A stretch of 64,000 nucleotides of DNA from Polystyrenella longa (GTDB lineage: Bacteria; Planctomycetota; Planctomycetia; Planctomycetales; Planctomycetaceae): contig NZ_CP036281.1 of NCBI RefSeq assembly GCF_007750395.1, positions 4,859,001-4,923,000 on the forward strand. Reading direction: 5' to 3'. Shown here one piece after another: positions 1 to 64,000 of this stretch. The notes under the pieces are model-generated. The model had not been told where the DNA came from. It worked only from the letters and a program-made list of their open reading frames with translations, and made no database searches. A program made the translations under genes and the position numbers. Each line of letters starts with the position of its first letter. The first letter of the stretch is position 1.

Positions 1-2
1 AA

Positions 3-2249
3 AACGGTAAAGAAGTCGTCCTGGAAGTTCAGCCGGTTGCCCCTCGGCCGGATACGCTTCAGAAAATCGAAACGTCGATTGATGAATTTCCTCCGTTCCC
101 TCGAGACGCAACCGACAAACAGAAAGAGCAACACGTCCTGAAACGAGAGCAGCTCTTCAAAATGAGCATCTTCCTGCCAGATGATAAATCTGAGAAAGAA
201 TATTTTCTCGATTACCGACAAGTGGATCGCATCCTCTATCACGAAGACAAGTTATTGCAGTGGGTAACTCAGTACGGAAACGAGGGGAAATTTCGAGAAG
301 CTTTTGACTTACTCTTCAAACTAAAGCGACTTGTACCGGATTGGCCAGGAGTCGAAGAGCAACACGATAAACTTCTCCAAATCGAAGCCCAATACAATTT
401 AGATAATGGAAATCCAGATTCTGCGCTCGCTCTATTGATGGCACTTTACGATCGCAATCGTAAATTTCAGGGGCTGTCCGCCGAATTCGGGAAGACCGTC
501 AACAAACTCGTCGACGAAAGTCTCCAACAGGAGCAATACCGCCGGGCACGATTTTATCTGGGCAGACTAAGAGCCTATTTTCCAGATAATCCACTTAATG
601 GTACATGGGAAAGTCGACTCAATAATGCAGCCCAGGATCTGATCCAGAAATCACTGAGTCAGTACGGAGAGGGGAATTATTCCGGTGCATTAGAATCGGT
701 AAACAATGCTGCAGAGATTTGGCCAGAGGCAGATCGCCTGAATGACACCTATCGTCGAATCGCAGAACGCTACCAGGTATTAAAAGTCGGTGTGCTGCGA
801 TTTGCAGACGATGCCAAAAACTATCCCTTCGAAACCGACGCCGAAGTACGCATTGAGAACCTGAAAAATGCGAATCTGTTTGAAAAGCAGAGTGCGCAGG
901 AAGTCGCTCTCTACAGCAGCCCCTATCTGAGTAACTGGGTTCCCACTCGTCTGGGCAAAAAATTGACGTTCGACCTGCGTGCCCAGTTCCAGAGCTGGGA
1001 ACCGTACCAACCCTTGAACTCATTCGACATTTACGACGCCTTACAAAGGCGTCTGGAGGCAAATTCTCCTGATGCTGACGAGCGTCTGCGTAACTATATT
1101 GAAAGAGTCGACGTCAAATCGCCCAGCCGTTTTGAAATCACTTTCTCTAAAGTGCCGTTGCGTCCCGAAGCGTTGCTCTCTTTCCCTGTAGAGCATCGCG
1201 TCCCCAATCCGAATGACGAGTCTAACCAGGCGATCAATGACCTTTTCATGCCGCCCAGTCGATTCGAGTTGCAGTCATCTACAGAGACTACCAGAACGTA
1301 CGTCCGTTCGACTTCCGAGCCTTCAGAACAAACGTTGTATCATGTCGCCGCCGTCGAGGAGATCAAATACGAGTCGCTGGAAAAATCGATTCAAGGTCTC
1401 GTTCGGGGTGAAATTTCGATGTTACCCAGTGTGCGAGGAGAACTTGTCTCGTTGCTTCAGGATGATGGCCGGTTTTTCGTCCAACGCCGCTCGCTACCTC
1501 AATCGTATGTTTTGCAGTTCAATCCCAATACTGAAATGCTCAAAAATCGGGAACTCCGACGCGGTCTTGCATACGCCATTGACCGACAGGAAATTCTTCA
1601 AAACATCATTTTGCAAAGTGACAACCCGGAACTGGGTCGTGTGATTTCAGCCCCGTTCCCTTCAGAAAATCAAGCATACGACCCATTGTCCGAATTGCGA
1701 CCATACGATCTGACACTTGCCTACAGTCTCGTCGAAGCCGCCAAAGCCAACCTCAAGGAAAAGTTTGGTCCGCTCAAACTCATTTGTGTCCCCGACCCTC
1801 GCATCCGGCAGGCGGCCGAAAAGATGGTTCAGGAATGGGGACGGATCGGTTTAGAAATTGAACTTCTGGATGAAAATGCAGCGACGGACCGCAAATCGGG
1901 GTGGGACCTCGTCCTCCGTGAGCACCGTATGGCAGAACCGATTGTCGAACTCTGGCCTTACATGACGATGAGCGATGTGGCTCGTGCGGAAGATCTGGTC
2001 GACCTTCCCTCCTGGTTACGGCAGGAACTGGTAGACCTCGAAAACGCGGGCGATTTACGGACAGCCACCCGGTCGCTCCACATGCTACACAACCAGTTGC
2101 AGGCGAACGTCGAAATGATTCCCTTGTGGGAGGTTAACGACTACATCGTTCTGCGAAAGACAGTCACAGGTTTTCCATTGGCGCCAGTCTATCCCTATCA
2201 GGGTGTCGAACAATGGAGTTCTCAGGCTTGGTTTCCTACCGGTTTTTAG
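3..2249 (+). CDS. Peptide-binding protein (SBP_bac_5 type) with N-terminal helical repeats, 5' end outside window
   Basis: The reading frame is open from base 3, so the gene starts before the window and the ATG at 162 is probably internal. Counting from that ATG, residues ~35-205 are helical and TPR-like. From ~210 the protein resembles the family-5 extracellular solute-binding proteins of Dpp/Opp peptide importers, including the hallmark segment RRGLAYAIDRQEIL near residue 465 and a C-terminal tail ending in tryptophan-rich sequence. Known family members bind oligopeptides for ABC uptake. Fusion to a repeat domain is unusual, and no permease lies beside it. It probably acts in the periplasm or is anchored by the missing N-terminus. 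The next gene follows after 36 bp on the same strand, suggesting an operon. The SBP fold is fairly sure; peptide transport is an inference. Confidence 0.75.
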   Translation, partial: NGKEVVLEVQPVAPRPDTLQKIETSIDEFPPFPRDATDKQKEQHVLKREQLFKMSIFLPDDKSEKEYFLDYRQVDRILYHEDKLLQWVTQYGNEGKFREAFDLLFKLKRLVPDWPGVEEQHDKLLQIEAQYNLDNGNPDSALALLMALYDRNRKFQGLSAEFGKTVNKLVDESLQQEQYRRARFYLGRLRAYFPDNPLNGTWESRLNNAAQDLIQKSLSQYGEGNYSGALESVNNAAEIWPEADRLNDTYRRIAERYQVLKVGVLRFADDAKNYPFETDAEVRIENLKNANLFEKQSAQEVALYSSPYLSNWVPTRLGKKLTFDLRAQFQSWEPYQPLNSFDIYDALQRRLEANSPDADERLRNYIERVDVKSPSRFEITFSKVPLRPEALLSFPVEHRVPNPNDESNQAINDLFMPPSRFELQSSTETTRTYVRSTSEPSEQTLYHVAAVEEIKYESLEKSIQGLVRGEISMLPSVRGELVSLLQDDGRFFVQRRSLPQSYVLQFNPNTEMLKNRELRRGLAYAIDRQEILQNIILQSDNPELGRVISAPFPSENQAYDPLSELRPYDLTLAYSLVEAAKANLKEKFGPLKLICVPDPRIRQAAEKMVQEWGRIGLEIELLDENAATDRKSGWDLVLREHRMAEPIVELWPYMTMSDVARAEDLVDLPSWLRQELVDLENAGDLRTATRSLHMLHNQLQANVEMIPLWEVNDYIVLRKTVTGFPLAPVYPYQGVEQWSSQAWFPTGF

Positions 2250-2285
2250 ACCTTCAAATCAGCTAGTTCAATCCAGACTTTCATT

Positions 2286-3830
2286 ATGAATAACTCCGGT
2301 ATCCAGCAGAATATTTTTCTTCCGGGCGTCATCCGCTTGCTGTTGTTGCTCTTCTGGTTAACCATCAGTAGTGTGACGCCCGCATGCGCTGCCCGAAACA
2401 ATGATCTCCCCTACGATCTCGATCCGTATTCCGTCCAGATTCAGGTTGTCTTTTCCGATCAAGCCGAACTGACTCCACCGATGAGGGAGCAGGTTGTTAG
2501 CCAGCTTCAACAATTAAACTATCGAACCTACGGCCAAATGTGGAACCGGGTCGTCCAGGAAAACAAATCTCTGCTTCCCCGGTCAATGGATCTCTTTAAT
2601 CGGACGTCTCCAGAACGGATGCAAGCGGATTACTCAGCCAATGAGTGGGACAAAGTCTTTATTTGTTTTGTTGATCAAGAAGGAATGATGTATGACGTTG
2701 CGGTACGAGAATGGGATTCTGTCCTTCAGACATTCAGCCTGGTCGAATCGGATCGGGTACTTTCGCTCGAAGAAGTCCCCGTACTGTTAAACAATCTGAT
2801 CGTTCGCACGTTTCGCCCTATGACTAAAGTCATGAAGGTGGATCGATCCGACAATAAAGCGTATCTCACCCTCCGCGCCGGAGAATATCCTGCGGCGGAT
2901 GAATTCGCTGCTCAGGTGAGGCCAGGCGACGTCTTGCTTCCTTCGCTTCGTTATCTCGACAAGAACAATGAAGTGAAACAAATCCAGTTCTTCGACTGGA
3001 ACTACTTCCTCGTTGAAGAAATTGACAGAGGACGTCTCGTCTGCTCCGTGATATCGGGAGCTCAGACTCCAATAGGTGGACGAGGCCTCCGCCGAGTGGA
3101 ACAGTACGCGACTCGCGTACGCCCTCTACGAGATTCCACTGAGATCCGATTCTGTAAATTCAACCAAACAGACATTCCACTCGTCGCACATTACATTACA
3201 TCGTTTCTGAAAAACTCCTACCGCGAAGAAGCGATTGAAGAACCTGTCCGGCATCTCTCGGACCGACAGGGGACCATCGAAGTCACTCTCAATCCGGAAC
3301 ACCCGGTGCAATGGTTATATATCAACAGCGGCAGTGCATTATTAGGTCGAGTACCGATCGTTCCTGGTATTCAGGAGTTCGCCGAATGTCCCTTGCCCGA
3401 TGATTCAACCCGTTTGGAAGTTGAAGGAATGATCGAGCAATTGAAAGGGCGCATTGTGGAAGTCATCGCCACGCGGTCTTCGATCATCGCTGAAGTTCGA
3501 GTCGCCGCATCCAAGGGAGATTGGGAAAAGGTCGACAAACTGCTCCCCAGATTTGATGAGTTGGACACAGCGGAAGAACTGAAACGCGATTTGAACACCA
3601 TTCGCGTCCTCCCAATGCAGGAAGCGATTCGATTGGGTAACCCGGTCGGTGCACGCCGTATCGATACGATGGCTTCCAAAACCGTTCCTTTCATCGAAAA
3701 ATACCTAGGCTCTTCGGTCATCGTGAAATTCAAAGAAGAGATCGAAGCAGAACGCGCCGCAGCCAAAGCGGCTGCCGAGAAAGCCGCCGCCCTGAAGGCG
3801 GAAGAAGAAGCCGCTGCACGAGGGGAATAG
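2286..3830 (+). CDS. Secreted protein of unknown function with Ala/Glu-rich C-terminal helix
   Basis: 514 residues. An N-terminal hydrophobic segment (about residues 16-35, LLLLLFW followed by a CAA cleavage-like site) looks like a Sec signal peptide. The body has no motif I can place in a family. Residues ~330-375 (TIEVTLNP... LLGRVPIVPG) resemble beta-rich carboxypeptidase-regulatory-like modules seen in planctomycete secreted proteins. The last ~35 residues are a charged Ala/Glu/Lys helix, probably coiled coil. It sits 36 bp after the binding-protein gene and is likely cotranscribed, so it may be a periplasmic partner of it. Real gene: near certain. Function: unknown. Confidence 0.75.
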   Translation: MNNSGIQQNIFLPGVIRLLLLLFWLTISSVTPACAARNNDLPYDLDPYSVQIQVVFSDQAELTPPMREQVVSQLQQLNYRTYGQMWNRVVQENKSLLPRSMDLFNRTSPERMQADYSANEWDKVFICFVDQEGMMYDVAVREWDSVLQTFSLVESDRVLSLEEVPVLLNNLIVRTFRPMTKVMKVDRSDNKAYLTLRAGEYPAADEFAAQVRPGDVLLPSLRYLDKNNEVKQIQFFDWNYFLVEEIDRGRLVCSVISGAQTPIGGRGLRRVEQYATRVRPLRDSTEIRFCKFNQTDIPLVAHYITSFLKNSYREEAIEEPVRHLSDRQGTIEVTLNPEHPVQWLYINSGSALLGRVPIVPGIQEFAECPLPDDSTRLEVEGMIEQLKGRIVEVIATRSSIIAEVRVAASKGDWEKVDKLLPRFDELDTAEELKRDLNTIRVLPMQEAIRLGNPVGARRIDTMASKTVPFIEKYLGSSVIVKFKEEIEAERAAAKAAAEKAAALKAEEEAAARGE

Positions 3831-4148
3831 CCATTACCCACTCTGTTTCTGGTTTCAATGAACTTACTGTGCGGCAGTCGCTTTCTACTGCATCAGGCTC
3901 ATTGATCCGCTAGAATCGAACTGGAGATATCGGGATCCCTACCGGATTTGGAACGCCGGTTCACAAGAACAAGGGTTACTCGCCCCCTCCCGTCTCTCCC
4001 CCGAGGGTCACTCAAGCAGTGGCCTTCTTATTCGTCATCTGCCCTGTTCTCCTAAACTAAACTTCGGTTCTCCACCGCGGCGCAGGTGACCGATCACGAT
4101 TCAAAATGACAAATATACACCATCAACTTACAACCCGAGGAATTTCTC
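3831..4148. other. Intergenic gap, 318 bp
   Basis: No coding frame, RNA gene or convincing terminator was seen. AT-rich sequence around 4100-4130 could hold the promoter of the next gene, but no good -35/-10 pair stands out. Confidence 0.4.
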
Positions 4149-4754
4149 ATGAAACGTTTGATGCTCTGGAATCATAGAACCTTACCCTTTGTCACCATGC
4201 TGATCACCACGATCGTACTGGTTTCGTCTTCCATGCTGGCCCAGGCGGACGACACCCCGACGAAAGAAGTCACCGTTCGCGAGCTGACGCTGCAAATGCC
4301 CGAAAGTTGGATGAAGAAGGAGAACACGAGTCGGTTCCGTCTGGCGGAATTTGATATTCCCGTTCCAGGAACGGATTTAGAAAACGCCGATCTGATCCTC
4401 TTTCATTTCCAGGGAGCCGCCGGAAAAACGGACGCCAACATTATGCGTTGGCTCAGTCAGTTCGACCCTGCTGGTCGCACCTCGACTGTCAAAGAAGGCA
4501 AAACGACTGACGGAAGCTACATCTTAGTTGACGTGCAAGGCGACTACAAAAATCCTGTTGGTCCACCAGTACTGGGCAAGTTTGAAAAAATGGAGAACGC
4601 CCGTGTCATCTCTGTAATCTTGAACACAGGTGACGATGTCTACTATCTCAAACTCGTTGGCAAACAGGACACCATTAAAGAGATCGTCGATGATTTCCGT
4701 AAGTCCTTCGGTGGAGACGCCGAAACTGAAAAAGATTACGAATTCGAGATTTGA
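4149..4754 (+). CDS. Small secreted protein of unknown function
   Basis: 201 residues with a signal peptide: basic start (MKRLMLWNHR), hydrophobic stretch at residues ~13-30 and an AQA cleavage-like site near 32. The mature part is soluble, about 165 residues, and begins with a beta-strand-like segment (TVRELTLQMPESW), reminiscent of small planctomycete periplasmic proteins with a PsbP/Mog1-like layout; that resemblance is only by eye. An AGGA ribosome-binding site lies 9 nt before the ATG. It stands alone, with 318 bp before it and 240 bp after it. Function unknown. Confidence 0.75.
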   Translation: MKRLMLWNHRTLPFVTMLITTIVLVSSSMLAQADDTPTKEVTVRELTLQMPESWMKKENTSRFRLAEFDIPVPGTDLENADLILFHFQGAAGKTDANIMRWLSQFDPAGRTSTVKEGKTTDGSYILVDVQGDYKNPVGPPVLGKFEKMENARVISVILNTGDDVYYLKLVGKQDTIKEIVDDFRKSFGGDAETEKDYEFEI

Positions 4755-4994
4755 ATCTCACCCGCTATGAATTTAGTCTGTCTGGTTTCTGTTCATTCTG
4801 GAGTTAACGCACTAGTATGCGTTCTGAATGAGGCTTGGTTCTGCTGGACCGTTGTCCGGAAACCGAAGCCAGGCGGGGCTGTTTACAAATGAGGCACTGG
4901 AGATGGAACCGTATCCACTCAGGCTTCAATCGCGAAAATCAGCCGCGACATTTAACTTGTATATGATCTCGATTGTTAGAAGGAAAAGGACGGA

Positions 4995-5438
4995 ATGACT
5001 CCCGAAGAAAAAGCCCGGGAACTCGGGCTGGAATTCACTGAACTTTCACAGACCTATCTGAATTTGTGCATCAAATCAGGAAACCAGCTCATCACCTCCG
5101 GTCATGTCAGTGACATCAAGGGGAAACTGGGCGACGACGTCACCGTCGAACAAGGTTACGCGGCCGCTCGTGAATGCGCCGTCAAGATTCTGAACTCAGT
5201 TCGGTCCACTCATGGCACACTGGATGGTTTGAAAGTCATCAAATTATTCGGCTGCGTGAACTCGACTCCTGATTTCATCGAACAGCACCTGGTCATCAAC
5301 GGGATTTCTGACTTGATGCATGAAATCTTCGGCAAGACGGGTGACGGATATCATGCTCGTAGCGCCTTGGGATTTGCGGCACTACCAACAGGTGTTGCAG
5401 TTGAAGTCGAAGCGGTCTTTGAAATCAAAGAATCCTGA
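4995..5438 (+). CDS. RidA/YjgF family protein
   Basis: 147 residues, the usual length of the long RidA subgroup. The C-terminal signature RSALGFAALPTGVAVEVEAV matches the family's R-S-A-x-G-x-A-x-L-P...VE-x-E pattern, including the arginine that binds the substrate carboxylate in imine deaminases. Known RidA proteins hydrolyse reactive enamine/imine intermediates from PLP enzymes in the cytosol; this subgroup is less well characterised, so the exact substrate is open. A strong AAGGA-type ribosome-binding site (AGAAGGAAAAGGACGGA) precedes the ATG. A rho-independent terminator follows within 70 bp, so it is probably monocistronic. Confidence 0.88.
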   Translation: MTPEEKARELGLEFTELSQTYLNLCIKSGNQLITSGHVSDIKGKLGDDVTVEQGYAAARECAVKILNSVRSTHGTLDGLKVIKLFGCVNSTPDFIEQHLVINGISDLMHEIFGKTGDGYHARSALGFAALPTGVAVEVEAVFEIKES

Positions 5439-5474
5439 ACTACAATCTGATTTACCGAGCCTCAAACAACACAG

Positions 5475-5509
5475 AGACCCGACCAATACTGCTCGGGTCT
5501 TCTTTTTTT
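5475..5509 (+). terminator. Rho-independent terminator after the RidA gene
   Basis: Perfect 8-bp stem AGACCCGA / TCGGGTCT (5475-5482 and 5493-5500) with a 10-nt loop, followed directly by TCTTTTTTT. It lies 36 bp after the RidA stop codon. Confidence 0.9.
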
Positions 5510-5602
5510 AGCTGCCTCGGCTGACTGACTCAGATATAATACAAAAACTGTTTTCGTATTGTCGTTTTGCTCAACCGGCAGACATTTTACAGATTCGACA
5601 GG

Positions 5603-6382
5603 ATGGAACCACTCACTTCACAAATTAAGGGACCGGTCGCCATCATCGGCGATTTACACGGCCAGCTCGATAAACTGAATGACATTCTCGAGCAGCTTCG
5701 AGCACTCCCTGACTATGACCGTCGCTGGATCGTATTCCTCGGCGACTTTGTCGATCGCGGTCCCGACAGCAATGGAGTCATCGAAACGATCATTCGACTC
5801 CGTGAAGAACACCCGCGCACCACGGCCATTTGTGGCAACCATGACTTGGGCATGGCAACATCTCTCCGTGTCGTTCCCCAGTCAGAATACAGCGACTGGG
5901 AAGAACGCTGGACAACCTACTACGATTCAGACGTCACTTTCGAATCGTACGGCGCTGCCTATCCCGATCTGGATGACCTGTATCGCCGTGTTCCGGATGA
6001 GCACAAAGAGTTTCTCGCGATGCTACCCTGGTCAGTCGAGCATCCTCGACTCTTCTTTGTTCACGCAGGGCTCGACCCGCACACCCCGTTTGAAGTCCAA
6101 CGACAGATACTCGAAGAGCGGGATTTCACATTGAACCACCCACAGTGGCTCTGCTCAAAAACCTATATTGAAGACCCTCCGCCCCCCGACTGCCCGTTAA
6201 CGGTGGTTTCAGGGCATGTTCAAGTTCGAGATGTCATCATCACGAAAGAACGTATTCTGGCAGATACAACCGGGGGAATTTCGGGGGAACTGAGCTGCGT
6301 GCTGATGCCCGAGAAGAAAGTCCTGAAATCAGGACAGGCGAAGCCGACTGCCTCTGGCCAACCCTGGTGGAAAATCTGGTAA
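5603..6382 (+). CDS. Serine/threonine-type metallophosphatase
   Basis: The calcineurin-like phosphoesterase motifs are complete: GDLHGQ (metal-binding D and H), GDFVDRG, GNHD, and later histidines in HAGLDPH and SGHVQ. This order is that of PPP-family protein phosphatases and of symmetrical Ap4A hydrolases (ApaH/PrpE), so it acts on phosphoproteins or dinucleoside polyphosphates in the cytosol. The length from the ATG at 5603 is 259 residues. A TTG at 5567 would add 12 residues, but the ATG starts just ahead of the first beta strand and is preferred. Given the many Hanks kinases in the window, a phosphoprotein phosphatase role is attractive but unproven. Confidence 0.88.
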   Translation: MEPLTSQIKGPVAIIGDLHGQLDKLNDILEQLRALPDYDRRWIVFLGDFVDRGPDSNGVIETIIRLREEHPRTTAICGNHDLGMATSLRVVPQSEYSDWEERWTTYYDSDVTFESYGAAYPDLDDLYRRVPDEHKEFLAMLPWSVEHPRLFFVHAGLDPHTPFEVQRQILEERDFTLNHPQWLCSKTYIEDPPPPDCPLTVVSGHVQVRDVIITKERILADTTGGISGELSCVLMPEKKVLKSGQAKPTASGQPWWKIW

Positions 6383-6461
6383 ATGTCCCTTTGCAGTGGA
6401 TGCCCAAAGCCTTGGGACCTTGAGTCTCGCTCACCTGATCCTATAGGCGCCTTCAAAGCAA

Positions 6462-7958
6462 CTACGCGATGATATCGTGAATCGGATGACCGAGGTCCAT
6501 TTCCAATCGCACTCGACCGGGTACGGAGAGCTGCGATGGGATTAAACCGAGCTGATGCATTACCGTCGCGTGCAAGTCGGTGACATAATGCCGATCTTCA
6601 ACAGCGTGAAAACCGAGTTCGTCCGTCGCTCCATGAACAACTCCACCTTTAATCCCGCCGCCAGCTAACCAGACGGAAAATCCAAAAGGATGATGGTCGC
6701 GACCGTTGCTGTTCTGTGCACCCGGAGTTCGTCCAAATTCTGTTCCCCAGACCACAAGTGTTTCATCCAGTAGACCGCGCTGTTTTAGATCTTTCAGCAG
6801 GGCCGCGATCGGCTGATCCGTTTCTTTACAAAGCTGGGCATGCCCTTTCTGCAGGTTTCCGTGGGCGTCCCATTTACCAGCTCCGCCATTATTTCCGTGA
6901 TAGATCTGCACGAACCGAGTCCCTTTTTCAACCAAACGTCGTGCGGCAAGGCATTGCTCACCAAACTCTTTGGTCACTTCTTCGTCGAGACCATACATGC
7001 TCTGAGTGTCGGGAGTCTCTTGGGAGAAGTCCATAATATTCGGAATGGCGGTCTGCATTCGATACGCCAGTTCGTAAGATTTGATGCGGGCCTGAATCAA
7101 TGGATCATCCGAGTATTCTTTAGAAGCGACTTTGTTCAGCCTGTTTAATAGATCGAACTCGGCCGATTGTTCTTCACGAAACACATCCGATGTTGGCGTT
7201 GCAAAAGGTAGAGGATTATGAGGATCCACCTTCAGTTGGACTCCACTATGTTCCGGCCCCAGATAATTTGCTCCGTGCCCCTGCTGACCACCACAGCAAT
7301 CCGCCAATGGCGTTCCCAGAACGACAAACTGAGGCAAGTTCTCGTTAAGCGAACCCAATCCGTAATGGGCCCACGACCCTACTGTGGGGAAGATACCATC
7401 CAGTCGGTGACGGCCTGTGTGGAACTGGAGCTGGGCACCATGATTATTATCTGTCGTCCACATTGAGCGAACGACGGAAATATCGTCGATACATTCAGAC
7501 ATATGCGGCCACCAGTCACTGACTTCAATTCCGCTTTCGCCTCGTTTCTTGAAACCGACCTGTAGCGGATAGACATTCGGCCAGATTTGACCGTTGGCAT
7601 CATCCTTAACGACTACTCGTAAATTTTCTTCCAGTGCCGGATTGGAAAGTACATGACTGTGGGGAGTCTCATTAATCGACAGACCTGCGTACTCGGTGAG
7701 CGCCGGTTTCGGATCGAATGTCTCCATATGGCTTGCGCCACCGATCATGAAAAACCAGATAACCGACTTCGCCTTGGGGGCAAAGTTGGGCAGATTCTCC
7801 TGGATTTGTTGCTTCACCGATTCGGCTGCGGCGGACCGCATTCCGTCCTGATGCAGCATCGAAGTGAGCGCAATGCTCGACAAGCCCAATCCTGCATTCG
7901 TAAGGAAGGAGCGTCGTGAGGTCTGGTGGTGATGACCGAAATTAAAGTCGTGTAACAT
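6462..7958 (-). CDS. DUF1501 family exported protein
   Basis: About 498 residues from the ATG at 7958. The frame is open 41 codons further upstream, but that would overlap the preceding gene. The N-terminus has a twin-arginine signal, SRRSFLTNAGLG, followed by a hydrophobic run, so it is probably exported folded by Tat. The DUF1501 body shows GGASHMETFDPKP, the GTEFGRTP segment and a late HHPFGFS motif, relating it to the alkaline-phosphatase/sulfatase-like fold. Its stop-to-start gap from the upstream cytochrome-C/DUF1549/DUF1553 gene is 10 bp, the standard planctomycete pair. The biochemical role of these pairs is not established; polysaccharide breakdown is often proposed. Confidence 0.92.
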   Translation of the reverse strand: MLHDFNFGHHHQTSRRSFLTNAGLGLSSIALTSMLHQDGMRSAAAESVKQQIQENLPNFAPKAKSVIWFFMIGGASHMETFDPKPALTEYAGLSINETPHSHVLSNPALEENLRVVVKDDANGQIWPNVYPLQVGFKKRGESGIEVSDWWPHMSECIDDISVVRSMWTTDNNHGAQLQFHTGRHRLDGIFPTVGSWAHYGLGSLNENLPQFVVLGTPLADCCGGQQGHGANYLGPEHSGVQLKVDPHNPLPFATPTSDVFREEQSAEFDLLNRLNKVASKEYSDDPLIQARIKSYELAYRMQTAIPNIMDFSQETPDTQSMYGLDEEVTKEFGEQCLAARRLVEKGTRFVQIYHGNNGGAGKWDAHGNLQKGHAQLCKETDQPIAALLKDLKQRGLLDETLVVWGTEFGRTPGAQNSNGRDHHPFGFSVWLAGGGIKGGVVHGATDELGFHAVEDRHYVTDLHATVMHQLGLIPSQLSVPGRVRLEMDLGHPIHDIIA

Positions 7959-7968
7959 GACGAAGTCT

Positions 7969-10650
7969 TTATGGTATGAAGACAAATTCGTTGTGATTAA
8001 ACAGCACGTGAACCAGGTTTTCCCGCGCTCGCATTTCCTGATTACTCGAAGCCGGTACGGAAGGTTCAGGACCTCCCTCAATTTTACTCAGGCTGGCCGG
8101 TTCCGTTAATAAACCGGATTGATCATTCAAGAATCGCAGGCAAACTTCCATCTCTTCAGCGGAAGGCTTCCGTGAAAGGAGATTCTCAAACAGCTCTTGG
8201 ATGAAGGCTTCTCGTTCTTCTGAGGCATCGGTAATTTTGCCAGCATATTTCCGTGACAATTCGACCGAAAGTCGGCTGTTAGCCAGTGCCAGCGCCTGTT
8301 GTGGGATAATGGTGACTGCCCGACGATAGCATTCATTCGTATTCGCTGCGTCAAAGACTTCCATGAAGGGCATCATTTTTTCGGGAGCGTGACGGTAATA
8401 AACGCTGCGGCGGTAGGTCGTTTCTCCCAGTTCGGCATCCAGCTCCGGCCCTTGAAGAGTCCGATTCAATTGATCGGTCACGGCCAATACGGAATCGCGA
8501 ACGACTTCTGCTTCGGCTCGTCGTCGGTTCATTCGCCACAAGTAATGGTTGTCCTGATCCTGTGCGAGGTTCGACTCATGGCCGGATACATTCGCCTGGA
8601 TACGATATAGGTGCGACGTCGTCATCAACCGGTGTATATGTTTGAGCTGCCAACCGTTCTCCATCAACTCGACAGCCAGCCAGTCGAGAAGTTCTGGATG
8701 CGAAGAGGGTTTGCCATTCAATCCAAAGTCGAAAGTGGTCTCTACCAGCGGTTCACCGAAGTGCCGCATCCAGAGTTGATTCACAGCAATACGAGCGGTC
8801 AAGGGATTGTTTCGATCCGCCAACCAGCGGGCAAACGCCAACCGGCGACCACTACTCGTTTTCGGATATGTTTCCGTTAAAGGTTCATAATCGGCAGCCA
8901 ACTCTTTGGCATTCAGTTCCGCCAATGCTTTGGTGGAAGACTCAACCGTTTTCGCAGCTTTATCGATGGCAGATTTCTTTTTACCTGCATCTTTTTCTTC
9001 GCTACGCTCTGCTAGGTCTTGTTTAACTCGAGCATCCAGTAACGCCAGTTCAGCTTCGGCAACGGCAACATCTCGCTGATTCTGAACCGCCTTCTGCTGT
9101 AACTCTGCCAGGTTTGCAGCTGGTATCTTGCTATATCGGGCAATGTCTGCTTCCGCTACGGCTTGATGAGCCGCAAGTTTCAATTCCCGGGCTTTGACTC
9201 GCTGCTGATGAGATTGATCGTGTAACTCAGCAGAGGCTTCGGGCAGTTTCGCCTTTTCATCTCCGAGGAATTTCTCATAACCCTGTCGAGCCTGGTTTAC
9301 GCCTGCTTTGGCTTCAAGAAAAATGTGTTCACGGATTTCAGGACGAAAGCCGGGATAGAACGCTTCAGGAGGTAAATCGATAGCTTCGACTTCGAAGTTG
9401 GCGAGATCTTCAAACAGTCCAGGTAACCCTGGGCCGAGTGGATCATCTTTGACCGGTTTGTCTTCGCTTCCCCGTTCGAATAGATAGGTGGGTGCTTCCA
9501 GATCGGCGTCGTAGACCAATGAAACACCGTCTTTGACGGTATCTGCTGTCTCTTCCAACCGGTCGATACGTACGTGGTGCGGTTCGAAGATCGCGCGAAA
9601 CTGAAAGTAGTCCTTCTGACTGATCGGGTCATACATATGATCGTGGCAGCGAGCACAGTTCATCGTCACGCCCAGAAAAGCTTTACTGGTGTGTTCGACC
9701 GTATTTTCCATCCACGTATTGCGATTGAATTTGAAGTAGTTCCGCACTAGGAAGCCAGTGGCCCGTGCGGTATCCATGTCGCCCGGGTGTAATTCATCGC
9801 CGGCGACCATTTCCATCATCATGTCAGAGTACGGTTTGCCGGAGTTCACGGAATCGACAATCCAGTCACGCCAGCGCCACATGTGGCGACCGCTGTTCCG
9901 CAATTCGGCCCGGTAACCGTACCAGTCACTGTATCGCCAGACATCCATCCAGTGCCGTCCCCAGCGTTCGCCATGTTCGGGGCTGGCAAGCAATTCGTCG
10001 ATCACGGTTTCGTTGGCAGTCGGGCTTTCGTCCGCAATAAAACGGGCGACTTCGTCTGCGGTAGGTGGTAAACCAATCAAATCGAGATAGACACGTCGTA
10101 ACCACAACCGTCGATCGAGATCGGCTACCGGTTGCAGACCTTGTTTTTCATATTGCTGATAGATGAACTTGTCGATCGGATTTTCAGGCCAGCCTGAATC
10201 GTTCACTTCGGGTACTTCAGGTCGGACAGGTGGAACGAACGACCAATGCTCCCGTGGGCTGGTCAATGCAACTTCATCATCCGGATAGGTTGCCCCGGCA
10301 TCGATCCAATCGATGATGGCCTTTTTCTCCTGCTCCGTTAAGGGAGCCCCCTCCATCGGCATTTCCAGAGCGTCGTTTCGTCCGAGAAGTACATCGACTA
10401 ACAGACTTTCTGCGCTGTTCCCTGGTTTAACGAGGGGGTCACGTTCTTCCGGGTGCAGCAGAAATTGTCCGGCATCAACGCGCACTCCCCCTTCTTGTTC
10501 GAGCGGACCATGACACATGACGCACCGCTGCGCGAAAAGTGGCTTCACTTTTTTAAGATAAATCTCGCTGGCTTTGTCTGCTTGTACAGGGGAAAACAGA
10601 AAGAAGAAAGTGAGGCAGGTGAGAATCAAGTTCCGGTGGGACAATAGCAT
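7969..10650 (-). CDS. Planctomycete cytochrome C / DUF1549 / DUF1553 protein (PSCyt1-PSCyt2-PSD1)
   Basis: 893 residues. Signal peptide at residues 1-24 (LTCLTFFFLFSPVQA). A c-type haem site CVMCH lies at residues 43-47 in the cytochrome-C-like domain. The DUF1549 domain (~150-360) includes the second CARCHDH motif, a long charged helical stretch (~450-600) is likely coiled coil, and the C-terminal DUF1553 domain includes the RHFGEPLV and RRAEAE segments. It is predicted to be periplasmic and to bind haem. It is the first gene of a two-gene operon with the DUF1501 gene 10 bp downstream. Substrate and reaction are unknown. Confidence 0.93.
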   Translation of the reverse strand: MLLSHRNLILTCLTFFFLFSPVQADKASEIYLKKVKPLFAQRCVMCHGPLEQEGGVRVDAGQFLLHPEERDPLVKPGNSAESLLVDVLLGRNDALEMPMEGAPLTEQEKKAIIDWIDAGATYPDDEVALTSPREHWSFVPPVRPEVPEVNDSGWPENPIDKFIYQQYEKQGLQPVADLDRRLWLRRVYLDLIGLPPTADEVARFIADESPTANETVIDELLASPEHGERWGRHWMDVWRYSDWYGYRAELRNSGRHMWRWRDWIVDSVNSGKPYSDMMMEMVAGDELHPGDMDTARATGFLVRNYFKFNRNTWMENTVEHTSKAFLGVTMNCARCHDHMYDPISQKDYFQFRAIFEPHHVRIDRLEETADTVKDGVSLVYDADLEAPTYLFERGSEDKPVKDDPLGPGLPGLFEDLANFEVEAIDLPPEAFYPGFRPEIREHIFLEAKAGVNQARQGYEKFLGDEKAKLPEASAELHDQSHQQRVKARELKLAAHQAVAEADIARYSKIPAANLAELQQKAVQNQRDVAVAEAELALLDARVKQDLAERSEEKDAGKKKSAIDKAAKTVESSTKALAELNAKELAADYEPLTETYPKTSSGRRLAFARWLADRNNPLTARIAVNQLWMRHFGEPLVETTFDFGLNGKPSSHPELLDWLAVELMENGWQLKHIHRLMTTSHLYRIQANVSGHESNLAQDQDNHYLWRMNRRRAEAEVVRDSVLAVTDQLNRTLQGPELDAELGETTYRRSVYYRHAPEKMMPFMEVFDAANTNECYRRAVTIIPQQALALANSRLSVELSRKYAGKITDASEEREAFIQELFENLLSRKPSAEEMEVCLRFLNDQSGLLTEPASLSKIEGGPEPSVPASSNQEMRARENLVHVLFNHNEFVFIP

Positions 10651-11258
10651 TTCGCAATCCAGAAGATAGTGGCGCGAGGTTTCAGAATACGTAAATCAGG
10701 GTTTCAGCGGACCCGTAAGAGCCAGCGAAATCGATACTCCATTATCCGGAGAATCACTCTCCAGCGGCTGATACCGATTCAGGTGGAAACCTATAGTATA
10801 ACATAAGCGAAATTCAATTTGATGCAATGGATAATTCATTGTAACAATGTAAAATACGGTTGTGTCAAACGGGTTATAAGGATAGCTCACCTGTTCAGGT
10901 GCACCATCATCAACCGACCCGATTTCAAATGTCGATTCAGCAATTCCTCTCACGAATACGACCTTCCTATCGTACGTAATTCAGACGCAGGAAGGTACTA
11001 CCTAATTTCCCGGCAGACCGGTCTTGCCCGATTTTGCCTCGTTTGCCAGAATCAAACGGGGACATGAACGACGTTTAAGTCGTGCTAAGCCCGGTTCCCA
11101 CTTAGATTAATAAAAAATCTCCCACTTGGCTTCATTCACCGAAAACCAGGGGTAGTCCCCTTATGGTCTGCCCGGAGAGACTTTAAGATAAATTCATCAA
11201 GCCCGCTTTCGACATAGCAGGTTTTGGTGTTTTCTCTAACCAGACAGGATTATCACGG
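10651..11258. other. Divergent intergenic region, 608 bp
   Basis: It separates the minus-strand cytochrome-C operon from the plus-strand ABC importer, so both promoters should lie here. A minus-strand TATACT (in TTATGTTATACTATAGG, near 10795-10805) is a possible -10 without a good -35. A short hairpin AGGGG-TAGT-CCCCT lies near 11148-11161. No coding sequence is supported. Confidence 0.4.
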
Positions 11259-13175
11259 ATGGATACCAGCAGAAATTCTTTCTTGGCGCTCGCTGCACTG
11301 CTCGCCCTCATCGCCGTCTTTCCCGGTTGCTCGGACTCTGAAAAAGCAGACTCCAGCAAAGACGAAGTCAAATCACTGGTCGAACCCTTTGATCCTCCCA
11401 CCCTTGAGGAATTGGATGCCAAAGCGGAATGGGAAGAAATGCCTGTTCTGGATTCGATGAAGCTGATGCAGGAACGACAGGCCAAAGAAGAACCGCTGGC
11501 CACTTATGACGAAGCAATCTCACTGAAAAACAATTCCGATGAAGACAATGCCAAAATCCTGAGTGCCATGGGCCGTGGCCCGAAAGAAGAGTCGGAAATC
11601 GACTACGATGCCGTCATCAACCGGCACGTTTCTTCGGATATGAAAAGTACAAACCCGCTTCTCGGCAGTTCGGCAATCGAGTTCGAAGTTGTAGGCCAAA
11701 CCAGTTTCGGCCTGTTCAGCTTTGATTGGGACTTCAATCCCTTCGCCGTCGAAGCCACCGTAAAATCGTGGCATTCCAGTAAAGACCGTCTGTATGACAA
11801 AGTTGTCATTCGAGATGATCTCGTCTGGTCTGATGGAACACCGATCACCGCCCACGATGTCGCTTTTTCATTCCGCACCATCATGAACCCAAGCGTCCCA
11901 GCATCGGCAGTCCGTTCCGGAACAGATCAGTTGCGTTGGGTAGAAGCGTATGATGACCACACAGTCGTTTTCTTCCACAAGGAATCGCTCGCCAGTAACG
12001 TCTGGAACGTGAACTATCCCGTTATTCCCAAGCATGTTTATGAAAGTCTGATCGACAAAGATCCTTCACTGCAGGAAGATCCTCAATTCGTCGCTCTGGA
12101 AAACGAACCCATTGTCGGTGGGCCTTATAAAATGACTTCGCGCACACGTGACCGAGAGGTCGTTCTCAGTCGCCGCGAAGAATGGTATATGAAGGATGGC
12201 AAACAAGTGCGACCGAAACCCCGATTCAAGGAGATTCGGTTCCAAATCATCCGAGAACCCGATACTGCGCTGCTGTCGCTCAAGAAAGGGGACATCGATG
12301 AGATGGGTCTCAACTCGGAACAGTGGAGCAACCAGACCAGCGGAGACGACTTCTACGAGAAAAACACCAAAGTCACCGGACCAGAGTGGACCTATTTTTA
12401 CTTCGGCTGGAACACGGAAAACCCTCTATTCAAAGATAAACGAGTCCGTCAGGCCATGTCCTGGGCGTACAACTACGACGAACTGATCAATAACTTTCTG
12501 CATGGATTAAACCGGCAGTCAGTCGGAATTTTCCATCCAGACTCCTGGATGTTTCCTAAAGAAGAGATCACACCTTACGAGCAGAATTTCGAAAAGGCGG
12601 TAGCTCTTTTGAAAGAAGCAGGTTGGGAAGATCACGATGGTGATGGAATCCTTGATAAAGAGATCGGTGGCAAGCAGGTTCCCTTTGAATTTACTTTGCT
12701 GTGTACTAATCAGCCTCGTTCCGTGAAAATGTGTACTTTAATGAAGGCAAATCTGGAACAAATTGGTATCCGCTGTAGTGTCCGTCCACAGGAGTTCACT
12801 GTGCTGATGGATAAAACATTAAACCATAAATTCCAAGCCTATCTGGGTGGCTGGGGAACGGGTGCCGATCCATCCACTGCTAAAAACATCTGGACTACCA
12901 ACGCCATTAAAAATGGTCGTAACTATGTCTCTTACGAGAACCCCAAAATTGATGAGCTTTTTTATCAGGCCGAACGGGAGTTTGACCGCGATAAACAGGC
13001 GGAACTTTATTCACAGATTCATCAGATTCTCTGGGAAGATCAACCTTACACCTGGTTGTTCTACATGAACGGCTTTCATGGATTTAATAAGGACGTGCGC
13101 GGTTACGTCTGGTCTCCCCGAGGCCCGTTCGGTTATGGCCCCGGCTTTGATCACCTCTGGAAAGCGGTCGACTAG
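11259..13175 (+). CDS. Oligopeptide ABC transporter substrate-binding lipoprotein
   Basis: 638 residues. The lipoprotein signal ends in VFPGC (Cys at about residue 24), so the mature protein is lipid-anchored. A low-complexity acidic stretch follows to ~100. The family-5 binding domain runs from ~130 to the end: LVWSDGTPITAHDVAFSFRT, then RVRQAMSWAYNYDELI, both hallmark segments. The LEKAGWEDHDGDGILDKE-like stretch around residue 460 is also typical of the family. It is followed by two permease genes on the same strand and is the binding component of a Dpp/Opp/YejA-like peptide importer. No ATPase gene is in the cluster. Confidence 0.92.
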   Translation: MDTSRNSFLALAALLALIAVFPGCSDSEKADSSKDEVKSLVEPFDPPTLEELDAKAEWEEMPVLDSMKLMQERQAKEEPLATYDEAISLKNNSDEDNAKILSAMGRGPKEESEIDYDAVINRHVSSDMKSTNPLLGSSAIEFEVVGQTSFGLFSFDWDFNPFAVEATVKSWHSSKDRLYDKVVIRDDLVWSDGTPITAHDVAFSFRTIMNPSVPASAVRSGTDQLRWVEAYDDHTVVFFHKESLASNVWNVNYPVIPKHVYESLIDKDPSLQEDPQFVALENEPIVGGPYKMTSRTRDREVVLSRREEWYMKDGKQVRPKPRFKEIRFQIIREPDTALLSLKKGDIDEMGLNSEQWSNQTSGDDFYEKNTKVTGPEWTYFYFGWNTENPLFKDKRVRQAMSWAYNYDELINNFLHGLNRQSVGIFHPDSWMFPKEEITPYEQNFEKAVALLKEAGWEDHDGDGILDKEIGGKQVPFEFTLLCTNQPRSVKMCTLMKANLEQIGIRCSVRPQEFTVLMDKTLNHKFQAYLGGWGTGADPSTAKNIWTTNAIKNGRNYVSYENPKIDELFYQAEREFDRDKQAELYSQIHQILWEDQPYTWLFYMNGFHGFNKDVRGYVWSPRGPFGYGPGFDHLWKAVD

Positions 13176-13275
13176 TCTCGACAATCAAGCTCTTGTAAAT
13201 GGATGAGACTTTCGGACAAATTGAACTGTCCAGTACTTTGCCACCTCCCTTTTGGCATGGGATCATTACGGATAT

Positions 13276-14262
13276 ATGTACTCTTACATCATTCGACGTT
13301 CGTTGATTGGCCTCGTAACGTTGCTGATCATCACGTTTATCGTATTTGGCTTGATCCGGAATATTCCGGGGACCCCATTCACGATGGCGCAGGCTGAACT
13401 ACTCGACCCCAGCAAGACCCTCGGCACGGCCGACGTGAACCGGCTCAAGGAAGCGTACGGACTTGATAAACCTTGGTATGAATCGTATGCCTATTGGATC
13501 TGGAACCTGGCTCAGGGAGATCTCGGAAATTCATTCGATGAAAAGATTCCGGTTACCGAGGTCATTGCGAACCGCTTTGTTCCGACGTTGATCGTTTCTC
13601 TCAGTTCGTTGTTCTTTACGTACATCCTGGCGATCCCGATCGGCCTCTATTCGACTGTCTACTACGAAACGGTTCACGAACGTTCGGTGAGTATTCTGCT
13701 GTACGCTCTGTATTCGTTCCCGGTAATGGTGGCGGCCCTGATGTTGCAGTTCTACTTTGCCTACAGGCTCGATTGGCTCCCCCTTACAGGAATGCGAACG
13801 ACTCAGGGTTTCGACGATCTTTCCACGTTCGGTCAAACCTGGGATATTACTAAACATGCTATTCTCCCGGTAATTTGCTCTTCATATGGCGGCTTGGCTT
13901 ACTTAAGCCGATTTGTGAACTCCAACATGCAGGAAGTCATCCGGTTAGATTTCATTAGGACCGCTCGGGCAAAAGGAGTCGGGCCACGAGATGTGATTAT
14001 TAATCACGCATTTCGTAATACACTCATTCCGCTGATCACGATTTTCGGCCTGACATTGCCCGGGCTATTAAGTGGCTCGATCATTATCGAAGGAATTTTC
14101 CAGTGGCCGGGAATGGGGCAGCTCTTTTTCGAGTCCATTCCAGAACGGGACTACCCAGTCATCATGGGACTGACGCTCATGTTCTCTGTCCTCACGTTAC
14201 TTGGCCAGCTTCTGGCTGACGTTCTCTATGCCTTTGCCGACCCAAGGGTTCGACTTTCCTGA
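13276..14262 (+). CDS. ABC transporter permease, DppB/OppB type
   Basis: About 328 residues from ATG 13276 (MYSYIIRRSLIG), the standard start for this family; an ATG at 13252 would add 8 residues. The N-terminal helix is followed by FGLIRNIPGTPF, a periplasmic loop, and five more membrane segments. The EAA cytoplasmic loop reads FIRTARAKGVGPRDVIINHAFRN, the contact with the ATPase subunits. The C-terminus ends DVLYAFADPRVRLS, the family's usual YAxxDPRV ending. It forms a heterodimeric inner-membrane channel with the next gene product. Confidence 0.94.
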   Translation: MYSYIIRRSLIGLVTLLIITFIVFGLIRNIPGTPFTMAQAELLDPSKTLGTADVNRLKEAYGLDKPWYESYAYWIWNLAQGDLGNSFDEKIPVTEVIANRFVPTLIVSLSSLFFTYILAIPIGLYSTVYYETVHERSVSILLYALYSFPVMVAALMLQFYFAYRLDWLPLTGMRTTQGFDDLSTFGQTWDITKHAILPVICSSYGGLAYLSRFVNSNMQEVIRLDFIRTARAKGVGPRDVIINHAFRNTLIPLITIFGLTLPGLLSGSIIIEGIFQWPGMGQLFFESIPERDYPVIMGLTLMFSVLTLLGQLLADVLYAFADPRVRLS

Positions 14263-14393
14263 TTTCAGAGATCTTTCTTCTCGAGGAAGTCTCCCTTGAA
14301 GCCCTCTTTGGTTTTCTTCATTCCTGAACTCGATTTCAACACGCGACAATCAAACCATGTCCTGCTGAAACTTAACTCATACAGTTAGCAGAA

Positions 14394-15524
14394 ATGTCGG
14401 ATCAGCTCCTTCCTGAAAATGATAAAGTGACCCTCACCGGCAGTCTCGATGAGCTGGAAACGACGGTCACGGTCGTAAAATCGCCCAGCTTCTGGAATGA
14501 ATCGTGGCATCGATTCAAGAAAAGAAAGCTGTCGATGCTGGCGCTCGGATTCGTCGGATTTCTCACCATCGTGGCACTTTGCTCGCCAATGATCGTGGGA
14601 ACACGCCCTGTCGTGTGTAAGTACAAAGAAAATATTTACTTTCCTTGCCTCTATTATTTCAACGCATCCTGGGAAAATCCGATCTTCTTTAAGGACGGAT
14701 TTCGCCAGCGATTTTATGAGAACCTCAAAGAAAAAGATCCGGAAAGTTGGGCAGTCTGGCCTATCGTCTATCAATCACCCACCCGGCGCATCACGGAAGG
14801 GGAATTCGGTAACCAACCTGCCAGTCCACTTCTGCAGGAGAAACCGAACAAATACCATTGGTTCGGAACCGATGACGACGGAGTCGACGTGTTTGCGCGA
14901 CTTGTTCACGGAACCAGAATCGCGCTGGTGGTCGGTTTTCTTTCGATGGGAATTGCCAGCTTTATCGGCATTGTCGTCGGGGCGCTCGGAGGATACTTCG
15001 GTGGCTGGGTGGATACGATTCTCAGCCGCATGACTGAAGTCGTTATGTGTGTGCCTACTTTAGTGTTGATCCTGGCGATGCTCGCGATTGTGGAATCCAC
15101 GACGATTTATCACCTGATGGTAGTCATTGGTTTGACTGGCTGGACCGGTATTGCCAGGCTGACACGCGCGGAGTTCCTCAAGCTGAAGGAGATGGAATTC
15201 GTCTCTGCCGCTCACTGCCTGAGCCTGAGCAACATGCGGATTATTTTCCGGCATATCCTGCCCAACTCTCTTGCGCCAATTCTCGTGCCGATCAGCTTTG
15301 GAATTGCCTCCGCCATCTTTACGGAGAGTGCGTTGAGCTTTCTCGGTATGGGTGCCGAACCACCTACCCCCAGTTGGGGGCGACTCCTCAGCGAAGCGAA
15401 GAAGTCCGATTCCCAGTGGTGGATGCTGACATTCCCCGGAGGAGCCATCTTTCTGGCGGTGCTCGCGTACAACCTGATCGGCGAAGGGCTCCAGGCCGCA
15501 ACGGATCCCCGTCGCCGCGATTAA
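14394..15524 (+). CDS. ABC transporter permease, DppC/OppC type
   Basis: 376 residues. Residues ~1-40 are cytoplasmic and include the WHRFKKRKLSML basic stretch before the first membrane helix (~50-68). A long periplasmic insertion (~70-155) precedes HWFGTDDDGVDVFARLVHGTR, the family hallmark. The EAA loop reads EFVSAAHCLSLSNMRIIFRHILPN. The ALSFLGMGAEPPTPSWG segment and the ATDPRRRD ending are typical. The long insertion resembles YejE more than classic DppC. Third gene of the importer cluster; 131 bp after the dppB-type gene. Confidence 0.94.
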   Translation: MSDQLLPENDKVTLTGSLDELETTVTVVKSPSFWNESWHRFKKRKLSMLALGFVGFLTIVALCSPMIVGTRPVVCKYKENIYFPCLYYFNASWENPIFFKDGFRQRFYENLKEKDPESWAVWPIVYQSPTRRITEGEFGNQPASPLLQEKPNKYHWFGTDDDGVDVFARLVHGTRIALVVGFLSMGIASFIGIVVGALGGYFGGWVDTILSRMTEVVMCVPTLVLILAMLAIVESTTIYHLMVVIGLTGWTGIARLTRAEFLKLKEMEFVSAAHCLSLSNMRIIFRHILPNSLAPILVPISFGIASAIFTESALSFLGMGAEPPTPSWGRLLSEAKKSDSQWWMLTFPGGAIFLAVLAYNLIGEGLQAATDPRRRD

Positions 15525-15578
15525 TTCATGTCAATGATTTCGGTGGTACTGCGATAACGATGATTCTGCAATTCAGGT

Positions 15579-16379
15579 TCAGGCATCTGTGATGGACTGT
15601 AACTGAGTCCAATGCGTTTCGCCAATTCTTTCGACTTCGGCGTCATCGATTTTCACCAGTGGTGTGTATTGCGGATGGCGGACTTGTCGGTACGGGTTAT
15701 TCTTCTTTGCGTTGTAACAGCAAATGAAGGCCCATCTAGGATTTTCACTTTTGTTCTGATCAGAGCGATGCAGTAAATTGCTGTGGAACAAGACAGCATC
15801 ACCCGGTTCCAATTGCACATGAACCAATTCCAACCTCTCCAGGGCGACTTCCACCCGTTCCGGATCGGCCCCCGTCTGTTCGCCCACCTGTTTGTGGTCG
15901 ACGCGCCCCATCAGATGTGATCCGCGTATCACTTGGAGGCAACCGTTTTCGGGGGTCGCACGATCAATGGCCACCATGGCGCTCGCCATCATGGGGAATG
16001 GACAGCAGAAGTTGTACCAATAGCCATAATCCTGATGCCACGCCCAGGCGCCCCCTTCACGAGGCTCTTTGAGGATCATCTTGTTGTGGTAGTGATAAAC
16101 TTCATCACCCACTAACTGTTCCATCGCATCGACCAAACTGCGAGAACGAACAATCGCACTGTAGATGTCATTCTCATACAAGTCGTTTTTAACCTTTAGC
16201 TTAATTGCGCCTCCTTCGCCATCATCGCGAGAAGCCGCTTCGCGGAGCAGGGCCAGATCCGCCCGTGCGATTTTACTCAACAAGGCCAACGTCTCCGGTC
16301 GCAACATGCCCGGAATGATCACAAAACCATCAGTCGAGTACCGAGCCAACTGGGTTTCATCAAGTTGAAATCGTCGCAT
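15579..16379 (-). CDS. Phytanoyl-CoA dioxygenase family (PhyH) oxygenase
   Basis: 266 residues, a normal length for the family. The Fe(II) site is visible: H-x-D in WHQDYGYW (residues ~118-120) and a distal histidine in LLHRSDQN, with the 2-oxoglutarate-binding arginine in NPRW following. It also has MVAIDRATPENGCLQVIRGSH, a PhyH signature. These cytosolic enzymes hydroxylate small molecules or lipids using O2 and 2-oxoglutarate. PhyH paralogs are numerous in planctomycetes and their substrates are mostly unknown. It is convergent with the importer (55 bp) and divergent from the DUF1802 gene. Confidence 0.9.
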   Translation of the reverse strand: MRRFQLDETQLARYSTDGFVIIPGMLRPETLALLSKIARADLALLREAASRDDGEGGAIKLKVKNDLYENDIYSAIVRSRSLVDAMEQLVGDEVYHYHNKMILKEPREGGAWAWHQDYGYWYNFCCPFPMMASAMVAIDRATPENGCLQVIRGSHLMGRVDHKQVGEQTGADPERVEVALERLELVHVQLEPGDAVLFHSNLLHRSDQNKSENPRWAFICCYNAKKNNPYRQVRHPQYTPLVKIDDAEVERIGETHWTQLQSITDA

Positions 16380-16507
16380 CGCCGGGATTCCTACTGTTCA
16401 TCTATCGAGAGACGGAAATAATGAAGACGAGTGTTTATTGTATTCAGCGCCATAGAGAGATAAACAGTCGAATACAACATTATTCCGTCAACCAACAGGT
16501 TGCCGGG

Positions 16508-17146
16508 ATGAAATTTGATCACGAACGGGAGACAGAATTGACCTCAGTCCCAGCTCAACTGGAAACGGATATCGCCTTGAAGGAATGGGCGATCCTCTGT
16601 GCAGCACTAGCTAGCGGAAAACAGACGATACTGGTGCGCAAGGGTGGCATCGCGGAAGGCCCCGACGGTTTCCAACCGGAACACCCGACATTCTGGCTCT
16701 TTCCCACAAATTTCCATCAAGCGGAAACTGCGTTAAACAACGATGGAAAAGCGTTCCTGTCACATCCCGACATTAAATCGAATTTGACGCCGCCTCCCGC
16801 TGAACAAATTGTACTAAAACATGTAGGACAAATTGAACAAATCATCCGACTGGAACAGGAATCACTACTCCCGTTCTTGAACACGTTCCAACTCCTTTCA
16901 CCGGAAACACTTTCGAACCGATTTCACTACAAGGAACCCGGATTATGGGTCATGGTTGTTCGTATCTATCAGGCACAAGACCCGATCGTCATTCCCGATT
17001 CACCTCATTTCACAGGATGTCGTAGCTGGGTCGATTTGCCTCGGCCTTACAGCTCTCCTCAGGCAGAACCCGTCCTCTCTGAGGAAGAGTTTCAGGATCA
17101 AGTCCGCAAACTGAATTCCGTGCTGTCTGAAAACGCGATCGGTTAA
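16508..17146 (+). CDS. DUF1802 family protein
   Basis: 212 residues from ATG 16508 (MKFDHERETE). The frame is open from an ATG at 16421, but the extra 29 residues look non-conserved. The DUF1802 hallmarks are clear: LKEWAILCAALASGKQTILVRKGGI, the FQPEHPTFWLFPTNFHQ stretch, and the LPRPY segment near the end. Known members are uncharacterised cytosolic proteins; many lie near restriction or nuclease genes, but not here. No operon partner. Function unknown. Confidence 0.85.
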   Translation: MKFDHERETELTSVPAQLETDIALKEWAILCAALASGKQTILVRKGGIAEGPDGFQPEHPTFWLFPTNFHQAETALNNDGKAFLSHPDIKSNLTPPPAEQIVLKHVGQIEQIIRLEQESLLPFLNTFQLLSPETLSNRFHYKEPGLWVMVVRIYQAQDPIVIPDSPHFTGCRSWVDLPRPYSSPQAEPVLSEEEFQDQVRKLNSVLSENAIG

Positions 17147-17724
17147 ACGAAGTACGTATGTCTTAAGTCTGAAACTGATCGACATGAAAGTCGACAAAGC
17201 ATACAAACGTCGCTTTGGTACAATAGAGCTGATGACCAATCCCGAATCGTCTGTCAAGTTAAAAGCGAGTTTGGATGTCAAGGTTTAACGAGTCGCTCAA
17301 ACGCGATCTCAAAAATGAACGATCGCGCGGCAATCTGAACTTGCTCAATCGCTGTTCATCTTGCAGAATGAAAACAGAAGTTAGAAGTCGTCGTTAAACA
17401 CTTCAACTTTCTTCCTTCGCCAAAGAGGATCGCCTCACACTCACTTCTTTCCAAGCCGATCATCTTCAGTTTCACACTTAGACGAATTGAATATTCCAAA
17501 GCCACGGGCACCGTATCTGGAAGTCAGGTTCTCTGCCCTCCATCGGTATTCTTCCCACGGGTTCCCGCTGATGTCGTTTGTTTCAACGTCGGACTATTCC
17601 TTCGTCAATAATTCTCAAGCTATTCCTCAGACTGAATTATCGATTTGCCCGCAAATCGTTCAAAGTCGTTGATTGAGATCTTTTAAAAACAATTCTTTTT
17701 CAACAGCCATAATAAGGTACCGCG
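17147..17724. other. Intergenic gap before the CsrA-like gene, 578 bp
   Basis: No supported gene. An inverted repeat CGATTTGC-CC-GCAAATCG lies at 17641-17658, 67 bp before the CsrA-like start codon, with no T-run after it. AT-rich sequence at 17680-17715 probably contains the promoter and leader of that gene. Confidence 0.4.
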
Positions 17725-17958
17725 ATGCATCTGATTTCACGCAGCATCCAGCAAAGTGTTGTTATAGACGATGATATCCATGTTACCATTCTTGAAATCA
17801 AAGAGGACCGAGTGATCCTCGAGATCCATTCCCCCAGTGCTCAGGTCCCTTATCGGATCGAAACCTTGTATATTCAATCCAATGAAGTAACGAGGATTGA
17901 TTCCGAGAGTACCAACGCAACTGAAGAGACTCCCGAACTGGTCGGAGCGCGGTCTTAA
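17725..17958 (+). CDS. csrA: CsrA-like translational regulator
   Basis: 77 residues. The first ~50 align by eye with CsrA: M-x-L-I-S-R start, VVIDDDIHVTILEIKEDRVILEI core strands and S-P-S-A-Q-V-P-Y-R-I-E, keeping the arginine equivalent to Arg44 of E. coli CsrA, which contacts GGA motifs in mRNA. The usual TRR start is changed to SRS, and a ~25-residue acidic tail is added. CsrA dimers bind mRNA leaders in the cytosol and repress or stabilise them. An AAGGT ribosome-binding site lies 7-8 nt before the ATG. A divergent family member; targets unknown. Confidence 0.75.
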   Translation: MHLISRSIQQSVVIDDDIHVTILEIKEDRVILEIHSPSAQVPYRIETLYIQSNEVTRIDSESTNATEETPELVGARS

Positions 17959-17984
17959 GTGTCGAACGAACTCATTTCGTGAGC

Positions 17985-19868
17985 TCAACTTAAATAGTTG
18001 CGACACCAGAGTTCGAAAGTCAGCAACGCGTACAATCGTGACGCATGATTTCGCTGTCCCCGCTGATGCTCTGCGAGATATTTCTCAACCACTTCACGAC
18101 GAAAGTAGCGTTCCGTCGCCACGGATTCGTCCACCAGCTGTGTTTTCAACCAGCCGGAAAGCTCTCCCGCAAACCATTGCTTCACTGGAACGCCGAAACC
18201 TCGTTTCGGCCGTTTAAAGATTTCTTCAGGCAAGTCCTGTTGTGCCAATCGCCGCAGTGCGACTTTGGTCTCGAAAGTCGTCGCCTTCATGTTGAGTGGC
18301 AGGCGGGCCGCCTTCTCTGCCAGCTGGTGATCAAGAAAGGGTGCCCGAGCCTCGATGCTGCCGGACATCGTCGCGTAATCTGTTTTCAATAGCAGATCGC
18401 CGACGAGGTAATCACCACAATCGATCTGTAACATACGGTTAAGTACATCATGCGGACGCTCCAGGTCAGCCGCCATGTCATCAATCGCTGCCAGCGGAAC
18501 GGGAATTTGCTCGCGGAATTCAGGTTGATATAGCCGATCCCGGTCCCAGCCTTCCCAGAAGTTCTTGAAGTACCCCGAAACATGTTCGGGAAGACCCCAA
18601 CGGGCCAGACGGGCCGTCATTCTTCGTCGACCTATCGGGTCGGCTTCGCACGCTGCGAGATTGCCTGTCGCAAACCAGCTAGGCAGACTCGACTGCATCA
18701 ACCGCACAAAAGCGGAAGACTGCGACGCCCGCATATGTTTTCCATAGCCGGCAAACAGTTCATCTCCCCCGTCGCCTGTCAAAACGACCTTCACATGTTC
18801 GGCAGTCTGCTCGCTTAACAGCATCAGAGGCAGGGCGGCGGAGTCCGCCAGAGGTTGGTCGAAGAACCGGATCGCCTTTTCCAGCCAAGTCTGCAGGTCA
18901 CCAGGGTCAAATCGAAAGACGTGATGCTTCAAGTTAAAATTTTTGCTGACAGTCTCTGCGTATTCCTGCTCGTCGTATTTCGTTCCTGGAAAACTGATTG
19001 AAAAAGAACTGAGGGGTTGATCCAAAACACGATGACAAACCGCCGCAATATACGAGGAATCGAGTCCTCCACTGAGAAACAGTCCGACAGGCACGTCACT
19101 GATTAAGTGAGAACGCACCGCTTCTTCAATATCGTATCTGAGTTCACCCAGTATTCGCTGTTGTCCTACTTCGTCGGCGAGAGGTTCCGGTTGGTAATCG
19201 AGTTGCCAATACCGGTGCAGGGTTAATTCACCCCCGCGCAGCAGAAATGAATGCGCGGCCGGGAGTTGATGAATACCCTTAAACAGGGTGCGTGGCTGAG
19301 GGATGAACTGGTAGAACAGGAACTGATCCAGCGCAGCCGGATTAAGCTCTGGTTTCACCGCAGGGTGCGCCAGCAGCGACTTAATTTCAGAAGCAAACAG
19401 GAACTGTTGATCGTTCCAACTGTAAAAGAAGGGTTTCTGACCAAACCGATCGCGGGCACCAAAGACGATTTCCTGTTTTAGATCATAAATAACGAAGGCG
19501 AACATGCCTCGAAGACGCTGCACCATCTCGGGGCCGGCGTCTTCCCACAGGTGAACAAGCACTTCTGTGTCTGAATGTGTTCGAAACTGATGACCTTTGG
19601 ATTCCAGTTCCGCTTTCAATGGTTCGTAGTTGTAGATTTCACCGTTAAATACGACGACAACCGTTTGATCTTCATTCCACATCGGTTGCTGGCCATCGGA
19701 CAAACCGATGATGGAAAGACGCCGATGGCCTAAACCGCAGCGCGCAGAAACATAGCTGCCCGCTTCATCCGGGCCGCGATGCAGCATCGCATCCCGCATC
19801 GCCTGCAAAGCTTGCTCCTCAAAACCGGCCTGCGGTTCTTGAATATACCAACCACAAATTCCGCACAT
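17985..19868 (-). CDS. asnB: Asparagine synthase (glutamine-hydrolysing)
   Basis: 627 residues, the length of the AsnB/AsnO group. The N-terminal Ntn amidotransferase starts MCGICGW, with Cys2 as nucleophile after Met removal. RHRRLSIIG-type and NGEIYNY motifs bind glutamine. The synthetase domain starts near 235 with the ATP pyrophosphatase loop VGLFLSGGLDSSYIAA, then TGDGGDELFAGY and DYLVGDLLLKTDYATM. Reaction: aspartate + glutamine + ATP to asparagine. Members of this subgroup are often in polysaccharide clusters, where they amidate other acceptors; here the Kdo-kinase-like gene lies 78 bp upstream on the same strand. So a cell-surface role is possible. Confidence 0.93.
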   Translation of the reverse strand: MCGICGWYIQEPQAGFEEQALQAMRDAMLHRGPDEAGSYVSARCGLGHRRLSIIGLSDGQQPMWNEDQTVVVVFNGEIYNYEPLKAELESKGHQFRTHSDTEVLVHLWEDAGPEMVQRLRGMFAFVIYDLKQEIVFGARDRFGQKPFFYSWNDQQFLFASEIKSLLAHPAVKPELNPAALDQFLFYQFIPQPRTLFKGIHQLPAAHSFLLRGGELTLHRYWQLDYQPEPLADEVGQQRILGELRYDIEEAVRSHLISDVPVGLFLSGGLDSSYIAAVCHRVLDQPLSSFSISFPGTKYDEQEYAETVSKNFNLKHHVFRFDPGDLQTWLEKAIRFFDQPLADSAALPLMLLSEQTAEHVKVVLTGDGGDELFAGYGKHMRASQSSAFVRLMQSSLPSWFATGNLAACEADPIGRRRMTARLARWGLPEHVSGYFKNFWEGWDRDRLYQPEFREQIPVPLAAIDDMAADLERPHDVLNRMLQIDCGDYLVGDLLLKTDYATMSGSIEARAPFLDHQLAEKAARLPLNMKATTFETKVALRRLAQQDLPEEIFKRPKRGFGVPVKQWFAGELSGWLKTQLVDESVATERYFRREVVEKYLAEHQRGQRNHASRLYALLTFELWCRNYLS

Positions 19869-19946
19869 AGGCAGGGGAAATCATTTCATTGAGAAGTTAA
19901 ATCATCGTTGAAAATAGAACAAACATCGCTGAAAGTGATGATCGCA

Positions 19947-20828
19947 TCAATTCGCTTTTCTGCGCCGCCGGTTGCGTTTGTCGACCATCACAGTTAACCG
20001 ACGCCAAACATCCTTCCACGTCAGCGAAAGTTCAGGATTGGCTGTCAGATAGGCACGCAGGAACCTGCATCTTGTCGAACGGGAGATTAACCGCGTCTGC
20101 AGTGCATCCCGGGCGACCCGCGAAAGATTCCAAAGCCATCGGTCCACGTTACCAGTGGAAGCTGTCGCTCCGTCCAGATCGATAATAAAGACCCGAGGTT
20201 TTTCGGCGACCCCGTCAATCAGTAGATTGGAAAACTTTAAATCGCGATGACAGAAACCGGCCTTATGCATTCTGCCAAGGACTGTAGCTAACTCCCTGGT
20301 CACCGACCAGACCTGTTTACGGACATGGGGATCGGTCTGAACAATCTCCAAGGTGAGCGATGCAAGTTGAACGTTGAGGTCACGACAGTCGGGTAACCAT
20401 TCGAATCCGAGGTAAGCCGGGTCGTTCCAGCTCCAACGCGCCGGCGGTATGACCCACAACGGTTCCGGTGTGGGAATTCCAGCGTCCAGAAATTGATGCC
20501 CCAGTTCAAACGAATGCCGAGACCGATCCTGTAAACGAACGAGAGAAGTACACCGTTTGAGCCAGTTCTTGCGGAACACTTTCTTGTATCCACAAATCGT
20601 TACGGTTTCGCCCAGGTTCACGGGCAATACGACAAGCAAGGCCGAGAGACTCTGCTTAAAAACTTTGGCCTCTGATCGCTTAAATAATACTTCGGGATCA
20701 TGCAACAACTCATGGAGTGCTGAGGCGCTAACCCGTGAAGAGGCCCAGCCTGTACGGCGACCCAGGATTTGTACATGCGGCAAGTTCGAAGTCATTTTTA
20801 ATTCGGTTCGAGGGCAGTTACTGGCCAT
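19947..20828 (-). CDS. Lipopolysaccharide kinase (Kdo/WaaP family)-like protein
   Basis: 293 residues. Kinase-like motifs: catalytic loop HRDLKFSNLLI (residues ~197-207) and metal site FIIDLDGA. The upstream region (GYKKVFRKNWLKR... LVRLQDRSRHSFELGHQFLDAGIPTPEPL) matches the Kdo/WaaP family, which phosphorylates lipid A-core sugars on the inner-membrane face. The start is chosen because AAAAAGGACCCGG, with AAGGA 6 nt away, precedes ATG 20828. The basic C-terminal tail (DKRNRRRRKAN) could bind membrane or nucleic acid. Cotranscription with asnB downstream is likely. Confidence 0.85.
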   Translation of the reverse strand: MASNCPRTELKMTSNLPHVQILGRRTGWASSRVSASALHELLHDPEVLFKRSEAKVFKQSLSALLVVLPVNLGETVTICGYKKVFRKNWLKRCTSLVRLQDRSRHSFELGHQFLDAGIPTPEPLWVIPPARWSWNDPAYLGFEWLPDCRDLNVQLASLTLEIVQTDPHVRKQVWSVTRELATVLGRMHKAGFCHRDLKFSNLLIDGVAEKPRVFIIDLDGATASTGNVDRWLWNLSRVARDALQTRLISRSTRCRFLRAYLTANPELSLTWKDVWRRLTVMVDKRNRRRRKAN

Positions 20829-21156
20829 CCGGGTCCTTTTTCCGAATCGGAGTCAACATTCGCTTAATTGCAGTTTTTACAAAGCAAGCCAGTATACAGA
20901 TCCAGTATGGCCCGAGGAATTAATCACTTTTGCATTAATTACAATTATGCCGAAGGGCTTCGGCGCTCGCAGGGGAAATTTCTTAATTATGTATCTTCCC
21001 AATCAGTCAAAAGTTACGCAACTCGCCTGATTGGAAAAAACAATCTTAGGAAGATTTTGGCCCCGATTTTGCAACCAGTCGATATCGAGACCAGGAGGTC
21101 TTGCCGTCCCAAGGAAGGTGACGGGATTACAACTCAGAAGCAAGGATGCTAACCAG

Positions 21157-22116
21157 ATGAGACTCCGTCTGACAATCTATCTGTCATTGCTGCTCTGTAG
21201 CTCAATAGCCTATGGAGCCAAATATAAAACAGACAACTTCGTCGTTACTGCTCCCTCGGAAATCATTGCGAAACAAGTCGCGCTGACTGCCGAAGACTGC
21301 CGCAAGGAAATTGCCATTGCCTGGCTGGGTGCAGAACTCCCGGGCAATTGGGAAAATCCCTGTAAAGTTTTCGTCAAAGTCGGACAGCTCGGGGCTGGGG
21401 GCGCAACGACCTTCAAATTCAACAGAGGAGAGGTCTACGGTTGGGACATGGAGGTTCAAGGAACGCTCGAACGCATCCTGGACTCGGTTATCCCACACGA
21501 AGTCAGCCATACCATTTTCGCCTCTTACTTTCGGCGCCCGCTTCCCCGCTGGGCTGACGAAGGGGCCGCAACCATCGTAGAGCATATCTCAGAAAAGAGA
21601 CGACAGCTCGATTTATTGCACGACGTCATTGACTCGGACCGACGAATCCCTGTCAAACAGTTATTGGAAATCACTGAATACCCGAAAAACCCACAGGATG
21701 TCTTCACACTCTATGCAGAAGGGTTTTCTCTGGCCGATTTCCTGATTGAAGCAGGGGGGAGGAAGCGATTTCTTGATTTGATCGACGTGGCTCACGAACA
21801 GGACTGGGAAACCGCCTTTCGTAAAATTTACAAACTGGACGACCTCAACCAACTCGAAAACCACTGGCGAAAATGGATAGTCGCAGGAAGTCCTCGAAAC
21901 CAGAACAATCTCGACGGAGTAGAAGTTGCCGTTGCTGAAAAATCGAGCGAAGACTCTTTGATCCGCGGACAATCACCTGATCCCAAACAGATTTCGAAAC
22001 CAGTTTTCGAGAGTTCACCCAAAATGACTGCTGATCGTTCCCTGTTAATTGAAGAGTCAGCGGATCGTCTTGAAAGACCGCAACCGCTGCTGTTGCGGAT
22101 TTCTTCCAAGCGATAA
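21157..22116 (+). CDS. Secreted HExxH metallopeptidase-like protein
   Basis: 319 residues from ATG 21157, chosen because it opens a signal peptide (MRLRLTIYLSLLLCSSIAYG) after an AAGGA site. The upstream in-frame ATG at 21031 gives no sensible N-terminus. H114-E-V-S-H118 is a zinc-protease motif, followed by RWADEGAA, the glutamate-containing segment of gluzincin/peptidase-MA-like proteins. The C-terminal ~75 residues are charged and probably disordered. Predicted secreted or periplasmic protease; substrate unknown. A hairpin terminator follows 224 bp later. Confidence 0.82.
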   Translation: MRLRLTIYLSLLLCSSIAYGAKYKTDNFVVTAPSEIIAKQVALTAEDCRKEIAIAWLGAELPGNWENPCKVFVKVGQLGAGGATTFKFNRGEVYGWDMEVQGTLERILDSVIPHEVSHTIFASYFRRPLPRWADEGAATIVEHISEKRRQLDLLHDVIDSDRRIPVKQLLEITEYPKNPQDVFTLYAEGFSLADFLIEAGGRKRFLDLIDVAHEQDWETAFRKIYKLDDLNQLENHWRKWIVAGSPRNQNNLDGVEVAVAEKSSEDSLIRGQSPDPKQISKPVFESSPKMTADRSLLIEESADRLERPQPLLLRISSKR

Positions 22117-22339
22117 TTTTGAATACAACCCTGTGATTGACTTCTTTGAAAATGATCTTCTCTAACGACCCTAATTTTTTTGTTCTCTTCCCTAACGACA
22201 AGAACGACGATTATCCATTTCATCAGGCCAGTTTCCCACACTATTCACTGGTCTGGTAACGACTGATTGGCGAGGCAACACCCTCTCTCCCCCGTTGCTT
22301 CTAATAATTCAGCTGTTCGGACCCTGATTCGTCGTACAG

Positions 22340-22367
22340 AGCCACCGCGAAAGCGGTGGCTTTTTTT
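22340..22367 (+). terminator. Rho-independent terminator
   Basis: Perfect 9-bp stem AGCCACCGC / GCGGTGGCT closed by a GAAA tetraloop, then seven Ts. It terminates plus-strand transcription, probably from the HExxH gene, and separates it from the convergent minus-strand gene ending at 22407. Confidence 0.92.
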
Positions 22368-22406
22368 ATTTCCAGTTGGTCGAAAACGGAAGCCCACACC
22401 CTTCGA

Positions 22407-22916
22407 TTATCGTTTCCCTTTGAAACGAGGAGCCAGGGGAAGATCGTTCTCAACAATCGATTCCAAATGTCTGAGGATTCGAGAAGTCAAATCCACCCCG
22501 GAAGGAACCTGCCTGTGGACGGTGAAGTCATTCGCTTTTAATGCCTCAGCAAGACCTGCTAGCCCCTTTAAAGTCTCTTTTCGAAACAGATTCAGTTCAT
22601 CCGGTTCCAGGTCATGTCGCAGCAAATCGGTTTTGACGCGATCCGTCTCCGGGTTCACAGATCGCACCCGTTCCAGTCGCGCCAGAGTGGTTTCCTGAGT
22701 ACGAAACAGATATCCCTGAACGAACGCCCGTTTGAGCCGCATTTCAGGATCGAAGTGAAATACAGGGTCAGGCCCTAAGAAACAGGATAAGTCACCCAAT
22801 CGGCGATAGCCTAAAACGAAAGGCTCGCTTTCAGACGGCAGAGACAATTCGACTCGCTCGACGAGCGCCGTCGCTTCCTGCATCAAATCTTCGCGGTCCG
22901 ATTCCTGGTGCGCCAT
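22407..22916 (-). CDS. Hypothetical cytosolic protein
   Basis: 169 residues, no signal peptide or membrane segment. Sequence is rich in Leu, Arg and Glu and is mostly helical by eye, with a conserved-looking block PDPVFHFDPEMRLKRAFVQGYLF and an RVRSVNPETDRVKTDLLRHDL helix. I do not recognise the family. Codon use matches its neighbours. It lies convergent to the terminator at 22340 and divergent from the creatinase-like gene. Probably a real planctomycete-restricted gene. Confidence 0.65.
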   Translation of the reverse strand: MAHQESDREDLMQEATALVERVELSLPSESEPFVLGYRRLGDLSCFLGPDPVFHFDPEMRLKRAFVQGYLFRTQETTLARLERVRSVNPETDRVKTDLLRHDLEPDELNLFRKETLKGLAGLAEALKANDFTVHRQVPSGVDLTSRILRHLESIVENDLPLAPRFKGKR

Positions 22917-23252
22917 TTTTCTTGCAAAGCCTTTCCTTATCCCGCATAGTATTAGGTAATCAGATAGATGTTGAATCTATTGCAGTATTGTTACGCTGTC
23001 TGGTTTTAAGAGGAATTTGTCTACACATGGGCCAATAGACATTTTCCGTTCTGGGGATTTTTTCGTTCTTCTAAGACTATTTGGAGTCGATGCAAAGTAA
23101 ACAATTTGTACGAGTCCTCCCCGGTTCCTTGAAATTAACAAGACTGAATCCATTAAACAGGTCTTTCCTTCCGGAAGTGGAAATAATTACTGACGTCAGA
23201 ATCCTGTATTGGATATGGAAATTCTGAAACCAAGGCTGCCTGGAAATCCTGA
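22917..23252. other. Divergent intergenic region, 336 bp
   Basis: Separates two divergent genes. A possible plus-strand promoter is TTGAAA (23129-23134), 17-bp spacer, ATTAAA (23152-23157), about 95 bp before the next ATG. Nothing else recognised. Confidence 0.35.
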
Positions 23253-24416
23253 ATGTCGTTTGTGACCCATCGTTACAGCTTGCCCGTCTCTTCTGCGGAG
23301 ATCAGCACCATTGACCCGCAACGACTGTTAGAAGTCGATGAGAAGCACAAAAAGCTGATTGAATTTCTCGAATCGCATCAGCTCGATGCCCTGTTACTAC
23401 AGAAACCGGAAAACCTTTCCTGGTTCACTGCGGGTGGTGATTTTGCGCGCATGGGATCCTCCGAGACAGCAGGGTCGATATTCGTTACGCCTGCGGCGAG
23501 GTTACTGGCGACTAATTCGATTGATGCCGCTCGGATTTTTGATCGCGAGATCCCCGGTTTCGGCTTCCAAGTCAAAGAACGCCCCTGGCATGAGTCTCCT
23601 GAAACCTTGATTGAAGACCTCTGCCGAAGTCGCCGTGTCGCCAGCGATACTGGTCAACACTCCACCAAAGATGTCTCCCTGCACCTTAAAAACTTGCGTG
23701 TTTCCTTAACAGAGCGTGACTGCGGCTTGCTCCGAGAATTGGGACGAGATATTTCGCATGCCGTAGAAGCGACCGCAAGAAATCTGCAACGGGGTCAGAC
23801 GGAAGCAGAGATTGCGGCACAACTGGCCCATCGACTCATCAAAAGAAATATTGTCCCCGACCGGATTCAGGTACTGGCCGATGGGCAGAGCCAAAGATAT
23901 CCCTCCTGGAGTTACGGCGATGATCGAGTCGAACGCTATTGCATCATCTCTGCCGTAGGTCGGCGGAATGGTCTGCATGTGGGAGCCTCACGTACCGTCA
24001 GCTTCGGCGCTTTGCCGCGTACTGTTCGTGATGCGCACTTCCGTGTGATGCTGGTTCAAGCGACGGGCATGCATTTTTCTCAGCCGGACTGGGAAATGTT
24101 TGAAATTTGGAATCGAATCCAACGCATCTACGAGAAGTTCGGTCACCCCCTCGAATGGCGACGAGCGGAACAGGCATCCGTCATGGGGTACAAAGCGAGT
24201 GAAGTCCCCCTGGTACCCAACAGCCAGTTTCGCCTGGAAGAAAACATGGTGCTTCATTGGCACCCTTCCATCGGAGCCGCAATGGTTGGTGATTCTATCC
24301 TGGTAGCAGAGGGTGGGTTTGAATTGTTAACGCCACTCGATGAATGGCCGAAAATCAAAATCGAAGTCAAAGGCCTCCCAATCTATCGCCCCGACATTCT
24401 GCAGCGTCCGGAATGA
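23253..24416 (+). CDS. Creatinase/aminopeptidase P-fold (M24-like) protein, probably without metal site
   Basis: 387 residues. N-terminal creatinase domain (~30-150): LIEFLESHQLDALLLQKPENLSWFT is the family start. The C-terminal pita-bread-like domain runs from ~165 (RDCGLLRELGRDISHAVEAT) to the end. In active M24 enzymes the third block has Asp ligands in a D-x-G...D-x-T-R-T pattern. Here the matching stretch AVGRRNGLHVGASRTVSF has no Asp, and the final block reads MVGDSILVAEGGFELLT, where the usual E-x-T changes. It may resemble creatinase itself, which works without metal, or be a binding protein. Lies 390 bp upstream of murC. Confidence 0.75.
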   Translation: MSFVTHRYSLPVSSAEISTIDPQRLLEVDEKHKKLIEFLESHQLDALLLQKPENLSWFTAGGDFARMGSSETAGSIFVTPAARLLATNSIDAARIFDREIPGFGFQVKERPWHESPETLIEDLCRSRRVASDTGQHSTKDVSLHLKNLRVSLTERDCGLLRELGRDISHAVEATARNLQRGQTEAEIAAQLAHRLIKRNIVPDRIQVLADGQSQRYPSWSYGDDRVERYCIISAVGRRNGLHVGASRTVSFGALPRTVRDAHFRVMLVQATGMHFSQPDWEMFEIWNRIQRIYEKFGHPLEWRRAEQASVMGYKASEVPLVPNSQFRLEENMVLHWHPSIGAAMVGDSILVAEGGFELLTPLDEWPKIKIEVKGLPIYRPDILQRPE

Positions 24417-24806
24417 AACCGGGTCCGTTGCAGGCAGCGCAAAATGAACGAAAAATCTTCGTTCCATTCGATTTAAGCAGGAGTCGACGAGGGTTTGCAC
24501 TTTTCATGAACCGTCAGTCTGTCGATAATGGCCCATCCTGGTTCTGCTTTTCTGGAAAATGACTTCCGAAAAATCTTACCGGACACATACCCCATTTTAT
24601 CTAACCGGCATCGAACCGGGGCTGACGAGTAAGGCATCTGGAGAAGCCGCCTTTTTGCCGCACTACCGGTCAAGCCCTTCCGTTTACACAGCCGATGATT
24701 TTGAGGCACGAAGCAACCGGTTGCATCGAGGAACTTCGCTCGAGTAACTGCAGGCATTATATCCCCACGCCGGATATGATCGACACGTTGATTTCACTGG
24801 AACAGG
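24417..24806. other. Intergenic gap before murC, 390 bp
   Basis: No supported gene, hairpin terminator or strong promoter. Minus-strand open frames here lack any recognisable domain. Confidence 0.4.
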
Positions 24807-26294
24807 ATGTTCAGTTCAACTATGACCAAACTTCAACTCAATTCGGCTTCCGCCTCCTCCACCCCCACCAGCCCTGTTCCCGTAAAAAAACGTAACAAAC
24901 TGGTGGAGTCCCTGCGTAAAGTGCATCTCGTGGGGATCTGCGGTTCCGGAATGAAAGCGTTAGCGGAATACCTGACTGATTGCGACATAGAAGTGACTGG
25001 ATCCGACTTATCCAGTTCTGAAGAACTGTGGCTGGCCATGCAAGAACGAGGATGGAACGTCCACCACGGGCACCAGGAAGACCACCTCGCCTCTGATGTG
25101 GATCTGCTCATTTACAGTCCCGCAGTAACAGAAGAGAATCCTGAACGTGTTTCCTCACAACGGCAGGGAATTGCACAACTTTCCTACACAGAGTTTCTGG
25201 GAAAATTGCTTCAGGACGAGACAGGCCTGTGCATCGCTGGAACCCACGGAAAAAGCACCACCACGGCGATGACCAGCCACATTCTGGAATCCTCTCGCCT
25301 GAACCCCTCCGTTTTCGTCGGAGCTGAGTTATGCGGGTATGAGCGAAGTGGCTGGGCAGGTGCCGGCGACCTGATGGTGGTCGAAAGCTGTGAGTACCGT
25401 CGTCATTTTCTGAACTACGCCCCCCAGTTCGCCGCCATTCTGGGGATCGAAGCAGACCACTTTGATTGCTATGCAACGGTTGAAGACGCTATTGGTGCTT
25501 ATGCTGAATTTGCCCGCAATGTCTCCAAAGAGGGTACTTTACTAGTTTCTGCAGATTCAGAAGCGGCAGTAGAAGCAGCCAAAGGTGCCTCTTCAAAGGT
25601 AGCGACCTTCAGCGTTCAAACGATGGCCGATTGGTGGGCCACAGATATTCGCAGCACTCCCACTGGCCAACGATTTCGAATTTTCCATCAAGGCGAATTC
25701 TTTTCGGAGATTGAAATTGATCTTCCTGGAGAACACAATGTCTCCAATGCTCTGGCAGCAACCGCGATCTGTTATTACGCCGGATGTTCGCCAATGCAGA
25801 TTCGTGCGGCACTCGCCCGCTTCGAAGGCTTAAAACGTCGGTTCGAATCGGTCGGTTCGTATCGGGGTGTGACGTTAATCGACGATTACGCTCATCATCC
25901 GACGGCTGTTGCGAAAACGCTGACCGCTGCTCGGCAACGTTTCCCAAACAGGCGTCTATGGGCGGTTTACCAGCCTCATCAAGCTTCTCGCACCACGGCG
26001 CTGGAAAAAGATTTCGTCGATGCATTGGAACTTGCGGATGAAGTAATTATCGCTCGTACATTTGCTGCTCGGGAATCGTCTGCAGAGACAGAAGACCGCA
26101 CGGCTGTTCAGTTGGCCGAGAAACTCTCCGCCAGAAACGTGTCGACTCTGTACTGTGGTGCCCTTGACCAGTTGATCGAATCTTTAGACGATGCACTTCG
26201 ACCTGGGGACGTTCTATTAACAATGGGTGCAGGAGATATTGATCGGGTTCATAATGCCTTCACTAGACGACTTTTCCGAAATCACGCTTCTTAA
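24807..26294 (+). CDS. murC: UDP-N-acetylmuramate--L-alanine ligase
   Basis: 495 residues, about 30 longer than usual because of a Ser/Pro-rich N-terminal extension. The dinucleotide-like fold begins KVHLVGICGSGMKALAEYL (UDP-substrate binding). The ATP loop is AGTHGKSTTTAMTSHIL. Central motifs GIEADHFDCY and LPGEHNVSNALAA and the C-terminal DDYAHHPTAV are all Mur-ligase hallmarks. Adds L-Ala to UDP-MurNAc, the first peptide step of peptidoglycan synthesis, in the cytosol. An ATG at 24822 is an alternative start. Its 3' end overlaps murB by 41 bp. Complete set of catalytic motifs. Confidence 0.96.
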   Translation: MFSSTMTKLQLNSASASSTPTSPVPVKKRNKLVESLRKVHLVGICGSGMKALAEYLTDCDIEVTGSDLSSSEELWLAMQERGWNVHHGHQEDHLASDVDLLIYSPAVTEENPERVSSQRQGIAQLSYTEFLGKLLQDETGLCIAGTHGKSTTTAMTSHILESSRLNPSVFVGAELCGYERSGWAGAGDLMVVESCEYRRHFLNYAPQFAAILGIEADHFDCYATVEDAIGAYAEFARNVSKEGTLLVSADSEAAVEAAKGASSKVATFSVQTMADWWATDIRSTPTGQRFRIFHQGEFFSEIEIDLPGEHNVSNALAATAICYYAGCSPMQIRAALARFEGLKRRFESVGSYRGVTLIDDYAHHPTAVAKTLTAARQRFPNRRLWAVYQPHQASRTTALEKDFVDALELADEVIIARTFAARESSAETEDRTAVQLAEKLSARNVSTLYCGALDQLIESLDDALRPGDVLLTMGAGDIDRVHNAFTRRLFRNHAS

Positions 26295-27132
26295 TGAACC
26301 TCTCGCTAAGCATACCTGGCTTGGTGTAGGAGGACCTGCTCAATACTTCATCGAACCCCGCAATTTTGACGAGTTGCGCGACGTTGTTCGCTGCTGCCAT
26401 GAAACGGAGACCCCGATTCATATCCTCGGCGGAGGATCCAACGTCCTCGTCCGGGACGAAGGAGTCAGCGGGGTTGTTGTTCATTTCAAAGCAGACAATT
26501 TCTCTGACATATCATTCGAAGGATCCGAGGTCCGGGTGCAAGCCGGGGCACTGCTTTCAAATGTCATTTCTCGCTGTATCCAGGAAGGGCTGGGCGGACT
26601 CGAAACGCTGGCTGGCATTCCAGGAACCATCGGTGGTGCCATCTCTGGCAATGCGGGTGGCAACAACGGTGATATTGGTCAGTTTGTTAAAGAAGTACGA
26701 GTACTGACCTCCACGGGTGAAATTAAAACACGCACGGCGGAAGAAGTCTCTTTCAGCTACCGCCAATCCACGTTGACTGATCTTGTCGTCCTGGAAACAT
26801 TGTTTTCGCTCAAAAAAGAAGAGCCGGACGAAATCAGCCAGCGGATGCGTAAAACCTGGATTATGAAAAAAGCGACTCAGCCGCTCTCATTCCAGTCGGC
26901 AGGTTGTATTTTCCGAAATCCACGGGGAACCAAAGCAGGTGCTCTGATCGAACAAGCGGGTCTCAAAGGAACGCGAGTCGGAAATGTAGAGATCAGCGAT
27001 CGTCACGCGAATTTCTTTGTCACACAGCCCGGCGCCACAGCAGAGGACATTCTGAAACTGATCGATTTAACTCGCTCAAAAGTGAGTGAACAACACGGAA
27101 TTGATCTAGAGTTGGAAATTAAGATCTGGTAA
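26254..27132 (+). CDS. murB: UDP-N-acetylenolpyruvoylglucosamine reductase
   Basis: 292 residues from ATG 26254 (MPSLDDFSEI); a GTG at 26227 would add 9. FAD domain: ILGGGSNVLVRDEG and GIPGTIGGAISGNAGG. Catalytic-region SFSYRQSTL. The general-acid position reads QSAGCIFRNP, with Cys where E. coli MurB has Ser229; this C variant occurs in other bacteria. Short type IIb-like form without the extra loop of E. coli MurB. Makes UDP-MurNAc with NADPH. It starts inside the murC 3' end (41-bp overlap), so translation is probably coupled. Confidence 0.96.
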   Translation: MPSLDDFSEITLLNEPLAKHTWLGVGGPAQYFIEPRNFDELRDVVRCCHETETPIHILGGGSNVLVRDEGVSGVVVHFKADNFSDISFEGSEVRVQAGALLSNVISRCIQEGLGGLETLAGIPGTIGGAISGNAGGNNGDIGQFVKEVRVLTSTGEIKTRTAEEVSFSYRQSTLTDLVVLETLFSLKKEEPDEISQRMRKTWIMKKATQPLSFQSAGCIFRNPRGTKAGALIEQAGLKGTRVGNVEISDRHANFFVTQPGATAEDILKLIDLTRSKVSEQHGIDLELEIKIW

Positions 27133-27475
27133 ATGTTTAGGCCAGTCCCAACGCCCACGGGTTGATTTCAACTCGTTTCGGGAATGGCATCGAGTTCAAA
27201 AGACTGTGTTTTCAGAATTTCTGAGCTCTACCTAAAACACACGAATTGGTTTTCAGACACGATATTGCATCTTCAGAATGAGTACAGCCCAGGGAATCGG
27301 GCAGGCTCCTGATGATTTCCGTTCTGAAACCACCTGATTAATCACCCTGATAACGTCTCGTTTTTGTATTTCAGAAACCGCCGGGCCGGCACTCTACTTG
27401 GTTTGCTCCCACCCTGCAGTCCTACTGAAGATCACTCAAACGAGGTAAGACCAAGCCAGGTGCACGGAGGCTTCC
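27133..27475. other. Intergenic gap murB-ddl, 343 bp
   Basis: No gene or clear terminator. The gap is large for a peptidoglycan operon and may hold a separate ddl promoter; no good -35/-10 pair is visible. Confidence 0.35.
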
Positions 27476-28438
27476 ATGGCAGATTTCGACTTTCTTTCCG
27501 GCGATGTTTTGCGAATCGTAGTTCTTGCAGGTGGAGATTCCGCCGAGCGGGAAATCAGCCTTCAAAGTGGGGCTACAGCCACCGAGGCGTTGAAGAGTCG
27601 CGGACATGAGGTTGTGCAAGTCGATCCCGCTTCGGAAGACTTGGCCACGCGCGATTGGAGCGACTGCGACGTCGCCTTCATCGCATTGCACGGCACCTAT
27701 GGCGAAGATGGTGGAGTTCAGCGCCTGCTGGAGGAACTTGAAGTTCCTTATACAGGCAGCGATTCTTCAGCATCACGACTCGCCTTCAGCAAATCAGCGG
27801 CGAAAGAACGTTTTCTGCTTTCCGGTGTAGATACACCGGCGTACGTCCTCATTCACGAAACAGACGACGCCACCTCGATTCATCAGAAAGCGAACAGTAT
27901 TGGCTACCCCCTCGTCGTCAAACCAGACGCACAAGGTTCCAGTCTGGGAGTCACCATCGTTCGCAGTCCGGAAGACCTTCCGCAGGCTCTGGCCCGCTGT
28001 TTCCATTACGACTGCTTCGGATTGATGGAACAGGCGATTGAAGGAACAGAATGGACGATGGGAATCGCTAATGGCGAACCCTTGCCCCTGATACAGATTG
28101 AATCTGAACGGGAGTTTTACGATTACGACGCCAAATACGTCGATGACGAAACTCGGTTTCTGTTCGAATTTGATCTCGAAAGCCCCACGATTGGTCAGAT
28201 TGAGCAGCTTGCTTTAGCCTCTTTCGACTCGCTGGGCGTCTCCGGTATTGCCCGGGCGGATATCCGTCTGGATCGTTTTGGCAAACCGTGGATTCTGGAA
28301 GTGAATACGATTCCTGGGTTTACGTCACATAGCCTGATTCCAATGGCTGCCGAACAACAGGGAATCGAACTGGGTGAATTCTTCGAGCGGACCGTACGCG
28401 CCGCCCTGCAGAACAGCTTTCTGCGTCGTCAGAATTAG
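27476..28438 (+). CDS. ddl: D-alanine--D-alanine ligase
   Basis: 320 residues, the DdlB length. Start has GGAGG six nt before the ATG. N-terminal VLAGGDSAEREISLQSG, then ALHGTYGEDGGVQRLLEELEVPYTGS (substrate domain), ATP-grasp core PLVVKPDAQGSSLGV and the final EVNTIPGFTSHSLIP, which binds Mg and D-Ala. Makes D-Ala-D-Ala for MurF in the cytosol. Functional context: next in the cell-wall cluster after murC-murB and before ftsQ. Confidence 0.96.
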   Translation: MADFDFLSGDVLRIVVLAGGDSAEREISLQSGATATEALKSRGHEVVQVDPASEDLATRDWSDCDVAFIALHGTYGEDGGVQRLLEELEVPYTGSDSSASRLAFSKSAAKERFLLSGVDTPAYVLIHETDDATSIHQKANSIGYPLVVKPDAQGSSLGVTIVRSPEDLPQALARCFHYDCFGLMEQAIEGTEWTMGIANGEPLPLIQIESEREFYDYDAKYVDDETRFLFEFDLESPTIGQIEQLALASFDSLGVSGIARADIRLDRFGKPWILEVNTIPGFTSHSLIPMAAEQQGIELGEFFERTVRAALQNSFLRRQN

Positions 28439-28625
28439 CCCAGTCCGCATAGTCAAAGTCGCTCTTTTTAAAAAGAGGCTCCAGGGCCAACCGGACTTTT
28501 CCGTAACGGAACTGCGGTCGATGTAGATCGATAGGGAAGTATCAGAACAGGGTCGTTCTGCGCACCAACAGGCCTCGTGCGGTTAAGTCTCGTATTTCAC
28601 TGGAAGAAATTGCGGCTCACTTTTC

Positions 28626-29579
28626 ATGTTATTCGCGAAACAGAAAAAAAAACCAGGCAAACGCAAACAGAAAGAGAAACCGAAGCAACAGAACTGGTTC
28701 ACCAGAAATCTGTTTCGTCCGTTTCCTCTATTATGGCTGGCGTTGATCGCGACTTTGATCGTGTTGGCCCCGCGCGTTTATAAAAAGCTACCTGACCTGA
28801 CAAGCCAACACCGGTATCAGTTAACGTCGTCTGACATCACCTTGGAAAACCGACCTGATTGGGTTCCCGCCCATTTCCTCAACGCTGTGCTCTCCCATAA
28901 TCAGATTCCCGATAATGTGCTGGAACCGGAGTTAGCGCGAACGATCTCTACCTGGTTCGAAAAGGAACCTTGGGTGAAGTCGGTCGAAGCCGTTCGAATT
29001 GGGTATCCCCCTTCTGCATCGGTGGAATTAACATTTCGCGAGCCGGTTGCGGTAGTGGAACTCGAAGGAAAACTCCATCCCATCGATGTCGATTCCGTGA
29101 TTCTTCCCAGTGAAGACTTTGCCCCAGCAACACTCGAACGATTCCCCGTGCTACATCCATCGAAAGTTCCACCTCCTTTGTATGTGGGAAGCGCCTGGGA
29201 CGATCCGGTGATTCGTAAAGGGGCCAAATTGGCGAGCGAAATTAAACCTTACTGGGGCAACTTTGATTTTGTTGCAATCCGCGCACAGCAAGATCAACGG
29301 AATCGTGCCGCAACAGGGCAGGGTGAATTTGACCCGACCTTTGAAATTGTGTCCGCATCTGGTTCCATCATTGTCTGGGGACGCGCACCAGAGTCGACTC
29401 ATCCGGGCGAACTTACCTTTGACGAAAAGGTTCGTCGACTGATGGCTTATCAGAAAAGGTTTGAAGGCTTTGCACTGCCCAGTGGTCCCTACGAGATTGA
29501 TATTACTCACTGGACCGATATTTCCCGTCGGGTTCTTAAAGAAGCCGCAGCAGAAACCGATGCCCGCTTAAGACGTTAA
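28626..29579 (+). CDS. ftsQ: FtsQ-like cell division protein
   Basis: 317 residues. Very basic cytosolic N-terminus (AKQKKKPGKRKQKEKPK), one membrane segment at ~33-48, then an extracytoplasmic region. The POTRA-like start (SSDITLENRPDWVPAHFLNAVL) and a later FEKEPWVKSVEAVRIGYPPSASVELTFREPVAVVE (beta domain) match FtsQ/DivIB, the divisome scaffold that binds FtsB-FtsL. The identity relies on layout, the beta-domain pattern and position after ddl, as in dcw clusters. ftsA and ftsZ would normally follow but do not; mobile-element debris comes instead. Confidence 0.85.
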   Translation: MLFAKQKKKPGKRKQKEKPKQQNWFTRNLFRPFPLLWLALIATLIVLAPRVYKKLPDLTSQHRYQLTSSDITLENRPDWVPAHFLNAVLSHNQIPDNVLEPELARTISTWFEKEPWVKSVEAVRIGYPPSASVELTFREPVAVVELEGKLHPIDVDSVILPSEDFAPATLERFPVLHPSKVPPPLYVGSAWDDPVIRKGAKLASEIKPYWGNFDFVAIRAQQDQRNRAATGQGEFDPTFEIVSASGSIIVWGRAPESTHPGELTFDEKVRRLMAYQKRFEGFALPSGPYEIDITHWTDISRRVLKEAAAETDARLRR

Positions 29580-29596
29580 AATCTCAGGAATGGTTG

Positions 29597-29816
29597 TGAC
29601 CTGCCTCCCTAAACCGAGCCCAGATCCTGATATACAATTCAGGGTTCTGGATCAGAAAAGGAGGCCCTCATGCCCGCAAAACGACATTCATCCGAACAGA
29701 TCATCACCAAGCTCCGGGAAGCGGAGGTCCATCTCTCTCAGGGGATGATTATCCCTCTGAAGTGCCAAAACCCATGGGCGTATTACAAATGGCGTCGGGA
29801 ATACGGCGGACTGCAA
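29597..29816 (+). mobile_element. IS3-family remnant (left end and broken orfA)
   Basis: A terminal-repeat-like TGACCTGCCTCCC (29597-29609), a strong AAAGGAGG ribosome-binding site and the start of an IS3 orfA (MPAKRHSSEQIITKLREAEV). The match is spoiled after about residue 25 by small indels and ends at about 29816, where minus-strand transposase sequence of another family begins. No orfB or right end is present. Confidence 0.75.
29670..29816 (+). pseudogene. IS3 transposase OrfA fragment
   Basis: About 49 codons. The first 25 read as a normal IS3 OrfA helix-turn-helix; then GMIIPLKCQNPWAYYKWRREYGGL suggests frameshifts and a small deletion compared with the family's usual recognition-helix region, since the YYKWRREYGGL ending is intact. 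Truncated at the junction with the next element. Not functional. Confidence 0.7.
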
Positions 29817-29942
29817 TCAAGGATCAGATGGGAGGCGTTTTCCAGGAAGCCATCGTCGCCGGAGAGGTTACGTGCAACTTGTGTCACCCATTGTTTATTC
29901 GGGTTGGTAGTGATGCCTGCGATCTCGACTTTACGTGACTTC
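29813..29942 (+). repeat. 130-bp direct repeat, left copy
   Basis: Matches 32896-33025 at roughly 91% identity by hand alignment, with an uninterrupted identical 62-bp tract (29871-29932 = 32954-33015). Lies inside the transposase DDE region and marks the left edge of the HEAT/DUF4375 island. Confidence 0.9.
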
Positions 29943-30553
29943 AGCTCCATCACCACCATGACGTAGAACGTCGTTAGACCGGTCTTCGTCCAGACTTCTA
30001 CCGTGGTGAAATCGACGGCGAAGATGGTCTCCCAATGAGCTCTGAGAAACGTCTCCCAGGATATTGAAGCAGGGCGATCGGGAGCAGGCTCGATACCATT
30101 GGCCTTCAGCACATTTCTGACAGTCGTATCGGTGATGTGAAAACCAACGTTTGCCAAGGCACCTTGAATTCGATCAGCTCCCCACGTGGGATTCTCTTTC
30201 GCGAACCGCAGGATCAGTTCGACGATCTCCTGTCGAACGCGCGGGCGCACAACTTGTTTCTTCTCCGACGAGTAGTCCCATTTCCGGGCAATCAACTCCC
30301 GGTGCCAACGGAGAATGGTATCGCGAGTGAAGATCGCGCCGAGTTCACTTAGCAACTTTCGACCAAGCTGCTTTCCTTTGACTGCCAGGCGACGACGCTC
30401 GTTATCGTTCAGTAGGATCCGTTTCTTACCGAGTTTATCGCGGAGGATACTATTTTCAGTCTTCAGGTATTCAATCGCCAGTTGTTGTTCGCGATTCACC
30501 CAACTTACCAACGCGAATACCAGCAGGTGCCAGGGCTGCATCACAAATTCCAT
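29813..30553 (-). pseudogene. Integrase-core transposase, N-terminal part (copy A)
   Basis: Begins with ATG 30553 (MEFVMQPWHLLVFALV). Residues ~75-165 form the helix-turn-helix regions (RDTILRWHRELIARKWDYS, NPTWGADRIQGALANVG). The DDE integrase core starts FAVDFTTVEVW (first Asp) and continues to HLILD (second Asp), then is cut: the C-terminal third with the last Glu is missing and the frame runs into IS3 DNA. Same family as the fragment at 32560-33025. Not functional as it stands. Confidence 0.85.
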
Positions 30554-30793
30554 CTAATCAGTTACCAAAGTGCAGGGGAGGGTTACTTTGGAACTATAAC
30601 CATTCTCTGAGCCGTAGCACTCTCGAAACGTGTATCGCTGCCAGTCTTCACGACCGGAGGCAACGGTTGTACTGAATGTAGCGGCGAGCGTTGTTGTCAA
30701 CTCGTCTGAGAATCAAGGCCGTTGGTGTCTCGCAGATCCCTAGAATTGCAGCGTTTTGAGTTCGGCTGAGTTTTTTTACGATACGGGCGAAAC

Positions 30794-32260
30794 TCAATCG
30801 TCGGCTATAAAATGTCTTTTATGGGCGATCGCGAAGAGTGCAAGGAGCATTTCTGTATTCTCCTGGCAGTCATAATACTCATCGTTAAGTTTGTCGAGAA
30901 TGTCTTCCTGTTTCTGAGAGAAATCTGCTAATTGCTCGTGACGAAGATCGTTGTCTTCCGAGGGACCAGCTTTTCCGAAGAGTGACAAGGCATTTCGTAG
31001 AATCGTAACACGGGAACTGGCACCAATCGCTTTCAAACCCGCATAAGCTGTTTTCCAGTTGTTACCTGTCGAGTTCACGAAGTATTGAGCATGCCCTCCA
31101 TTTCGGACTTCTGCATCGTACATGAAAACCGCATAGTAAAACTTCTGCTGTTTAGTCAGGCCCTCGAATCCGCTCTCCTTCTTTGTTTCGAGAATAACAT
31201 TGAATGGTTCCGTAATACCTTCGAGAATCCCAATCGCACGTGCCGCCGCCTCTTGTACTTTTTTGTGAGGGGAATTCAAGTCGTTGCGAAGATACTGTTC
31301 GGCCGACTGATCCGGGTTGAAGGCGTACGCATGAAGAGCTTCCGCATATTCATAATCGTGTGGGTACTTATCGACATTATGTTTTAACTGATTCATCAAC
31401 GGTAGTAACTGAACCCTGGGTATCTGGTATTCAGCTTCGTTCAATGCCATGATTATGTAATGGAGTTGGCTGTTCTCTATTGTGAAATAATTACTCGACA
31501 GCAGAATTGGTACAGCTTTATCGGTATCAATATCCAGCAATAATCTGGGAGCTTCTCCACCAACAGATCTGTCTTTTCGGTTCAATAGTTTTATGAGACC
31601 CGGAAATATCCCTGTGAGAAACTCTTTACTGTTCGTCCCTTCCCTTATACCATTTCGAATGCCAATCATAGTGTGTGATCGGACATAGTCGTCCTCATCA
31701 TCCAATGCTTTCAGTATTGTCGGGATGCAGGCTCCTGTTCCATGTTCGCTGATTTCTAAAGCAGCATACTTTCGGACATAGTTATCCTCATGATCGATAA
31801 ATCGGGTTAATATCTTGACGGCTCTGTTCGCATCGTGGGGTATGAGTAAACTACAAATACGTTGCAGTGGAGTATCAGAACCAAACTTAAAGCCGTTAGG
31901 GTTGAATCTTTTTGCGACTCGTTGATTTTGTAGTGCCTTCATCAAAAAAGGGACGGCCTTTTTTCCAATGAGTTGTAGCTTATCGTAATTGAAGTCATGG
32001 TCATCTTCGATAAAAAGCCGATTGACTAATTTCTCAATATCGCGATCGGAAATGTTTTCAGGAACACGCAACGATTTTTTTGCCGCTTGCTGTGACTCCA
32101 TAAATTCCGCATACTCATTTTTCATTTCCGGGTTTTTCACCCAGTCGCGAAACCCACCGTATTCTCCTTCCGATTTCCTGGAACGATTCAAATTAATCGT
32201 GACTCGATTGATGACAAAGAGCACAAAGGAGATTGATAATGCGATTAACAGGTAAATCAT
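30794..32260 (-). CDS. Membrane-anchored HEAT-repeat protein with C-terminal DUF4375 domain
   Basis: 488 residues. N-terminal membrane segment (~1-18, MIYLLIALSISFVLFVI) with a short basic flank. Residues ~60-350 contain HEAT-type helical repeats: HEDNYVRKYAALEISEHG and DEDDYVRSHTMIGIRNG are two clear units. The C-terminal ~110 residues match DUF4375 (DMP19-like): YAVFMYDAEVRNGGHAQYFVN then TAYAGLKAIGA. DUF4375 proteins are often found among toxin-immunity or defence-island genes, but no partner gene is present. The gene looks more AT-rich than its neighbours and lies between two broken transposase copies, suggesting transfer. Function unknown. Confidence 0.85.
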   Translation of the reverse strand: MIYLLIALSISFVLFVINRVTINLNRSRKSEGEYGGFRDWVKNPEMKNEYAEFMESQQAAKKSLRVPENISDRDIEKLVNRLFIEDDHDFNYDKLQLIGKKAVPFLMKALQNQRVAKRFNPNGFKFGSDTPLQRICSLLIPHDANRAVKILTRFIDHEDNYVRKYAALEISEHGTGACIPTILKALDDEDDYVRSHTMIGIRNGIREGTNSKEFLTGIFPGLIKLLNRKDRSVGGEAPRLLLDIDTDKAVPILLSSNYFTIENSQLHYIIMALNEAEYQIPRVQLLPLMNQLKHNVDKYPHDYEYAEALHAYAFNPDQSAEQYLRNDLNSPHKKVQEAAARAIGILEGITEPFNVILETKKESGFEGLTKQQKFYYAVFMYDAEVRNGGHAQYFVNSTGNNWKTAYAGLKAIGASSRVTILRNALSLFGKAGPSEDNDLRHEQLADFSQKQEDILDKLNDEYYDCQENTEMLLALFAIAHKRHFIADD

Positions 32261-32559
32261 GATGAATGCTGAAAAACGATGATGTTAACTTGGCTGACAA
32301 GTAGATGAGCTATTCAACACGGGGTTACATTACGTCGTGATGAACTACGACATTTTACTCATTCTCGTATCGTAAAATACTCAGCAGACGTTGAAAACCA
32401 CTGATTATAAGTGGTTGCGTTGGTGATGAGCAATGGTTTTCGAAAGAGATTTGTTTCGCGGTCCGAGGATTGTTGTCAAATTCGGTGCGAAAAGGATCTT
32501 CCGATCGCAACGGTAGCGGGAAATCACAACACGAGGACCGACATCTATTCGAGGCTGAT

Positions 32560-33025
32560 TCAAGCTGCGTCGCGATAGTAACACTTGAGCAGCCCACCGA
32601 GACGTTCGCGGCATTCGACCTTGCCAGCGACGCATCTGACTTCATCAGGATCAATCAGCTGATTGTCGAGTCCCTGATGGTTCCGCTCGGAATGGTAATG
32701 GGCAACGTATTCCTTCAGCGCTCGTGCGAGTGAGTGCTCACCGAAGAAGATCATCTTTCTTAGGCACTCAGATTTCAGACTTCTCATAAATCGTTCGAGA
32801 TACGCATTCATGTTCGGACTCTTCGGCGGAAGCAGCACCGGTTCGATTTCAGTCTATTCCTTCAGTAAAGAACGCAGTGGTTGAAAGGACGTGTCGCGAT
32901 CAAGGATCAGGTGGGAAGCATTTTCCAGAAATCCATCGTCGCCAGTCAGGTTGCGTGCAACTTGTGTCACCCATTGTTTATTCGGGTTGGTAGTGATGCC
33001 TGCGATCTCGACTTTCCTTGACTTC
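32560..33025 (-). pseudogene. Integrase-core transposase, C-terminal part (copy B) with in-frame stop
   Basis: Read from 33025: KSRKVEIAGITTNPNKQWV, then HLILDRDTSFQPLRSLLKE, an in-frame TAG at 32854-32856, then TEIEPVLLPPKSPNMNAYLERFMRSLKSE (catalytic Glu region) and the normal family ending GGLLKCYYRDAA at 32560. The N-terminal half is missing; the 5' side runs straight into the phosphoesterase 3' end. Complementary to copy A: together they cover a whole transposase. Confidence 0.88.
32896..33025 (+). repeat. 130-bp direct repeat, right copy
   Basis: Partner of 29813-29942; same orientation. It ends 15 bp before the phosphoesterase stop codon. The identical 62-bp tract is 32954-33015. Confidence 0.9.
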
Positions 33026-33040
33026 GCGTTGATGAAATCG

Positions 33041-33769
33041 TTACTGCGCGTCAGCCTCTGTTCCCCGGAACGAGTCCGGGTGACCTCCCGAGCGTAAAAG
33101 CTGCTCGGTTAATTCAATCGCCCAGCGGTCGATTCCATTCACGCGCATGTTCTTGATGCTCTCTTCGATATTGTAAGTCACTCGCTTAAACATGACTTCG
33201 TTGTTTTCAATGATGACATAAGCAGCACGGGCATCACCATCTCGGGGTTGGCCCACACTTCCAGGATTGATGACCTGGGTGTCTCCGAGATCAAGATACA
33301 TTGGATGATGCGTATGCCCGACGCAAACAAGATCAACATCCAACCCTTCCAGCCGATTTCGCCAGGCTGATTTATCCTCTCGTAGATATTCATCCATCGG
33401 GTCGCGCGGGGTTCCATGCACCACCAGAATTTTTAAACCGCCTATCTCCACTTGCTGCATTACAGGTAGTCGGGCGAGGTATTTCATCTGCGAAGGACGA
33501 AGTAAGTCCCAGTGAACGGGCCGCGTGGCTGCTGCCAACGCTCGAAAGCCTGCTCCCGACCGAGCTGCTACCCGTTGGGCGACGGCGTGATCATGATTTC
33601 CCCGCACAGCCACGGTCGCATTTTTACGCACCCATTCGATACAGGGGATCGGATTAGTTCCATAATCGACGATATCCCCCGCCACAATACAGGCGTCGAA
33701 ATCCTCCTGGATCGCCGAAAGGGCAGACCAGTTCGAATGGATATCAGCAACCAGTAGAATACGAGACAT
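33041..33769 (-). CDS. Metallophosphoesterase, YfcE/MJ0936 type
   Basis: 242 residues from ATG 33769 (MSRILLVADIHSNW); a GTG at 33778 is less likely. Metal-binding motifs: DIHSN, GDIVDYG, RGNHDHAV, VVHGTPRDP and CVGHTHHPM, the complete set for small calcineurin-like phosphodiesterases. Members hydrolyse phosphodiesters, including cyclic nucleotides and nucleotide analogues, in the cytosol; the natural substrate is not known. Its 3' end lies 15 bp from the transposase scar, so the scar may have replaced a downstream neighbour but did not truncate this gene visibly. Confidence 0.9.
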   Translation of the reverse strand: MSRILLVADIHSNWSALSAIQEDFDACIVAGDIVDYGTNPIPCIEWVRKNATVAVRGNHDHAVAQRVAARSGAGFRALAAATRPVHWDLLRPSQMKYLARLPVMQQVEIGGLKILVVHGTPRDPMDEYLREDKSAWRNRLEGLDVDLVCVGHTHHPMYLDLGDTQVINPGSVGQPRDGDARAAYVIIENNEVMFKRVTYNIEESIKNMRVNGIDRWAIELTEQLLRSGGHPDSFRGTEADAQ

Positions 33770-34214
33770 GAGTTCCACATTTCAGTGAGGAATCTGGTGA
33801 AGGAGAGTGGGGATCGGCAGGGAGGATGATTAGTAAATACTGAACCAGAACTAATATACCCAGACAGGTGGGTAGGGAAGGTGATAACATCCATTCAAGG
33901 CGATATACACCCGCTAATAGAAACAAAGCGAGAAATACAAAGATTCAGCAATCTCAAACTGTACCGGATTTCGAATTTTCCTGTCCACCCTGTCTCGGAA
34001 ATAGGAGTTTCAGAAAACGGGCGCAATTGTTCACTCCCCCTTGACCCGAGGGAATCGCATGAGGTCTAATAAATGGTCAGGTCTTATATGTTGGTAGATC
34101 CTCTCTTTAACAATCAAAACATTTCTTTGTGAACGTCTTCTTGCGGATTGATTTCCGCGGCCAGACTGTTGAAGGCCCCCCTCCGATAACCCCACAGACA
34201 AGGAGCCCGTTGCC
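33770..34214. other. Intergenic region, 445 bp
   Basis: Separates divergent genes. Apart from the candidate promoter at 34041-34070, no feature was seen. Confidence 0.4.
34041..34070 (+). promoter_or_regulatory. Candidate sigma-70 promoter
   Basis: TTGACC (34041-34046), 18-bp spacer, TCTAAT (34065-34070). It would give a ~138-nt leader for the gene at 34215. Confidence 0.35.
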
Positions 34215-34511
34215 ATGGAGAACTATGACGCCATGACGTTGCGTGATCGGTTAACACTGGCCGAACGTCGAATTCGTGAATTGCGGGATCACTTGGAACG
34301 AGGATTTCTCCCGAAGGTTTCCGACACTGTCGAGCTGATCCATCCTTCGCGGAATGGGGTATTCCCGGAAACTGTTAAGGATGTCACCCTGAGGAACTCG
34401 GTCAAGAATCTGCTGGCGGCCGATGAATTCACGAATCAGTCTGCTGAAAAACTGGTTGCATTGTGTACTTCTGTGGAAGAAGAAATCGATCGCATCCTGG
34501 AAAATAAGTAG
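34215..34511 (+). CDS. Small coiled-coil hypothetical protein
   Basis: 98 residues, start supported by AAGGAG ten nt before the ATG. Residues ~8-32 (LRDRLTLAERRIRELRDHLERG) form a leucine-rich charged helix; the C-terminus (KLVALCTSVEEEIDRILENK) is a second helix. No membrane segment. I do not recognise the family. Codon use and ribosome-binding site make a real gene likely. Confidence 0.6.
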   Translation: MENYDAMTLRDRLTLAERRIRELRDHLERGFLPKVSDTVELIHPSRNGVFPETVKDVTLRNSVKNLLAADEFTNQSAEKLVALCTSVEEEIDRILENK

Positions 34512-34927
34512 TGCCCTTGCTGTTTGAATTCCAGCCTAGAGCCTTCTGCTGATTTTACAGTCCATACCGGTATTGAGGGTTTTACTGATCGCACTGAATG
34601 CCAGACTTCATTAACGAGATGATCTAACGCTTGCACTTTCCATGCGAACTTGCAGCAGGGAAACGCCGTTTTAAATTTCAATCCCCCGTTATTTGCTGCT
34701 TGAACTCCCCTCCGCGTGACCTAAAATTGAGGAGACAGAGAAACTGCGCTTTGACTTGGCCTGACGACGGCCAGTCGATCTTCTATCACTTTTGATTGGG
34801 AAGGTCTTAATCTCGATTAATACAATCTTCGCTTGCTGCGTTGCTGCCAGCTGATCGAATCTCACCCACACGAAACCGGATCACCCACGATCCTGACCTC
34901 CTCTGAATATGACCTTCAGGTAAATTG
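34512..34927. other. Intergenic region, 416 bp
   Basis: No gene, terminator or clear promoter recognised. Confidence 0.4.
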
Positions 34928-37879
34928 ATGCCCAACTCCTCCTTCGCCGATGGCTCTGATCCCCAACTTGATGAGGACCTTTCCTCTCAGGAAGGTGATG
35001 CGTCCACGGAACAATCTGAAGAGAAGGATGATCAACCCGCCAGCACGGTTAAATCAGATAAGCTGCTGGATGAGGTTAGCAATGAAGACGATGCTCCGTT
35101 GACCTACTCAACGCGAGAACAGGGTCTCGACCAGGATACGGTGCTACGGGTGCCTTCAACGGGCTCGTCAGTCAACGCTCCACCGCCGACCGATCCGATG
35201 CTTCCCACCGTATCGCCACTGGCCGATGGAGATATCTCACCCTCTGAAGTTCGTTTTCGTCTTTTCCCACGAGAGCAGGGTTTACCGGCCGATGCTCCCC
35301 TTCCCGAAACTGCGGGGATCGTCCTGGGGCACTTTCGTATAGAAGAACGAATTGGCGCGGGAGGCATGGGCGCCGTTTTCAGAGCGATTGATGAGCGGCT
35401 GCAACGAATCGTGGCACTCAAGGTCCTCTCACCCACACAGCTACATCAACCGGACGCCATTCAGCGGTTTCGCAATGAGGCCCGCTCGGCTGCCCGACTT
35501 GATCATGAAAACATTGCCCGTGTTTATTATTTCGGTGAAGAAAAAGGGGTTCACTTCATCGCATACGAGTACGTCATTGGACCGAACGTACGCCAACTCA
35601 TCCATCAGGAAGGTCGATTGAAGCCAGCCGATGCCGTGTATTACACCCATCAGGTTGCTTCCGCATTAAATCACACTTCGGCTGCTGGTGTGATTCACCG
35701 CGATATTAAACCCTCCAACATCATCGTCACTCCGGCCGGAATGGCGAAACTCGTAGACCTGGGGCTGGCCCGACAAGAGTCGACAGAATCGCAAGGTGAT
35801 TTAACAGTTGCCGGAACCACGCTCGGAACGTTTGACTATATCGCCCCTGAACAGGCGAAAGACCCTCGTTTCGTCGATGTTCGTGCCGACATTTATTCGC
35901 TCGGTTGTTCGCTTTACCACATGTTAACTGGAGAGCCTCCTTACCCAGGTGGCACGTTCGTCCAGAAGCTATTTCACCACGAATCAAAAGAAGTCCCCGA
36001 TCCAGCGGACAAAGTTCCGAACCTGCCACCACTTCTGACTCACATTGTTCAGAAGATGATGGCCAGCGACCCGGCAGAACGCTACCCCACCCCCAATGAG
36101 CTGCTTCACGAACTGGAGCAAGTCGCGCAGCAACTCGGAATGCCGGGAGGCCCTTCGCGACCCTTTCGCCGATCCGCTCCAATCAGCAAACGACAGGCCC
36201 AATGGGAATCCTCTCTCAGCTGGATTTTTATGGCGATTCTGTTGATCGGTATGGTGATCATCATCGATGTCGTCTCCCAGAACGCCACGACTTTATCGCC
36301 GGAAGGATCTAATTCTGAACGAAACACGGCGATTCAACCCGAAGAGAAACCGGCAGTCGATCCACCTGATCCGGGTCCGGCGAGTACTCAGGCTATCGTC
36401 CCCGCTCCAAGCACCTCAGACGATACCAACAACAGTCTGAACATGCTCGCCAATGAGGACGACTCTAATATCCCGCGTGACATTAAACCTACTGACACGA
36501 ATACTAATCCGCCTAAGACCAGTTCACCATCGAGACCACAAGACGTCAAGAAGCTATTTGTCCTTAAAAACAGCGATGGCGGAGCCGATGAAGCGTTCGC
36601 GACATTAGAGCAAGCTCTGGAGTTCTCTCCCAGAAATGGCGTGATTGAAATCGCCAGCAGCCCCGAGACTCCCATTGTGATCAACCAGCCTTTTCAACTG
36701 GTTAAAAAGTCGATCACCTTACGCTCGGCTTCCGGGACACGCCCCCGCATTCAATTCCGGTACGAATCAAAACGGTCCTCCAGCTACGAAGGGCTGATCG
36801 ATCTGCGGGATAATTGCTCGTTAAGTCTCCACAACCTCGATCTGGAATTTCAGATTGATCCCTTGTTCTCAGATTCGGTTCCGACCTTGTTCACTCTGAT
36901 GGGTAAAGGCAATTCGCTGCTCATGTCCGGTTGCAGCGTGACTGTTCTTAAGAGTGGTCTTAAGAAGGCAAGCATCGTCCGTGTTAAACGACCAACCGAA
37001 TTGAACGATGTCAATACATTCACTCCTACGTTGGCGGTCGATCCGGATGCGAATAAAGCGGAGATTGAGATCTCCAGTTCCTTCTTCCGCGGACAGGCAC
37101 GGCTTTTCCAGATTGATGTTGTTGTTCCGACACGGATAGCAATTAACAAAAGCGTAGTTGCCGCAGATACCGATACAATCTACCTGGAAAACAGTAATAC
37201 GGGTGTATGGCCGTTATCCAATTTTGAAAAAGCACCGGAAGGAACGTCCTCTCTCGAACTCAATATCGCGCAGTCCACTTTTCTATGCGGCGGTCCATTT
37301 TTCAATCTCGATTGGACATTGGACAGCCTCGCTGAAATCCCACCGATGCAAATCCACTCCGCTAACAATGTTTTTATCTCACATCCGAGTGGCCACACAT
37401 TCCTGCAAACGCACATCGTGGACAAGCAGCAAACGGTTAGCCTGATACATTTTCTTCCAGAACGATTGAAATGGAACGATCGGAAAGGTTCTGACTACTT
37501 CAGCGAATTCGGTAGCTATTTTGCAAACGAATATGGAGATCGAGAACCCTTTGCCTTTGACCCACCCATCTCTGATATTCAAGCGTGGCGAAGACTTTGG
37601 CGAAACGCGTCGGAACGTGAATTGACTTCTAAAGAAACGACCGTTCAGCCTAAGGGCGTTACTCCCAATATTCCCGTTGTCAATTTAACGCTGGAAGATT
37701 TTTTTCTAGAGGGGGAACCGGGCGAGAACTCCCCCGTTAAAGGGAGTTCCGACGGACAGAACGATGCCGGTGCTCCAATTAAAGAATTGATCGACTTGAT
37801 GCCAACCATCAGTCCAACGTCGAAGCCTTCCGAAAAGCCCAATTCAGCCGGCGGCCGAAACCAGGCGGCTACTTCGTAA
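34928..37879 (+). CDS. Ser/Thr protein kinase with extracytoplasmic beta-helix-like domain
   Basis: 983 residues from ATG 34928 (a TTG one codon earlier is possible). Residues 1-~130 are acidic and disordered. Hanks kinase domain ~135-405: [11 protein letters not shown], lysine in VALKVLS, catalytic loop [12 protein letters not shown], metal loop VDLGLAR (DLG rather than DFG), and [13 protein letters not shown] membrane segment follows at ~428-450, then a Pro/Ser/Asn-rich linker. The C-terminal ~430 residues look like a right-handed beta-helix ([35 protein letters not shown] repeats) with a final disordered tail. The outer half may sense a surface ligand. Its stop overlaps the convergent PfkB gene by 11 bp. 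Confidence 0.92.
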
Positions 37880-38852
37880 GTTCTTCAACTTCTTCCGCAG
37901 AGAATTTCTGCTCCATGCGGGCGCCCAATTGGCTTACGATTCGTGCTGCCGCATGCGACGCCAGGTGTCCCGCCAGTTTCCAATCCATGCCGTGGGTAAT
38001 TCCATACAGCAGCCCTGCTGCATACATGTCACCAGCTCCGGTCGTGTCGATCGCTTTCGTGGAAACGCCTTCGACGGGAATGACTTCCCCTTCGTGCATA
38101 ATAATCGAACCGTTCGGGCCCAAGGTCATCGCGACGTTCTCACACCGTTCGTGCAACCATTTAACGCACTCGACGGTATCGTCCAGCTGAGCGAGGCTTT
38201 TGGCTTCGTCTTCATTACAAAACAGCAAGTCGACAGAGTTTTCAATCAGCTCGATAAATTCGTCCCGAAACAAGTTGATGAGAAACGGATCAGAAACAGT
38301 GAACGCAACTTTCACTCCATTTTTCTTTGCCAATTCCATTGCCTTCAGTGCGGCTTTCTTCGGCTCTTCCTCTGTGAAGAGATAACCTTCAACATACACA
38401 TAGGTCGCTTCTTTAATATGATCTTCCTGAATGTCATCGGGAGTCAATTTTGAAGAGACTCCTAATGTGGTCAACATGGTCCGTTCTGCATCTTCTGTGA
38501 TAAGAATCACACAAGTACCACTGTGACCTTCCACATTCGGTGTCTCGATCGTGACTCCCAGTTCCCGCATGTCTTCGAGAAAGAAGCTACCGATCTCATC
38601 ACTTCCCACCTTGCCTGCATAAGCGACCTTGCCCCCAAAGTCCGCGATACCAATGATCGTGTTCGCGGCGGACCCGCCTGCACAGCGATTTATCGGGACA
38701 CCGGAGATAGCCCCGAGGACTCGTTCCTGAGTCTGCTCGTCGACCAAAGTCATGATTCCCTTTGAGAAATCGAGTGCCGTGAGAACCTCATCGCTCACCT
38801 GTGCCTGAATATCAACCAGAGCATTGCCCACACCGTACACGTCATACTTCAT
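37869..38852 (-). CDS. PfkB-family sugar/nucleoside kinase, adenosine-kinase-like
   Basis: 327 residues. N-terminal [16 protein letters not shown] and [12 protein letters not shown] are PfkB signature-1 segments, and [16 protein letters not shown] is signature 2 with the catalytic Asp. The overall layout, starting [18 protein letters not shown], is that of adenosine kinase-like proteins found widely in bacteria; ribokinase or fructokinase activity cannot be excluded. ATP-dependent phosphorylation in the cytosol. Upstream, a GC-rich palindrome CCGCGGCCGCGG lies between it and the divergent rdgB. Confidence 0.92.
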
Positions 38853-39099
38853 TCGATTTCATCCGTCTGTCAAATAATTGAGGGCCGCCCCGCGGCCGCG
38901 GTCAGTAATAAAGGTTCCGGGGCGATTCTAGTTTGTGGTCCTGCTGTTCAACAGACATACCGGTCGATTTGTCCGTCTACCCTTTGAATTCCCTGAAATT
39001 GCGGCGAGCTTGCTTTGGATCGACTTGGGATCGCTTGACAGTCCGGAACGAGAGCTGGAGACTGTTGATCTGATTCTCCCTTAAAAGAAAGCTTCCCAG

Positions 39100-39723
39100 A
39101 TGAATGCCCAGTCTGCATCCAATCGCTTAATCATCGCCAGTCGAAACCAGAAGAAAACTGGAGAGATCCGCGACCTGCTGGCTCCGTGGAAGATCGAAGT
39201 CAAATCTGTCGGTGATTTTCCAGATGTTCCGAAGACAATCGAAGATGGGGAAACCTTTGCTGCGAACGCCGCTAAAAAAGCCGCGAAAGTCGCCACCGCC
39301 TTAAACTCGTGGGCACTGGGCGAAGATAGTGGATTGTGTGTCGCTGCGTTGGGAGGCGCTCCTGGCATCTATTCCGCTCGATTTTCGGGGGAAAACGCGA
39401 ACGACGATCTGAATAACGCCAAACTACAGGAAGAATTGAAAAACGTCTCTGACGACAAGCGAAATGCCTTTTACATCTGCCATGTTGCTGTCTCCGACTC
39501 TGAAGGAAATGTTCAGCTCTCCATGGAAGCCGAGTGTCATGGGCGGATTACGCGGGATCCTAGGGGAACCAATGGGTTTGGATACGACCCGTATTTTCTG
39601 ATTCCCGAATACGGACGTACGTTTGGCGAATTCAAACCGATCGTCAAAAGGCAGATCAGTCATCGGGCACGGGCGTTTAGACAATTACTTCCAAAACTGG
39701 TTTCCCTGCTTAAACAGCAATAA
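39100..39723 (+). CDS. rdgB: XTP/dITP diphosphatase (RdgB/HAM1)
   Basis: 207 residues. N-terminal LIIASRNQKKTGEIRDLL corresponds to the family's S/T-x-N-x-x-K-x-x-E nucleotide-binding motif. LGEDSGLCVAALGGAPGIYSARFSG carries the metal-binding Asp and substrate-pocket residues. Near the end, GTNGFGYDPYFL and the SHRARAFRQL helix are the two other signatures. It hydrolyses non-canonical purine triphosphates (XTP, dITP) to monophosphates, keeping them out of DNA. All key residues present. Confidence 0.96.
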   Translation: MNAQSASNRLIIASRNQKKTGEIRDLLAPWKIEVKSVGDFPDVPKTIEDGETFAANAAKKAAKVATALNSWALGEDSGLCVAALGGAPGIYSARFSGENANDDLNNAKLQEELKNVSDDKRNAFYICHVAVSDSEGNVQLSMEAECHGRITRDPRGTNGFGYDPYFLIPEYGRTFGEFKPIVKRQISHRARAFRQLLPKLVSLLKQQ

Positions 39724-39834
39724 CTGGCTGAGAAAAAGCTTGAAATTTCGGTCTTTCTGCTTACCCCGTTGGTGCGGTAAAATAGCAGAACTTCCAACCC
39801 GATATTCACGCCGAATTCAATCTGAGCCTGTCAT

Positions 39835-41460
39835 ATGCTTTTAATGCGGAACCGTTTCACGCAGCCCCTTCGAACAGTAGCCAGTCATCGAATCACGATG
39901 CTGTTCATCTTGATCTGTCTGTTCTCTTCACTCGTCGCCGAGGCCGCCAGTCCGCGAACGTTGGAAATGATCCGGGCCGAGCACCTGGAGTTACAGGAGA
40001 AGGCGACTTTCTCGCTTCAGAAAATGGGAGAACAGCTGGAAGTCCTTCAGGCTCCTGAGTTAGCTGCCCGCATGTTCAAGCTGGCCAAGCCGGCCAAACT
40101 TTCAATGAACAGAGTCGTATCCCTACAAAAGGAAATGCAGCCTGAACTCGATCCTGATCTTCCGCGTGAAGTCTACGCCATTTTGAAGATACAACGGGAA
40201 TTCAGCCAGACACACGCCAATCGCTTGTATGTTTTAGCACGACGAGCATCCAAAATCGGGTATCCGGCCTATGCCTACGGAATTATTCAGGAAGTACTCC
40301 GCTTCGATCCCGATCATCAAGTCAGTCGTAAGATCATGGGTTACGAGCGATACGACAGCCAATGGTTAACGCCGTTTGAAAAACGAATGGCGAAGAATAA
40401 TTTCATCGAACACGACCAGTTCGGTTGGGTCAAAGAGGCCCATGTCGCCAGGTACGAAGCAGGGGAGCGGTTTTATGACAACCGCTGGATTTCGGCTGCG
40501 CGTGAGCAGGAAATGCGGCGCGATCTCAGCAATGCCTGGACGATTGAAAGCGAACATTTCGTCATCAAGACGAATCATAGCCACGAACGAGGGGTCGATA
40601 TCTCCCGTAAGTTGGAGAATTTCCATCGATTTTTCTACCAGACGTTCCACTCGTTTTTCACGACCCCCCAGCAGATGGAACAGCTATTCGATAATTCATC
40701 ACGTAACCTGAGTCGTAGCCTGGGTGAACGGCATCAAGTCTTTTTTTTCAATTCGAAGGACGAATATGTCGCGCATCTGGCTCGCAAGATTCCGGGAATG
40801 ATTATCAACGAGGCTGGTCAGCGAGTCCCTAAAATATCTATTACCAATGGACTGTACCTGACAGCGGATCAAATTTCGTATTTTTACCATGACCCGAATG
40901 CGCGGGACGACTCTGTGCTCTACCATGAAGCCACGCATCAAATCTTCTTTGAAAGTGCTCCCCGCCGCCGACAAGTTGCCGAGAAAGAGCACTTCTGGCT
41001 GATGGAAGGCATTGCGTGTTACATGGAGTCTTTCGAATTGCAGGACGACGATACCTGGACCGTTGGAAACATCCTTCACGATCGCTTTTATGCATCGCGC
41101 GTCCGACTCCTGGAAGACAATCATTATATTCCACTTCAACAATTCTGCGGCATGAGTCTCTATCAGTTTCAGGGGCACCCTCGATTGGCCTGGAACTATT
41201 CTCAAGCTTCCGGGTTAACACACTTCCTGATGCACTATGAAGATGGGCTCTACCGCGATGCGTTAATAGAACATCTCGTTCAGATTTATAACGCAGCCGG
41301 TGCCCGTCCGCGTCCAGTCGCCAATCTGTCACAGCTGACCCAAACCAGCTACGAAGAACTCGACCGCCAATACGCCGAATACATCAAAGTCCAGTCGATC
41401 GAAGAAAAAGAACTCCTGAAAGAACTGCAATTCAACCCCCAAATCAAAGACCTGAATTAA
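39835..41460 (+). CDS. Secreted DUF1570 family protein with HExxH motif
   Basis: 541 residues. Signal peptide ~residues 1-38 (SHRITMLFILICLFSSLVAEAA). N-terminal half is helical. H364-E-A-T-H368 lies in VLYHEATHQIFFE, followed by FWLMEGIACYMESF, the second part of a zinc-peptidase site. DUF1570 proteins are common, uncharacterised planctomycete secreted proteins. The C-terminal ~50 residues (QLTQTSYEELDRQYAEYIKVQ) are coiled-coil-like. Predicted periplasmic peptidase or peptidase-like; substrate unknown. Confidence 0.88.
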   Translation: MLLMRNRFTQPLRTVASHRITMLFILICLFSSLVAEAASPRTLEMIRAEHLELQEKATFSLQKMGEQLEVLQAPELAARMFKLAKPAKLSMNRVVSLQKEMQPELDPDLPREVYAILKIQREFSQTHANRLYVLARRASKIGYPAYAYGIIQEVLRFDPDHQVSRKIMGYERYDSQWLTPFEKRMAKNNFIEHDQFGWVKEAHVARYEAGERFYDNRWISAAREQEMRRDLSNAWTIESEHFVIKTNHSHERGVDISRKLENFHRFFYQTFHSFFTTPQQMEQLFDNSSRNLSRSLGERHQVFFFNSKDEYVAHLARKIPGMIINEAGQRVPKISITNGLYLTADQISYFYHDPNARDDSVLYHEATHQIFFESAPRRRQVAEKEHFWLMEGIACYMESFELQDDDTWTVGNILHDRFYASRVRLLEDNHYIPLQQFCGMSLYQFQGHPRLAWNYSQASGLTHFLMHYEDGLYRDALIEHLVQIYNAAGARPRPVANLSQLTQTSYEELDRQYAEYIKVQSIEEKELLKELQFNPQIKDLN

Positions 41461-41503
41461 CTAGACTTCTTGAGAGCGATTGTATTCAAGCGGTTCCCAC
41501 CGG

Positions 41504-42952
41504 TTAGAAATCCTGGAAGGGGCGGCGGGGTTCGCTGGCATTCATTTCGGCTTTCCAGGCTTTGAATCGGGCCTGAAGATGGGAGAGTACTTCCGGGTGT
41601 TCTTCGGAAAGATCCCGTTGCTCGCCGATGTCGGTGCTGAGATCATAGAGACCTTTTCCTTTACGGGAAGCGACCCATTTGTATTTGCCGACGCGGGCCG
41701 CCCGATCGTTGCGGCGTTCCCAGAACATTTCCTGACGGGGAGAGGTCTCTTCCCCCGACAGCACAGAGAGCATGTCGAACCCGTCATATGTGACTCCTTC
41801 CGGCAGTTCCGCACTCGCAAGTTGGACGAAGGTTGGGAACAATTCCAGTGCTGTAAGAAAATCGTCGTTCACCGTTCCAGCTGGAATGACTTTCGGGTAA
41901 CGGGCGATAAAGGGAACACGAATTCCCCCCTCAAACATCTGCCCTTTGAAACCTCGCAGTGGACTGTTATCAGCCGCCCCAGAACCTCCGTTATCTGAGA
42001 AGAAGATGACCAGTGTTTCCTCGCGCAATTGATGTTCATCCAAAGCCGCGAGAACTTCACCAATCGCATCATCCATTGAGGTGACGGCTGCGAGGTATTC
42101 CAGTCGGCGTTTTTCTTTCGAAGGAACCTGAGCCGGTTTTCCGTACCGTGTCCCCTCGGTTAATGTATCCTTCAGGTGAGGGTACATCGTTTTGTATTTT
42201 TTTGGAGCCTGTGCAGCTCCTCGAATCGCCGGATCCAGATTCGAAGCACCGTGTGGCGCGTTAAAGGGAAGATACAAAAAGAACGGGTTCGCTTTATTCT
42301 TTTCGATGAACTGAATCGCCTCTCGTTTAAAGAGATCAGTCGCATAGGTCCCTTTATCTTCTGTAGTCGGGGTGTTTTGCCGAAACATCGAAGGGATGCC
42401 GTAACGCTCATGAGTAAAATAGTCGATCCCCGTATTCGTCAGTCCGTAAAATTCATCGAAGCCATTTTGAAGTGGAAGATATCGCTGCAGTTGTCCCCCG
42501 TCCCATTTGCCAAAGATACCGTTCTGGTATCCCTGCTCTTTTAAAACATCGGATATCATGATTTCCCGAACGTCCATTCCCAGAATTCGCTCTGGAGAGA
42601 CTGCGTATTCCGCTGCGGGAATCTTACGCCCGAAATCGGCAACGTCGTTGCGGATCATGTCGTAGAGACCGTTTCGCTGAGGGTACCGGCCAGTCAAGAT
42701 GCTTCCCCGAGAGGGGGTACAGGCGGGCCAGGTCACATAGAAGCTGGTGCAACGGACTCCGTCCGCCGCCAACTGGTCAAGGTGAGGCGTAAGAACTTCA
42801 TCCGATCCCGCGCACCCCAGATCCTGATAACCCTGATCATCGCTGACAATGAGCACGATATTGGGCAACCGTTCCGCTCCCGACGTTTGAGATAGCGAGC
42901 AGAACATCAGCAACAGAGAAAAGAGGCAGGCGCAACCAGTCCGGATAAGCAT
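41504..42952 (-). CDS. Secreted sulfatase (formylglycine type)
   Basis: 482 residues. Signal peptide ~1-26 (CLFSLLLMFCSLSQTSGA). Metal residues in IVSDDQGYQDLG; sulfatase signature C78-T-P-S-R82 followed by GSILTGRYP, where Cys78 would be converted to formylglycine by a sulfatase-modifying enzyme. FSDNGGSGAADN holds the second Asp-Asn pair. Late segments RVPFIARYPKVIPAG and GKYKWVASRKGKGLYDLSTD are typical of arylsulfatase/heparan-type bacterial enzymes. Extracellular or periplasmic; probably removes sulfate from polysaccharides. Convergent with the DUF1570 gene. Confidence 0.95.
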   Translation of the reverse strand: MLIRTGCACLFSLLLMFCSLSQTSGAERLPNIVLIVSDDQGYQDLGCAGSDEVLTPHLDQLAADGVRCTSFYVTWPACTPSRGSILTGRYPQRNGLYDMIRNDVADFGRKIPAAEYAVSPERILGMDVREIMISDVLKEQGYQNGIFGKWDGGQLQRYLPLQNGFDEFYGLTNTGIDYFTHERYGIPSMFRQNTPTTEDKGTYATDLFKREAIQFIEKNKANPFFLYLPFNAPHGASNLDPAIRGAAQAPKKYKTMYPHLKDTLTEGTRYGKPAQVPSKEKRRLEYLAAVTSMDDAIGEVLAALDEHQLREETLVIFFSDNGGSGAADNSPLRGFKGQMFEGGIRVPFIARYPKVIPAGTVNDDFLTALELFPTFVQLASAELPEGVTYDGFDMLSVLSGEETSPRQEMFWERRNDRAARVGKYKWVASRKGKGLYDLSTDIGEQRDLSEEHPEVLSHLQARFKAWKAEMNASEPRRPFQDF

Positions 42953-43216
42953 GTCGGAAAACCTTTGTGATAGATGAACTGATCGGAGTTAACACGTCAG
43001 TTTTATCATCAAAGGAGGGCAGTCCTCTGTCAAGCACGGAGAAAGTCGGGCACTCAGAAGAAAGACGAAGGCTGAGGAGATAGACGAATCAATCAGAGAT
43101 TGGTTACTGCAGAGAAAGCGTCACTAAGAGCAATTGGAGAAATCAAAAAGAGTCAGTGATTCGACTTCTCGACTGATCAGATTCAAAACGCCGTCGTCAG
43201 CAGGCGAGTTGAAAAG

Positions 43217-43290
43217 CACCCCGGGCAGGATTCGAACCTGCGACCCTCGGTTTAGAAGACCGATGCTCTATCCAGCTGAGCTACCGGGGC
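43217..43290 (-). tRNA. tRNA-Arg (anticodon UCU)
   Basis: Complete 74-nt cloverleaf on the minus strand: acceptor GCCCCGG / CCGGGGT (first pair G-U), D arm GCTC-GAGC, anticodon loop CTTCTAA, T arm GCAGG-TTCGAAT-CCTGC. It decodes AGA. CCA is not encoded. Confidence 0.97.
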
Positions 43291-43745
43291 TTGAAACAGA
43301 AAACGAACTCCAAGCCCGCTTTCCTTCGATCAGTGCAGAGTCTATCAAATCGTATTTCGACCGCAAAGGGGCAACTCGGAATTACAACCTCAATTCCCCG
43401 AGTGGAGACATGAAAGTTGAGCAATTCCCCCCCCTGACTTCGTTTACGACAGGGCATGAGATCAACGGGTTCGCCTGTCCTCTAATGAAGCCGCTCGTCC
43501 CCCAATGTGACGCCTCAAGTCGCTTTCGTCTTGATGCTTCGCGCGCGAGGGGTAGTTCTTCAGGGACAAATTTACGTTTCTCGTGCAAGAATCCAGACTT
43601 AGATCAAGCCCTATTCGCGGCATAATCGTGATATTTTGACATTCGTCGTAAGATTGGCAATAGCGTTACAACCGGAACAGCCGATACGACTGGTACGACC
43701 GATTATCACATTCGAGGCGTCGGTTTGCACGGAGATTAACACGTT
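43291..43745. other. Intergenic region, 455 bp
   Basis: Holds the tRNA-Arg promoter candidate on the minus strand and the leader of the BBP7 gene. An open frame overlapping the tRNA is spurious. Nothing else recognised. Confidence 0.4.
43339..43366 (-). promoter_or_regulatory. Candidate promoter of tRNA-Arg
   Basis: On the minus strand TTGCGG (43366-43361), 16-bp spacer, TAGACT (43344-43339); the -10 ends 49 nt before the tRNA 5' end. Confidence 0.35.
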
Positions 43746-45302
43746 ATGAAACTGGAATGGGCAGTGGGTTTGACGACCAGGATACCAAATATGGCCAGTC
43801 GCCTTTTAAAAATGATCTTACTTTGTACCGCCGGCATCGCTTTAAGCAGCGAAGCTTGGGCTCAGGGACCAGCCATGAATGGCTATGGCCCCCCGGAGCA
43901 GGTCCATTTACCGACTTGGAATGATCTCGAGGATCCCAACCATTGGAATCAACTTCCGCTGGGAACGGGACAACCTGTGGCTTCTGGCTACAGTCAAAGC
44001 TCGATGGCCCCGCCGATGCTTCCACCGCACATGCAACCGATGGGACCCGGGCACCAACCGGGAATGTCGTACCATCAAGGTTCGACGGTAACATCACGAG
44101 CCGCCGATTACACCATGGATGATCCTTGGGACCAACCCAGCGAGTTTGAAAGATTCCTGGGAGCGGTCGTAAAGAATTCCTGGTTCCGAGCAGACTACTT
44201 GCTCTGGTCGATGGATGGACCTGGAAACAAAGTCGTCGGTAATCCTCTGGTTTCTGGAGACCTAGTCTCTGACGTCGTCATTTCTACCGACAACGTTTTT
44301 GACTCCCGCGAGTATTTCACTTGGTACAATCTGGCTGACGATGACGTCACGGTCGTTCCATTTGCTGTAAGCCGAGCCCTCGACCTTGAAGGAATCAGCT
44401 TTAGTGATAAGAGCGGATTTCGAGGTACCCTAGGTGTTCCTTTGACATCGGGCGAATTTCAAATCAGTAGCTTTATCGTTGGACAGGCAGCTGATAATGT
44501 GTACGGAACTGATATTCCTGCTGAGTTAGGAATATTTACCACAGGTCCCAGAATCGATCTCGGTTACGTCGATTATGTTCCACTTCCTAAATATTATAAT
44601 CTTCCCGTTACCGTTAACGGTCAAATTGCTTCCCCTATCGCTCCCCAATTGGTTTATGACGAGATGCGAATCCGCATGACGAATAACGTCTGGGGAGGAG
44701 ATGCCAAGTACCTAATTGACTTGCCTAATCAAAAACAATATGGATTAGTGGCACGGCCATTAGTAGGGGCGATGTACCTTGCTATTCATGAAAACATATC
44801 CACGGACGCAATTCGTGACAACCGATATAACGTATGGGCCACTACTGGCGAATTACACATGAGTCAGGACTCCTTCAACAATATTTATGGTGCAACATTG
44901 GGGCTTAACCTCGAGTTTCGCCACGAATACTTTACTCTGGGTGTTGAGCCCAAAGGCCTGATTGGTTTTAACACCTATCGAACCCGTGTCAGAACCGAGG
45001 ACCTCGCCTTTGACGGTGAGAAATATTCTGTGCAAGAAACTAAGACGGAATACTCTCCGCTGATCGACCTACAGGTTTATGCCAGGGCACATCTCACAGA
45101 ACGATTCTCCGTTTTCTTCGGCTATGATTTGAAATATGCCATGAAGGTCGCCCGACCCGCAAATCAAACCCGCTATAATGTAATTGGTACATCTGATGAA
45201 ACTGGATCAGTAGCGGAACAGACCGACTTCTCCATCTCTTCCAGCTTGGACCAATTCAAAGTGGATGGCCTGACCATTGGTGGCGAATTCCGCTTCCATT
45301 AA
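43746..45302 (+). CDS. BBP7-family outer-membrane beta-barrel protein
   Basis: 518 residues; an internal ATG at 43791 (MASRLLKMILLC) would give a cleaner signal peptide and may be the true start. The signal region ends SSEAWAQ. Residues ~40-120 are Pro/Gly/Met-rich. The barrel domain opens with SWFRADYLLWSMDGPG, the diagnostic start of the planctomycete BBP7 family, and ends GLTIGGEFRFH, a typical beta-signal with a final aromatic-type strand. Alternating strands cover ~320-518. Predicted outer-membrane porin-like protein; cargo unknown. A terminator follows 53 bp after the stop. Confidence 0.88.
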   Translation: MKLEWAVGLTTRIPNMASRLLKMILLCTAGIALSSEAWAQGPAMNGYGPPEQVHLPTWNDLEDPNHWNQLPLGTGQPVASGYSQSSMAPPMLPPHMQPMGPGHQPGMSYHQGSTVTSRAADYTMDDPWDQPSEFERFLGAVVKNSWFRADYLLWSMDGPGNKVVGNPLVSGDLVSDVVISTDNVFDSREYFTWYNLADDDVTVVPFAVSRALDLEGISFSDKSGFRGTLGVPLTSGEFQISSFIVGQAADNVYGTDIPAELGIFTTGPRIDLGYVDYVPLPKYYNLPVTVNGQIASPIAPQLVYDEMRIRMTNNVWGGDAKYLIDLPNQKQYGLVARPLVGAMYLAIHENISTDAIRDNRYNVWATTGELHMSQDSFNNIYGATLGLNLEFRHEYFTLGVEPKGLIGFNTYRTRVRTEDLAFDGEKYSVQETKTEYSPLIDLQVYARAHLTERFSVFFGYDLKYAMKVARPANQTRYNVIGTSDETGSVAEQTDFSISSSLDQFKVDGLTIGGEFRFH

Positions 45303-45350
45303 AAAAGGCATTGTCGAAGACGTGCAGCGACGTTCGTAAGTGAAGTCAAT

Positions 45351-46376
45351 TCATAATCCCTCGTTCGGAGTAGCCCTCTGAACGAGGGATTTTTTGTATA
45401 TCGACCTGTCGTTAAGCATCCACCCCAGCAGACCGCAAAAACAGAAACCAAACGCATTCAGCGATCCATGCCAAGAAATCATAGTAGGAATAGAGATCCA
45501 CGCGATTTCATAGAATTCGCCGACCGCATAAACCATCGCCATCGGCATGGAAACCAGAAGTGAGCATGCGGAGATCATCAAAAGCGAAGAAACCAGAGGT
45601 TGATGTCGACGGAACGAGAAAGCGGTGAATAATTGCTGGCATGCAAATGCCATTAACATAGTGCTCAACAGAAGTGCGCTGACACATTCGATAAGGGGAA
45701 AACCAGCAATCCCCAAACCGACCAGAGGAATGCTGGCCAGAATCGACAGGCAGAGAATGTTAAGAGTCGTTGAGGAATATACTTTTTGGAGCTGTGCCAA
45801 TAGAATCGGCAACACCAACCCGGCAAACTGAAAATGCAGAGCAGTTAATAAAATGATTCCCAATGGGAGTCCGAACAAAGATATCTCAAATTTCCACAGA
45901 AAAAGTGACACGGCGGAAACGGGATAATAGAATTGTCCCGCCACGAGTAAACAGAGAGTCGTGCTCCATTGGCGTTCAACCAGACTCGCCAATCCATGCA
46001 GAGAGAACAGCATAGTCAACACTGCGAATGGCACGAGTAATAGCACAATCAACCGCCAATCACTCACTATCAACGCGACGGCCAAAAATGAAAAAGCAGG
46101 AAACCAAACCAGGCGAATCATCCGTAAGAGGAATGGTTCCCACTTTAATTTCGAGGGTTCATCCTTCATCTTATTAAGGACATCACGGAAAGGAATTTCT
46201 GCAAGTGTTCGCGATAAAAGTTCAATGATGATCGGAATTGATAAACCCACACCCGCCAGCAGGATTAACTCGACCAGTTCCAGACGTCGCGATGCGACGA
46301 GCGCTACCCAGATCAAAATAATCAACAGAACTCGTTTGCCGGGAAATCTTCGGGCGGGATTATTTGTGGATGGCAT
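45351..46376 (-). CDS. YndJ-like integral membrane protein
   Basis: 341 residues from ATG 46376 (MPSTNNPARR). The frame stays open further upstream, but that part overlaps the DUF1990 gene and lacks signal or membrane features. About nine membrane segments. LLTALHFQFAGLVLPILLAQL matches the YndJ core histidine motif. In Bacillus, YndJ carries a DUF1990 domain at its C-terminus; here the DUF1990 protein is the separate upstream gene, 49 bp away, supporting the assignment. Function unknown. Its last codons lie in the stem of a plus-strand terminator. Confidence 0.75.
   Translation of the reverse strand: MPSTNNPARRFPGKRVLLIILIWVALVASRRLELVELILLAGVGLSIPIIIELLSRTLAEIPFRDVLNKMKDEPSKLKWEPFLLRMIRLVWFPAFSFLAVALIVSDWRLIVLLLVPFAVLTMLFSLHGLASLVERQWSTTLCLLVAGQFYYPVSAVSLFLWKFEISLFGLPLGIILLTALHFQFAGLVLPILLAQLQKVYSSTTLNILCLSILASIPLVGLGIAGFPLIECVSALLLSTMLMAFACQQLFTAFSFRRHQPLVSSLLMISACSLLVSMPMAMVYAVGEFYEIAWISIPTMISWHGSLNAFGFCFCGLLGWMLNDRSIYKKSLVQRATPNEGL
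45356..45395 (+). terminator. Rho-independent terminator after the BBP7 gene
   Basis: 11-bp stem ATCCCTCGTTC / GAACGAGGGAT (45356-45366 and 45380-45390), 13-nt loop, then TTTTT. The stem is also the last coding part of the convergent YndJ-like gene. Confidence 0.9.
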
Positions 46377-46425
46377 TCGTTCTCTCAGACTAACCAAGCG
46401 GTGGGCGAAACAATTTTCGCCATGA

Positions 46426-47040
46426 TTATTCAGCAGGCACGGGTGAAGGAGGAACTTGGTTTTCGGTTTGAATGGCTCGTTGAATTGCCTCAACCGACAA
46501 TCGCCGGAAGCGTTTTTGAACGCTCCGAAAGTAGGGGGCAGCCAGTCGGGCGAACAGATGATGTGGACGGGAATAGACTTCGATTTCATAACTGATTTTG
46601 CCGCTCGATAGATTGTAGCGGAGTAGAAATCGCTCCTCGCCACAGGCCACGTGCCCCGGCAAAGTGGCATAGGAGAACCCAAATTGGCGTTCCCCATCGA
46701 CTTCGTCATCAATGACTTCGAAAATTCGGCAGGCGTTGTAGGTCCACAAACCTCCGCCCCGGGCGACAATCGCGACGATGTTCCCCACTTCCATCCCCTC
46801 GTGCAGAGGGATTAAGTCCACCATTTCCGGCGGGAACATCTTCCATTCCTGAAAAGCAGCCTGCCCAGTACGAAAATTCTGTTCACCAGCCCCTACCTCT
46901 ACTTTAACATGGTCATGTCGGAAACCCGGCATATCTTCGCGGCTCAACAATGGGTGCCCGTCGTAATTGAAACCGGAGTTCTGAAAGGAATGCAGCAGAC
47001 CCTGAACAGTTTCCCTGTTAGGCCGAGTCAGTTGAAACAT
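46426..47040 (-). CDS. DUF1990 family protein
   Basis: 204 residues. N-terminal FQLTRPNRETVQGLL and HDHVKVEVGAGEQNFRTGQAAFQEWKMFP (the first with the family's charged pattern), then VVAIVARGGGLWTYNACRIFEVID and FGFSYATLPGHVACGEERFLL, which together are diagnostic of DUF1990. No signal peptide. START-like beta-sheet fold is expected; it may bind a lipid or small ligand. First gene of a pair with the YndJ-like membrane protein; the two are fused in Bacillus YndJ. Function not established. Confidence 0.9.
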   Translation of the reverse strand: MFQLTRPNRETVQGLLHSFQNSGFNYDGHPLLSREDMPGFRHDHVKVEVGAGEQNFRTGQAAFQEWKMFPPEMVDLIPLHEGMEVGNIVAIVARGGGLWTYNACRIFEVIDDEVDGERQFGFSYATLPGHVACGEERFLLRYNLSSGKISYEIEVYSRPHHLFARLAAPYFRSVQKRFRRLSVEAIQRAIQTENQVPPSPVPAE

Positions 47041-47221
47041 AAAACTTTTTCCGAAAGAATGGTTCCGATGAATGCGTTCGAGGCATCTCTACTTAAAAGA
47101 CTAACCGCCGTATTTCCTGATGAGTAACCGACGATTTCGCGAATTATTCCTACTCAATGATAGAATCCGAGTTGAACACTCGACACCCCGATCACTTTTT
47201 TCCTCCGGCATTGGAGCCAAC

Positions 47222-48217
47222 ATGCGGTACATCCTGTTACTACTATTGCTGCTGACGATTTCATCGGGTTGTGAAAAACCGGCCGCAGTCCAGAAAGAAC
47301 CTTCTCAAGCCGATGACCTCGCAAATCGACTTCTGAACGAGGAGTTGGACGAACAGCAACGTCGCGACCTCTTCCCCGAGTACCCTCAATTGGCGGCAGA
47401 GATTGTCAGCTCTATGACCAAGGACTATCCCTGGAAAGAGGAAGGTGAGGAGTATCGACGCATTCCTTGGATCTGGCGTGTCTCGGTCAACGCGACCAAA
47501 ACATTGAATGAAGAGGAAATTCGCGAGCTGCTCGAAGTCGGCCTTCCAGAGCTGGGAGAACCTATGGCGGATTGGGAATCGGTAGTCATCGGCGGCGCAG
47601 TCATTAATGGTCTGACCTTAAAAGGGAAATGGCCGCGCGAATTCCTTCGTCCGATTCTCGAACAGAATACCGATCTACTCGAACGCTGGAATCAGATGCT
47701 GGAACAGTCGCTGGAGATGGCGGACGACACCAATGTCAAAACCGGAACCCGGTACGATGCCCTTCGAAATATCGGGATGCTTTCCTGGGAAGAAGGGGGA
47801 GCGAATCTGACAAAATACCTGACGGCCAGCACGGATCCGGAACTCAAACAGGGAGCCATCGGCGGACTGGCCGACATGCATTCTGCGGCGGCGGACAACA
47901 TCCTGCTCTCTGGGTGGGTCCATTACAATGATCAGAATCGGTTCTTCGCCCTGGAGGGAATGCTCCGCACGGCGGACCGATTTCGGCGTCTGAACCAGGA
48001 AATTGAGGCAGGTCGAGTCGATCCCGGATTCCTCTCCGACGATCAAAAACAGAAACTGCTAACTCATCCACATGAGATTACGCGTCAACACGCATACGAA
48101 TTATTAAAGCGACCGGAAGAACTCGCGGGTGAAGTCGGGAAGGAAAAGGAGACTATTCCCCCGATTCCTGAAGCGGAGACAGATTCCGGCGAGGATGCTC
48201 CAGCCGACCCAAATTAG
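47222..48217 (+). CDS. Lipoprotein with helical repeats
   Basis: 331 residues from ATG 47222, chosen because it opens a lipoprotein signal MRYILLLLLLLTISSGC; the frame starting at 47120 gives no such signal. After a charged linker, residues ~60-300 are helical and repeat-like (HEAT-type by eye: NIGMLSWEEGGANLTKYLTAS, AIGGLADMHSAAADNILLSG). The last ~30 residues are acidic and Pro-rich. Predicted membrane-anchored periplasmic scaffold; function unknown. It is followed at once by the initiator tRNA on the same strand. Confidence 0.75.
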   Translation: MRYILLLLLLLTISSGCEKPAAVQKEPSQADDLANRLLNEELDEQQRRDLFPEYPQLAAEIVSSMTKDYPWKEEGEEYRRIPWIWRVSVNATKTLNEEEIRELLEVGLPELGEPMADWESVVIGGAVINGLTLKGKWPREFLRPILEQNTDLLERWNQMLEQSLEMADDTNVKTGTRYDALRNIGMLSWEEGGANLTKYLTASTDPELKQGAIGGLADMHSAAADNILLSGWVHYNDQNRFFALEGMLRTADRFRRLNQEIEAGRVDPGFLSDDQKQKLLTHPHEITRQHAYELLKRPEELAGEVGKEKETIPPIPEAETDSGEDAPADPN

Positions 48218-48270
48218 TAGAAATTCACAAATAACGAAGCTGCAACCCTTTCCGACTGTCGAATTCGCTC

Positions 48271-48276
48271 TATAAT
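48271..48276 (+). promoter_or_regulatory. Perfect -10 box of the initiator tRNA promoter
   Basis: TATAAT ends 15 nt before the tRNA 5' end, the expected place for a -10 element. The -35 region (CTTTCC with a 17-bp spacer) is weak. Confidence 0.65.
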
Positions 48277-48291
48277 CCCTCTCACACAGAG

Positions 48292-48365
<74 letters not shown>

Positions 48366-48456
48366 CTTTTAGTTTGCTCGAAAGCCTCTGTGACTGATAC
48401 TTTTCAAAGTATTCAAAACAGAGCGAGGTTTTCACAACCGGCTTTCGACTTAAAAC

Positions 48457-48498
48457 AAAAAACACCTGTTTGTCACCATGACAAACAGGTGTTTTTTT
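48457..48498 (+). terminator. Strong rho-independent terminator 90 nt after tRNA-fMet
   Basis: Perfect stem AACACCTGTTTGTC / GACAAACAGGTGTT (at least 14 bp, extended by A/T pairs) with loop ACCAT, then a T-run. It bounds a 91-nt stretch after the tRNA that would be part of the precursor. Confidence 0.92.
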
Positions 48499-48953
48499 AC
48501 GCCCATTGGTAACTGCTTATCTAGTATTCCGCATATCCCCTCGCCAACCGGGAGTTCTCCTTGGGTTTCACTAACCCGGATTTTGGCTACTCAAAACAGG
48601 TACTGAGTGACTCTGTATGATCGAAAGTCACCGTGCCCCACTGATTCCTGCCTCCGTCCACAATGTTCTTTTCGGAACTGTCGTAAGTCGCCACCGCCTC
48701 CTGTTAATTGCATCCCACCAGTTATAGTATTAGTTTAGAGCTAGTGAAATTTTCAACTTAGCGGTTGCAGGACACCCAGAATCATGGACATCTCGGCTTG
48801 TGCATCGAGCGTAAAGCTCGCGACACACAACATCGCACAAAAGTACACTTACAGATAAATTAAGGCGACAGACTCGCCTCCTCTTTGATTGTCGTTTCTG
48901 AATCGAATGGCGATATCATATCTTGCTCGTCAGACTGAAATTACGCTGTTCGA
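48499..48953. other. Intergenic region, 455 bp
   Basis: No supported gene. A small hairpin (GAGCGTAAAGCTC, near 48808) is the only structure noticed. Presumed to contain the promoter of the kinase gene. Confidence 0.4.
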
Positions 48954-51755
48954 ATGTGCTCGCAGGTAGAACGAGCTCGCCTAAGCATACTTCTGAACAG
49001 GATGCTCGTCTTGAACCTCTCCTCGAACAATCCAAACCCTCGAAATAATCTCGCCAACTCTCCGTGGATAGCACTGAAGCTCAAAGAATTTAAGGAGGCG
49101 TGGAAACCAGACTCACGCCCATCGATTGAAGAATTTGTCTCCGACTCGAACGGAGATAAACAAAAGCAACTCATTCGGGAACTCGTCTCACTCGAAATTG
49201 AGTTACGAAATAACGCTGGCGAAACACCTGAACTCAAAGAATATGAAACCCGCTTCTCCGAACTAGATATCAATCTGGAAACCATTTTCCTCGCGGGAAA
49301 ACCACCCGAGCTAGATAAAACTCGCTACATGGTTCCCGAGGACAGAGTAGAAGAAACGGTTCTTTTCTCATCAGATACTGGTTTTGATTCGGGAATGGTG
49401 GGAAAAGATACACTCCAAGCGGACACCGATAATCAGACGCGAGAGTGGATTGAAAGCCAGGATCACCTGCAACAGTTCGGTGAATACGTCATTGTCTCCG
49501 AGATCGCGCGAGGAGGCATGGGCATTGTCTATAAAGCGTATCAACTAAAACTGAATCGCCTCGTTGCGCTCAAGATGATTTCACAGGGAGAATTTGCCAA
49601 CCAGCAGGAAGTTCGCCGTTTTCAGTTGGAAGCGGAAGCGGCGGCTCACCTCGATCATCCGGGAATCGTCCCTGTCTACGACGTCGGTGAGCACGATGGT
49701 CGGCACTATTTTACCATGGGCCTAGTGCTGGGCACGAGCCTTAGCGACTCGGTCACATCTCAATTATTATCTCAAATAGAGATTGCCCGCATCGTTATGG
49801 ACATCGCAAATGCGATGTCTTACGCCCATTCCAAGGGAGTCATTCATCGCGATTTGAAACCGGGAAACGTGTTACTTGATCAAAAAAATGATCCGCGAAT
49901 CACTGACTTCGGATTGGCAAAACGAATCGAGGAAGACAGCAATCTCACCGTGACAGGCCAGATTTTAGGAACACCCAGTTACATGCCACCGGAGCAGGCG
50001 ACGGGAATGGCTGAAGAAATGGGCGTCACAGCCGACGTCTATTCCATTGGCGCGATCCTCTACGCGATGCTGTGCGGTCGCCCGCCATTCAAATCATCAA
50101 GTTCGATGGCGACACTCAAACAGGTTCTGGAAGAAGAACCTATTCCGCCCCGAAAGTTTGACTCGAAAATCTCAACCGATCTGGAAACGATCTGCCTTAA
50201 ATGTCTCGAGAAAAATCGAACCCAACGCTATCAATCGGCTCACGAACTTGCTGAAGAATTAAAACGATTTCGCGAAGGGCGGCCCATCACCGCTCGACCT
50301 ATCAGTTCGCTTAGGCGTTTCCGTCGCTGGTGTGGTCGAAATCAAACTGTGGCCGGACTTATCGCCGCTGTGGTGTTCACCATGATATTGGGCTCCGGGT
50401 TCTCCATTTACTTCGGCCTGCTGGCTGAAGGCCGAGCGGAGTCCGCAATTCGCAACGAGCGCATTGCCTCCGAGCAATCGCAACTTGCTCTTGAGGCACT
50501 GACGACGATCATCTTCGACGTCAATTCTCTCTTGCGAGAGATACCCGAGGCGGGAGAAAAACGTCGTAAAATTGTAAAAGAAGCGATTGAAAAACTCGAA
50601 CAAGTTTCAGCCGGATTCGAAAATTCATCCACCGTTACGGCCACGCAAGCGGCCGCCTTGATCAACCTTGCTGACATCTACTCACGACTGGGTGATGAGA
50701 GTGGAGAGAATGCTGCCACTAAATCGCTCGAATTGTACAAGCAGTCTGTCACGTTGTTCGAGCAGGTTGTGGATGTTAACGGGAATCGTGCTCCCGATAT
50801 TCTCTGGAAATACTCCATCGCCCTACAGCGTGTTGCTTCCGATCTCATCGATACTAATAATACTCAGAAGGCGAAAACCTATCTGGATAAATGTATTGAA
50901 TTGCGACTGGAGTTAGCGAACGAGTATCCAGACAATTTCGAGTATGCAACTGGCGTCATCCACGCCTACCTCGAAGAAGGAGAGTTCTGGAATCAGAAAT
51001 CAATGACCAGAAAGGCGCTCGATTCCAATTCGAAAGCGTTGGAGTTGGCCCTGAAATTATTTGACGAGCACCCCGAAAATCGTGATTGTATCTACCTGAC
51101 CATCTACGCTCATTCCAGCGTAGGCAGTATGCACGACCTCCTGGGGGAGAGCGAATCTGCTGAAAAGCATTTAAGGACAGCGTTCGTACTATTCCAGAAT
51201 TCGCCGGACGGGATTTCCCGGGATCAGCAGATCCTGGATACCATCGCCTGGAATCGTGAACTTCTCGGTCATTTATATTATGACGGATTGAAGGATACGG
51301 ATGCGGCCGAGAAGGCATATCAGGAGGGAATTCAGTATCAGCGACAGGCAGTTGATATCGATCCAAACGACATCAAACACAAAAAACACCTGAGCTATGT
51401 TTATGACGCTTTGATTACTTTTTACCAAGGCGAGGGTCGAATCGACAATCTCACAAATGCGATGCAGGAACGAATCGATCTTCGTCGTCCGCTAGTGGAG
51501 CTGGATCCTACAGACGCACAACTCCGTCGTCTGTTGGTAGACAACTACAGAAGACTGGCAGATCAATACGTCCAAATGAATAAATACCAAGAGGCGATCG
51601 ATACTTATCTGGCTGAAAAAGAATTACTACGTTCGCTCCAGGATCAGATCCCAGAGGACTTCGCTCCGGTGATTCAAGCGATCAAAGCAAGCATCAAATC
51701 ATGTGAAAATCTAGCCAGAAATACCGAAGTAAAAAAGCCAACTATTGAAGAGTAA
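48954..51755 (+). CDS. Ser/Thr protein kinase with C-terminal TPR domain
   Basis: 933 residues; an ATG at 49002 (MLVLNLSSNN) is an equal candidate start. Residues ~25-110 hold the conserved planctomycete kinase N-terminal helical module (SRPSIEEFV... LVSLEIELR). Kinase domain ~178-445: EIARGGMGIVYKA, lysine in VALKMIS, IHRDLKPGNVLL, DFGLAKR and GTPSYMPPEQA. Membrane segment at ~467-492 (VAGLIAAVVFTMILGSGFSIYFGLL). The C-terminal ~440 residues are tetratricopeptide-type repeats outside the cytoplasm, probably for protein binding. Typical PknB-like signalling receptor layout; ligand and targets unknown. Confidence 0.93.
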   Translation: MCSQVERARLSILLNRMLVLNLSSNNPNPRNNLANSPWIALKLKEFKEAWKPDSRPSIEEFVSDSNGDKQKQLIRELVSLEIELRNNAGETPELKEYETRFSELDINLETIFLAGKPPELDKTRYMVPEDRVEETVLFSSDTGFDSGMVGKDTLQADTDNQTREWIESQDHLQQFGEYVIVSEIARGGMGIVYKAYQLKLNRLVALKMISQGEFANQQEVRRFQLEAEAAAHLDHPGIVPVYDVGEHDGRHYFTMGLVLGTSLSDSVTSQLLSQIEIARIVMDIANAMSYAHSKGVIHRDLKPGNVLLDQKNDPRITDFGLAKRIEEDSNLTVTGQILGTPSYMPPEQATGMAEEMGVTADVYSIGAILYAMLCGRPPFKSSSSMATLKQVLEEEPIPPRKFDSKISTDLETICLKCLEKNRTQRYQSAHELAEELKRFREGRPITARPISSLRRFRRWCGRNQTVAGLIAAVVFTMILGSGFSIYFGLLAEGRAESAIRNERIASEQSQLALEALTTIIFDVNSLLREIPEAGEKRRKIVKEAIEKLEQVSAGFENSSTVTATQAAALINLADIYSRLGDESGENAATKSLELYKQSVTLFEQVVDVNGNRAPDILWKYSIALQRVASDLIDTNNTQKAKTYLDKCIELRLELANEYPDNFEYATGVIHAYLEEGEFWNQKSMTRKALDSNSKALELALKLFDEHPENRDCIYLTIYAHSSVGSMHDLLGESESAEKHLRTAFVLFQNSPDGISRDQQILDTIAWNRELLGHLYYDGLKDTDAAEKAYQEGIQYQRQAVDIDPNDIKHKKHLSYVYDALITFYQGEGRIDNLTNAMQERIDLRRPLVELDPTDAQLRRLLVDNYRRLADQYVQMNKYQEAIDTYLAEKELLRSLQDQIPEDFAPVIQAIKASIKSCENLARNTEVKKPTIEE

Positions 51756-51780
51756 ACCTCTATTAGACAGAGCAAGTTTA

Positions 51781-52869
51781 CTAGGTGATTAACAGGAATT
51801 CTTTCGATTCAAATTCTCTTCCGTTGATCCGTACCCGGATGTGGTGCGCACCCGGGTAATGCTGTCGGGTTGTTAACGGAGTGAAGCGTTGCTTTTTTTG
51901 AAGCTCGTGGTGTCCGGATTCAAACTCGCGTTCGGTCCATTGGAACACCTTGGGCGCAAGAGTTCCGTTTTTTTTGAGGTAGTCGATTACGTACTCTACA
52001 CGAAGTTTGCACTTCCGTTTCACATGAAACGAAACCGCAAACTCCAACTCATCCCCCAGGTTGATTTCGGTTTGATTTACGGTGAAATCGGTCAGTTCTT
52101 TCACACGCGCGTCATATCCAAATAGAGACAACGCTCGAGGGTGGGATTGTTTGAGCAAAGTTCGGCAGGCGTGTTTGATTATCCAGTCAGTTTCCGAAGT
52201 GAGACCTTGCCAGCGTTCCGCCGTCTCCAGCACCTGCTCCGGATGGTCCTTGGAGATGTCGTTGAGGTTGTTGGCCACACTCTTCTGAACGTATCGCGCT
52301 TCATCTCGTTTCAGGATTCCCAACAGATCCAGCACCGGTTGCGGATCCAGTTTGAAGAGTGGCAGGGCTGGAGCCCAGGGTAATCGCGGTCGGCATCCCT
52401 CGCTTGACAATCGGCGAACATGCTCGTTTTCGTCGATCGCCCAATACCTCATCTGCTGCATCATTCGTTCGGGGTCGTCAAGGATGAAGGGCCGCACGGC
52501 GAATTCGGACGACGAAAAACGAGTGAACCAGGCGAGCGCCGGCAGCGAAGTCTCCCAATCCTGTCGCCCATATAAGGCCACGAATTCGGGAAAGTACAAA
52601 CCCAGGTAACCCGAATTCTTGTCACTTGGCATCCGTTCAATCGCTTCGCCCAGAATCGAAACCGACTCGGGAAAGTCGTCTGGCAGTACCTCGCGAAGGG
52701 AGATCGTGATGTGCGACATCCGCTCTTTGAGTTCTTTCTCTTCCCAACTGGCATCGAAGATCCGTTTTCGGAAATGGACAGGGTTGATCCGAGGGTCGCA
52801 TTCTCTGAGTGTCGTCGCCAGCTTGGCAATGTAATCTCGTGAGTAGTAGTTCTTAAGCGGTTCCGCCAT
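51781..52869 (-). CDS. AlkC-like DNA alkylation repair protein with C-terminal Ig-like domain
   Basis: 362 residues. HEAT-like helical repeat domain ~1-255 with the family core RRLSSEGCRPRLPWAPALPL and YVQKSVANNLNDISKDHP, motifs shared by AlkC and AlkD DNA glycosylases. The C-terminal ~105 residues (KELTDFTVNQTEINLGDELEF, then paired strands to HIRVRINGREFESKEFLLIT) look like the Ig-like domain described for AlkC. AlkC excises 3-methylcytosine and 3-methyladenine from DNA. The order HEAT + Ig fits AlkC better than AlkD. Stands alone, convergent with the TPR kinase gene (25-bp gap). Confidence 0.9.
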   Translation of the reverse strand: MAEPLKNYYSRDYIAKLATTLRECDPRINPVHFRKRIFDASWEEKELKERMSHITISLREVLPDDFPESVSILGEAIERMPSDKNSGYLGLYFPEFVALYGRQDWETSLPALAWFTRFSSSEFAVRPFILDDPERMMQQMRYWAIDENEHVRRLSSEGCRPRLPWAPALPLFKLDPQPVLDLLGILKRDEARYVQKSVANNLNDISKDHPEQVLETAERWQGLTSETDWIIKHACRTLLKQSHPRALSLFGYDARVKELTDFTVNQTEINLGDELEFAVSFHVKRKCKLRVEYVIDYLKKNGTLAPKVFQWTEREFESGHHELQKKQRFTPLTTRQHYPGAHHIRVRINGREFESKEFLLIT

Positions 52870-53260
52870 GGGGACAATCCTAGAGTGATTCAGACAACAA
52901 ACTCGAAACGAGACCTTGGAGAAGACAGGGTTACCATCGATCGGTTACTTGTAAGTGGCAGGGAAACCCTCTTGGAATTCCGCCCATAATAGCGGCGGGA
53001 ACCATCGAACCCCAGCCTTGGTCAGCCTCAAGCTGACGTAGTGAGGAGACGCGAGTGTTAGGCTTGACCGGAAAAGTGAGATCGAGTATCCCTCAATTTG
53101 GATTTCGAGACATTGAAATGCCGGTCCGAGAAGGTGAAATCATCCTCAGGGATGGTCATTTACCAGACGTCATCATATGATTCCATAATCTGCATTACCC
53201 ATTTTCGACCCTGACTGGACCGGGGTCTTTATCAACCGACAGATACGAGAGGAACGTTTC
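52870..53260. other. Divergent intergenic region before clpP, 391 bp
   Basis: Contains a short hairpin GTCAGC-CTCAA-GCTGAC (53021-53037). No trigger-factor gene or coding frame. Presumed to hold clpP and alkC-like promoters. Confidence 0.4.
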
Positions 53261-53884
53261 GTGTTCAATTCTGCGGCCGATTTTTCGCCCCTCAACCCCA
53301 TGAACCAGCGCGCTCGACAATACTCCCAGCAACGACAGATGGGCATTGGCGATTTGCTGCTGGAGAATCGCATCGTCTTTCTGGACGGAGTCATCAATGA
53401 TGGCAGCGCCAACCTGATCGTGATGAAATTGCTCTATCTGCAATCCGAAAACCGTCACCAGGACATCCACATGTACGTCAACTCACCGGGCGGTTCCGTC
53501 ACGGCGACAATGGCGATCTACGATACGATGCAGTATCTCGATTGTAATATCGCAACTTACTGCGTCGGACTGGCCGCTTCAGGCGGTGCCGTGCTGATCG
53601 CCGGTGGTACGGATAAAAAACGATATATCCTGCCGCACGCCAAAATGATGATCCACCAGCCACACGGCCAGGTGGGCGGGCAGGTTTCCGACATTGAGAT
53701 TCAGGCTACCGAGATCCTGAAAACCAGAGAGACCCTCAACGAGATTCTCTCCTCACATACCAAACAACCCATCGAGCAGATTGCCAAGGACACCATGCGC
53801 GACCGCTACCTGACGGCCTCCGAGTCGGTCGAGTACGGTCTCGTGGACGAAGTATTGATCCCCAGTACGAAACAGAAAAAGTAG
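53261..53884 (+). CDS. clpP: ATP-dependent Clp protease proteolytic subunit, first copy
   Basis: 207 residues, starting at GTG 53261 because AGAGGA lies 8 nt upstream. Catalytic Ser107 in VGLAASGGAVL (usual ClpP has AASMGA), His132 in MMIHQPHG, and the Asp region TMRDRYLTASESVEYGLVDE. The handle-helix and NSPGGSV segments are normal. Forms a tetradecameric serine protease chamber with ClpX/ClpA in the cytosol. A second clpP starts 81 bp after its stop. Confidence 0.95.
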   Translation: MFNSAADFSPLNPMNQRARQYSQQRQMGIGDLLLENRIVFLDGVINDGSANLIVMKLLYLQSENRHQDIHMYVNSPGGSVTATMAIYDTMQYLDCNIATYCVGLAASGGAVLIAGGTDKKRYILPHAKMMIHQPHGQVGGQVSDIEIQATEILKTRETLNEILSSHTKQPIEQIAKDTMRDRYLTASESVEYGLVDEVLIPSTKQKK

Positions 53885-53965
53885 TCCTTGTCACGGACGG
53901 GAACCTATTACATCCCGTCGCCGAACTCCAATACAGTTTCCCCTTTCGCAGGAAAGTCTAATCTC

Positions 53966-54562
53966 ATGACTACACTCGTTCCCTACGTGATCGAGAAAAA
54001 TGGCCGCGACGAGCGGGCCATGGATATCTACAGTCGGCTGCTCCGGGACCGGATTATCATCCTCGGCAGTCAGGTCAATGATGACGTGGCCAACAGTCTG
54101 GTTGCCCAGTTGCTCTTCCTTCAGTTCGAAGACGCCGAAGCGGACATCCACTTCTACATCAATTCGCCAGGTGGTTCCATCACCGCCGGTATGGCGATCT
54201 ACGATACGATGCAGTACATCAGCTGCGATGTCGCTACCTACTGTATGGGCCAGGCCGCCAGTATGGGTGCCGTCCTGCTGACCGCCGGTCATCCGGAAAA
54301 ACGGTTCGCATTACCAAACGCGCGTATCATGATCCACCAGCCGCTGGCCGGTATGGAAGGAACCGCGTCGGACCTTGAGATTCACGCCAAAGAGGTGTTG
54401 AAAGTAAAAAAACGGATGAATGAGATTCTTCTCAAACATACCGGACAGACTTACGAGAAGCTCGAAGAAGACACCGATCGTGACAACTTCATGACCGCAG
54501 AAGAAGCCAAAGATTATGGTCTGATCGACAAAGTCATGGACAAGATCGAGCTGCCTAAATAA
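53966..54562 (+). CDS. clpP: ATP-dependent Clp protease proteolytic subunit, second copy
   Basis: 198 residues from ATG 53966 with AGGAAAG upstream; a longer frame from TTG 53888 is less likely. Ser99 in [11 protein letters not shown], His124 in MIHQPLAG and the standard C-terminal Asp region [20 protein letters not shown]. This is the canonical form, close to E. coli ClpP in motifs, whereas the first copy is divergent. Likely cotranscribed with it; the two may form mixed rings as in organisms with ClpP1/ClpP2. Confidence 0.96.
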
Positions 54563-54607
54563 TGGTGCCCCAGTAAAGCGGACGCCGCGACCTGACCACA
54601 GAGAATA

Positions 54608-54652
54608 ATTCCTCCCGGATTTCACGATTTTCATGTGAAACCCGGGAGGAAT
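54608..54652 (+). terminator. Long hairpin at the end of the clpP operon
   Basis: 18-bp stem with one A-C mismatch: ATTCCTCCCGGATTTCAC (54608-54625) and GTGAAACCCGGGAGGAAT (54635-54652), 9-nt loop. The tail CCTCTTTCC is only weakly T-rich, so it may be a terminator or RNA-stabilising hairpin. Confidence 0.7.
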
Positions 54653-54741
54653 CCTCTTTCCATAAAATGGGTTTTGCCGCTATAGTCCCGCTCTCTTCTC
54701 CTCAGATAATTCCCCGGACTGAATCATCTCGCTGCCCACGT

Positions 54742-54757
54742 GTTACATGGATGTAAC
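54742..54757. promoter_or_regulatory. Inverted repeat GTTACAT-GG-ATGTAAC
   Basis: Perfect 7-bp half-sites with a 2-bp centre, ending 14 bp before the start codon of the lipoprotein gene. Operator-like; the bound protein is unknown. Confidence 0.4.
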
Positions 54758-54771
54758 GACGATGGAGTTGG

Positions 54772-55752
54772 ATGCCCTCCGGTATCACTCGCTTAGCACC
54801 ACCGAATCTTATGCTGCACTTCCGCTGGACATGGATGTCATTGCTCGGAATCGCGCTGCTTGCTGGTTGTCAATCAACGGCAAAGCGTGAGGTCTGGGAA
54901 GCGCGCTTTCGGGATCAAAGAGACGAAATCCACGCCCTTAACCAGAAGATCGAACAACTGGAAGAAGATCTGGTCGTCCGCGAACAGGAAGCAGATACGC
55001 TCCGGCTTCAAATGGTGGGGACCGGCCAAACCGCATTGCTTCACGAGCAGGCACACTCGCTCTATCAGGTCACCGGAATTCGGATCAACACTCTGCTGAC
55101 TGGCGGACTCGACCATGACGGGAAACCGGGCGACGAAGCGATCTCTTTGCTTCTCTCCCCTCACGATGAAGATGGTACCCTGGTCAAATTGCCGGGTAAC
55201 CTATTGATCGAACTGATTGATCATTCCCTCTCCGAAGAAGAGGAAGTCATTGGACAATGGGAGTTCCACCCTCAGGAAATGAAATCACACTGGCACTCTG
55301 GCTTCGTTGGAGTTGGGTATCTGTTTGATCTCACCTGGCAGGACGTTCCCGAAAACGAAGAACTCCTCATTCACGCCCGCCTCACCACAGGTGATAACCG
55401 GCAGTTCGATGTCACCGAGAAAATCCGCATCGTCCCACCCGAAGGACTTCTGCAGGCGAATCACACTGAAGTCGTCGACGAAGGCGAGGATTCATCTCCG
55501 TTTTATTCTACTCGAACGTCTGGTAGCATGCCGCCGGTTTCTCGCCCCACCAATGCGAATCCCTGGGAGAACACAGAAGAAGAACTGGTGCCGGTTCCCA
55601 CCGATCAGTTCGATGCACCTCCCGTCTTTGAGGTGCTCCCGGAAGAATTCGACGCCCGCGAAGAGATACCCCCGTTCGAGGAGCCAGGCTATTTGAGGCT
55701 TCCCGATTTTGAATCAGACAGCCGGACTAAGTTCGACGACTTTCCTCGCTGA
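54772..55752 (+). CDS. Coiled-coil lipoprotein
   Basis: 326 residues; GGAG four nt before ATG 54772 supports this start, though ATG 54811 would give a shorter leader. Lipobox LLAGC at residues ~29-33. A coiled coil follows (~45-80: DEIHALNQKIEQLEEDLVVREQEADTL written as short heptads). The middle (~95-215) is beta-rich and ends in a disordered Pro/Glu tail. No family recognised; domain order resembles envelope-linking lipoproteins. Predicted inner- or outer-membrane anchored. Confidence 0.75.
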   Translation: MPSGITRLAPPNLMLHFRWTWMSLLGIALLAGCQSTAKREVWEARFRDQRDEIHALNQKIEQLEEDLVVREQEADTLRLQMVGTGQTALLHEQAHSLYQVTGIRINTLLTGGLDHDGKPGDEAISLLLSPHDEDGTLVKLPGNLLIELIDHSLSEEEEVIGQWEFHPQEMKSHWHSGFVGVGYLFDLTWQDVPENEELLIHARLTTGDNRQFDVTEKIRIVPPEGLLQANHTEVVDEGEDSSPFYSTRTSGSMPPVSRPTNANPWENTEEELVPVPTDQFDAPPVFEVLPEEFDAREEIPPFEEPGYLRLPDFESDSRTKFDDFPR

Positions 55753-55880
55753 GATGCTGGCACTGAAATCGTGATCCGCCAGGTCACAGGCTGTATGACT
55801 TGGCCGCACTCATCCCCGCGGGATTTATCCAATTCAGATAACGGTAAGGTGCTTCACGATGATAGCCCCGGGAAGCTGGG

Positions 55881-55896
55881 AGTTTCACGTGAAACT
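55881..55896. promoter_or_regulatory. parS-like ParB-binding palindrome
   Basis: AGTTTCACGTGAAACT is a perfect 16-bp palindrome. It matches the bacterial parS consensus TGTTTCACGTGAAACA at 14 of 16 positions, including the whole central 14 bp. It lies 5 bp past the DUF3050 stop codon, outside any gene. No parA or parB gene is in the window. Confidence 0.65.
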
Positions 55897-55901
55897 GATC
55901 C

Positions 55902-56723
55902 TTAGGAGCATCGTGTCGACAATGGGGATTTGGTGATTCGCTCGACAATGCCGTCCCACAATTCAATTCGAGACTGAATAGCCGCTTCTGCCGCGCGGGT
56001 TGCTTCAACTAATTTCTCTTCGCTTTCACCAATGAGGACCTCGACTAGTCTGCGGGCGAGTGCTCCATGTTCATCACCATCGAGCTCGATGTGTCGCTCC
56101 AGATAGTAGACGAATTGCTCCACCGGAAGACCACTCTCTTTGATCACCGGAACCAGGCGAGAAAACATATCGGGAATGATCTCTTCCCGACCATAGCAGA
56201 AGGAAGCGGCGACCTCGTGGATTTTCCCTTCCAGCGACAGAGACATCGTGTGGTTTACAAAACCTGAAGTCGATTCCAACTTCTGAATCTGAGGCCAGAG
56301 GTGGTCGAACTTCTGACCGTCCCGTAACCCGTCGATCAGTTTCTCGACCTCAGACCGGCTGGCATCGATATCAGACATTGCCTCCAAGTAGAGCTGAAAG
56401 TGACTGAGGTATCCCCCTTTTCGGTCTTCGTCACATTCCTCTCCAAGGACGATTTCGTTGATGAATCGGGCGATGGAGATATCCGCGGGAGGAACCCAGG
56501 GAAGTTGGCAACCGGCGGCATGCTGTTGCAACCGTTTCAGCAAAGACATGAAATCCCACACGGCAAAGACATGCTGCTCCATAAAAATCCGCAGCTGTTC
56601 AACCGAGGTAATGGCTTCGTAAATCGGATGGGAAAGTAGTTGGTCGCGCAGAGGTGCAATCGCCGATTCGAGACGATCCACTGCCGGGGAAGAGGGATCC
56701 ATTCCTTGAGTCACCTGATACAA
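55902..56723 (-). CDS. DUF3050 family protein (haem-oxygenase-like fold)
   Basis: 273 residues. The family is recognised from SHPIYEAITSVEQLRIFMEQHVFAVWDFMSLLKRLQ, WVPPADISIARFINEIVLGEECDED, TMSLSLEGKIHEVAASFCYGREEIIPDMF and YYLERHIELDGDEHG. Conserved histidines and acids fit a metal- or haem-binding helical bundle related to TenA/haem oxygenase folds. Substrate is not known. A parS-like site follows its stop. No obvious operon partner; the small TPR gene lies 116 bp upstream on the same strand. Confidence 0.9.
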   Translation of the reverse strand: MYQVTQGMDPSSPAVDRLESAIAPLRDQLLSHPIYEAITSVEQLRIFMEQHVFAVWDFMSLLKRLQQHAAGCQLPWVPPADISIARFINEIVLGEECDEDRKGGYLSHFQLYLEAMSDIDASRSEVEKLIDGLRDGQKFDHLWPQIQKLESTSGFVNHTMSLSLEGKIHEVAASFCYGREEIIPDMFSRLVPVIKESGLPVEQFVYYLERHIELDGDEHGALARRLVEVLIGESEEKLVEATRAAEAAIQSRIELWDGIVERITKSPLSTRCS

Positions 56724-56839
56724 AACTAAGTTGATTGACAGAGTTAATTGGAGGGGTGCGTGGGAGAAGTTATCCCGTTCTCAGGAAGCGCTTACCAGGT
56801 CGACAAGAGCGATTGTCGAATCTGCAGATCGCCATTTTC

Positions 56840-57154
56840 CTATTGAGGAGCTTGAATGCGGGCCTGAGCCAATGCGTCTTCCGCTTCCTGAATCAATCCA
56901 CACCGCTGGCAGATGATGGAAAGCTGCGTGTAGGAGAAGGTATCGCTGGGGTCAATTTCCACGACTCGTTTGGCGTGAGCGACCGCTTCTTCCATCCGAT
57001 TCAATTTCTGCAAGTAGACCGCCAGGGCGGAATGCGAGAGTTTATGGTCCGGGGCTTCCGCGACGATTTCCTCGAGCATGACGACTGCTTGGTCGAGTTT
57101 TTCTTCATTTTTCAACGCGACCGCTTCGTCGTATTTTTTATTCAAATCAGTCAT
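56840..57154 (-). CDS. Small TPR protein
   Basis: 104 residues, two to three tetratricopeptide repeats (MLEEIVAEAPDHKLSHSALAVYL, MEEAVAHAKRVVEIDPSD, LIQEAEDALAQARIQ). N-terminal MTDLNKKYDEAVALKNEEKLDQ is a further helix pair. No signal peptide. Probably a cytosolic adaptor. Follows the kinase-pseudoreceiver gene on the same strand by 207 bp, so it may share its transcript or be separate. Confidence 0.8.
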   Translation of the reverse strand: MTDLNKKYDEAVALKNEEKLDQAVVMLEEIVAEAPDHKLSHSALAVYLQKLNRMEEAVAHAKRVVEIDPSDTFSYTQLSIICQRCGLIQEAEDALAQARIQAPQ

Positions 57155-57361
57155 GGTGAAGCATTCCTTCAGTTATTTTAAATCTCAGTATTCGTTCAAA
57201 CCGAGCTCGCTGGCCCAATCAGATATCATCATACCGACCCACAATGGCACTGCAAGTCGCCGACCCCTGACGAAATCGGACGGCGGGATTTCTGTATCCA
57301 AATCTGGATTAGACCCAATCTCAGCCAGGAATCGACTACCGAGCGAACTCAGCGAATTAAC

Positions 57362-58921
57362 TCAGCGAATGAGCCGTGAATCTTTCAGGGCCTGCTGCTC
57401 CTGACGCCATTCTTCGATGTCCCCAAACAGAGAAGCTAACGCTCTACGGAGATCACGAAGATCGAGGGGAGAGCTCAAGATTTGCACGAACGTCGACTCG
57501 GACATTTTCTTCCGGCACTCTGCTTGCTTCGCAGAGAGGATCGTGATCAGGGGAATTTCGGCATCGTTCGCCAATTCAACGGCACGGTTGTGAGCACGGA
57601 TGACATCGTCTCCAAGCGCATTTCCCATCAGCAGAATACAGTCTGGTGGGTCGTTTGAAATTCGTCGCAGTGCCCGACCGGGGTCTTCCATCAGCAGCAT
57701 CCGGACACCGTGCTTGCCAAAGTAGTCTCGCAACACGGACTGAAATTTCGGACGGGTTTCCACACAGATCATCTTCAAATTGTTGAAGGTTTTCTTGACG
57801 CCCGCTGCGGCCAACTCACTGTCGGAATCGGAAGAACCTGAACTTAAATTGACCGATTCTGCATTCGGCTGATTCGCCCGAGCCACCGCCGTGGGTGGTT
57901 GGTGAACACCGATTTGGACTTGTAACTCTTCGAGATCGGCCACAAGCTCCGAAGCCGATTGATAGCGTAACTGAGGATCAAACTTGATCAGTTTCTCTAC
58001 GACGGTCACCACTTCTTTGGGGAGGTCGGGAATGTGGGTACGGATTGGTTTGATATTCATATACCGCAAAATGTTTTTACGTTCATCCCGATTGCGAGTC
58101 CGCTGGTAGGGGGGCAGACCGGCGAGCAATTCGTAATAAATGACGCCCAGGAAAAAGAGGTCAGACCGCGGGTCGTTCCGGTCGACGCTGGTCGCTTTCT
58201 CGAGGGTCGCATACTCCAACGCATGCTGAGGAGTTTCTCCCCGGGTACCGATCGCCGCTTCAGAATCCCCCGCCAAACCAAAGTCCGCGAGTTTGGCAAC
58301 GCCCTGAGTGTTGAGCAGGATATTCGTCAACTTCATGTCACGATGGGTCACGCCCATGCGGAGTGCGTATTCTAATCCACGGGCAATCTGAGTGACATAC
58401 CCGGTCGCCTCTGCCGGAGAGAGCTGTTTGCGAATTTTGAGAAAGTCGCGGAGGTTTCCTCCTTCAACGAACTCCATCGTGAAGTAGTGATTCTCGTCGT
58501 CAATTCCGACATCATAAATGGGAACGATATTCGGGTGACGCAATTTTTGGCAAAGCTCTGCTTCCCGATGGAAATGGTTGACCATGTCCTTATCGCTCAA
58601 CCAACGCTGGCGCAGAATTTTGAGTGCAATGATTTCATCGGTACCCAAAGTCGCCGCTCGAAACACTCTCGCAAAACTCCCGGAGTCATTCCGATAAAGC
58701 AGTTTGTAATTCCCGATGACCAGGCTGGCTGTGTCTCCTTTATGGAGTCGACCGAGCTGGTATGGAGTCAGCAGATGTCGCTGTTCCAGAACGGACAGCA
58801 ATTCCGCAGGAGTATTCTCCTTCAGATCGAGCCCTACCAGACACGACTGCAGTACAACTGGATCGATCAGTTGCATCTGAAATAGTGTCTGTAGAAGTTC
58901 TTCTAAGGTGCGAAAAGCCAT
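57362..58921 (-). CDS. Ser/Thr protein kinase fused to a receiver-like domain
   Basis: 519 residues. N-terminal helical module ~1-65 (ends LLTPYQLGRLHKGD, seen in many planctomycete kinases). Kinase domain ~71-335: glycine loop degenerate (YRNDSGSFARVF), Lys101 in IALKIL, H194-R-D-M-K, D214-F-G, and an ALEYATLEKA in the activation segment. A Ser/Asn-rich linker follows, then ~380-510 with a CheY-like pattern: LKMICVETRPKFQSVLRDYF, PPDCILLMGNALGDD, EIPLITILSAK. The position of the phosphoacceptor Asp is Met or Gly (ILLMGN), so it seems to be a pseudo-receiver. Cytosolic, no membrane segment. Confidence 0.88.
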   Translation of the reverse strand: MAFRTLEELLQTLFQMQLIDPVVLQSCLVGLDLKENTPAELLSVLEQRHLLTPYQLGRLHKGDTASLVIGNYKLLYRNDSGSFARVFRAATLGTDEIIALKILRQRWLSDKDMVNHFHREAELCQKLRHPNIVPIYDVGIDDENHYFTMEFVEGGNLRDFLKIRKQLSPAEATGYVTQIARGLEYALRMGVTHRDMKLTNILLNTQGVAKLADFGLAGDSEAAIGTRGETPQHALEYATLEKATSVDRNDPRSDLFFLGVIYYELLAGLPPYQRTRNRDERKNILRYMNIKPIRTHIPDLPKEVVTVVEKLIKFDPQLRYQSASELVADLEELQVQIGVHQPPTAVARANQPNAESVNLSSGSSDSDSELAAAGVKKTFNNLKMICVETRPKFQSVLRDYFGKHGVRMLLMEDPGRALRRISNDPPDCILLMGNALGDDVIRAHNRAVELANDAEIPLITILSAKQAECRKKMSESTFVQILSSPLDLRDLRRALASLFGDIEEWRQEQQALKDSRLIR

Positions 58922-59214
58922 CTATATCCCCGGCTATCGCCGACTTGAGCCCAAAGCCGGAGCCATTTATTCTCCTTGAACGACCGTCAGTATGACGAGC
59001 CCATTCAATTCAGTCTATAAAATTTTTGAAGTTTCAGCGGTAGAACCATTGAATCGTGTACGCGTCGAAAACCTGTTTATTTAGCAAACTAACTTTATCA
59101 TAATCGTATCATGAAGCGAAGCGGGTGCAAGCTATCGAATGTGGTCAATTACCTATCTCCGATCAGTTCGACACCGGTTGGACGGATCAGGAAATCCAGC
59201 CGCTTTGAAAGGGA

Positions 59215-60402
59215 TCATTCGGAGGCTTGGCCCGAGCGTGTATAGCGTAATTGGCCTTCCACGACTGTCTTCAGAATGTCAATTCGGGCCGCTGATTCGT
59301 CGTAATCGAACTGTATCATGTCCGCCAGACCTCCCGGTTCCAGCAAACCCGTCTCGATCCCAAACAGTCTCCCAGGATTTCGAGAAGCAAAATCGACTGC
59401 GTCGGCCAGCGAAATTTCCTCCACCATTCGTGGTAATTCGGCCACACACATTTCTGTTGTCGCGCCGGAACCTGCCAGAAGTTGATTTTGCCCTGCAATC
59501 ACGTGGCGACCGTCCTCTAGAATTTCGACGTTCAAACTCTCGGACTCATAAACGCCGGGAGATAATCCTGCGAGCCCCGATGCATCGCAGGTGATCAACA
59601 TTCGCTCGTAGCCCTTCACGCGGTAGGCAATTTTGGCAACGCTGCCTGGAATATGATGTCCGTCGGTGATCAAACAGCAGTGAAGTCGATCGTCCGCCAA
59701 CTGCTCCCAGATATAATTCGGGTGCCGGCGAATCATTCCCTGGGCCCCATTGCCCAAGTGAGTGCTCATCCGTGCGCCTGCGTCAGCGGCGGCACGAATC
59801 AGATCCGGGCTTGCTGCGGTATGACCGATCGACACAACAACTCCCGAATTCACTGCCTTCGGTATAAATTCCAGCACTCCTTCCTGCTCGGGCGCGACGG
59901 TGATCAGCTTGATCCGATTGCCCGATAATTCCTGCAGCTTGCTGAATTCGGTCCAGTCAGCGGGTCGGATATGTTCCAGCGGATGCGCGCCGCGAGAGCC
60001 ATCTTCGGCTGAAAGGTAGGGGCCTTCCAAATGACAGCCGGCAACCAATTGATCGATTTCAGGGTGCTCTTCACATACTTCTTTTAATGTAGCAAATCCA
60101 TCCGCTAGCGCTTCGTGCGAACTGGTAATCAATGTCGGAAAGAGCTTGGTGACGCCAGCCGCCAGATACGGCTCGATCGCCTGAATGGCCTCGTCAACAG
60201 TTAGACCTCGTTTGCAGAACCAAATCCCTCCGTACCCATTGATTTGCATGTCAAACAATCCGGGCGCTAAGTAAGGAAGTTTCTTCGTATCCTCATCATC
60301 AACACGCAAAGGTTCGACCGTTTGAATCCGGCCTCCTTCCCAGGAGATCATGACCGGTTCGAGGGTATCGTATCGCTTTCCGGAGAGTCGCTGTGTGATC
60401 AT
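59215..60402 (-). CDS. nagA: N-acetylglucosamine-6-phosphate deacetylase
   Basis: 395 residues. Amidohydrolase motifs: LAPGLFDMQINGYGG, the metal-binding GCHLEGPYLS, ISIGHTAA (second His set), STHLGNGAQGM and the catalytic-Asp segment TCDASGLAGLSPG. RNPGRLFGIETG at the end is a further signature. It releases acetate from GlcNAc-6-phosphate, feeding amino-sugar and cell-wall recycling in the cytosol. Divergent from the GntR gene, with two operator-like palindromes between, so repression by that regulator is likely. Confidence 0.95.
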   Translation of the reverse strand: MITQRLSGKRYDTLEPVMISWEGGRIQTVEPLRVDDEDTKKLPYLAPGLFDMQINGYGGIWFCKRGLTVDEAIQAIEPYLAAGVTKLFPTLITSSHEALADGFATLKEVCEEHPEIDQLVAGCHLEGPYLSAEDGSRGAHPLEHIRPADWTEFSKLQELSGNRIKLITVAPEQEGVLEFIPKAVNSGVVVSIGHTAASPDLIRAAADAGARMSTHLGNGAQGMIRRHPNYIWEQLADDRLHCCLITDGHHIPGSVAKIAYRVKGYERMLITCDASGLAGLSPGVYESESLNVEILEDGRHVIAGQNQLLAGSGATTEMCVAELPRMVEEISLADAVDFASRNPGRLFGIETGLLEPGGLADMIQFDYDESAARIDILKTVVEGQLRYTRSGQASE

Positions 60403-60611
60403 CTAGTTGTTCCGAAACTGGCAAGGCATTATCGGGGGTTCATATATAACCACCGGGGGCAGTTTTGTTCTCCTCCTATATAAGGAGAACGAGAATTGAA
60501 TCAAAATATCCATTTTTAAACCGCAAACGGAGCGAGTTTGATCAAATCACCCTGCTTTTGCAACAAGCGTGCTGTAATGAGAAGAGCAGAAAAGCAGCCC
60601 AAACTTTTCAA

Positions 60612-60640
60612 TTGACCCGAATCAAATGTCGTGATAGGAT
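60612..60640 (+). promoter_or_regulatory. Candidate promoter of the GntR gene
   Basis: TTGACC (60612-60617), exact 17-bp spacer, TAGGAT (60635-60640). The -10 box touches the first TTGTCGACA palindrome. Confidence 0.5.
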
Positions 60641-60650
60641 TGTCGACAAT
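60639..60650. promoter_or_regulatory. Operator 1, ATTGTCGACAAT
   Basis: Perfect 12-bp palindrome overlapping the promoter -10/start area. TTGT...ACAA half-sites are typical of FadR/FCD-type GntR operators. Confidence 0.6.
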
Positions 60651-60681
60651 TACACCACGCATTGCTGGGAATCCTTTAAAT

Positions 60682-60690
60682 TTGTCGACA
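60682..60690. promoter_or_regulatory. Operator 2, TTGTCGACA
   Basis: Second copy of the same core. Its centre is 42 bp from that of operator 1, about four helical turns, so both face the same side of the DNA. Confidence 0.55.
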
Positions 60691-60738
60691 GACTTGAAGC
60701 TGGCTTCCCTTTCCCATTAGTATATACTGATATGTCTT

Positions 60739-61431
60739 ATGAGCGCTACGTTAAAAGAGACAGCCTACCAAACGATCCGGGAAAAGTTGATCTCAGGCCA
60801 TTTTCCTCCGGGGAGCCGCCTGTCCGATGACTCGATCGCCCGGGAAATCGGCATCAGCCGCAGCCCCGTTCGGGAAGCAATAAATCAGTTCGTCAGTGAG
60901 GGATTAGTAGAATACCGCCCCCGCTGTGGAACGTATGTTAGAAAACCGACCTTGAAGGAACTCGACGACTTGTGGGGTGTCCGCGTCGCGATGGAAAGTT
61001 TTGCCGTCGTTGAAGCTGTGGACCGATTGACAGAAGCGAGCCTTCAATTGATGAAAGAGTTTAACAGTGAGTTGCTTGTCGTCGTGCGCGACTGTCGTCG
61101 ACTTCCCAATCAACTTGCGAATGAAGAATTGAAACAACGATTTCTTCAGACGGATTCCTGCTTCCATCTGGAGATTCTGAATTCGGCCGGTAACGACCGT
61201 GTACTGAAAATTGTACAGGAATGCCGGTTGATGATGTTTATCTTTGGAGCCACTCATTCGGCTGTGCGGGTGACGGCAGACATGATGCTGCAATCTCAGC
61301 GGGAACATGATTTAATTATCAAAGCCATCGAAAACTTGGACCATAATAATGCCCGTGAATGGGTGGGTACCCATATCCGCACGACGCGCGCCCGCGTAAT
61401 GGCTCAACTGGAACAGGTCTCCCTCCTCTAG
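60739..61431 (+). CDS. GntR-family transcriptional regulator, FCD (FadR) subgroup
   Basis: 230 residues. Winged-helix DNA-binding domain ~5-72: TIREKLISGHFPPGSRLSDDSIAREIG and SRSPVREAINQFVSEGLVEYRPRCGTYV. The C-terminal all-helical FCD ligand-binding domain carries conserved FHLEILNSAGNDRVL and REHDLIIKAIENLD, where Asp/His residues can bind a metal with the effector. It probably autoregulates and controls nagA through TTGTCGACA sites upstream. The inducer could be an amino-sugar phosphate or an organic acid. The second cytochrome-C gene follows on the same strand. Confidence 0.93.
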   Translation: MSATLKETAYQTIREKLISGHFPPGSRLSDDSIAREIGISRSPVREAINQFVSEGLVEYRPRCGTYVRKPTLKELDDLWGVRVAMESFAVVEAVDRLTEASLQLMKEFNSELLVVVRDCRRLPNQLANEELKQRFLQTDSCFHLEILNSAGNDRVLKIVQECRLMMFIFGATHSAVRVTADMMLQSQREHDLIIKAIENLDHNNAREWVGTHIRTTRARVMAQLEQVSLL

Positions 61432-61533
61432 GGCACACCACCGATTTCCAATCGAATATGTAACCAATCCATCTTTCCGAAAACGGAATCAGAACCTTAA
61501 CTGCCAGGTTCACCAGATCAAAAAGGTTTGACT

Positions 61534-64000
61534 GTGTTGCCAACTTTCACCGTAAATAATCGAGCACACTGGTTAAGTAGAAATCAGCTCACTACCGGAC
61601 TCTTGTTCGGGCTGACTGTCGTTTGGGGATTCCCCGGACAGGCCGAAGAAGAAGTTCCTGCTGCGAAACCTGCGACTGAATTCAGCGCCGGACAGATTGA
61701 ACACTTCGAGAAAAAGATTCGTCCACTTCTCGTCGAACGCTGTCAGGATTGCCACAACACTGAAGTCAGTGAAGGAGGACTCGATCTCAGTTCTCGCCCC
61801 GGGATTCTGAAAGGGGGCGATTCAGGTTCTGCTTTCGACAATAATCATCCGCCCCAAAGTCTGCTCCTTGATGCGATCAGCTATAAACCGGATGCTATCG
61901 TCGAGATGCCGCCGGATGGTCGATTAGATCCGGCCGAAGTCGCCGCGATCACGAAGTGGGTCGAAGAAGGTTTACCCTGGCCAGGCGCTCAGCCCACGCC
62001 TGAAGGTGACGACGTAGCAGAAGAGGAATCTGACTTTCCGTTCACTGAGGAACAACTGCAATACTGGTCATTTCAAGTCCCCACAAAAGCCGAGCCCCCT
62101 CAGGTGAAACAGACCGAATGGCCGCGAAATGAAATCGATCACTTTATTCTGGCTCAGCTCGAAGCCAACGAGATGCACCCCGCCCCCCAGGCAGACAAGC
62201 TGACATTACTTCGTCGGGCGACTTTTGATTTAACTGGCCTGCCGCCAACTCCAGAAGAAATTCGCGAATTCGTGGCGGATGAAAATGAAGATGCCTTCGC
62301 CAAAGTCGTGGACAGGTTACTCGCCAGCGATGCTTACGGAGAACGCTGGGGCCGTCATTGGCTGGACATCGCCCGCTACGCAGACACCAACGGGATGGAC
62401 GAAAACATGGCGTATGCATACGCCTATCTGTACCGCAACTATGTCATCAGCGCTTTCAACAAAGACAAACCTTACGATCAGTTTATTAAGGAACAGCTGG
62501 CGGGAGACTTGATCCCCCATCCGGATGACGAGCAACAGACGATCGAAAGACAGATTGCCACCGGATTTCTCGCGATCGGTCCGAAAATGTTGGCCGAGGA
62601 CGACCCGGTCAAAATGCACATGGATATTATCGATGAGCAATTGGACACGTCTGGAAAAGCGTTTCTGGGTATGACGTTGGGATGCGCTCGCTGTCACGAT
62701 CACAAGTTCGATCCGATTACGGCGAAGGATTACTACAGCCTGGCGGGTATCTTCAAAAGTACGAAAACGATGGAGAACTATCGAGTCGTCGCGCAGTGGT
62801 ACGAACGACCGGTTGAACCTCAAGCACGAATCGATGCGTATGCTGCTTATGAAAAAGATCGTGATGCTGTCAAAAAGACCATCGATGAATTGGTCAACAA
62901 AGCGAATACCGAGATTCAAATCGCTGCACGGACTCGGGCGAAGGAATATCTGCTGGCCGCGACTTCAGTCCTGTCGTCACGCAGTCACTTCGATCAACTG
63001 GTCGATCAATGGAACAACGATAAAACAGCATCAGTCGAAAACAGCATCGATCGATTGGCTGAAAAATTCGACCGAGGGAATGTCGACGTACAGGAACAAA
63101 CCGCCGACCCTCGAGTAGCCGTTATCCTGACTTTCAAACAGGGTGCGTCGATGGCGGAATATGATGTCGAGATTCCCCAGGAGGGCAAATATGCGATGTT
63201 CCTGCAGTACGCCGCTCATCAATCCCGTCCGCTGAAAATCAGCGTGAATGGAGAAGTGATCAAAGAAACAGCTGCTGATCAAGTCACCGGAAGCTGGGGA
63301 CCTGACGGTCAAAAGTGGTTCTTTGAGCAAGTCATCGACTTAAAGCAGGGCAAAAACATTGTTCAGCTCGCCTGTACAAAACTATTCCCTCACGTTCATC
63401 AGTTTCGTTTAGTTCCGGAATCTGCAGATGGCACTATAGTACCGCCTATCGCATCTACGGATCAGAACCAGTCAGAGTCAGATTTGAATTCGCTGATTCT
63501 CGATCAATGGGTCAGTTTTCTGAAAGCAGAAGAAGCAAATCCGAAGTCCATTTTTAAACCTTGGTTTGCCCTTGGTAAAAATCAAGACGAAGCCGATCCA
63601 GCCTATTCTCGCTTGAAGACCAGTGTTCAAAAAGCAACAAAGCACGCGAAAAACGATCTGGCAGAAAGCTACGCCGCATTGTTCCTGGAGGCCGAACAGT
63701 CTTGGACGGCAATGAAGGCAGAAGAAGCAACCAAAGAAGCGATGGCTCTTCCTGATGCCGAACTGGAAGCCTTCAGACAAGTCTACCTGGGAGAGAAAGG
63801 ACCTTTCCGAGTTCCGGAAAATGTGGAACAAGGTTATAGCGAAGAGGTTAAACCTCTCCTTGGAGAGCATCGGTCGAAACTGAAAGCAATTGAAGACAAT
63901 GCACCGGCGCCATTGCAACTTGCATTGGGAGTCACGGAATCTAAAATTGAAAACATGCAGGTCTGCATCCGTGGGAATCATGTCAACCTAGGTCCGGAAG
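61534..64000 (+). CDS. Planctomycete cytochrome C / DUF1549 protein with inserted carbohydrate-binding-like domain, 3' end outside window
   Basis: Frame open to the window end, at least 822 residues. GTG 61534 is chosen as start because AAAAAGG lies 7 nt before it and a signal peptide follows (GLLFGLTVVWGFPGQA). Haem site C70-Q-D-C-H74. DUF1549 runs ~185-400 with EIDHFILAQLEAN, RWGRHWLDIARYAD and CARCHDHKFDPI. Residues ~530-630 (VILTFKQGASMAEYDVEIPQEGKYAMFLQY written in parts) look like a jelly-roll CBM6/35-type module. VCIRGNHVNLGPE at the end marks the beginning of DUF1553, which is cut. Predicted periplasmic. Confidence 0.92.
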   Translation, partial: MLPTFTVNNRAHWLSRNQLTTGLLFGLTVVWGFPGQAEEEVPAAKPATEFSAGQIEHFEKKIRPLLVERCQDCHNTEVSEGGLDLSSRPGILKGGDSGSAFDNNHPPQSLLLDAISYKPDAIVEMPPDGRLDPAEVAAITKWVEEGLPWPGAQPTPEGDDVAEEESDFPFTEEQLQYWSFQVPTKAEPPQVKQTEWPRNEIDHFILAQLEANEMHPAPQADKLTLLRRATFDLTGLPPTPEEIREFVADENEDAFAKVVDRLLASDAYGERWGRHWLDIARYADTNGMDENMAYAYAYLYRNYVISAFNKDKPYDQFIKEQLAGDLIPHPDDEQQTIERQIATGFLAIGPKMLAEDDPVKMHMDIIDEQLDTSGKAFLGMTLGCARCHDHKFDPITAKDYYSLAGIFKSTKTMENYRVVAQWYERPVEPQARIDAYAAYEKDRDAVKKTIDELVNKANTEIQIAARTRAKEYLLAATSVLSSRSHFDQLVDQWNNDKTASVENSIDRLAEKFDRGNVDVQEQTADPRVAVILTFKQGASMAEYDVEIPQEGKYAMFLQYAAHQSRPLKISVNGEVIKETAADQVTGSWGPDGQKWFFEQVIDLKQGKNIVQLACTKLFPHVHQFRLVPESADGTIVPPIASTDQNQSESDLNSLILDQWVSFLKAEEANPKSIFKPWFALGKNQDEADPAYSRLKTSVQKATKHAKNDLAESYAALFLEAEQSWTAMKAEEATKEAMALPDAELEAFRQVYLGEKGPFRVPENVEQGYSEEVKPLLGEHRSKLKAIEDNAPAPLQLALGVTESKIENMQVCIRGNHVNLGPE

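Follow-up and report, generated by a model that had tools for sequence, protein, structure and literature searches.

The GntR/FCD regulator encoded near the end of the Polystyrenella longa stretch analyzed here (64,000 nucleotides, referred to below as the window) quite likely represses its own operon through the palindrome TTGTCGACAA, which lies on the promoter of the regulator gene. The operon would comprise the regulator gene, a PSCyt1-PSCyt2-PSD1 gene, and a DUF1501 gene. The nagA-like deacetylase gene, the divergent neighbor of the regulator gene, is probably not a target of this regulator.

Two sites, to which we assign no strand, are present upstream of the regulator gene. Predicted operator 1 is the perfect palindrome ATTGTCGACAAT at positions 60639 to 60650; its core, TTGTCGACAA (positions 60640 to 60649), is located on the expected transcription start and is found exactly in all five orthologous regions. 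Predicted operator 2, TTGTCGACA at positions 60682 to 60690, lies in the regulator leader, and its core TGTCGACA (positions 60683 to 60690) is kept in all three congeners. The centers of the two operators, at 60644.5 and 60686.5, are 42 bp apart. The regulator promoter, on the plus strand, consists of the −35 box TTGACC (positions 60612 to 60617; TTGAC and a 17-bp spacing occur in five of five orthologous regions) and the −10 box TAGGAT (positions 60635 to 60640), the last base of which is common to the operator 1 core. It was the sole sigma-70-like promoter called in a scan of positions 60300 to 61700, and it is directed to the right, toward the GntR/FCD gene and away from nagA; the same scan called no leftward promoter. 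Both the palindrome overlapping the promoter and the second core centered 42 bp away are thus present as the original prediction had described them. That prediction had also called the promoter a good one: boxes and spacing are there, but the match alone does not exceed chance, with 1 found versus 1.6 expected from shuffled sequences, and on its own it means little. The operator is significant because it is conserved in relatives, and not by virtue of the promoter match alone.

The regulator gene (positions 60739 to 61431, plus strand) encodes 230 amino acids. Pfam matches identified an N-terminal GntR winged helix-turn-helix (HTH) (PF00392, 2.2e-18, above the cut-off) and a C-terminal FCD domain (PF07729, 1.6e-12, 48.3 bits versus a cut-off of 24.3), which agrees with the class initially assigned to this protein. 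FCD was the sole effector domain in the Pfam scan, in which no HutC-type effector domain was found, and the HutC and PhnF NCBIfam models cover only residues 11 to 72, i.e., the HTH. Residues D139, H143, H190, and H212, which we take to be the metal/ligand-binding residues of the FCD domain, are invariant in six of six aligned regulators and align with D, H, H, and H in 7xp0.

To find orthologues, 59 genomes and 170 family genomes (the P. longa genome, G000, is included in each set) were searched, as was a named genome collection. The regulator was found in five genomes, namely, G000 itself, G002 (86% identity; same contig as L053), G021 (62%; L054), G120 (44%; L056), and G001 (L055), where the first 22 residues, which precede the contig end, are 95% identical and the DNA is the same as that of G001 contig 210. 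Among the 170 family genomes, four (including that of P. longa) match the regulator at an E value of ≤1e-40, and the fifth case comes from the contig end. Of the six FCD proteins encoded by G000, this regulator is the one that the G021 and G120 proteins match best. In G021 (L054:1368-7820), a second GntR/FCD gene is located directly upstream of the regulator orthologue and adjoins a divergent cluster of symporter, enolase-superfamily, ceramidase-like, and DHDPS-family genes.

In all five genomes, exact TTGTCGACAA is present 83 to 102 bp upstream of the regulator start codon, at a position that ranges from 1 nucleotide overlapping to 5 nucleotides behind the −10 box of a TTGAC-17-TA/CANNNT promoter; the −10 boxes are TAGGAT (twice), TATAAT, CATACT, and CATAAT. 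Lack of conservation next to orthologous regulators had been set beforehand as grounds for rejecting the prediction, and the palindrome is conserved in five of five cases. Although only 89 of 353 alignment columns are invariant in the three congeners, no change falls within the 12 columns of operator 1 or the 9 columns of operator 2. We also compared 20 palindromes made from permuted half-sites at 54 of 56 FCD loci (L027 and L138 have no N-terminal match). TTGTCGACAA occurs exactly within 250 bp upstream of six of these 54 FCD homologues, and none of the remaining 19 palindromes does so for more than one; the upstream stretch of L028, where the contig begins at the gene, was miscut, which leaves the exact matches unaffected. 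L130, another FCD gene of G001, was rejected as a sixth case, its palindrome being inside coding sequence, which leaves five. Operator 2 differs in its distribution. The distance between its core, TGTCGACA, and operator 1 is 42 bp in G000 and 43 bp in both G002 and G001, and the core is absent from the orthologous regions of G021 and G120. The site pair is therefore a genus feature, in which a second site has joined a single site of wider distribution. The near-constant spacing, close to four helical turns in otherwise diverged DNA, argues for a functional operator 2. No TKGT-N2-3-ACMA sequence was found within 200 bp upstream of 46 of the 54 FCD homologues; this speaks against a general rule, and for the majority of the other FCD genes the search thus yielded no operator.

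It is highly improbable that the palindrome is a product of chance or a relic. The genome of 6.1 Mb contains 13 copies of TTGTCGACAA, i.e., 12 besides operator 1, 10 of which are inside open reading frames (ORFs) of at least 171 amino acids; chance sites near promoters do occur, as illustrated by serC. There, the palindrome follows TTGACG-16-TATAAA in G000, and we rejected serC as a target given that the palindrome is missing from four of four relatives. However, the genome's own count corresponds to only about 7e-4 palindromes expected per 336 bp, and a chance origin is already contradicted because TTGTCGACAA is conserved in five of five genomes and its place on the promoter is fixed.

The shorter sequence was also counted, including in the genome, a search suggested with the original prediction. 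In the window, TTGTCGACA has 4 strand matches (a palindrome being counted twice) versus 0.95 expected, a number reached by 2 of 100 shuffles; the 12-mer at up to 2 mismatches is not enriched in the window (6 versus 4.0 expected). Genome-wide, there are 75 strand matches versus 27 for the reversed control, at 62 distinct places, and no other two of these places are within 1 kb of each other. A wide TTGTCGACAA regulon is unsupported, since 55 of the 62 exact TTGTCGACA places are inside mechanical ORFs of at least 159 amino acids. The remaining seven are operators 1 and 2, the region upstream of serC (L044), L089, which has no ORF of at least 60 amino acids, and L048, L060, and L076, which have only short doubtful ORFs of 96 to 134 amino acids. 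The palindrome TTGTCGACAA is commoner than its reversed control in some genomes, as its counts indicate (6 versus 0 in G001, 10 versus 7 in G002, 6 versus 5 in G021, and 17 versus 4 in G120). In G120, 15 of the 16 copies besides the operator are inside ORFs of at least 70 amino acids. A combined promoter-plus-operator pattern matched 7 places in 6 of the 170 family genomes versus 4 places for the reversed control. Two of the seven are the G021 and G120 regulators, and among the other five the flanks were inspected for G021:C16; the pattern misses the three congeners because their −10 box and operator overlap.

The nagA-like gene (positions 59215 to 60402, minus strand) matches TIGR00221 at 4.1e-58, with 197.1 bits, which is under the curated cut-off of 225.65. 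NagC, of the ROK family, controls nagA, and its gene is located beside nagA. The regulator studied here resembles NagC, as well as NagR (HutC) and NagQ as far as the accessible part of the literature describes their control of nagA, in that its gene lies beside nagA, but it differs from them in being of the FCD and not the HutC or ROK type and in having a site whose conservation follows the regulator, not nagA. The site pair might alternatively be a shared control region, with the FCD regulator repressing nagA, its divergent neighbor, in addition to its own gene; the protein would then be an unusual GlcNAc regulator. We consider this unlikely. The two genes are divergent and adjacent in G000, G001, and G002, and, according to the part of PMC4494728 available, a single FadR-subfamily site in a divergon usually governs the genes on either side. 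This adjacency is, however, limited to the genus; the G021 and G120 regulators retain the operator although nagA is not their neighbor, and the closest nagA homologues of these two genomes (51 to 54%) have no TTGTCGACAA match at fewer than 3 mismatches within 500 bp. More distant second copies of nagA have no site within 500 bp in G021 and no TGTCGACA in the locus in G120. Furthermore, although the pair does lie between the two genes, in a gap of 336 bp, as had been predicted, it is not in the middle of this gap: operator 1 is centered 94 bp from the regulator start and 242 bp from nagA, operator 2 is centered 52 and 284 bp from them, respectively, and the promoter is directed away from nagA. 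nagA is instead paired with a protein kinase gene, which follows it in five of five genomes (positions 57362 to 58921 of the window; L105 to L109), the kinases of the four relatives being 48 to 86% identical to that of the window; nagA and the kinase gene are thus a kept pair. The control of nagA put forward originally is unsupported, as nagA adjoins the regulator only within the genus and its G021 and G120 orthologues have no site, and we caution against naming the protein a nag regulator after its neighbor gene. On the nagA side of the gap, the block GAGTTTGATC (positions 60534 to 60543, no strand assigned) is invariant in all three congeners and may be tied to the promoter of nagA itself or to a regulator of that gene.

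Another reading is cross-regulation of the locus: a different FCD regulator, for instance the PhyH-linked paralogue, would be the main protein binding the operator, or an additional one. The paralogues L057 (G000), L021 (G001), and L129 (G002) have a TGTCGACA core 73 to 78 bp upstream, and the second sites of the G001 and G002 regions, ATGTCGACAG, take an intermediate form; cross-talk is possible, since this core is common to two FCD regulators in one genome. We nevertheless regard this reading as quite unlikely for three reasons. (i) The outer bases differ (TTGTCGACAA versus ATGTCGACAC/T). (ii) In G120 and G021, it is TTGTCGACAA that accompanies the counterpart of the window's regulator. (iii) All four full-length regulators of the group have the same HTH sequence, SRSPVREAI, whereas the two aligned paralogues have SRAPIREAI. 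The PhyH-linked paralogue is 28 to 32% identical, with a PhyH gene beside L057 (Pfam match) and a similar gene beside L021; the core positions are L057:2072, L021:1422, and L129:639.

Self-repression by the FCD regulator would concern the genes that follow it. Domain matches identified a PSCyt1-PSCyt2(DUF1549)-PSD1(DUF1553) gene on the plus strand from position 61528 to position 64000, which runs past the window (genome positions 4920528 to 4923944) and the start codon of which is uncertain (TTG 61528, GTG 61534, TTG 61537, or TTG 61603). It is followed, outside the window, by a DUF1501 gene. Counterparts of the PSCyt and DUF1501 genes follow the regulator in G002 (67% and 89% identity, respectively) and G021 (53% and 77%). 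In G120, we found a DUF1501 gene that is only 27% identical downstream of the regulator, along with a divergent enolase-superfamily gene, and no PSCyt gene after the regulator. In the window, the gap between the regulator and PSCyt genes measures 96 bp when counted from TTG 61528, and a scan called no terminator-like site in it. Judged from this arrangement, a single regulator-PSCyt-DUF1501 operon is the simplest reading, although a gap of 96 bp means that the PSCyt gene could have its own promoter.

The linkage recurs beyond this regulator. PSCyt or DUF1501 matches were detected near 16 of the 54 FCD homologues, with 1.5 kb on each side covered for most loci from the search of 59 genomes and about 0.4 to 1.2 kb for loci of two further sets. 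Fifteen of these matches are downstream on the same strand and one is upstream (binomial P = 5e-4); without the five loci of the window's regulator, 11 are downstream and 1 is upstream, out of 49 loci. Among 80 control loci, 7 had a PSCyt/DUF1501 match in any orientation, but these loci differ in length and several are inside PSCyt/DUF1501 genes, and the contrast of 15 versus 1 is the better control. Wider stretches at these last 12 loci revealed the order FCD-PSCyt-DUF1501 in five (L195, L197, L198, L199, and L202), FCD-PSCyt in another five (L200 and L203 to L206), some of which are ended by contig ends, and FCD-DUF1501 in L201; the FCD gene is the last one in L196.

A second unit of this kind is present in P. 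longa itself, where one of the five other FCD genes, at L190, heads a PSCyt-DUF1501-enolase series. ATTGTTAACAAT is located about 98 bp before this regulator gene, in a gap of 237 bp (L190:2280-2516), in which it is the sole perfect inverted repeat with arms of at least 5 and a gap of at most 4. Relatives of the L190 regulator were found in 39 of the 170 family genomes at an E value of ≤1e-35. We sampled the best 20 of 58 matches (L208 to L227), which span three genera (3 loci from the same genus, 1 from G021, and 16 from one other genus). Exact TTGTTAACAA is present within 250 bp upstream in 16 of these 20 loci, the exceptions being L213, L214, L216, and L221, whereas each of four permuted palindromes is present in none; a PSCyt gene is downstream on the same strand in all 20. 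The conservation of TTGTCGACAA and TTGTTAACAA thus indicates that a TTGT-NN-ACAA palindrome has been retained by each of two different FCD regulators at the head of PSCyt units, with different centers: CG in the window unit and TA in the second unit. Directly upstream of another PSCyt gene of G000, on the same strand, there is an IclR-family regulator gene (L193:2983-3825), so units of this kind may also be headed by one-component regulators of other types.

Autoregulation is a feature of the GntR and UxuR groups of the FadR subfamily. The predicted system is similar to these groups in combining a GntR HTH with an FCD domain, in its TKGT/ACMA boxes, and in the location of the site beside the regulator gene, as judged from the accessible portion of the literature; it differs in its CG center (TTGTC-GACAA) and in the linked genes, PSCyt and DUF1501. 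In the part of PMC4494728 available, the FadR-subfamily consensus is NyGTM-N0-1-KACNy, with a 2-nucleotide GT-AC gap in the GntR and UxuR groups, and TTGTC-GACAA fits both, in line with the TTGT...ACAA-type FCD site originally proposed; the taxonomy table given there for 634 FadR-type regulators contains no planctomycetes. Two sites at near-constant spacing are also found in the double-site FadR/HutC divergons described in that part of PMC4494728, but here the pair is beside the regulator operon and not in the middle of the gap, which, by the reasoning of that source, points to control of one operon. For Rhodopirellula, the available part of PMC2754498 proposes that an ECF sigma factor controls a PSD1/PSCyt2 gene (RB10049/RB10051). 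There too, a regulator is linked to a gene that encodes PSD1 and PSCyt2 domains, but a one-component FCD regulator heads the unit in the window. In Verrucomicrobia, PSCyt2 genes adjoin a family of genes of unknown function according to the part of PMC5615132 available; to this we add the FCD gene heading PSCyt units. We found no link of FCD to PSCyt or DUF1501 in the portion of the open-licence literature that was accessible; the GntR mentions in the accessible part of the PSCyt/DUF literature concern heat shock and a PKS cluster and not PSCyt or DUF1501. No title on planctomycetes or FCD regulators appeared among the literature matches listed for TTGTCGACAA.

From the sequence, we infer how binding, repression, read-through, cooperativity, and ligand response might work in this putative operon. 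A dimer of the FCD regulator bound to operator 1 would sit over both the −10 box and the start, predicted at about position 60647, which is where a repressor classically binds, and would thereby repress the regulator gene; by way of read-through, repression would extend to the PSCyt1-PSCyt2-PSD1 and DUF1501 genes. Within the genus, a second dimer on operator 2, 42 to 43 bp downstream and on approximately the same face of the DNA, would strengthen repression, either through contact between the dimers or as a roadblock. A small ligand at the Asp/His3 site of the FCD domain would release the regulator, most likely a carboxylate, for example, an acid sugar. Acid sugars are suggested by the enolase-superfamily genes found close to the G021, G120, and L190 units; this hint is weak because no enolase-superfamily gene was found by similarity in L195 to L206.

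We consider it nearly an even question whether these units represent a recurring planctomycete operon type, FCD-PSCyt1/PSCyt2/PSD1-DUF1501, in which each unit would have its own regulator, its own TTGT-NN-ACAA palindrome, and a specific acidic substrate. The operator itself is textbook in kind, and the useful part is its link to the PSCyt and DUF1501 families, since it offers a defined and conserved point of entry to PSCyt-DUF1501 units. If FCD regulators do control PSCyt-DUF1501 units, the inducing ligand could be screened for and function would thus become testable; the regulator ligands would in that case show which substrates belong to two large protein families without known function.
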